Of a stretch of DNA of 24,075 bases, positions 1-24,075 are shown in pieces (within the stretch, counting starts at the first letter, position 1; each line of letters opens with the position of its first letter). The notes below the pieces were generated by a model. That model ran no database searches. It was not told where the DNA came from and was given only the letters and a program-made list of their open reading frames with translations. Source of the DNA: a virus. Location: positions 1 to 24,075 of IMG/VR virus record IMGVR_UViG_3300042924_002453; one strand, written 5' to 3'. Made by a program: the position numbers and the translations under genes.

Positions 1-79
1 TCCAACGAACAATTCCATCTTCTGCAATATACCAAGAGGTTTTTATGTTTTCTAGTTCTAACAATGTACGTGTTTTCAT
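1..79 (-). CDS. Start of a hypothetical protein, cut by the left edge
   Basis: An ATG at 79 on the minus strand opens a frame that runs off the window after 26 codons. The visible N-terminus begins MKTRTLLELENIKTSWYIAE and continues DGIVRW. It starts 2 nt after the TAA of the preceding gene, so it is probably translated as part of the same late message. No convincing Shine-Dalgarno is seen beyond an AAAGG about 15 nt upstream, so translational coupling is likely. The family is not recognisable from this length. Its place after a fibre-like gene fits a tail or late accessory protein, but that is inference. Confidence 0.6.
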   Translation of the reverse strand, partial: MKTRTLLELENIKTSWYIAEDGIVRW

Positions 80-81
80 AA

Positions 82-552
82 TTAGATGATTACGTGCCTT
101 TGTCCAGAAGCAAGGGTGATAGTCACGCCGCTTGCAATAGTAAGTGGGCCAACAGTGAAACCATTCTGGCCTGTGGCAATCGTTCCACTTGCAGTTGCGG
201 TGTCCGCATTCAGAAGCACCGCGCCAACACCACCACCAATAGCATTCGCCGTAAATTCTGCGGGGTAGGTGACAAACACATCTTTCGTACCTGCGCTGAA
301 GTTAACCAACGCTCCTGCGTTGCTGGATGAAATAACTGCGGTTCTTGCAAGCGTTGTACCGGATGCGGTGTATGTGCCAATCCCAACTTCCCACTCTGAG
401 CCAGTCTGCCCGGCAATCGTGTAGTAGGTGGTGTTAGCGTCACCAATGGCTGAAAAAGACTGATACCCAGTCGATGCGCCAAGCAGAGTCACTGTTACCG
501 TACCCGTCGTGGTGGTCGTCTCTTTAACTCGGTCTGCAAGTACGAAAGCCAT
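82..552 (-). CDS. Fibre-like phage structural protein
   Basis: This 156-residue protein is rich in Thr, Gly, Ala and Val and begins MAFVLADRVKETTTTTG. It carries the segments TTYYTIAG, EWEVGIGTYT and FSAGTKDVFVTYPAE. This beta-rich pattern is one I associate with small fibre or baseplate-type virion proteins in environmental phages, from memory only. There is no signal peptide or membrane segment. AAGGATAC precedes the ATG at good spacing, and its first bases are the TAA of the upstream repeat protein. A hydrophobic Gly/Thr-rich C-terminus (GVTITLASGQRHVII) ends the chain. An exact position in the tail cannot be given. Confidence 0.7.
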   Translation of the reverse strand: MAFVLADRVKETTTTTGTVTVTLLGASTGYQSFSAIGDANTTYYTIAGQTGSEWEVGIGTYTASGTTLARTAVISSSNAGALVNFSAGTKDVFVTYPAEFTANAIGGGVGAVLLNADTATASGTIATGQNGFTVGPLTIASGVTITLASGQRHVII

Positions 553-560
553 GTGTATCC

Positions 561-1409
561 TTATTCCGTTTCAACCAACGTCCAGTCAGGTGTTTCTGCA
601 TTGTTCACCAACGTCCAGCCAGCAGTTTGAGAATTGTTGACATTTTGCCAGTTTGCGGTCTGACTGTCATCTACCAACTTCCAGTAGATAGCAATCACAT
701 TTCCAACTGTGCCTGTGGCCTGAACTCCAGACAAAGCAATAAGCGGGGCTGGGACTGCCGTACCTACTACCCCAACAGCGCCAACGCCGCTCAAGCCTAT
801 TTCTGTCTCACCGCGAGCAACCGTGCCAACCGCGCCTGCTGCCACAACCCCAGTCAAAGCAACTGAAATTACGGGTTCTACCGTACCAACTGACCCTATA
901 GCCTCGTCGCCAAATGTCGCGTCCGACTCGTTGTAGATCATCGTTCCGGCAAAACCGAAAGCCTCTACACCAGACAGGGCAACCTCTACGCCACCGTTAG
1001 TTATTGTCCCAACCGCGCCGGAAGCAGCCACACCAGACAAGGCAATTGTTGGCGCTGCTGTGGGCGTACCGACTTCACCGTTGGCGTGGACTCCGGCTAT
1101 TAACGGAAAGTTGGTTTCGTTTACATCACCAATGTCTGGGTGGCACAAAACGCCTGTCAGAGCAACAGAGATGCTTTGTACAACCGTCCCAACACTGCCC
1201 GATGCTTCTACGCCTGTTACTGCCACAGAACCTGAAACAACGACTGTTCCAACACTGCCTGTGGCCTCAACGCCTGTCAGGGCGAATTCTTTACCCGCTA
1301 CAACTGTTCCAACATTCCCGGTCGCGGCTACGCCCGTCAGGGCAACGACGACTACATTTTCGCCAAGAGCGGCATAAGGTGACTGGGCGTATGCGGATAT
1401 ACCAAACAT
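561..1409 (-). CDS. Repeat-built fibre-like protein with two repeat classes
   Basis: This 282-residue protein is almost entirely repeats. From about residue 21 there are some 11 units of about 20 residues with the core A-L-[ST]-G-V-x-A-x-G-x-V-G-T-V. One unit is degenerate (GVLCHPDIGDV) and another has lost the core Gly-Val (ATFGDEAIGSVGTV). The last 45 residues switch to an 11-residue unit with the core W-x-x-V-[ND]-[ND]-[SA]-[QE]-T-[AP], three full copies and one partial. Regular Gly-Val repeats fit a beta-solenoid or extended fibre rather than an enzyme. The Trp repeats could form a second stalk or an attachment domain. The gene lies in the late operon between other beta-rich virion genes. 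The ATG at 1409 has only a distant GGAGG, so the start is less certain than the frame. Confidence 0.72.
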   Translation of the reverse strand: MFGISAYAQSPYAALGENVVVVALTGVAATGNVGTVVAGKEFALTGVEATGSVGTVVVSGSVAVTGVEASGSVGTVVQSISVALTGVLCHPDIGDVNETNFPLIAGVHANGEVGTPTAAPTIALSGVAASGAVGTITNGGVEVALSGVEAFGFAGTMIYNESDATFGDEAIGSVGTVEPVISVALTGVVAAGAVGTVARGETEIGLSGVGAVGVVGTAVPAPLIALSGVQATGTVGNVIAIYWKLVDDSQTANWQNVNNSQTAGWTLVNNAETPDWTLVETE

Positions 1410-1434
1410 GGTCTACGGCCTGCGCCGCCTCCGC

Positions 1435-1911
1435 TTAAGTTGTAGCCAGACGCAACAATGCTGTTGTGGTTGTGTTTGCAGGCATTGTCAAAGTGAAAGT
1501 ACCCGCCGTGATGGTCTGTGAACCAAACGTGTGAACACTCACCGCCTTGTTACTCTGTGAAGAGTTGTAGATCAACACTGCATCAAACGCTGTGGTCAAA
1601 GTCACTGAGGTGTAAATCAAACTGGCAGAAGGCGTAAAAAAGGCTACCCCAGCAGTTGCTGATGCGTTGGTTGCAGTTGGTGGCGTGGCGTTTGTTACAA
1701 CTATGCCCCCAGCAGAGTATCCAGCACCGGACACTTCACCAGACACTGTGTAAACTGTGGTTGATGCGTTAATGGTGGCGGAAGCCAAGTACAACGCAGC
1801 TTTGAAGGTGTCGGCGGTAGAAGCCGCACGAATGGGCGAAACGCCAAAGTTATGGGTTGCTGTCAGTAACTCGCCCATGAACGAAGTTGTCATTGATTGG
1901 GTATTTGCCAT
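1435..1911 (-). CDS. Beta-rich structural protein, paralogue of 2115-2537
   Basis: A 158-residue Thr/Ala-rich protein with no enzyme motif. Segments TFKAALYLASATINASTTVY, TVSGEVSGAGYSAGG and FTLTMPANTTTTALLRLA line up with TFRLALYTNDATLDETTTAY, TVTGEASGGNYVAGG and FTVTMPANTSTSALIRIV in the protein of the gene two upstream. The two are therefore diverged duplicates. TAAGGAAATATT before the ATG gives a good ribosome site that also contains the stop of the preceding small ORF. A virion or tail-associated role is inferred from the context between adaptor-like and fibre-like genes. Function is unknown. Confidence 0.75.
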   Translation of the reverse strand: MANTQSMTTSFMGELLTATHNFGVSPIRAASTADTFKAALYLASATINASTTVYTVSGEVSGAGYSAGGIVVTNATPPTATNASATAGVAFFTPSASLIYTSVTLTTAFDAVLIYNSSQSNKAVSVHTFGSQTITAGTFTLTMPANTTTTALLRLATT

Positions 1912-1920
1912 AATATTTCC

Positions 1921-2115
1921 TTAAAAAGAAGCTGCCTCGCCACCAACAAACGCGGGTGACTTTTTCAAAGTTACATGCGCGGAACGGTGAACAAGTTCTC
2001 CGTCCAACCAGTACTCAACCCATGTGGTGAGTTCGTTGTCATTATCGACTGTACCCTCTTGCTTTACAAGCAGAGAATCGTCCATTTCGCCTTTGGTTGT
2101 GGTTACAAGTGCCAT
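1921..2115 (-). CDS. Small hypothetical protein between two paralogues
   Basis: This 64-residue, mostly polar protein begins MALVTTTKGEMDDSLLVKQE and includes TTWVEYWLDGELVHRSAHV. Its ATG shares one base with the stop of the upstream gene (TAATG), which implies coupled translation. There is no Cys, membrane segment or nucleic-acid motif. It sits exactly between two duplicated structural genes, so it was either inserted between them or belongs to a conserved three-gene unit. Function not recognised. Confidence 0.65.
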   Translation of the reverse strand: MALVTTTKGEMDDSLLVKQEGTVDNDNELTTWVEYWLDGELVHRSAHVTLKKSPAFVGGEAASF

Positions 2116-2537
2116 TACACGATCCTTATAAGTGCTGACGTGCTTGTGTTTGCGGGCATCGTCACGGTGAATGAAGTGGTTGATGTTTTGTTGTTGCCAA
2201 AATCAAGTACACAGACTGCGCCATTGTCGCCTGCTTTGTAGATCAACGCGCCACGGGCCGTGATTGCACCTGTCCATGACGGAGAAGTAAAGGTGACGTA
2301 AGTCACACTGCCTGAAGCTGTGGTTTGAGATGACACAGTGGGGGTGACAATCTCTCCGCCAGCCACGTAGTTTCCGCCTGATGCTTCACCTGTGACTGTA
2401 TACGCCGTGGTGGTTTCGTCCAATGTTGCATCGTTGGTATACAGAGCCAATCGGAATGTATCCGAGGTCAAGTTGATTGCCCCGTTTGCCAGCCCAGTCC
2501 GCAACGTATTGCAAGAAAAATTTCCTGTGAAAGCCAT
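2115..2537 (-). CDS. Beta-rich structural protein, paralogue of 1435-1911
   Basis: A 140-residue protein beginning MAFTGNFSCNTLRTGLANGA. The ATG at 2537 is preferred over an in-frame TTG one codon earlier because it makes a TGATG overlap with the upstream adaptor-like gene. The chain has alternating hydrophobic and Thr/Ser residues and ends FTVTMPANTSTSALIRIV. It matches the gene two downstream through most of its length, with the same order of blocks. There are no catalytic residues or transmembrane segments. It lies directly after an adaptor-like gene, which suggests a virion component. The exact role is unknown. Confidence 0.75.
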   Translation of the reverse strand: MAFTGNFSCNTLRTGLANGAINLTSDTFRLALYTNDATLDETTTAYTVTGEASGGNYVAGGEIVTPTVSSQTTASGSVTYVTFTSPSWTGAITARGALIYKAGDNGAVCVLDFGNNKTSTTSFTVTMPANTSTSALIRIV

Positions 2538-3274
2538 CAACGCACCCCATTATTCTGAGGTAACGGTGCTTCCCTGTACTGGCCGCTACGGTACGCATCG
2601 CTGCGCTCCAGACCATCACCCAGACGTTTGGCCAACGCAAGTGCCTCTTTGTACTTGGCATCGTACCCAGTGATGATGTCAACTTCACCTTTCATAAAGG
2701 TGTAAGCCTCTACCAAGGAGCCATACAAAAGCACGGAATCAAAGTTGTCACCAAGCCATGTAGTTACCGCTGTGGTAATTGACTCTGGGTAATAGTAGTA
2801 ATGCAACTCAACGTAATACGCGGCATCTGGTGTTGGGCCAAGAATAAGAGACAGCTCGTTTGTAATTGATGAACTGATAATTGTTGGGCCAAACAGCGCG
2901 TAATATTTTGGCTCGCCCGTGTCGTTGGGGCTTGGATACGCCTGACGGATGAAGTTCACATCCTTGTTGAGCAAGTACTCAAACGTGCCTGTATCCAAGT
3001 TTCCACCAACAACGCCTGTCACCAAAGCCAACGAATAAGTAGAAAGAAAATCGTTTGGCAAAGATATGTACTTGTTGTTTGCAGTGATTGCGGTGTATTG
3101 ATTTTTACGCAGGGACGGAAACTGAACCGAGTTGTAAATGCGCTGCTCAGCTTGCTGAATGAACCGATTGATCTGAGTAGTTGAACTCTCAGTCGATCCA
3201 TCAGCAAGGTATACAGGGGGAAACTGGTTCTCCGTGTAAGACTGAATCGCAGTTACAAGCTGGCTGTAGTTCAT
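2537..3274 (-). CDS. Putative head-tail adaptor (SU10-adaptor-like)
   Basis: A 245-residue protein beginning MNYSQLVTAIQSYTENQFPP, followed by INRFIQQAEQRIYNSVQFPS, ISLPNDFLSTYSLAL and FEYLLNKDVNFIRQAYPSPN. An N-terminal helical part with the QAEQRIYN block and a beta-rich middle is, from memory, the pattern of adaptor proteins like the one in Escherichia phage SU10, which sit on the portal and carry the tail. The C-terminus has a helical segment (FMKGEVDIITGYDAKYKEAL) and a polar tail. It overlaps the upstream gene by ATGA. Placement downstream of portal and capsid agrees with a connector role. A profile search would be needed to fix the family. Confidence 0.65.
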   Translation of the reverse strand: MNYSQLVTAIQSYTENQFPPVYLADGSTESSTTQINRFIQQAEQRIYNSVQFPSLRKNQYTAITANNKYISLPNDFLSTYSLALVTGVVGGNLDTGTFEYLLNKDVNFIRQAYPSPNDTGEPKYYALFGPTIISSSITNELSLILGPTPDAAYYVELHYYYYPESITTAVTTWLGDNFDSVLLYGSLVEAYTFMKGEVDIITGYDAKYKEALALAKRLGDGLERSDAYRSGQYREAPLPQNNGVR

Positions 3275-3537
3275 GCCATTGGGCCTCTTGCCATCAAGCC
3301 TTTAGTAGCCGCGCCTGTGCCACGAACTTTAATGCCGCTGGTTTTAACTTGCTCATCGCCAGCCGCTTTGCTGATGTTGCCAACGCTCATGTTGACCGTG
3401 TCGGCTTTGCTTCGGTTTGGCAATTTGCCGGGGTTACCCTCGACGTTGACAACTTTACCAGACATAGTGTGTGGTTGTGCATAGACGCTGGCAGGGCCAA
3501 CCTCTTTACCATCTCGTTTCATGCTGAATTTAGCCAT
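3271..3537 (-). CDS. Small basic hypothetical protein
   Basis: An 88-residue protein, rich in Lys, Gly and Met, beginning MAKFSMKRDGKEVGPASVYA and ending TGAATKGLMARGPMA. It has no Cys pair, membrane span or predicted enzyme motif and is probably largely disordered. ATG overlaps the stop of the upstream 59-residue gene by one base, and its own stop overlaps the next start (ATGA), so it is tightly coupled. It is one of a group of very basic small proteins in this arm (3271-6640). These might bind DNA in the head or act as assembly factors, but that is only inference. Confidence 0.68.
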   Translation of the reverse strand: MAKFSMKRDGKEVGPASVYAQPHTMSGKVVNVEGNPGKLPNRSKADTVNMSVGNISKAAGDEQVKTSGIKVRGTGAATKGLMARGPMA

Positions 3538-3716
3538 TATTTGCCCCGTTGATTTGCAACTTTAGCCATACCACGACCCAAGTTCTTCATCATCTCATTG
3601 GTCTTGCCACCTTTGGCCAATTTGGTCATAGGCTTGCCGGGGTGCAGTCTTTTCTCGTGCTTGTGCACTGCACCAGCAATCATCTTTTTGTCTTGCTTTA
3701 AATCTTTCTTGTCCAT
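3537..3716 (-). CDS. Very small Lys-rich protein (59 aa)
   Basis: A short frame read by hand from an ATG at 3716 to a TAA at 3537-3539. The product begins MDKKDLKQDKKMIAGAVHKH, has the segment KLAKGGKTNEMMKNLGRG and ends VANQRGK. About a quarter of residues are Lys. The start has an excellent ribosome site, AAGGAG six bases before ATG, whose first bases are the TAA of the upstream zinc-ribbon gene. The stop overlaps the next start (TAATG). The AKGG motif recurs in other basic proteins of this arm. Function unknown. Confidence 0.72.
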   Translation of the reverse strand: MDKKDLKQDKKMIAGAVHKHEKRLHPGKPMTKLAKGGKTNEMMKNLGRGMAKVANQRGK

Positions 3717-3726
3717 GATCGACTCC

Positions 3727-4155
3727 TTATGTCGTTGTTACCGTTACTGTACCAAGTTCTACCGCTAAAACCAAGTAATTTGGCGTTAGCACCGCATCAA
3801 AACCCGAAGAACCGCCAACTGGGTTCCATCCCCATTGGAAAACTCGACTACCGCCGCCCACAATACCCTGTGCATCTATGTCGGGACTGTTGGTCAAGAC
3901 AATTTGCAAACCTGTGCGACCAGACAACCGGTAGCTCAAGTCTGGCCGTGGATCGCGCACGCCTTGCGGGTCGTCTACTGGGTACATACCCAACTGAAGC
4001 TGCGGCTGATCTGGATCCCAGCACTGAGGGCACACTTTCAAGTCGTATGTCTTGGTTTTGACAACGAGCTTTTTGAGTAGCGTCAGTTTGTACCCAAAGC
4101 CACATCGGTCGCATATGGCAATTGAGTTTTTGCCACTGGAAAACCGATTACCCAT
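3727..4155 (-). CDS. Zinc-ribbon-like conserved phage protein
   Basis: This 142-residue protein begins MGNRFSSGKNSIAICDRCGF. Cys15-x2-Cys18 and Cys42-x2-Cys45 (VCPQCW) form a four-Cys zinc-ribbon signature separated by a basic stretch. It is followed by the segment DQPQLQLGMYPVDDPQGVRD and a Gly/Thr-rich hydrophobic C-terminal half. The pattern suggests a small metal-stabilised module fused to a beta-rich tail, more likely structural or assembly-related than enzymatic. The ATG overlaps the upstream stop as TGATG. I recall similar proteins next to adaptor-like genes in environmental phages, but cannot verify this. Confidence 0.72.
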   Translation of the reverse strand: MGNRFSSGKNSIAICDRCGFGYKLTLLKKLVVKTKTYDLKVCPQCWDPDQPQLQLGMYPVDDPQGVRDPRPDLSYRLSGRTGLQIVLTNSPDIDAQGIVGGGSRVFQWGWNPVGGSSGFDAVLTPNYLVLAVELGTVTVTTT

Positions 4156-5090
4156 CAGCTGCCCCCAATGAACATCTGTCTAGGCACGAGGCGCAACGCG
4201 GCGCGTTCTTGATCTTCGTCAGCCGCTGTCATCCATGCCTCGTCATACTGCGCTTTCAACACTTGCAGCCTGTCCATACCACCCGGCACCTTTAAAGCGA
4301 CGTAGTAGGCCAATCCAGCCACCATACAGGGCACAAAACGGAACGGCACGTCCATGACATTCACACCACCGCCAGCATCCTGCACGCGACGCATGCGCCA
4401 GTACACGAACTGATAAGTCTGGGAGCCGTCTGGTGTTGGCCAAACAGTCACTCTGGGGGTGTTGTTGACGTAAATCTTGGCTGTTGCGCTGGCAGTGTGC
4501 GCGGCTGCGGTTGTGCCGTTCTGTCCACGGAAGCAATTACTCAGGGTGTTGCCGTCAATGTAGTTGTAGAAGATGGTTTCGCTGTCAAGGTTGATGTACC
4601 CGATAGCAGGCAAGCCAACTACGTTGGACAAAACAATCGTGTCAGCGGTAGCGTTGATGCTTGTAGCCAGCACCGCAGAAGTCGGGCTTATCTGGCCGTC
4701 CAGACGCTGATACCAGACCTGAATGGGTCTGGCTTGGGTGATTTTGTTGGGGATCGTAGCGTAGGTGGACACGCTGATGCGTGTAATTGTCAAATCAGAC
4801 TGGGTGGAGGATACATTTGCGTCGGTTCGGATCACATGATCCAGCAAATCTACCGTGTCTGTGGGAATTGCGTAGGTGTTCAACCCTTGTTCAAAAATAA
4901 TGGTGCCCTGCTCGAACGTCCACATGTTGATGCCACGGTTTGCCCAGTCAGCAAACAATAAGTTAAGCGATCTACGGGCCGTTTTAAGGTCATACCCAGT
5001 GCGCAACTCTGAACCAGCACGCTCAAAAGCTTCCTCTACCAGTTCGGTGAGGTCTAAATTAAAGCCTGACTGTCCAGAAGTTGTTGCCAT
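4155..5090 (-). CDS. Putative connector or tail accessory protein
   Basis: A 311-residue protein with a helical N-terminus (DLTELVEEAFERAGSELRTG, TARRSLNLLFADWANRGINM) followed by beta-rich sequence. Such N-termini are seen in tail-tube-like or P22 gp4-like packaged-DNA stabilisation proteins; the assignment is by resemblance only. Residues about 150-210 form a distinct module (VVGLPAIGYINLDSETIFYN, CFRGQNGTTAAAHTASATA) that looks inserted in the middle of the protein. The C-terminal third is helical (LQVLKAQYDEAWMTAADEDQ). Start TAATG and stop TGATG junctions couple it to both neighbours. Position between basic proteins and a second adaptor-like gene fits a connector role. Confidence 0.62.
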   Translation of the reverse strand: MATTSGQSGFNLDLTELVEEAFERAGSELRTGYDLKTARRSLNLLFADWANRGINMWTFEQGTIIFEQGLNTYAIPTDTVDLLDHVIRTDANVSSTQSDLTITRISVSTYATIPNKITQARPIQVWYQRLDGQISPTSAVLATSINATADTIVLSNVVGLPAIGYINLDSETIFYNYIDGNTLSNCFRGQNGTTAAAHTASATAKIYVNNTPRVTVWPTPDGSQTYQFVYWRMRRVQDAGGGVNVMDVPFRFVPCMVAGLAYYVALKVPGGMDRLQVLKAQYDEAWMTAADEDQERAALRLVPRQMFIGGS

Positions 5091-5323
5091 TATCTAAATC
5101 CCGCCGTTTTCTTTGCCACCTTGGGCGGTTGCTTTACGAACTGCTTCCCTTTAGCTTTGCCAGCACGTTTTGCACGTGTTGTCGCAGCGTACTCAGAAGG
5201 GCTGAGACTTTTGATTGCAGCTTCAGGAAGGTATCTTTCACCTGTGTCAGAAGATTTTTTGCCACTTTTGGTTCTCCACTTTTGGTCACCCCAGTTTTTC
5301 AAGGACTGTTGCGGCGCTTTCAA
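5090..5323 (-). CDS. Small basic protein with probable TTG start
   Basis: This 77-residue very basic protein has the segments QKWRTKSGKKSSDTGERYLP and AAIKSLSPSEYAATTRAKRA. The TTG at 5323 is preferred. It makes a TTGA overlap with the stop of the upstream gene and lies just after a G-rich GGGGGGT. The only upstream in-frame alternative, a GTG at 5389, would force a 70-nt overlap and add residues that mirror the neighbour in another frame. No known domain is recognised. The charge and lack of hydrophobic core suggest a DNA- or virion-bound accessory protein, which is inference. Confidence 0.65.
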   Translation of the reverse strand: MKAPQQSLKNWGDQKWRTKSGKKSSDTGERYLPEAAIKSLSPSEYAATTRAKRAGKAKGKQFVKQPPKVAKKTAGFR

Positions 5324-5595
5324 TCTTTGTACCCCCCGCCAGCAGCCTTGTACTTCTTGGCCACCAACTGGGCTTTTCTTGCTGACCACTGACCTGCGCC
5401 AGTGCCGTGAGTTGCCGCCGCCTTGACCTGCGACACAATTCGTTTGCGCAAACTGGGTTTGGTGTAATTTCCAGCCGCGTTCACTTTCCCACCCTCTTTG
5501 TACTGGGTGAAATCGGTATCGTCCCGACGGGCTTTTTTCTTCCCGCCGGGCATTTTGGAGGGGTTGATGTCCCCCATACCACGGCTGGACATCAT
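5320..5595 (-). CDS. Small basic hypothetical protein
   Basis: A 91-residue protein beginning MMSSRGMGDINPSKMPGGKK, with RKRIVSQVKAAATHGTGAGQ and WSARKAQLVAKKYKAAGGGY near the end. It is strongly basic. The C-terminal half can form an amphipathic helix (WSARKAQLVAKKYK) suited to nucleic-acid contact. It starts one base after the upstream stop (TGAGATG) and ends overlapping the TTG of the next gene. The function is not known. Co-location with four other Lys-rich small proteins suggests a shared assembly or packaging-related task. Confidence 0.68.
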   Translation of the reverse strand: MMSSRGMGDINPSKMPGGKKKARRDDTDFTQYKEGGKVNAAGNYTKPSLRKRIVSQVKAAATHGTGAGQWSARKAQLVAKKYKAAGGGYKD

Positions 5596-5596
5596 C

Positions 5597-5989
5597 TCAG
5601 CACATCTTTCCGCCGGACTTCATGGCGATCATTTTGCCTCGGGTTTTGCCTTGGGACTCGATACCACCGCCTTTAGCGTAAGCCATACCGCCTTTGGCCA
5701 TTTTCTTCATACCATCTTTGGCAGTGTCCATGCCTTTTTTCATCACAGGTTTGCCCATCTTAGAAGGCATCTCTGATTTTTTACCTTTTGCCATCTCTTT
5801 TTTCTTGGCAATCATTTCCATGAAAGGGTTTGCTTTAGCCATATCACCACCTCTTTTAAAAGTTTTGCCTTTATCGGCGTTTGAAAAATCCTTGCCCACG
5901 GACTGTGGGACTCCCACCTTCTTGGCAAACGATGGGTTGTTGGCCACCGCCGCCATGAATTTATGTTGTTTCTTACTTGTGCTTGGCAT
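5597..5989 (-). CDS. Lys/Met-rich protein, possible DUF3008-like N-terminus
   Basis: A 130-residue protein beginning MPSTSKKQHKFMAAVANNPS and FAKKVGVPQSVGKDF, an N-terminus I associate with the DUF3008-type 'PAxSKKQQ' phage family; the family name is from memory. The rest is dominated by Lys, Met and Gly (KKKEMAKGKKSEMPSKMGKP). It ends with two AKGG motifs and GIESQGKTRGKMIAMKSG. The motif G-[IC]-x3-GKT-[KR]-G recurs in the protein at 6158-6373. There is no membrane segment. It overlaps the putative holin gene upstream by 17 nt. Function unknown, possibly a virion-internal or DNA-associated protein. Confidence 0.7.
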   Translation of the reverse strand: MPSTSKKQHKFMAAVANNPSFAKKVGVPQSVGKDFSNADKGKTFKRGGDMAKANPFMEMIAKKKEMAKGKKSEMPSKMGKPVMKKGMDTAKDGMKKMAKGGMAYAKGGGIESQGKTRGKMIAMKSGGKMC

Positions 5990-6161
5990 ACTTAGCCACC
6001 ACGTTTTTAACAGTTTCAGTTTCCCAGATGCGGATAATCATCCACACAATGGTCAATATTCCACCAACAAGGGCTACGACGGGAGTCATCCAGCCCATGA
6101 AACCACCGAGTCCAACAACCACAGCAGCGCCATCGGTCATTGTTTTTATGTCGTTGTTCAT
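5973..6161 (-). CDS. Small membrane protein, putative holin
   Basis: A 62-residue protein with a polar N-terminus (MNNDIKTMTDG), a continuous hydrophobic stretch at residues about 11-45 and a charged C-terminus (RIWETETVKNVVAKYAKHK). The stretch is long enough for two tightly packed transmembrane helices split near Met25-Pro27, or one long helix. Size, charge layout and position among late genes match small phage holins, which open the inner membrane at lysis. No endolysin or spanin is recognised beside it in this window, so holin remains inference. ATGA overlap with the upstream gene and a 17-nt overlap with the downstream one. Confidence 0.6.
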   Translation of the reverse strand: MNNDIKTMTDGAAVVVGLGGFMGWMTPVVALVGGILTIVWMIIRIWETETVKNVVAKYAKHK

Positions 6162-6373
6162 ACAAACCTACCTTTTGTTTTGCCTTTGACAGCACAGCCA
6201 TCTGCACGGGCAGAAGCCGAACCACCCTTGGCATAATTCTTTGAAGGAATTTTTACTCCCGAATTGGGCTTACTGCGCTGCGCAGGAGGGGGTGTACGTG
6301 CTTCAGGTTTTTCACCCATATAAGGTAGCTGCTGAATTGGTACTTTGAACTGCGGAGTATCTGATTTAGCCAT
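6158..6373 (-). CDS. Small basic protein with AKGG/GKTKG motif
   Basis: A 71-residue protein with a Pro-rich middle (EARTPPPAQRSKPNSGVKIP) and the C-terminal motif YAKGG, ADGCAVKGKTKGRFV. The tail matches YAKGG and GIESQGKTRGKM in the neighbouring 130-residue protein, so the two share a short functional motif. Such tails recur in hypothetical proteins of many phages as I remember them; no function is established to my knowledge. The ribosome site TAAGGAAACATC directly precedes the ATG of the next gene product downstream, and this gene's own ATG is preceded by TTAAGGAAACATC overlapping the upstream stop. Confidence 0.68.
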   Translation of the reverse strand: MAKSDTPQFKVPIQQLPYMGEKPEARTPPPAQRSKPNSGVKIPSKNYAKGGSASARADGCAVKGKTKGRFV

Positions 6374-6382
6374 GATGTTTCC

Positions 6383-6640
6383 TTAACACTTCCATCTTGC
6401 TAGAGAAGCCGCCTTGCGGGTGGGCTTGCCTTTTTCATCTTTCATCGGGCCGGGCATACCAGACATACGAGCGCAGAATGACTTCTTACGTGCGCCGCCT
6501 TGTGGTTGCGGAGCCTTCAGGTTGCTTCCTGTTGCTGCGTTGTACTTGGCGCGGCCTTTGGCAGTCAGTCCCGCCCCCTGCTTAACAGGGAGCTTCTCAC
6601 CACGACCAACAGCGAGGGAGGGGCCTTTTTTCTTAGCCAT
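6383..6640 (-). CDS. Basic protein, possible DUF6321-like
   Basis: An 85-residue protein with segments LTAKGRAKYNAATGSNLKAP and KKSFCARMSGMPGPMKDEKG, ending RKAASLARWKC. The KSFCAR-x-SGM block and the terminal RW-x-C resemble the DUF6321 family found in T4-like and other phages; the family label is from memory and its function is unknown. Two Cys residues (in SFCARM and the last residue) could bind metal or form a crosslink. It overlaps the upstream gene by 8 nt. The strong positive charge is shared with the adjacent small genes. Confidence 0.7.
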   Translation of the reverse strand: MAKKKGPSLAVGRGEKLPVKQGAGLTAKGRAKYNAATGSNLKAPQPQGGARKKSFCARMSGMPGPMKDEKGKPTRKAASLARWKC

Positions 6641-6911
6641 AGAACACCGTGATTTTTGCGGTTGCAGGTAGCGTTACATGAATGCTCGTGTCGAACAAAA
6701 TGCCTTCGCCGGGAACAGGTAGCGTGATTGGTTGTGTGCCAGTGCCAATATTAAATTGCAGGCGAATCGTGCCGGAAGCACCTCCGTCTCGAAAAATAAC
6801 ATCCCCCGCTGTTCCGCCAGAAATGCAATGGTATGCCTTGAGGCGGTTGCGCCCAGATACCATTGTGCCTGTAGCCTCTGTGTGCGCGGATTTAACGTCT
6901 GTCTGCATCAT
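6633..6911 (-). CDS. Small beta-rich structural protein
   Basis: A 92-residue protein with MMQTDVKSAHTEATGTMVSG at the N-terminus, then RLKAYHCISGGTAGDVIFRD and LPVPGEGILFDTSIHVTLPA. The beta-strand/Gly pattern resembles a small beta-sandwich virion protein such as a head decoration or stopper-type component, but no family is recognised. It overlaps the 54-residue gene upstream by ATGA and the basic gene downstream by 8 nt. No membrane or catalytic features. Confidence 0.65.
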   Translation of the reverse strand: MMQTDVKSAHTEATGTMVSGRNRLKAYHCISGGTAGDVIFRDGGASGTIRLQFNIGTGTQPITLPVPGEGILFDTSIHVTLPATAKITVFYG

Positions 6912-7072
6912 GATAATTGCTCCGTTTCCGGTTCTGGGGCTTCTAGCCTGTTTATGAGCATCTTGTACGCTTGGATCGTGGCCTGAGCTTGAATTAAAAA
7001 GGCGTTTGCCTTAGTCGCTTCAGTCTCAAGGTCACGAATCTCAGTCTCCAAGAATTCCTTGGTAATCTGCAT
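6908..7072 (-). CDS. Small helical coiled-coil protein (54 aa)
   Basis: A short frame read by hand from ATG at 7072 to TGA at 6908-6910. The product begins MQITKEFLETEIRDLETEAT, continues KANAFLIQAQATIQAYKMLI and ends NRLEAPEPETEQLS. Residues about 4-43 have regular hydrophobic spacing (F, L, I, L, A, A, F, I, A, I, A, M, L) as in a single helix or coiled coil. The start shares one base with the upstream stop (TAATG) and the stop overlaps the next start (ATGA), so it is a true member of the operon. Possible assembly or spanin-like helper; function unknown. Confidence 0.75.
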   Translation of the reverse strand: MQITKEFLETEIRDLETEATKANAFLIQAQATIQAYKMLINRLEAPEPETEQLS

Positions 7073-7671
7073 TATGCAAAGGTCGAGTACGCAGGAACGT
7101 AGTACACAGTGCCGCCAATCATCACTTTGATTGCTTTGGCTACAGTAGTAACGCTGGTTGCTGTAGGAGCAATCGTAGCGGCGGGGGCTGTTTCAATGTT
7201 CATCAACAAAGGAACTTCACCAGTGTTTGCGCCGCTGTCAGTCACGCGAATAAACGAAGCTGTGCCGGGCAAAGTAGCGTTAACAGAATAATCTGTGTCC
7301 AACTGGAGAACAGCCAAAGTACCGCCGGGGGAAGCAGCAGAGCCGCCCAAGGTTGCACGGATTGCATTTGCCGCACCGGAAATTGTGCCGGTAGTGTTGA
7401 TTGAAGTGGAGATGTGTGCGCCGTTGATTGTGCCGCCTGTAGCTGCACCAGCACCTGTGACTCGTGTCAATGCGCGAATAGTTTCGCCAGAACCAGTGGA
7501 AGTAAATTCCAAACGGTTATACGACAAACGTGTATCACCCGTAGCGGCTGAAGTCGTAGCGTAAAACTCGGATACGTTGCCAGCAGTGGTTTCAACAATA
7601 GGGCTAGCGGCTGTACCGCCGATAAAACCATTAAGAGAAGAGACTGGGCCGGAGAATGTGGTTAATGCCAT
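7072..7671 (-). CDS. Beta-rich virion protein
   Basis: A 199-residue Thr/Ala/Gly-rich protein beginning MALTTFSGPVSSLNGFIGGT and ending KVMIGGTVYYVPAYSTFA. It has no signal peptide, membrane span or enzyme motif. The closing segment (VAKAIKVMIGGTVYYVPAYS) looks like a beta-strand-forming terminal domain used in phage head or tail structural proteins. It is the first gene after the intrinsic terminator that follows the major capsid gene. AAGGAAAAAATC gives its ribosome site. A structural role is inferred from composition and position. Confidence 0.7.
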   Translation of the reverse strand: MALTTFSGPVSSLNGFIGGTAASPIVETTAGNVSEFYATTSAATGDTRLSYNRLEFTSTGSGETIRALTRVTGAGAATGGTINGAHISTSINTTGTISGAANAIRATLGGSAASPGGTLAVLQLDTDYSVNATLPGTASFIRVTDSGANTGEVPLLMNIETAPAATIAPTATSVTTVAKAIKVMIGGTVYYVPAYSTFA

Positions 7672-7804
7672 GATTTTTTCCTTACATGCAAGTTAGGCGT
7701 ATCTGTCTGCATGTCGTCAGCCGGGACTGTCAGATACACCGGAAAGCCCGGAATGATTGCAATATACATCAAAAGAAAAGGGGGCACAAGGCCCCCTTAA
7801 CTTA
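7672..7804 (-). other. Intergenic spacer after the capsid gene
   Basis: About 130 nt without a gene, the largest gap in the left arm. On the side next to the capsid gene it holds the terminator described separately. The remainder has two inverted repeats, GTATCTG (7699-7705) with CAGATAC (7731-7737), and CCGGG (7721-7725) with CCCGG (7747-7751). These could fold in the leader of the downstream transcript. A weak minus-strand promoter-like pair can be drawn (TTGCAA, 18-nt gap, TGTATC) but it is not convincing. Confidence 0.5.
7771..7800 (-). terminator. Intrinsic terminator of the major capsid gene
   Basis: Perfect 8-bp stem AAGGGGGC (7778-7785) and GCCCCCTT (7791-7798) with loop ACAAG. Read on the minus strand it is followed by TTCTTTT, the expected U-rich tail. 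It starts 5 nt after the capsid stop codon. This arrangement would make capsid the 3' end of an abundant message and lower expression of the genes below it. Confidence 0.85.
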
Positions 7805-8716
7805 TCAGGTTGAACCGGGTGAGCCAAAGACTCCCAATGGATCAGACCAGCCGAATGAATAACGCTCACGAGCCTTGTAACGAACGTTACCAGTATCGAA
7901 GTCGCCATCCATCTTGTTTTCCAGAGGCATACGCTCAAAGTGCTTCAGGCCATTGGGCACGTCAGTGCACAAGAACCAACCGTTGTTGTCGGTCAAGAAG
8001 TGATTGATTGCATAACCTTCAGGGATTGAACCGTTGTTCTTCAACGCGTTGATGTCGTTGTCAGCAGTGCCAACGCGGAGGTTGGTTTCTAGCAAACGAG
8101 TTGCAACGAATTGCAGAGCAGGCGGAATAATCAGCTTGCGGGGTTTAGCAGCGATCAACAGACCACGCTCATCAGTCCAAGCGGCGATTTGAATAACTGC
8201 ATTTTCCAATGAAGTTTCGTTCAAGTCAGAGTTGGTAGAGGGACGATTGCTGTTGGTGCCACCAGAAACCAAGGGGTGTGCTGTGCTGAACAAAGCAACG
8301 CCGTCGCCACCGGGATAAGCGGTAGAGAAGCCGTTGTTCAAAACAGAAGCTGCCTTGACTTGTTTGGTGTACGCCATTGCACGGGCCAAAGCTTTGGTGT
8401 AGCGAGCAGACAAGCTGTCGTACAAGTTATCTTCAATCGCTTCTTCAGTGATTGAGAAACCCAAGGCGATGGTTTCGTGGTTGTAGCGTGCTGTGAACGC
8501 TTCTTGTGCATTGTCATAAGCAATGGCAGAGCCTTCATTCTTGACTGGAGCAGCGGAGAAACCAGCAAGCTTGGTCTCTTCTTCAAAGCTACGCTCTGAT
8601 TTCTCAGTTTCGTAGATTTCTTTGTGCTCTTCGCCGTAGCGTGAATACTCCATACCAAACAATGCGTTCAGACCGGGTAACAGTTCTTTGAGTAGTTGTG
8701 CGCGTGAAATAGCCAT
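7805..8716 (-). CDS. Major capsid protein (HK97 fold, Mu gpT-like)
   Basis: A 303-residue protein that builds the head shell. Diagnostic segments are RYNHETIALGFSITEEAIED, LYDSLSARYTKALARAMAYT, GGDGVALFSTAHPLVSGG and a C-terminal FGWSDPLGVFGSPGST. The ALGFSITEEAIEDN helix and the FSTAHPL loop match what I know of the Mu gpT-type major head subunit, an HK97-fold family. Length is normal for the family. Scaffold and a capsid-associated gene lie directly upstream in the operon and a strong terminator follows, as expected for the most abundant virion protein. TAAGGAAC before the ATG serves as ribosome site. No N-terminal delta domain is obvious, consistent with a separate scaffold gene. Confidence 0.92.
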   Translation of the reverse strand: MAISRAQLLKELLPGLNALFGMEYSRYGEEHKEIYETEKSERSFEEETKLAGFSAAPVKNEGSAIAYDNAQEAFTARYNHETIALGFSITEEAIEDNLYDSLSARYTKALARAMAYTKQVKAASVLNNGFSTAYPGGDGVALFSTAHPLVSGGTNSNRPSTNSDLNETSLENAVIQIAAWTDERGLLIAAKPRKLIIPPALQFVATRLLETNLRVGTADNDINALKNNGSIPEGYAINHFLTDNNGWFLCTDVPNGLKHFERMPLENKMDGDFDTGNVRYKARERYSFGWSDPLGVFGSPGST

Positions 8717-8727
8717 GATTTAGTTCC

Positions 8728-9561
8728 TTATGCGCCAGTGGCAGAGTAGTAACCGTGCAAACCTTGGTTCAACTTAACCAAAATTTCGGGGTACTGAGTG
8801 AAAACCACAGTCGATGTGTAAACACCAGAATTCAATGTGAATGTGGCGGCTTGGTTTAGCACAACAGAAGTTGCGCCTGCGGCGGCTGCGGTATCCACAA
8901 AAGAACCTGTCTGCGCAACTTGACCGTTTGTGGTCAACACAGAAACGTCCGTACCAACTGGCAATGCGAAAGGCAACGCACTCACAGTCAAGGTAGTTGT
9001 ACCTGAACTGAAAGTAGCTGTACCCAACGAAACTGCTGTATCTGTAACCAAACCAACCATACGCAAAGGCAGAGTGGTAGTTACAGGGGTGTTGGTTGGA
9101 GCTAAAACAGCGTTAGCAGAATTGCCGGTATTTGTGTTGCCGGTGTTGTTAATGGCTGACAGGTTAGTGCCAATCATCGCCATAGCGCCAGAAGCAACAG
9201 TAGTACCAGAAGAACACACAACCGCCTTGAACACAGCATCGGGATCGTCCAACACATAGGCTTGGCAATCACCGGCTGCGGTGCTTGCTGGCCAGTATTG
9301 GCTGAACTGCTTTTGCTTTGTTACGGGGTTAGTGAATGTGCAACCCAAGAAGATACCGACAGTCTGGTTAAGAGTGTCGCCGGTAGCAACTGTGGCGCGT
9401 GTGGCAAAGCCACGGGCTAGAACAACGAAATCACCATAGAAGATGTCGGTTGCGTAACCGTATTGGATGTTGTACATGCGGGTAGAACCTGCAAATACTT
9501 GACCGCCAATCAAATTCAATGGTTTTAGCCCGTACGGGGCATCAACTACTGGATAAGCCAT
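8728..9561 (-). CDS. Capsid-associated (decoration-type) protein
   Basis: A 277-residue protein beginning MAYPVVDAPYGLKPLNLIGG and ending VKLNQGLHGYYSATGA. It has IFLGCTFTNPVTKQKQFSQY, CQAYVLDDPDAVFKAVVCSS and a Thr/Ser-rich second half. Residues about 185-250 (TATFSSGTTTLTVSALPF, AAAGATSVVLNQAA) look like an extra beta domain placed before the conserved C-terminus. The location between scaffold-side genes and the capsid gene, and the resemblance to proteins I recall beside capsid genes in environmental phages, point to a cement, decoration or vertex protein. AAAGGAATTTAA provides the ribosome site. Confidence 0.75.
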   Translation of the reverse strand: MAYPVVDAPYGLKPLNLIGGQVFAGSTRMYNIQYGYATDIFYGDFVVLARGFATRATVATGDTLNQTVGIFLGCTFTNPVTKQKQFSQYWPASTAAGDCQAYVLDDPDAVFKAVVCSSGTTVASGAMAMIGTNLSAINNTGNTNTGNSANAVLAPTNTPVTTTLPLRMVGLVTDTAVSLGTATFSSGTTTLTVSALPFALPVGTDVSVLTTNGQVAQTGSFVDTAAAAGATSVVLNQAATFTLNSGVYTSTVVFTQYPEILVKLNQGLHGYYSATGA

Positions 9562-9571
9562 TTAAATTCCT

Positions 9572-10024
9572 TTATTTAGAACCTGTACCAAATCCGCTTC
9601 CTCGACTGGTTGAAGACTTTCGGTCAGCAAACAGAGGCATACGCGGGTCATTATTTCTCATGAAGTGGTTGTCCACTGAATCCATCTGATTCTGCGCTTG
9701 CGTGTCGTAGTACTCTTTCATGGCCATGAGTCTTTCGGTGGGGATTTTGCAAAGCATTAATCCACCAATTTCCACATTACCAGATTGGGCATTACCCACA
9801 ATCATCAGTTCCGGATGATCTGCTGCCTTCACTGGTTCCCAGCCGTCGCGCATCTTGTGGGATACGTTTGTAGGATGGGCCTGACCTAAGATATGAGTCG
9901 CTATCCAGCGATACTCCCATCCGGGTTCAGGGGTAGGATCGGGCAACGCACTCGAAGGTTTGTAGACGTATCGAGTGTTTTTTTCGCGTGACACATTGTC
10001 ACGGGGATTACGGTTTTCAGCCAT
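9572..10024 (-). CDS. Conserved phage protein of the head cluster
   Basis: A 150-residue polar protein with the segments PGWEYRWIATHILGQAHPTN, VSHKMRDGWEPVKAADHPEL and IGGLMLCKIPTERLMAMKEY. The N-terminus (NPRDNVSREKNTRYVYKPSS) and C-terminus (SSTSRGSGFGTGSK) look disordered. The Trp-rich middle followed by a helix (ERLMAMKEYYDTQAQNQMDS) is a pattern I recall in proteins encoded between scaffold and capsid genes, but no function is known to me. Eight-base overlap with the scaffold gene implies coupled expression. Likely virion or assembly protein. Confidence 0.72.
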   Translation of the reverse strand: MAENRNPRDNVSREKNTRYVYKPSSALPDPTPEPGWEYRWIATHILGQAHPTNVSHKMRDGWEPVKAADHPELMIVGNAQSGNVEIGGLMLCKIPTERLMAMKEYYDTQAQNQMDSVDNHFMRNNDPRMPLFADRKSSTSRGSGFGTGSK

Positions 10025-10970
10025 TTTGATTCTCCAGTTTTAAAACTTCAGCAACGTATTTTTTAGGGTCAAGGTTGTACTTTTTAATCAACGCAGCTTG
10101 TGATTGCGTTAACTGTATCTTCCTTGTCCCTGTTGAACGTGACGCAGGGGCCACCACAGAGGAAGGCCGCCTTGGAGTCTCAACCGACCTTGGCTTGTCT
10201 TCGTTTCCACCGAAAACTTCAGGGAACTTCGACTTCACGCGAGCATTAATCTGCTCGAAATAATCATCGGAGCTAGGATCGACCCCGTTGTTGACTAGTT
10301 TTTGATGCAGCCCTAGTGCAAAGCTGGTAACTTCCTCGAACCCGTCTGAGCCAAACCACTGGTTTTTTGCTTGCCAGCGCAAGGTTTTTTCGTCAGCTCG
10401 CACCGGTTCGGGTGCTTGTTGACGCGGTTGTACATCAAATCTTTCGGTTTGTAAAGCGGGTGGACGAAAATTTTGTGCTTGTTGCAACTTCATCTTTGCT
10501 TCAAACAGCTTTTCTTGTGCGGCAATGATGGCATCGGTGTCAAAAGCTTCTTGTGCTGCCTTGTATTCCCGACGGGCATTGTCCAACTCCGCCTCTGCGG
10601 CTGTTTTGGCCATAGCTCCGTACTGCTCTGTACCACTGCTGACGTACTGTTGAAGCTTTTTATTCTCTTCAACATAGTGCTGTGCAAGACGCTCAAGTTC
10701 TTGCTTCTCCCGTAAAAGAGATTCTTTGGCACGGCGTTCGTCGTGGCGGGCATGGGTCAGCTCCTTGATGCGTTTTTGGGCACCTTGGGTGTATGACTCA
10801 ATCTCGTCGTCTGTCGGGTCTTCTACTTCCCGATCCAGTGGGCGACGACCACGATCCTTTTCAGGTGTGTCATCAACAATCTCAATTTCGACATCGTCCT
10901 CGGTTTCAATCTCAACCTTCTGGTTCTTGTCGTCCTCAAGTTCGTCGGGGAACTTATATTGCTCTGCCAT
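10017..10970 (-). CDS. Scaffolding protein
   Basis: A 317-residue acidic, helical protein. The N-terminus is an acidic run (VEIETEDDVEIEIVDDTPEK). Residues about 60-175 form long charged helices with coiled-coil spacing (RRAKESLLREKQELERLAQH, ELDNARREYKAAQEAFDTDA). A Gln/Pro-rich linker follows, and the C-terminus ends in a basic helix (SQAALIKKYNLDPKKYVAEV). Length, charge and coiled coils fit internal scaffolds that organise capsid subunits and leave before or during DNA packaging; the C-terminal helix is where such proteins usually bind capsid. The gene sits just before the head proteins. AAAGGAG five bases before the ATG overlaps the stop of the upstream gene. Confidence 0.82.
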   Translation of the reverse strand: MAEQYKFPDELEDDKNQKVEIETEDDVEIEIVDDTPEKDRGRRPLDREVEDPTDDEIESYTQGAQKRIKELTHARHDERRAKESLLREKQELERLAQHYVEENKKLQQYVSSGTEQYGAMAKTAAEAELDNARREYKAAQEAFDTDAIIAAQEKLFEAKMKLQQAQNFRPPALQTERFDVQPRQQAPEPVRADEKTLRWQAKNQWFGSDGFEEVTSFALGLHQKLVNNGVDPSSDDYFEQINARVKSKFPEVFGGNEDKPRSVETPRRPSSVVAPASRSTGTRKIQLTQSQAALIKKYNLDPKKYVAEVLKLENQNG

Positions 10971-10980
10971 ATCTGCTCCT

Positions 10981-11418
10981 TTAAGCGCGGGTTAACCCAC
11001 GAGGGTCTTGCACAACAGCGTCCACTTGGTCATCATTGATGAGCCGGAACTCTTTTCCAAAAATCTTGAATCGCGTACCGGAATAGGTACGAACGAGAAC
11101 AAAGTCACCTTTCTTGCACCACGCGCCTGCGGGGAACTTGGTTGTGTCTTTGTACGCGTCTGGGCCAACATCGACAACAAACAGAACCGTTGTGGCGTGT
11201 TCTTCTTGTCGCAAAGTAGCTGTGGCTTTCACGAGATCAAGCTCAGTTCCATCAATCTTGTCAGAGATGTCAGGCACTGCACACAGCAGTTTCCAACCCG
11301 TTGGGGTCGGAAGCATCGTGGCTTTCTCTTCGTTTGTTGCGTCTTGCGCTGGCGCTTCGACGGGTTGTATTACTTCAGGCAGGGCATACTGCCCCGGTTC
11401 TAGAACGGTGTCATTCAT
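10981..11418 (-). CDS. GroES-like co-chaperonin
   Basis: A 145-residue protein. The ATG at 11418 (MNDTVLEPGQ) is preferred over an upstream in-frame TTG at 11466 because it overlaps the upstream stop by 8 nt. Residues 41-145 resemble the GroES/Cpn10 fold: GWKLLCAVPD as the first strand, a polar stretch of about 20 residues where the GroEL-binding mobile loop lies, then TTVLFVVDVGPDAYKD, GAWCKKGDFVLVRTYSG and the closing strands FRLINDDQVDAVVQ. Residues 1-40 are an extra Pro/Ala-rich tail. Phage co-chaperonins such as T4 gp31 let host GroEL fold the capsid protein. Position just before scaffold and capsid agrees with such a role. Confidence 0.78.
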   Translation of the reverse strand: MNDTVLEPGQYALPEVIQPVEAPAQDATNEEKATMLPTPTGWKLLCAVPDISDKIDGTELDLVKATATLRQEEHATTVLFVVDVGPDAYKDTTKFPAGAWCKKGDFVLVRTYSGTRFKIFGKEFRLINDDQVDAVVQDPRGLTRA

Positions 11419-11605
11419 CGGATTCTTCAACTTTCTGTGCAAGGTCAAGTAGATAACGCTCTGCAAGGGCTAGACCCTGAATAATCCCGCAGAGTTTTTG
11501 GTACTCTTCAAAAGTGCGACATGCCCCACCAGCGCAGTCATCTGCGTAGTTGTTCATATCGGTGCGTAATTTTTCGCGCAATACGCGTGCGAATTCTTGG
11601 ATCAT
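11411..11605 (-). CDS. Small conserved helical protein
   Basis: A 64-residue protein beginning MIQEFARVLREKLRTDMNNY, with CAGGACRTFEEYQKLCGIIQ and GLALAERYLLDLAQKVEESD. It appears as two amphipathic helices joined by a Cys/Gly turn with Cys in CAGGAC. It overlaps portal by ATGA and the co-chaperonin start by 8 nt, so it is translationally linked to both. I recall similar proteins downstream of portal genes in environmental phages. No function is established. Confidence 0.72.
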   Translation of the reverse strand: MIQEFARVLREKLRTDMNNYADDCAGGACRTFEEYQKLCGIIQGLALAERYLLDLAQKVEESDE

Positions 11606-14028
11606 TTAGTTGGCTTCTCCTGTGGTTGGTTTCGTTGTTGCATCTGCATTTGTTCGCGCTTGGTCTTTATGTCCCCAGCTTTTGCAAATGCTGTTATCTC
11701 GGCATTTTGTTTTTGTAGTTTGAGCTGGCCAGCCTTGTTCATGGCATCCACTTCCAACCGTTTGGTCTCAAGGTCAAGCTTGCCTTCAATCTCTTGCTTC
11801 TTGAGCTGAAGCTCCTGCATCTTGATCTGCAACTCTTGCTGCTGCATCTGGATGAGCGGGTCTTGCTGTTGCTGCTGAGCCTGTTGTTGAGCCTTCTGCG
11901 CTTGGCTTTGCTGGAGCACTTGTTGTGCGGCCTGCGCCATCATGCTGGAGAGTTGAATCTCCATCTCTGGCGGCAACTTCTCGTCTTCCGGTGGCAAGGG
12001 CATACCCATCTGTTGCTCAATCTTCTGGCGATACGCAAAGCCAACGTGCTCGGCAACGTGGGCCATCATGGCTGCTTGAATCTGTGGGGCCTTGGGGTTC
12101 TGGCCAACCAACTCCATGACGATTGGATCTTGCATCGCCATCATGTGCACTTGAATGTGTGACTGGTGATCTTGGTAGAAGAACGCTTTCATAGGCTCCA
12201 AACGCAACGCAGCCATGTTCTCAGACACAGGGTCTTTTGGTTTCTGGTCGTCAGGCAGGGGCACCAGCTTGTCGGCATCCTTGATACCCAGCACCGCCAA
12301 CATCTGCCTGTGGAGCTGTGGCAGGTCGTAAATGTCTGGAGCCATCTGCGCCATCTGGATCACAGCTTGGTACTGCACAACCCGCTGGCTCATGGTTGCT
12401 GCGTTGGGGTCGCTCACAGGGATGATGTCTACGTGGTCGTAGTCAGTAGCCTTGGCTTTACGCGGCGCGTCGATGGGGTCGTAGTCGTAGGAAGGGTCTG
12501 TGTAGTCGCGGATGATCGCGGCCAACAGGCGCAACTCTTGTTTGAAGGTGTAGTGCAGACGGGCTTGAACCGCTGTCATCACCTTGAGCTGGCGTTCCAA
12601 CAGAGCCAGTGTTGTGCCCACAGGCGCTTGGGCAGACATGTCTGACACCTTCATGTCGGCAGTGGCTGCAAACCTGCGGCCCTCCTCCACAATCTTGTCC
12701 ATCAACCCAGACAAGACAAGGCTTGGTTCTTTGTACGGCAGGGGCAGAATGCTGTCGCGCAGTGCGCCAGAGCCAATATCTACATCGCGCCATTCTCCGG
12801 GTGCGATTGGTGTGTCGTCTCCCTTGATGCGCATGCCGCGAGATTTAAGACCTCCGGGTAGGTTAGACAGCGTGCCAGCATCAATAAGCTGGCGCATGAG
12901 ACTCGTGGCAGATTTGGCATACCCGCCAATGAGATGGAATAGGCCGAAGCCGTACGCTCCAAAACCCGGAATGTATTGATAGTGAACAAAGTGTTGTCGT
13001 TTAAGTTCAAGTGGATCTTTCTGTTCCCAGTTTCTACGGATGGCCAGAACATCGTTCGAGCCTTTGATTAGGGTAACTACGTATGGCCTTGTGATTTCTG
13101 TCGGCTCATCGTCGTCATCCTTGTCTTCGTCGCCAGCAATCACCAAGTCAACATGGCACTCATACAGCGTGTATCTGTCGTCGTTCAGGTCGGAGAACCC
13201 TGTCTCTTTGTCCTTGGCCTTCTTGATGTTGTCTTGTTCTTTGCTTGGGTCAGGCAGATCAATGTCGCGGTAGAACCCGGCTTTCTGGAGCTTGATGATC
13301 TCGTTCTTTGTCTTGCGCATGACGTGCGTCAGGCGGTAGCAGGTGTCCAAGTCGGTCGTGCCGTAGGGCAGGATGATGTCTTCTGCCGGTACAAATATTG
13401 ATACTTGACGGCCAAGGTTCGGGTCGTAGTACACCTTCTTGAACGCTGAGCCGGTAGCTGGCAAGCTCCACAACATGCGCTCATGCTCGGGGCGAAACTC
13501 ACGCATGACCTCAGTCAACTCGTAGTTCATGTCTTCTTGGACACGCACAGCCGCTTCTTGTTTGTCCGGCGTTTCTTTGCCCAGAATTTTTGTACGTACC
13601 GGCCCTTGCGCAGGGAATGTCTCCGTAATGGTCTCTGATTGGAAGCGCACCACAGCCTCGGTAATCATTGGGTGGAACACGCCAGACGCGCCGTTCCACG
13701 GCTCCGTGCGTTCTTCGTACTGCAAACCCAACAGCTTGATGCCTTCTGTATAGGCTTTCTCCCAGTCCTTGCGGGAGTTCTTGTCTTGCTCAATGTCTCC
13801 AGCCAAGTCAGAGGCCATCTCCATGATTACATCTTCTTCCAGTGTGTCAGCCAAGTTCTCGTTGAACTCATCGTCTTCTCCGGGAACAATGCTCAGCTCC
13901 ATGTCTCCAATTTCAATGTTCACCGCTTCAGGGTCAATGATCTCAATCTCAATTGCCTCTTCATCTTGGGCAAGTTCCTCCATGCCCTTGGGTTGTTGAA
14001 ACAGCGCTTTATCAATATTGGTTGCCAT
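11602..14028 (-). CDS. Portal protein
   Basis: An 808-residue protein forming the dodecameric DNA gate at the head vertex. The N-terminal 90 residues are acidic (IEIEIIDPEAVNIEIGDMEL). Then come segments typical of P22-like portals: RTEPWNGASGVFHPMITEAV, LWSLPATGSAFKKVYYDPNL and HFVHYQYIPGFGAYGFGLFH. The region from about residue 670 is a long helix very rich in Gln and Lys (QKAQQQAQQQQQDPLIQMQQ), probably coiled-coil barrel, similar in idea to the P22 portal barrel. The length, near that of P22 gp1 (about 725), fits. It follows the terminase with one small gene between, and overlaps the next gene by ATGA. No catalytic residues are expected. Confidence 0.9.
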   Translation of the reverse strand: MATNIDKALFQQPKGMEELAQDEEAIEIEIIDPEAVNIEIGDMELSIVPGEDDEFNENLADTLEEDVIMEMASDLAGDIEQDKNSRKDWEKAYTEGIKLLGLQYEERTEPWNGASGVFHPMITEAVVRFQSETITETFPAQGPVRTKILGKETPDKQEAAVRVQEDMNYELTEVMREFRPEHERMLWSLPATGSAFKKVYYDPNLGRQVSIFVPAEDIILPYGTTDLDTCYRLTHVMRKTKNEIIKLQKAGFYRDIDLPDPSKEQDNIKKAKDKETGFSDLNDDRYTLYECHVDLVIAGDEDKDDDDEPTEITRPYVVTLIKGSNDVLAIRRNWEQKDPLELKRQHFVHYQYIPGFGAYGFGLFHLIGGYAKSATSLMRQLIDAGTLSNLPGGLKSRGMRIKGDDTPIAPGEWRDVDIGSGALRDSILPLPYKEPSLVLSGLMDKIVEEGRRFAATADMKVSDMSAQAPVGTTLALLERQLKVMTAVQARLHYTFKQELRLLAAIIRDYTDPSYDYDPIDAPRKAKATDYDHVDIIPVSDPNAATMSQRVVQYQAVIQMAQMAPDIYDLPQLHRQMLAVLGIKDADKLVPLPDDQKPKDPVSENMAALRLEPMKAFFYQDHQSHIQVHMMAMQDPIVMELVGQNPKAPQIQAAMMAHVAEHVGFAYRQKIEQQMGMPLPPEDEKLPPEMEIQLSSMMAQAAQQVLQQSQAQKAQQQAQQQQQDPLIQMQQQELQIKMQELQLKKQEIEGKLDLETKRLEVDAMNKAGQLKLQKQNAEITAFAKAGDIKTKREQMQMQQRNQPQEKPTK

Positions 14029-14029
14029 A

Positions 14030-14296
14030 TCAGTACTTCTTTCTCAGAGTAGCCCGGTTTGTGGTCGGGTTGTATTTGAATGCCGATGGGGGTTTCCCAG
14101 TGCGAGTTTTTGCTCTGTCCAAGGCACGCTCTTCGGCGGTCATGGCATCGCGTCTTTTACCTTCAGCGGTCAGATTGCCTTTGGCATCAACGTGTCCGCG
14201 CTTTTGCAGAACCTCAAGCGCAGCTTCTCGAGAACCGATTTGTGCTGCCAATCGGTCAATCAGTTGGTTTCTGCCCATGAACTTCTGTGTTTCCAT
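14030..14296 (-). CDS. Small basic hypothetical between terminase and portal
   Basis: An 88-residue basic protein beginning METQKFMGRNQLIDRLAAQI, with GSREAALEVLQKRGHVDAKG and the segment MTAEERALDRAKTRTGKPPS. It seems to be a helical bundle with a basic Arg/Lys-rich C-terminal half. Its N-terminal part (LIDRLAAQIGSREAALEVLQ) resembles small helical DNA-binding units, but no family is certain. The first ATG has GAGG at about 7 nt; a second ATG at 14278 is possible. It sits between terL and portal, so a packaging accessory role is plausible and unproven. Confidence 0.7.
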   Translation of the reverse strand: METQKFMGRNQLIDRLAAQIGSREAALEVLQKRGHVDAKGNLTAEGKRRDAMTAEERALDRAKTRTGKPPSAFKYNPTTNRATLRKKY

Positions 14297-14304
14297 CTAC
14301 ATCC

Positions 14305-15843
14305 TCAGTAGTACGCCGCAGATCGGCGCTTGAAAAATCTTGGTTCGTCTGGCTCATCTGTGTCAATCCTGATGAAGCCACCTTGTCTGACTCGAAGCAG
14401 TGCTTGGGTGGTCGTGTCCACGTAGTCATCGTTCTCCCCCACAGGGAAGGCCGCAACTTCCTCAATGACTTCTCGTGCCCAGCGTGTGTCAGGTGCCCAT
14501 ATCAGCCCGGAAGCAAACATGTCAGCCACGGCGTTGACACGCACCATCTTATCGTTTCCACGGCTGGGTGTAAATTCTTGTACAGGGATGCCCATGTTGC
14601 GCAGCTCTTGGATCAGTGGGCCACCGGCGGCTTTCTTCTCCACAATGAACGCATCCGGCTCCCACTCCATCCATTGCTTGAAGGCCACTTGCTTTAGCTC
14701 CGGAAACGCCATCCTGTCCTTGAACGCGTCCAGCAGAATCACCTGCGCCTTGCTGTTCTCTTCCTCGTTGTAGAACACACCCCATGTTGTGCACGCACTG
14801 TAGTCAGATGTGCTCTTTGTCTCGTGCGCCGTGTCCCAGCTCTGGATTATGTACTCACAGTCAGGCGGTGTGTCGCTTGGCCAGATGCGCCAATGCTTTC
14901 TGCTGATGATCGCCGCAGTGTCCGATGTGGGCTGCTGCATGTACTGCGCGTTCCAGTACCGTGGCTCCATTGAGGACTTGGCTGACTGGAGGGCCTCCAG
15001 CGGCCACTGCTCTGGCCAGAGCGATTTCTCGTTCTCTGTGTTCTCGTTCAAGATGGCCGGGAGTTCTACGATCTCCCACTGCGGCGAGTCTGGGTTGTTG
15101 ACTTGGTACTGGATCAACCGTCCGGTCAAGTCCAGTGGCCCCCAACGTGTCATGACCACAATGATGCCGCCGCCCGGCATCAGCCGCTGCAACGGGCCGG
15201 TCTGAAACCATGACCACGCGGTGTCAAACGCCAGTCGGCTGTTTGCCTTTACATCTTGTTCCGAATGCGGATCGTCAATAACAAAAAGGTCAGCTCCGCG
15301 ACCAGCGAGAGCACCGCCAACACCAGCAGCGTAATACTGACCACCGGCAGCAGTACTCCACTTTCCAGCAGCTTTCTGGTCATCTGCCACAAGGGTTTGA
15401 GGAAAGAGTTCATGGTATTGCTCGTCGTTGATAAGGTTTCGTACCCGACGACCGAAGTCCTCGGACAACGATGCCGTGTGCGTTCCCATGATGATTTTCT
15501 TATTAGGGAAATTACCTAGAAAGAACGCGGGGAACAGATAGCTGGAGAACTCCGACTTACCCATACGCGGCGCGATGTTGATGATGACGCGCTTCTTTTT
15601 GCCGTCAATTACATCCTGAAATATCTTGGCCAGCTTTCTGTGGTGCGGCCCCACCTTGAATCCGGGGTAGACATGCTGGGCAAACTTAATCATGTCCGTG
15701 CGTCCGGCCACCAACGAATACCGCTTCTCCCGTTCCTCCAACATATCCATGAGTTCAATCTTTTCCTTGAGACTCATGGTGGGGAGGGCGCGCTGAATCG
15801 CCTGTATTTCCCCAATGTTTAACGTTAGACTTTCAAGATTCAT
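14305..15843 (-). CDS. terL: Terminase large subunit
   Basis: A 512-residue ATP-driven packaging motor and nuclease. The N-terminal ATPase shows Walker A APRMGKSE (91-98), Walker B LFVIDD (186-191) and a coupling-type segment VVMTRWGPLDLTG near 229. The C-terminal RNase-H-like nuclease has acidic residues in QSWDTAHE (Asp337), IVEKKAAG (Glu402) and GENDDYVDTTTQAL (Asp472/473), as expected for metal binding. Length is normal for the family. It is expressed from the same message as the upstream putative small subunit, with an 11-nt overlap and no strong own ribosome site, suggesting coupled translation. It is followed by a small gene and then portal. All key residues appear intact. Confidence 0.94.
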   Translation of the reverse strand: MNLESLTLNIGEIQAIQRALPTMSLKEKIELMDMLEEREKRYSLVAGRTDMIKFAQHVYPGFKVGPHHRKLAKIFQDVIDGKKKRVIINIAPRMGKSEFSSYLFPAFFLGNFPNKKIIMGTHTASLSEDFGRRVRNLINDEQYHELFPQTLVADDQKAAGKWSTAAGGQYYAAGVGGALAGRGADLFVIDDPHSEQDVKANSRLAFDTAWSWFQTGPLQRLMPGGGIIVVMTRWGPLDLTGRLIQYQVNNPDSPQWEIVELPAILNENTENEKSLWPEQWPLEALQSAKSSMEPRYWNAQYMQQPTSDTAAIISRKHWRIWPSDTPPDCEYIIQSWDTAHETKSTSDYSACTTWGVFYNEEENSKAQVILLDAFKDRMAFPELKQVAFKQWMEWEPDAFIVEKKAAGGPLIQELRNMGIPVQEFTPSRGNDKMVRVNAVADMFASGLIWAPDTRWAREVIEEVAAFPVGENDDYVDTTTQALLRVRQGGFIRIDTDEPDEPRFFKRRSAAYY

Positions 15844-16432
15844 CGGGAGTAACCGGTAAGGGGGTGCTAACTTCTATGTCTTCAACGGGTTCAGCGTCGG
15901 TCACGTTCATGAACTTGGCCAGCTTGTCCTTGAGCTTCTTGTCGATTTCTTCGTCGGTCAGGTCTGTCTTCTTGACCTCAATCTTGTCGGTGAACAGCCC
16001 GACTTCTGTGACTTTGCCCAAGAGGCCCAGTGCTTTCAAGCGGATGTTGGCGTTGGGGTTCTCGCACTCTTCCAACAGCTTGGCCACGGTATACCCGCGC
16101 AGTTCTCTGGCTTGGTGGACAAACTCCCAGTCGTAGGCGGTCAACATGCCGACAAGATGCTGCACCGCAGCAGGCGTTTTGATCTGGGTAAGTTGGTCGT
16201 GCGTGATTTCTGTTGGGGCGACAGAAATTAAATTTGTGAAAGATGCCCGCGCCGCTTGGACTTCGGCTTGGCTGACCACGGTATCTGTGTCGGCGGCACC
16301 CAGACCTTTGAGCCACTCGACCGTGTTTACTTTAGCGTCGACTACGTCCGCCGGATGTTCTTTCTCCAGCGGGGTCGGTTTACCGGAGTGGTCGTTCACT
16401 TCCGGTTCAAATTCAATAAGGTGTTCTAGCAT
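15833..16432 (-). CDS. terS: Putative terminase small subunit
   Basis: A 199-residue helical protein directly upstream of and overlapping terL. It has an acidic N-terminus, a helical middle (WLKGLGAADTDTVVSQAEVQ, VGMLTAYDWEFVHQARELRG) and the block YTVAKLLEECENPNANIRLK plus ALGLLGKVTEVGLFTDKIEV (about 114-153), similar to repeats of short helices in small subunits I recall. The C-terminus is Lys-rich then acidic (KKLKDKLAKFMN). Small subunits bind the packaging site on DNA and regulate the large subunit. The assignment rests mainly on position and on the LKALGLLGKV segment. The start codon lies in a possible leader hairpin (see findings). Confidence 0.65.
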   Translation of the reverse strand: MLEHLIEFEPEVNDHSGKPTPLEKEHPADVVDAKVNTVEWLKGLGAADTDTVVSQAEVQAARASFTNLISVAPTEITHDQLTQIKTPAAVQHLVGMLTAYDWEFVHQARELRGYTVAKLLEECENPNANIRLKALGLLGKVTEVGLFTDKIEVKKTDLTDEEIDKKLKDKLAKFMNVTDAEPVEDIEVSTPLPVTPDES

Positions 16433-16447
16433 CGGCGCATAAGTCCC

Positions 16448-16476
16448 TTGTACCTGCGATGCGCGAAGTGTATACT
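16448..16476 (+). promoter_or_regulatory. Predicted sigma70-like promoter, plus strand
   Basis: TTGTAC (16448-16453), 17-nt spacer, TATACT (16471-16476). Both hexamers are close to consensus (4/6 and 5/6) with ideal spacing. Transcription would start near 16483 and meet the terminator at 16543-16575, giving an RNA of about 90 nt rather than reaching the first early gene. It overlaps the predicted minus-strand promoter at the GTATAC palindrome. Confidence 0.45.
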
Positions 16477-16496
16477 ATCTTTGAGTTATCTGACAA
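16469..16496 (-). promoter_or_regulatory. Predicted sigma70-like promoter for the late operon
   Basis: On the minus strand, TTGTCA (plus 16491-16496), 16-nt spacer and TATACA (plus 16469-16474). The start would be near 16462, leaving a leader of about 30 nt before the terS ATG at 16432. It is the best candidate promoter upstream of the late genes. The -10 region overlaps that of the plus-strand promoter, so the two would compete. Confidence 0.4.
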
Positions 16497-16575
16497 GCAG
16501 TTGTCTAGATGCTTCTCCTCAGTTGTGACCCAACTGTTAACACCCCCTGTCAGAAATGGCCGGGGGTTTTTTTTT
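16483..16575 (+). ncRNA. Candidate small RNA with three hairpins
   Basis: A stretch between a predicted promoter and a terminator on the same strand, with no ribosome-site-led ORF inside it. Three successive stems can be drawn: GACAA/TTGTC (16492-16505, loop GCAG), CAGTTG/CAACTG (16520-16536, loop TGACC) and the terminator stem. This is the layout of a short structured RNA. It could also be an attenuated leader that regulates read-through into the early genes. No known RNA family is recognised. Confidence 0.35.
16543..16575 (+). terminator. Intrinsic terminator, plus strand
   Basis: CCCCC (16543-16547) pairs with GGGGG (16562-16566), and the stem can extend by one more pair past a T/C mismatch, followed immediately by nine T residues (16567-16575). 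The long T tract makes termination on the plus strand credible although the loop is large (about 14 nt). There is no annotated gene upstream on this strand, which is why a short RNA is suspected. Confidence 0.65.
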
Positions 16576-16703
16576 GTGTTGGTGGCTCCCATAGGGCAGG
16601 GTTTGAGCGCAATCCAACAACGAAAAACTCTCAACGGGGCCAATCCGTTTCCACCAACCTGCGTATTGTAACCAATGTCTATCGTTGGACAAGAGGTTAT
16701 TTC

Positions 16704-16721
16704 AAATTTTTTAAAAAATTT
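16704..16721. repeat. Perfect 18-bp AT palindrome
   Basis: AAATTTTTTAAAAAATTT reads the same on both strands. A-tract/T-tract palindromes like this bend or melt easily and are found near origins, promoters and regulator sites. It lies in the middle of the divergent region. It is followed by the 11-bp dyad GTGATTATCAC at 16733-16743. Confidence 0.7.
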
Positions 16722-16866
16722 ATGGGGTGGGTGTGATTATCACGAAGGGGGGTATGGTTTAGAAGTTAAGTATTACAAAAGTGCTGAGAATCGGTGGGGA
16801 ATAGTGTTCATATAGTGTAGTGCTGCTGCCTCATATCAGGGGTGATGGGGGTACGGTGGGGTCTAA

Positions 16867-16906
16867 GGTATTCGATTATCAGGCTCTCGTAGTACCTCCG
16901 AATACC
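16867..16906. repeat. 8-bp inverted repeat before the first early gene
   Basis: GGTATTCG (16867-16874) and CGAATACC (16899-16906) are exact reverse complements 24 nt apart. The right arm ends 7 nt before a -10-like TACAAT (16914-16919), so the repeat covers the expected -35 region. This placement fits a repressor or activator site. There is no good -35 hexamer, which would suit an activator-dependent promoter. Confidence 0.45.
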
Positions 16907-16955
16907 CCTTCCATACAATAGAGGTATCGGTTCGGGGCACAACGCTTACGACGAA

Positions 16956-16971
16956 GGGGACAAATGTCCCC
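16956..16971 (+). repeat. Hairpin repeat, copy 1
   Basis: GGGGACAAATGTCCCC: stem GGGGAC/GTCCCC with loop AAAT. This copy lies in the leader of the first early gene and ends 7 nt before its AGGAG, so folding could affect ribosome access. Four further copies follow at 17415, 18021, 19082 and 21796. Confidence 0.85.
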
Positions 16972-16990
16972 GTTCAATAGGAGTAACACA

Positions 16991-17413
16991 ATGTCTATCA
17001 ACAAACTGCAAACAGCCGTCACAACAGCCCTGCAACACGCCAAGGGTTACGCAGACGCCATCACAGACGCTACCAAGGCGGCAAAGGGTATGCCAAGGGA
17101 TGCGGTACGCACGGCCATCATGCCCACAGTGGCGGCCTTCTACGGGGTCAAGATGCAAGCGGGCGAGGGCAAAGCCGAGGGCACACAGGTCTTGGACAAA
17201 GATGCGGCCAAGTATGAGGCGGCACGCAAGGCGCTGTCGCGTCTGCTCGGGGACATTTGCGGCACTGAGGCATCAAGCCCGAACCGTGAGGCCGTGGTCG
17301 CGCCACGCAAGGTGTTCAAGTCTGTACTGAGTGAGATTCTCAACTCAGGCATGAGCAAGGCTGAATTCAATGCACTCATCGCCGAGTTGCGTGATTCTGT
17401 CTCTTTCGAGTAA
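16991..17413 (+). CDS. First early-arm gene, hypothetical Ala/Lys-rich protein
   Basis: A 140-residue helical protein beginning MSINKLQTAVTTALQHAKGY, with AAKGMPRDAVRTAIMPTVAA and DAAKYEAARKALSRLLGDIC. ATG at 16991 is chosen over an in-frame ATG at 16964 inside the hairpin repeat because AGGAG lies 7 nt upstream. The C-terminal part (SEILNSGMSKAEFNALIAEL) looks like a small helical domain. No family is recognised, and no Cys cluster or membrane span is seen. As the first gene after the divergent control region it may be an early regulator or takeover protein; that is inference. Confidence 0.75.
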   Translation: MSINKLQTAVTTALQHAKGYADAITDATKAAKGMPRDAVRTAIMPTVAAFYGVKMQAGEGKAEGTQVLDKDAAKYEAARKALSRLLGDICGTEASSPNREAVVAPRKVFKSVLSEILNSGMSKAEFNALIAELRDSVSFE

Positions 17414-17414
17414 T

Positions 17415-17430
17415 CGGGACAAATGTCCCC
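17415..17430 (+). repeat. Hairpin repeat, copy 2, with T tract
   Basis: CGGGACAAATGTCCCC, one base changed from the others, so the stem is GGGAC/GTCCC. It begins 2 nt after the stop of the first early gene and is followed by GTTG and six T, so this copy also looks like a weak intrinsic terminator. Confidence 0.8.
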
Positions 17431-17444
17431 GTTGTTTTTTCCCG

Positions 17445-17472
17445 AGCGGCACAGGCGTGAGGTCTGGCCGCT
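17445..17472 (+). promoter_or_regulatory. Leader hairpin of the 17516 gene
   Basis: AGCGGC (17445-17450) pairs with GCCGCT (17467-17472). Inside it CAG/CTG can add three pairs past a bulged A. A pyrimidine-rich stretch (TGTTTCTTTCCC) follows. It lies between hairpin copy 2 and the ribosome site. It may be a second terminator-like or leader structure for the next small genes. Confidence 0.45.
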
Positions 17473-17515
17473 GTTTCTTTCCCTGTCCAACACTTTTCAA
17501 CTGGAGATTATCACT

Positions 17516-17665
17516 ATGAAAAAACTGCTTGATGCGTACCGCAAACTACCATCCCCATCAAACCGAACCAAACTGCAAACCTACCTCAACAAGCACATGA
17601 TGGCCGTCTGTATGGCACTGCCTGAAGACATCGCCTTCCTCAAAGCCCACAACTTCACAATCTAA
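17516..17665 (+). CDS. Small hypothetical protein (49 aa)
   Basis: Begins MKKLLDAYRKLPSPSNRTKL, continues QTYLNKHMMAVCMALPEDIA and ends FLKAHNFTI. The ATG at 17516 has GGAG 9 nt before it; an upstream ATG in the same frame at 17423 falls inside the repeat copy and is not used. The protein is helical and basic at the N-terminus. I recall similar short proteins in early regions of environmental phages. The stop TAA forms the first bases of the next ribosome site (TAAGGAG). Function unknown. Confidence 0.72.
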   Translation: MKKLLDAYRKLPSPSNRTKLQTYLNKHMMAVCMALPEDIAFLKAHNFTI

Positions 17666-17675
17666 GGAGAACACC

Positions 17676-17816
17676 ATGTCACTCAGTAAATTCATTTCCC
17701 TGTGCCACGAGCGCACCATAGACCCAAGCCTTGCGCTTGAAAACCCCGCCATCATTGAAGCCCTCAAGGCCAAAGATGATGAAACCGTTGTAGACATTCT
17801 TGACACCGCATTTTAA
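17676..17816 (+). CDS. Very small acidic protein (46 aa)
   Basis: Read by hand from ATG at 17676 to TAA at 17814. The product begins MSLSKFISLCHERTIDPSLA and ends with LKAKDDETVVDILDTAF. It is acidic and likely helical. TAAGGAG six bases before ATG is a very strong site and contains the stop of the previous gene. The same 20-nt word that begins this gene, TAAGGAGAACACCATGTCAC, also begins the next gene, so the two starts are copies. No function is recognised. Confidence 0.72.
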   Translation: MSLSKFISLCHERTIDPSLALENPAIIEALKAKDDETVVDILDTAF

Positions 17817-17826
17817 GGAGAACACC

Positions 17827-18018
17827 ATGTCACGCACCTATTACAGCAAAGCCAAAATCAAAGCCCTCAAAGACCTTCGCATCCTGCGAGATGAGATAGT
17901 CGCATCCATGCCCAAGGGCAAGACCAAGCAAGACCTCATGGACAAAGCCCGCAACCGCACAGACCTCGACCATTGGAATGATGCAGTCAAGGGCGTGAAG
18001 CAAATGAGGCTGCTTTGA
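17827..18018 (+). CDS. Small basic protein (63 aa)
   Basis: Begins MSRTYYSKAKIKALKDLRIL and ends VKGVKQMRLL. ATG at 17827 follows TAAGGAG by 6 nt, and that word includes the stop codon of the previous small gene. The protein is Lys/Arg-rich and helical (MPKGKTKQDLMDKARNRTDL), so it may bind nucleic acid. Together with the two small genes before it, it forms a three-gene block ended by hairpin copy 3. Confidence 0.72.
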   Translation: MSRTYYSKAKIKALKDLRILRDEIVASMPKGKTKQDLMDKARNRTDLDHWNDAVKGVKQMRLL

Positions 18019-18020
18019 AC

Positions 18021-18036
18021 GGGGACAAATGTCCCC
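18021..18036 (+). repeat. Hairpin repeat, copy 3
   Basis: GGGGACAAATGTCCCC beginning 2 nt after the stop of the 63-residue gene. Here the flanking C (18020) and G (18037) add a seventh pair. No T tract follows, so it is not a classical terminator. Downstream is TGCAG...CTGCA (18055-18079), within which GGAC/GTCC can also pair. Confidence 0.85.
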
Positions 18037-18381
18037 GATGTGTCATTATCACGATGCAGGACTAAAGTCCGTGACTGCACGCACTGGGCGATACACTTGG
18101 ACACTCTAACTTGTTGATTTATAATAAAAACCAGCGTACCTATCCTATATATACATATATATAAATAGAGATAGAGATATAGAAATATATTTTTATATGC
18201 GTGCGACCTCGCTGGTCTTTGTTTCTTTGTCTTTGTTCCTTTGGGCTTTGATAGTTCCGGAAAACCATGTATAGCATGGATACCTAAAGACAATTCCTAT
18301 ATGAATCAAGCAGATAAAGTGTCCGGAAATATATCCCCGCCCGTGCTATCATGGACAATTTCAACCACAAGGAAGATAATC
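18037..18381 (+). promoter_or_regulatory. Non-coding AT-rich region with promoter
   Basis: About 345 nt with no gene. It holds nested inverted repeats (TGCAG/CTGCA at 18055-18079), a promoter with a perfect -10, a 73-nt very AT-rich loop bounded by ACCAGCG (18130-18136) and CGCTGGT (18210-18216), a CTTTG-rich low-complexity tract (18217-18250), a 5-bp hairpin CCATG/CATGG (18265-18279) and two copies of TCCGGAAA (near 18255 and 18320). The AT-rich part could be a replication origin or an unwinding element; that is inference. Confidence 0.6.
18097..18125 (+). promoter_or_regulatory. Predicted sigma70-like promoter
   Basis: TTGGAC (18097-18102), 17-nt spacer, TATAAT (18120-18125). The -10 is a perfect consensus; the -35 is weak (three of six). 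Start would be near 18132, exactly at the beginning of the ACCAGCG inverted repeat. It would drive the 18382 gene with a leader of about 250 nt. Confidence 0.5.
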
Positions 18382-19056
18382 ATGGGATACCGATTCGTTA
18401 AATACATGAAGATGAATACCAATGACCTAGACCGTATGCTCACACAGCAGGGCGTTGCGCCTTTGCGTGTGCAGGAAATCGTGGAAACCGTCACCGAACA
18501 AAAGGCCACACAGCGCAAAGCCCGAGCGCACAAACAGCAGATGGATTTGCAGTGGGGCGAGTTCCTTGCCCCGTTGATACATGAGCACAAGACCATACGC
18601 TCAATTCAGCGTTACAAGGGCAGTCCCGAGCGTGCCGCTGCACTCGAAGCGTATGCGTTGGTATTGGACAGTCTCAAAGGTCGCTTGCACCTACTCATGC
18701 GGGATAAAAACAAGACCCCTTTGCAGTTGTACCCTGAGCGCACGCATTGGAGTGATTATGTTCCTGCACACATTCGAGACGAAGTGCATCTGCTGTTCGA
18801 TGCCATACCCTACAAAGCCAAGGCCAAGGTCAAACTACCCTTTGCCCGAACCATACCTGTCATCTTGCACAACAAACGCAGGGAACGGCTACTGCGTAGT
18901 ACCCGTAAAGCGTTGGACAGAGCGCAGTCCGAGTACGCCATCAACCCATCCGATGAGAACGCCCATGAGTTATCCCGAATCAAGGAAGCCCTGCGAATCA
19001 TCAGGGACATGCACATGAACGAGCCAGTGCCAGCGACATGGCATGGGCTTTTCTGA
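18382..19056 (+). CDS. Hypothetical basic helical protein (224 aa)
   Basis: Begins MGYRFVKYMKMNTNDLDRML. The ATG at 18382 follows AAGGAAG by 6 nt and is preferred over an upstream non-ATG start at 18241 that would lie in the low-complexity leader. Residues about 25-80 are a helical basic segment (TEQKATQRKARAHKQQMDLQ). A conserved-looking middle follows (TPLQLYPERTHWSDYVPAHI, LLFDAIPYKAKAKVKLPFAR), then a helical Arg-rich end (RRERLLRSTRKALDRAQSEY). No known domain or catalytic triad is recognised. Possible DNA- or RNA-binding early protein. It is preceded by a long leader and followed by a small hairpin plus repeat copy 4. Confidence 0.75.
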   Translation: MGYRFVKYMKMNTNDLDRMLTQQGVAPLRVQEIVETVTEQKATQRKARAHKQQMDLQWGEFLAPLIHEHKTIRSIQRYKGSPERAAALEAYALVLDSLKGRLHLLMRDKNKTPLQLYPERTHWSDYVPAHIRDEVHLLFDAIPYKAKAKVKLPFARTIPVILHNKRRERLLRSTRKALDRAQSEYAINPSDENAHELSRIKEALRIIRDMHMNEPVPATWHGLF

Positions 19057-19057
19057 C

Positions 19058-19074
19058 GGGTGTCAACCCTTTTT
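19058..19074 (+). terminator. Weak terminator-like hairpin
   Basis: GGGT (19058-19061) and ACCC (19066-19069) with loop GTCA, followed by five T. It lies 1 nt after the stop codon of the 224-residue protein. The stem is only 4 bp, so termination would be partial. It is close to the next hairpin repeat (19082). Confidence 0.4.
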
Positions 19075-19081
19075 AAGCAAC

Positions 19082-19097
19082 GGGGACAAATGTCCCC
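19082..19097 (+). repeat. Hairpin repeat, copy 4
   Basis: GGGGACAAATGTCCCC at the head of the leader of the 19182 gene. It is followed 20 nt later by an 8-bp stem and the word CATTCGTAACTGA, the same order as in the 21869 leader. Confidence 0.85.
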
Positions 19098-19117
19098 ATT
19101 CATGGTGCGTAGCATTT

Positions 19118-19158
19118 TGTCAGGCGATGCCGCGCACTACCCCGAACCTAGCCTGACA
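19118..19158 (+). promoter_or_regulatory. Leader stem before the 19182 gene
   Basis: TGTCAGGC (19118-19125) and GCCTGACA (19151-19158) are exact complements with a 25-nt loop. Its right arm runs straight into CATTCGTAACTGA (19157-19169) and the AAGGAG ribosome site. The matching stem at 21823-21844 has a different sequence but the same 8-bp length and position, which points to selection on RNA shape. Confidence 0.65.
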
Positions 19159-19181
19159 TTCGTAACTGAAGGAGAAAGCAA

Positions 19182-19586
19182 ATGAGATACGCAACATTGA
19201 TGGAAGCCCAGATGGGCGAGTGGCCTGACAGCTTAGTGCTGACTGATGCCCAAATGCTTGAAGCAATGGCAAACGAAGTGCCTGAGTGGATAGCCAAACA
19301 CAAATTCAAGGATTGGCGTAGCTACGAAGCACGACATGAGATGGGTTGGTACGCCGAGATTCACTATGACGAATGGAGGCGAGCAATGATGGAGGAGACA
19401 CGCGCACGATGGGCACGAGCGGCGTTCAGGTGCAGGATAGGAGACTCACAAGGTTTCTTCTATGCCTGCGGCAAGCGAGACGATGGGACATACCAGTATG
19501 TAGGGTTTCGCTACGGCTTGGAGGACTGCGAGTACGCATCAGGCTTTCTTGACATGACATACACACCACAAGGAGAAACACAATGA
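19182..19586 (+). CDS. Hypothetical Trp/Glu-rich protein (134 aa)
   Basis: Begins MRYATLMEAQMGEWPDSLVL, with VPEWIAKHKFKDWRSYEARH and YADI-like aromatic stretches, then GFFYACGKRDDGTYQYVGFR. It is acidic with many Trp and Tyr and has Cys in RCRIG, ACGK and EDCEY. No family is recognised. It is the first of a run of ten small genes. Its last five residues, QGETQ, are encoded by the ribosome-site module of the next gene (AAGGAGAAACACAATGA). ATGA overlap with the next start. Confidence 0.72.
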   Translation: MRYATLMEAQMGEWPDSLVLTDAQMLEAMANEVPEWIAKHKFKDWRSYEARHEMGWYAEIHYDEWRRAMMEETRARWARAAFRCRIGDSQGFFYACGKRDDGTYQYVGFRYGLEDCEYASGFLDMTYTPQGETQ

Positions 19587-19813
19587 GTGAGTACAGAAAT
19601 TTATGTAGTGATAAGCAAGCGAGGGTGTATGCCTGCGCCGAGGCGATACGAGTAGGCGACTGCCTGCCTGTATTTCGTTATTTTGGTAGTGACGCACCTA
19701 AGTTCTACGCAGAGGTGCTCGCGCCTATCAAAGAACGATTCACGATGGTGAGCGGGTATTGGGGCGTGATGCAGAAGCACCCACGCATTTATCTTTTTGT
19801 TATGGGGGAATGA
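19583..19813 (+). CDS. Hypothetical protein (76 aa)
   Basis: Begins MSEYRNLCSDKQARVYACAE and ends VMQKHPRIYLFVMGE. AAGGAGAAACACA provides the ribosome site at the standard 13-nt distance. The protein is aromatic-rich and has three Cys (LCSD, YACAE, DCLP). It is followed by TGAAATG, one base short of overlapping the next start. No function is recognised. Confidence 0.68.
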   Translation: MSEYRNLCSDKQARVYACAEAIRVGDCLPVFRYFGSDAPKFYAEVLAPIKERFTMVSGYWGVMQKHPRIYLFVMGE

Positions 19814-19814
19814 A

Positions 19815-20006
19815 ATGAGAGCAAAAGCTGTACTGAGTCACATATTCCTGAGCCTCGTGCTCTACAACGCAATGGCCGTTGGAATCAACCAAGTGATAGA
19901 GCTAGGTGGTGGTTACATCTGGATATTCATGGCGCTTGGCAGTGCGTTCCTGTTGGGGATGCAAGTCATGCTGGTGGTAATTGAATGTAAAGGAGAAACG
20001 AAATGA
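19815..20006 (+). CDS. Small two-helix membrane protein
   Basis: A 63-residue protein with two hydrophobic stretches, about residues 5-24 (AVLSHIFLSLVLYNAMAVGI) and 33-57 (GYIWIFMALGSAFLLGMQVM and on). The ATG at 19815 is preferred over an upstream TTG at 19797; GGGGGA supplies a ribosome site. Two helices with short polar ends resemble holins, anti-holins, superinfection-exclusion or other small phage membrane proteins. In an early-type block, exclusion or takeover is more likely than lysis. The end KGETK is read from the next gene's ribosome module. Confidence 0.68.
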   Translation: MRAKAVLSHIFLSLVLYNAMAVGINQVIELGGGYIWIFMALGSAFLLGMQVMLVVIECKGETK

Positions 20007-20158
20007 GAGTACATGAACTGATAGCACTGTTGAAAACAGTAGACCCTGAATCCGAGGTGTTTGTGTGGGTAGACGGCGAACGACACCCCGTGACAGAGAT
20101 TGACCCGATGGACTGGTATGTGGACATCAACGCCGATACGAAAGAGAGGATGAAATGA
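20003..20158 (+). CDS. Small acidic hypothetical protein (51 aa)
   Basis: Read by hand from ATG at 20003 to TGA at 20156. The product begins MRVHELIALLKTVDPESEVF, continues VWVDGERHPVTEIDPMDWYV and ends DINADTKERMK. A helix then a strand-turn-strand with acidic residues resembles a small alpha/beta protein that I recall in several phages. It overlaps both neighbours by ATGA, with the module AAGGAGAAACGAA as its ribosome site. No function is known. Confidence 0.75.
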   Translation: MRVHELIALLKTVDPESEVFVWVDGERHPVTEIDPMDWYVDINADTKERMK

Positions 20159-20373
20159 AAACAGCATCGATTGGATTCATGCGTGAAGACGGCGACCTCA
20201 CACTGGTCGCCACATTGAACAACCTTGATGGGCACATGACAGACAGTGCCTTCAAGATTCTTTTGGATGGGGTGAAAGCCTACATCGAGCTGATGTCAAA
20301 ACGAAATGATGTGGTTGTACTCGAGCGTGAGGATGCGCCCGACTATGTGGAACTCAACTTAGACAACGAGTAA
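20155..20373 (+). CDS. Hypothetical acidic protein (72 aa)
   Basis: Begins MKTASIGFMREDGDLTLVAT and ends DAPDYVELNLDNE. It has an N-terminal strand region, a helix (DSAFKILLDGVKAYIELMSK) and an acidic tail. GAAAGAGAGGATGAA supplies only a weak ribosome site (GAGAGG), and the ATGA overlap suggests coupling. It lacks the KGET-type tail seen in its neighbours. Function not recognised. Confidence 0.68.
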   Translation: MKTASIGFMREDGDLTLVATLNNLDGHMTDSAFKILLDGVKAYIELMSKRNDVVVLEREDAPDYVELNLDNE

Positions 20374-20387
20374 GAAGGAGAAACAAC

Positions 20388-20588
20388 ATGAGATTAGATA
20401 CTGTGATGCAAGAGACGCTTGAGTACATCAATGGCGAATTAGTAGGTGTTGTGAAACGCTTGCACTATGTCGCTAACAACATTGACGATATACGAGAACG
20501 CGATGACTGTTGTCAACAAGTCGAAGAGTCCATCAACAAACTGCGGGACTTGATTAGAGAAACTGACCTCAAAGGAGAAAGCAAATGA
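20388..20588 (+). CDS. Helical hypothetical protein (66 aa)
   Basis: Begins MRLDTVMQETLEYINGELVG, with LHYVANNIDDIRERDDCCQQ and INKLRDLIRETDLKGESK. Regular hydrophobic spacing suggests a coiled coil or helical hairpin; a CC pair lies at the turn. AAGGAGAAACAAC is the ribosome module at 13 nt. Its C-terminus KGESK comes from the next module. It could form dimers. Function unknown. Confidence 0.7.
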   Translation: MRLDTVMQETLEYINGELVGVVKRLHYVANNIDDIRERDDCCQQVEESINKLRDLIRETDLKGESK

Positions 20589-20782
20589 AAGATACAAAGA
20601 TGAGCGTAGCGTTGCTTGACAACATAACTAAGTCTGTCGTGGTGAACATCGGCAAGACAGGCGCATACATCGAGGTATGGATAGACGGTAAGGACATATC
20701 AATCTGCCTCATCAACGATGCGGGCGACATCGTGCGCTCAATAGATGAGCCACTCACAACATTAAAAGGAGAAACAGAATGA
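20585..20782 (+). CDS. Hypothetical protein (65 aa)
   Basis: Begins MKDTKMSVALLDNITKSVVV, with NIGKTGAYIEVWIDGKDISI and CLINDAGDIVRSIDEPLTT. The alternation of strands and turns suggests a small beta barrel or sandwich. The tail KGETE is encoded by the next module. ATGA overlaps at both ends. No family recognised. Confidence 0.68.
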   Translation: MKDTKMSVALLDNITKSVVVNIGKTGAYIEVWIDGKDISICLINDAGDIVRSIDEPLTTLKGETE

Positions 20783-21027
20783 ACGAAACAAAGACACAGC
20801 ACATCGGAAACATTCATTTCGGGATAGACGGCAACGACGAATATGTGCTGTTGGAATTTGCCGAGGACACGACTTCAGACGCTGCTAAAGAGTGGTTGTT
20901 GCATCAAGTCTATCGAGACACCACGCAAGAAGCAGGCGGGTACTTCTGCAAACGAGTGACCATCATGCCCAACCCCTACCACGCCAACAAGTTTGTTGGT
21001 GTGATTCACCACGAATACGATGTTTAA
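20779..21027 (+). CDS. Hypothetical protein (82 aa)
   Basis: Begins MNETKTQHIGNIHFGIDGND and ends NKFVGVIHHEYDV. The segment EYVLLEFAEDTTSDAAKEWL suggests a strand followed by a helix. Polar residues dominate; there is a single Cys (FCKR). Ribosome module AAGGAGAAACAGA at 13 nt. It is followed by a short gap and the next module. No function recognised. Confidence 0.68.
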   Translation: MNETKTQHIGNIHFGIDGNDEYVLLEFAEDTTSDAAKEWLLHQVYRDTTQEAGGYFCKRVTIMPNPYHANKFVGVIHHEYDV

Positions 21028-21042
21028 CCAAGGAGAAAGCAA

Positions 21043-21276
21043 ATGAACGAACCAGTACAACACTTCTACGCCTCAAGCGTAGCGCAATGGGCAACGACTA
21101 CACCTGAGCGAGACCTGCGCCAGCTACTCAAGCTGATGGACAAGGATAGGTTCTCATACAACCTGTACCTAGTACCAGTGGCGCACGATGCACAGTACGA
21201 CATCAAGATGTACCAACCCCAAGTCGAGGGCACTCAATGGCTTGGATTCTTTACGGTAAAAAGAGGGAGAAACTAA
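21043..21276 (+). CDS. Hypothetical protein (77 aa)
   Basis: Begins MNEPVQHFYASSVAQWATTT and ends EGTQWLGFFTVKRGRN. It has a helical start (PERDLRQLLKLMDKDRFSYN) then aromatic strands (LYLVPVAHDAQYDIKMYQPQ). Ribosome module AAGGAGAAAGCAA at 13 nt, identical to that of the 19182 and 20585 genes. The stop TAA directly abuts the next ATG. Function unknown. Confidence 0.68.
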   Translation: MNEPVQHFYASSVAQWATTTPERDLRQLLKLMDKDRFSYNLYLVPVAHDAQYDIKMYQPQVEGTQWLGFFTVKRGRN

Positions 21277-21522
21277 ATGAAACACCAATGGAAAACAGGT
21301 CGTGCATACGACGAGCACGGACAACGCATGGTTGCGCTGATAGACACAGGCGACTGCTGCATCAGGTTCAGCGACTTGTCACGCAACATAGATGGGGCTG
21401 TGCCGCTGGGCAACTACCTGCAAAACCACAGGCTTGACGCCTACACACTGGAGGCTTTGGTCATGGCGAACTATGACTTCGGCAACTATTCACCGAGCAA
21501 CATAACACTTAACTGGGAGTAA
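21277..21522 (+). CDS. Hypothetical protein (81 aa)
   Basis: Begins MKHQWKTGRAYDEHGQRMVA, with LIDTGDCCIRFSDLSRNIDG and ALVMANYDFGNYSPSNITLN. It starts as a beta-type fold with a CC pair and has an aromatic end. The module is a degenerate AGGGAGAAACTAA. A small domain of unknown function, lying near the end of the small-ORF array. Confidence 0.68.
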   Translation: MKHQWKTGRAYDEHGQRMVALIDTGDCCIRFSDLSRNIDGAVPLGNYLQNHRLDAYTLEALVMANYDFGNYSPSNITLNWE

Positions 21523-21526
21523 TGAC

Positions 21527-21790
21527 ATGAGTGACTTTGACATCAATGAATTTTTAACACACATGCAGGCATCAGGCTTGCGAACCATTGTGATAACAGA
21601 CGATGAGGGTGTACCCATGACAGACGCACAGATACACGAGGCCGCAGGCTATCTCGAAACTAAAGAGGGTGGGTTTGCCAACGCCATCGCAATGGCTTAC
21701 TACCGAGCAGACAGCGGCAACAAACGCAGGCTGTTAGATGCGTTCGGGGATTTGTTTGAGAGTGCCTACGCTAAGTGGCACAAGGAGTAA
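21527..21790 (+). CDS. Hypothetical helical protein (87 aa)
   Basis: Begins MSDFDINEFLTHMQASGLRT and ends FGDLFESAYAKWHKE. It contains IVITDDEGVPMTDAQIHEAA, GYLETKEGGFANAIAMAYYR and ADSGNKRRLLDAFGDLFESA, mostly helical. GGGAG 7 nt before the ATG is the ribosome site; this gene has a different start context from the module genes. It is the last of the array and is followed by repeat copy 5. No family recognised. Confidence 0.7.
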   Translation: MSDFDINEFLTHMQASGLRTIVITDDEGVPMTDAQIHEAAGYLETKEGGFANAIAMAYYRADSGNKRRLLDAFGDLFESAYAKWHKE

Positions 21791-21795
21791 TGAAC

Positions 21796-21811
21796 GGGGA
21801 CAAATGTCCCC
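21796..21811 (+). repeat. Hairpin repeat, copy 5
   Basis: GGGGACAAATGTCCCC, beginning 5 nt after the stop of the last small gene. As with copy 4 it opens a leader with an 8-bp stem and CATTCGTAACTGA. Confidence 0.85.
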
Positions 21812-21822
21812 ATCAAGGGTTA

Positions 21823-21844
21823 GCAGTGTGCCCACTCACACTGC
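21823..21844 (+). promoter_or_regulatory. Leader stem before the 21869 gene
   Basis: GCAGTGTG (21823-21830) and CACACTGC (21837-21844) form an 8-bp stem with loop CCCACT, directly followed by CATTCGTAACTGA (21844-21856) and AGGAG. It matches the architecture of the 19182 leader with a different stem sequence. Confidence 0.7.
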
Positions 21845-21868
21845 ATTCGTAACTGAGGAGTATTAAAA

Positions 21869-23206
21869 ATGAAAACAAATTTCAATGAGTTAGTTAGTGA
21901 ACTTGCAACCATCTTGCGTGGTGGTGTTACATACAGACGCTTCGGCACGGCGGGCTGGTACACCGAGTTTCAAGGGTGCTCTGCCCGTGACTGGCACCAC
22001 CGAGAGCAGCTGAAGTACCCACTGCATCCCGCTATCGTCAAGGCGCTGGAGTCAGACCATCGACCAACAGACTGGCACTTGCTCACGCTTGAGTGGCCTC
22101 ATGTATCCGAGACGGACAGCACACGCCTTGCATACACACGGGACGACCGAGCAGGCGAGGCAAACCGACAGGTCATCACGACTGTGGGCAAGTACTTGAC
22201 GCGGCACTTCACTACCATGCCAGACCACGAGGTGCGTAACTTAGTTGCGCTCTATGCCGCTGGTGAGTCGTGTAAGTTTGTGCATACGATGGCCGAGATG
22301 TTGTATCACTTGCATCGTGGCCCGACATCGTGCATGGTGAGTAGGCGTGAGATACGCTGTGATGACGGCGAGCTTCGCCATCCCTATCAGGCATATGACC
22401 CCAAGTATGGCTGGCACATGGCTGTGCGTACCGAGAACGATGACACCGTGGGTCGTGCGCTGTGTGTCGGCAAGTACTTCGTGCGGTCATACAAGAAGAC
22501 AAGCGGTCACTCATACTCTGACGAGCGTCTTGAGGCGTGGCTGGTAGCGCAGGGGTACACGCACTTGCACCAGTACCCACAAGGCACTGAGCTTGCGTAC
22601 TACGGGACATCGGACGAGTTCCTTGCACCGTTCATTGACGGCGATGAGAAGCGTGTAGCAATGTGTGGTGACAAGCTAGAGCTAGATGAGGACGGGGACT
22701 ATGTGTGTAACAACACCGATGGCACGCCCGAGGGTGGCCAGCGTGAGTCCTGTTCTGACTGTGGCGACAGCTTCGATGATGGTGATGGGTACTGGGTCGG
22801 CATATACGAGGACTCGCAGGTATGCTCAAACTGCTGTGACAACAACTACACCTATGCATACAGCAGACGGGGCCATCAGTACTACATACACAGCGACAAC
22901 ACCATCGAAGTGGGCGGTGACTACTACGATGTGGACTACCTGTCGGACAATGAGATTGTCGAGCTTGCCGACGGTGATTACGCTTCGATGGGGGACTGCG
23001 TGCTTATCAACGAGGACTGGTATCTGTCCGATGACGATGAGGTGTGCTTTGCAGAGGATGTCGAGGAGTATTGCCTCAAGGATGACTGCTGGCAGTGTGA
23101 GGGGTCAAACAACTGGTACACAAACGAGACAGCCGCATTGATGGATGCTGATGGCAACCGCTATCACGCAGACCATGCACCTGAACAAGAAACAATCAAG
23201 GAGTAA
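21869..23206 (+). CDS. Cys/Asp-rich hypothetical protein with zinc-ribbon-like motif
   Basis: A 445-residue protein. The N-terminal half (about 1-255) is mixed and aromatic, with the blocks VHTMAEMLYHLHRGPTSCMV, LRHPYQAYDPKYGWHMAVRT and YSDERLEAWLVAQGYTHLHQ. The C-terminal half is very acidic. It has CSDCG (Cys295, Cys298) and CSNCC (Cys319, Cys322), which fits a zinc ribbon, and a further cluster (Cys402, Cys407, Cys410). Short Asp/Tyr repeats follow (DYYDVDYLSD, DWYLSDDDEVC). I recall hypotheticals of this type in other phages but no function. ATG follows AGGAG by 8 nt. It may bind metal or mimic nucleic acid through its acidic tail; this is inference. Confidence 0.72.
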   Translation: MKTNFNELVSELATILRGGVTYRRFGTAGWYTEFQGCSARDWHHREQLKYPLHPAIVKALESDHRPTDWHLLTLEWPHVSETDSTRLAYTRDDRAGEANRQVITTVGKYLTRHFTTMPDHEVRNLVALYAAGESCKFVHTMAEMLYHLHRGPTSCMVSRREIRCDDGELRHPYQAYDPKYGWHMAVRTENDDTVGRALCVGKYFVRSYKKTSGHSYSDERLEAWLVAQGYTHLHQYPQGTELAYYGTSDEFLAPFIDGDEKRVAMCGDKLELDEDGDYVCNNTDGTPEGGQRESCSDCGDSFDDGDGYWVGIYEDSQVCSNCCDNNYTYAYSRRGHQYYIHSDNTIEVGGDYYDVDYLSDNEIVELADGDYASMGDCVLINEDWYLSDDDEVCFAEDVEEYCLKDDCWQCEGSNNWYTNETAALMDADGNRYHADHAPEQETIKE

Positions 23207-23208
23207 TC

Positions 23209-24075
23209 ATGAATAAGAAATCAATCCTGTACAAGACGCTCAGTCGTGCGCTGTCCGTCAAGCGCCCGCACCTTGGCAAGGGCGTGGCTATGTTTACTGA
23301 TTGGCTCGAAGCGCATGTGCCGACACACCTGCAAGACCACATCACCTATGACGCTGTGGGTAACCTGCATGTGGATGCGCGTGTCGATACTGCCAACCGC
23401 ACTTTGTTCGTAGCCCATGTGGATACTGTGCATCGTGATGAGGGTGCTAACAAGATACGCAAGACTGCGGGCAAGTGGTATGCAGACGGTGCGGCACTCG
23501 GTGCCGATGATGGGGCGGGCGTGGCCATACTCATGCACATGCTGTGCGCTGGTGTACCCGCATACTATGTGTTCACACAAGGCGAGGAGTGTGGTGGCAT
23601 CGGTGCTAAGCACATGTCAAAAGATGAGGCGTTGCTGTCCCAGTTCGACCGTGCCATCGCGTTCGACCGCAGGGGTATTGACAGTGTCATCACGCACCAA
23701 GGGTATGGGCGTTGCTGTTCGGATGAGTTCGCGCAAGCACTGGCTGACGAGCTGTCCTCTGGCAATGTGCTCATGTACTTGGGTGACGACACAGGTGTAT
23801 ACACCGACACTGCCGAGTTCGTTGATGTCATACCTGAGTGCACCAACATCAGCGTGGGGTACATGCACGAGCACAGTGACCGTGAGGAACTAAACATTCA
23901 CCACTTCGTAGCCTTGGCCGATGCCGTGCTTACCCTGCCTTGGGACAGCTTGCCCACGACCCGCGACCCTGCGGTGTTGGACAGCAAGTGGGACTGGCCT
24001 GAGTACGACACACCATCGGGTGCATGGACTAAGAACTGGTGGAAAGACTATGGCAAAGAAGCGCCAGCGGTTGAC
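23209..24075 (+). CDS. Metallopeptidase-like protein (M20/M28/M42 type), cut by the right edge
   Basis: The open frame of at least 289 codons has no stop before the window ends. Motifs typical of co-catalytic zinc peptidases are present in order: FVAHVDTV (His70, Asp72), GADDGAGVAI (Asp100/Asp101), GEECGGIG (Glu126/Glu127), AFDRRG (Asp153) and NISVGYMHEHS (His220 or His222). These fit the metal-ligand and general-base positions of M20, M28 and M42 aminopeptidases or deacetylases. ATG lies 5 nt after AAGGAG, 2 nt after the stop of the previous gene. The N-terminal 60 residues look intact. The Trp-rich end (SGAWTKNWWKDYG) is unlike the core. The substrate is not predictable. Confidence 0.75.
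   Translation, partial: MNKKSILYKTLSRALSVKRPHLGKGVAMFTDWLEAHVPTHLQDHITYDAVGNLHVDARVDTANRTLFVAHVDTVHRDEGANKIRKTAGKWYADGAALGADDGAGVAILMHMLCAGVPAYYVFTQGEECGGIGAKHMSKDEALLSQFDRAIAFDRRGIDSVITHQGYGRCCSDEFAQALADELSSGNVLMYLGDDTGVYTDTAEFVDVIPECTNISVGYMHEHSDREELNIHHFVALADAVLTLPWDSLPTTRDPAVLDSKWDWPEYDTPSGAWTKNWWKDYGKEAPAVD

Follow-up and report, generated by a model that had tools for sequence, protein, structure and literature searches.

Palindromes of the early region are probable dimeric operators that change with the first early gene in a family of freshwater phages

Phages of a large freshwater family carry, at matching places in their early region, short palindromes whose arms change from phage to phage together with the N-terminal domain (N-domain) of the protein encoded by the first early gene (gene 1), and on comparison of the sequences we consider it highly likely that these palindromes are duplex DNA operators, bound by the gene 1 protein as a dimer. 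The sites, their places, the covariation of protein and word and the free centre at fixed spacing were obtained directly by computation on the window (the whole stretch of 24,075 nucleotides that was analysed) and its relatives.

Five palindromes lie between genes of the right arm

The word GGGGACAAATGTCCCC was found exactly at positions 16956, 18021, 19082 and 21796 (+ strand), with a copy carrying one mismatch at 17415, as an earlier note on this DNA had reported. A search of all 24,075 bases allowing up to three mismatches gave a full count of five copies, and the left arm, which the note had described as free of the word, yielded no further copy. Counted on both strands there were 10 matches, against 0.2 expected by chance and a maximum of 2 in 100 shuffles. 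Viewed as a duplex, it forms a 7-2-7 palindrome, GGGGACA-AA-TGTCCCC. All five copies were intergenic and in the right arm only, and the gene context agreed with the places first given for them, one in the gene 1 leader and the rest 1 to 25 nt past stop codons. The features are as follows (palindromes are given without strand).

16914..16919, + strand: predicted -10 box TACAAT of the early promoter (consensus prediction)
16956..16971: palindrome 1 (site A), GGGGACA-AA-TGTCCCC, in the gene 1 leader at about +38 from the predicted transcription start
16991..17413, + strand: gene 1 (ATG at 16991), the first early gene, 140 aa, a candidate palindrome-binding protein whose N-domain covaries with the arms
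17415..17430: palindrome 2 (site B), CGGGACA-AA-TGTCCCC, 1 nt past the gene 1 stop (17413), with a T tract after it
18021..18036: palindrome 3 (site C), 2 nt past a stop codon ending at 18018
19082..19097: palindrome 4 (site D), 25 nt past a stop (19056) and directly before a conserved structured leader
19098..19181, + strand: leader after site D, a probable RNA pseudoknot; an adjoining element, outside the operator
21796..21811: palindrome 5 (site E), 5 nt past a stop (21790) and directly before a conserved structured leader
21818..21860, + strand: leader after site E, an RNA hairpin with covariation that ends at the ribosome-binding site; an adjoining element

As RNA, the window palindromes would form perfect hairpins of -8.8 to -13.9 kcal/mol. 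Factor-independent terminators with stems that are alike by chance are nevertheless a highly unlikely explanation: site B does have a 3' T tract, and the same 16-mer serves as an A-tract/T-tract terminator in marine phages, but the tract is missing from the other four copies (sites A, C, D and E), as the earlier note had seen in arguing that these are not ordinary terminators, and terminators would not predict arms that are identical within a phage or phage-specific words that are tied to a protein domain. The region beyond site B (17431-17490 of the window) has a second hairpin in many relatives, T-rich on its 3' side, where the gene 1 transcript probably terminates.

Relatives keep the places of the palindromes and change the word

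Collecting relatives with the terminase gene gave 80 loci from a large family of freshwater phages of about 60 kb, and nearly all of those covering the early region had 3-7 palindromes at matching places. The arms were phage-specific (GCAGACA, GGGTCAC, CGGGTCAC, GTGTCAC, GTGGGACA, TGGGACA, GTGGTCA, GCGGACA, GGGGAGA, GGGAAGA, GGGGTAG and more). Palindromes lay within 60 nt after the end of an open reading frame in 72% of cases, against 30% for random positions, with 3 nt the commonest distance, and in three complete relatives, which have terminal repeats, those of the phage's own type fell almost wholly within one early region. The regulatory role at gene-block boundaries that had been suggested for the window copies is supported.

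Within a phage the arms were identical while the centre letters changed. All five window copies do have AA in the same direction, as had been noted, but at the same sites in relatives both letters and direction were free: AA, TT, GT, CT, GA, TA, AC, TC and others occurred, with one AA and four TT centres in L164 and six different centres in L295. The five AA centres are therefore a property of the window phage and not of the element. Among the 94 phages with at least three sites, 85 had the arrangement expected of a dimeric palindromic operator, with equal half-sites at a fixed spacing around a free centre, and in the remaining nine the centre length differed by 1 within the phage. In type 3 phages (for example L305, L317 and L356; types are those of gene 1, below) the inner pair of site A is often broken, in one half only (GCAGACATCTCGTCTGC), a pattern suggestive of tuned affinity.

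The exact 16-mer was present in 118 loci among viral contigs. These could not be treated as one family, being a mixture of terminators, REP-like repeats, single chance matches and true families, and the mere database count means little because the 16-mer also arises by other routes, such as the marine-phage terminator. In L163, L033 and L066, GGGGACAAATGTCCCC lies inside a reading frame and is seemingly coding (GDKCPNKGEHW), and coincidences of this sort make plain counts of the word too high. A GC-rich phage group (L002, L028, L071 and L094) has up to six exact copies, in both orientations and near ribosome-binding sites; no gene-1 domain was recognised in three of these four.

Repeated copies at gene boundaries, and the REP-like GGGGACA clusters of some other contigs, could also be read as selfish or recombination repeats (REP-like elements or boundary sequences) that proliferate and become uniform across a genome. 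We give this very little credence, as each phage has merely 3-7 copies at fixed homologous places, their centres and flanks are not homogenised, and they are tightly tied to one protein domain.

The arms covary with the N-domain of the gene 1 protein

Gene 1 lies between palindrome copies 1 and 2. When gene 1 was extracted from all loci, its product was found to comprise an N-domain of about 95 aa, of several types, and a C-terminal domain (C-domain) of about 35 aa that is exchanged among those types. AlphaFold2 models of types 1 and 4 were alike, with the predicted N-domain order helix-helix-beta hairpin-helix followed by short C-terminal helices, and profile comparison connected N-domain types 1-4 and 3-4. 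Searches of Pfam, PHROG and the PDB matched nothing to the protein, and neither a DNA-binding fold nor an HTH_3 domain above cut-off was recognised in it; tblastn found no homologs in named phages, and a structure search with the two models gave nothing significant, its one weak viral match being an uncharacterised phage protein. A BEN-domain match of one gene 1 type (E 0.0025) fell short of the Pfam cut-off and was set aside. The C-domains (about 17285-17410 in the window) comprise at least four unrelated-looking C-terminal helical hairpins of 30-35 aa, shuffled among N-domain types. It is its covariation with the palindromes that makes gene 1 a candidate DNA binder.

Close gene 1 homologs were seen only in relatives with a GGGACA-like word. 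Protein searches with gene 1 brought in more than 200 loci, and 50 of the 51 new loci with the window type, found by protein search alone, had GGGAC palindromes; type 3 paired with words of the GCAGAC, GCGGAC or GTGGAC kind and type 4 with GGGTCA. Loci L375-L379, which share the C-domain only, have different words and form a natural control. Over 107 non-redundant loci, similarity of the N-domain correlated with similarity of the half-site (Mantel r = 0.557, 0 of 1000 permutations), also with the C-domain controlled (r = 0.554), and the C-domain given the N-domain did not (-0.18), values that are descriptive since the permutation tests ignore the gene tree of gene 1. Terminase similarity gave no correlation with the half-site (-0.015), and two other early genes gave r of 0.32 and 0.41 in loci where the N-domain reached 0.74 and 0.79; these three genes were accordingly rejected as the covarying factor.

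Two further comparisons suffer less from the gene-tree weakness than the permutation tests. The first is of near-identical genomes: the window phage and L124 have terminases that are 96% identical, unrelated N-domains (similarity 0.05) and different words, a pattern repeated by L382 and L275, with N-domain similarity across such pairs of 0.05-0.07. The second is a reverse test on the 118 loci fetched by the word, where an N-domain of the gene 1 type was present in 35 of the 45 with at least two GGGACA palindromes and in 3 of the 73 with one; the other 10 word-rich loci had no recognised gene-1 domain. To judge from the sequences, the N- and C-domains of gene 1 recombine separately, each lineage having its own N-domain and the matching word. 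Recognition by a phage protein, one of several roles first proposed for the palindromes, is thus very probable, as the arms track the gene 1 N-domain.

A duplex operator is favoured over an RNA hairpin

The earlier note preferred an RNA hairpin to a two-fold DNA operator, an argument that relied on all five centres pointing the same way. Because relatives vary the centre freely, its direction was rejected as evidence for RNA and the preference is unsupported. We nonetheless weighed the palindromes as RNA hairpins bound by the gene 1 protein for antitermination, processing or translational control, a reading that we regard as unlikely. The copies do form perfect hairpins in the window and mostly lie in transcribed gaps past stop codons, and covariation with gene 1 would appear identical for an RNA target. 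Known RNA hairpin binders, on the other hand, usually read the loop, and here loop letters and direction are free. A loop-read hairpin should have a conserved loop and a covarying stem; within each phage the stem was fixed and the loop free.

Covariation of the stem had been proposed as a check, and the bases beside the palindromes showed no stem-like covariation. The GCAGACA family has a longer half-site, AACT-S-GCAGACA, in which the S position (-1/+1) is degenerate and independent between the halves (19 paired against 16.2 expected), and in the GGGTCA family pairing of the flanks was far below chance. A neighbouring true hairpin, the leader after site E, behaves in the opposite way to the palindromes, with stem pairs that swap freely and a loop that is kept: among 14 sequences, 7 of 7 core stem pairs were kept, 5 of them changed on both sides. 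Many first sites, moreover, stand upstream of the predicted promoter and are spaced by turns of the helix (below). A DNA operator is therefore favoured because the arms are kept, the spacing is fixed and the centre letters are free, because the flanking bases do not pair above chance, and because first sites occur upstream of the predicted promoter at steps of about 10 bp.

The site E leader has the pattern GGTTAG-stem-CCNNCT-stem, also found in L180, L185, L455 and others. The site D leader resembles an H-type pseudoknot (GGTGCG/CGCACC and GGCTA/TAGCC) and is common to L256, L271, L134, L164 and others. An Rfam search of the window, both leaders included, gave no match.

Hairpins upstream of genes also recall the DNA-hairpin promoters used by the virion RNA polymerase of N4-type phages, and each genome encodes a giant protein (open reading frames of 2,150-3,270 aa). 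This explanation is barely credible: an LPD38 domain was found in the giant proteins scanned, the one searched against the PDB resembled no solved structure, the hairpin loops are not conserved and the word follows gene 1. A search with the RNA polymerase profile PF00940 gave no match, a result of little weight because its positive control gave none either. The giant protein (L202:8845-18216, L208:2747-10252 and L216:3677-12643), with LPD38 in 3 of 3 scanned, is probably an injected polyvalent protein.

Probable phasing of site A with the predicted early promoter

Promoters were predicted with a hand-made consensus. Where site A was downstream it lay mostly 34-51 bp past the predicted start. 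In type 4 phages it lay upstream of the predicted -10 box, at -37.5, -48.5, -58.5/59.5, -68.5/69.5 and -79.5, and in a few other types at -48.5, -51 and -61.5. The upstream distances, from 40 distinct contexts that reduce to about 10 independent type-distance combinations, step by about 10.3 bp, or about one helical turn. This phasing backs a duplex operator read by a dimer but is supportive, not decisive, given a promoter predicted from a consensus and so few independent combinations.

Proposed action of the gene 1 protein and likeness to known systems

We infer binding by the gene 1 protein, its dimerisation and the early promoter. The protein (16991-17413), made early, would bind the palindromes as a dimer with one N-domain on each half-site GGGGACA. 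Through site A, beside the early promoter, gene 1 would regulate itself, and sites B to E, past stop codons, could act as stoperator-like brakes or roadblocks that split early transcription into blocks. That the effect is repression or roadblock instead of activation is the most speculative step in this mechanism.

The phage family looks lytic, because no tyrosine integrase (PF00589), resolvase (PF00239) or ParA (PF13614) was found in 10 related contigs, of which 3 are complete (absence of an integrase from incomplete contigs being weak evidence), and because a scan of genome contigs gave only two relatives, both in metagenome-assembled genomes, and no clear prophage. Since the family looks lytic, mutual shut-off of co-infecting phages with the same word is a plausible reason for the diversity of words: a resident phage would shut off the early genes of the co-infecting phage, so that new words would be favoured. 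Such exclusion is among the least certain of the roles considered here. The diversity of words raises the question of why seemingly non-lysogenic phages would diversify operator specificity as temperate phages diversify immunity.

The closest comparison is with the repressor/stoperator system of Cluster A mycobacteriophages (L5, Bxb1, TipsytheTRex), in which a monomer reads each asymmetric 13-mer stoperator (PMC6550527, PMC9283540). As there, short sites occur many times in each genome, share a single motif within a phage and mostly occupy short intergenic gaps; some sites are at the early promoter and most elsewhere, one being beside the protein's own gene; and motif and phage protein change together. 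Unlike stoperators, the sites of the window family are palindromic (7-2-7, with free centres), few, restricted to the early region and not direction-bound. Whereas the Cluster A repressor has a helix-turn-helix and a stoperator domain, no helix-turn-helix was recognised in the gene 1 protein, an unrelated product of the first early gene, and in contrast to the temperate Cluster A, integrase or ParA was not found in relatives of the window phage.

Lambdoid CI/Cro proteins bind dimeric operators with palindromic half-sites and autoregulate at an early promoter, with specificity that varies among relatives. The window family is alike in its palindromic half-sites, proposed autoregulation at the early promoter and relative-specific words; it differs in having no HTH_3 domain above cut-off, no CI-like partner found and sites scattered past stop codons over about 5 kb.

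The loci provide a natural code of more than 100 non-redundant protein-operator pairs, with about eight domain types, in abundant uncultured phages, and gene 1 may represent a family of phage switch proteins that is as yet undescribed and whose specificity can be swapped. We suggest, tentatively and with considerable doubt, that gene 1 may found an undescribed superfamily of phage DNA-binding regulators with exchangeable C-domains, whose operator words diversified as an immunity-like system in widespread lytic freshwater phages.

A cultured distant relative from freshwater, MinM2 / Pag-Yong1 (OQ594354; 69% GC), has about 20 GGTTCA-NNN-TGAACC palindromes, for which no description was found in the literature searched; many lie 3 nt past a stop codon and about 21 nt ahead of a start codon. 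Compared with the window phage it has another N-domain and more copies, some of them inside genes. Its first early gene likewise lies between two palindromes, and its product has a C-domain in common with that of gene 1 (E 2.6e-4 in a small search).
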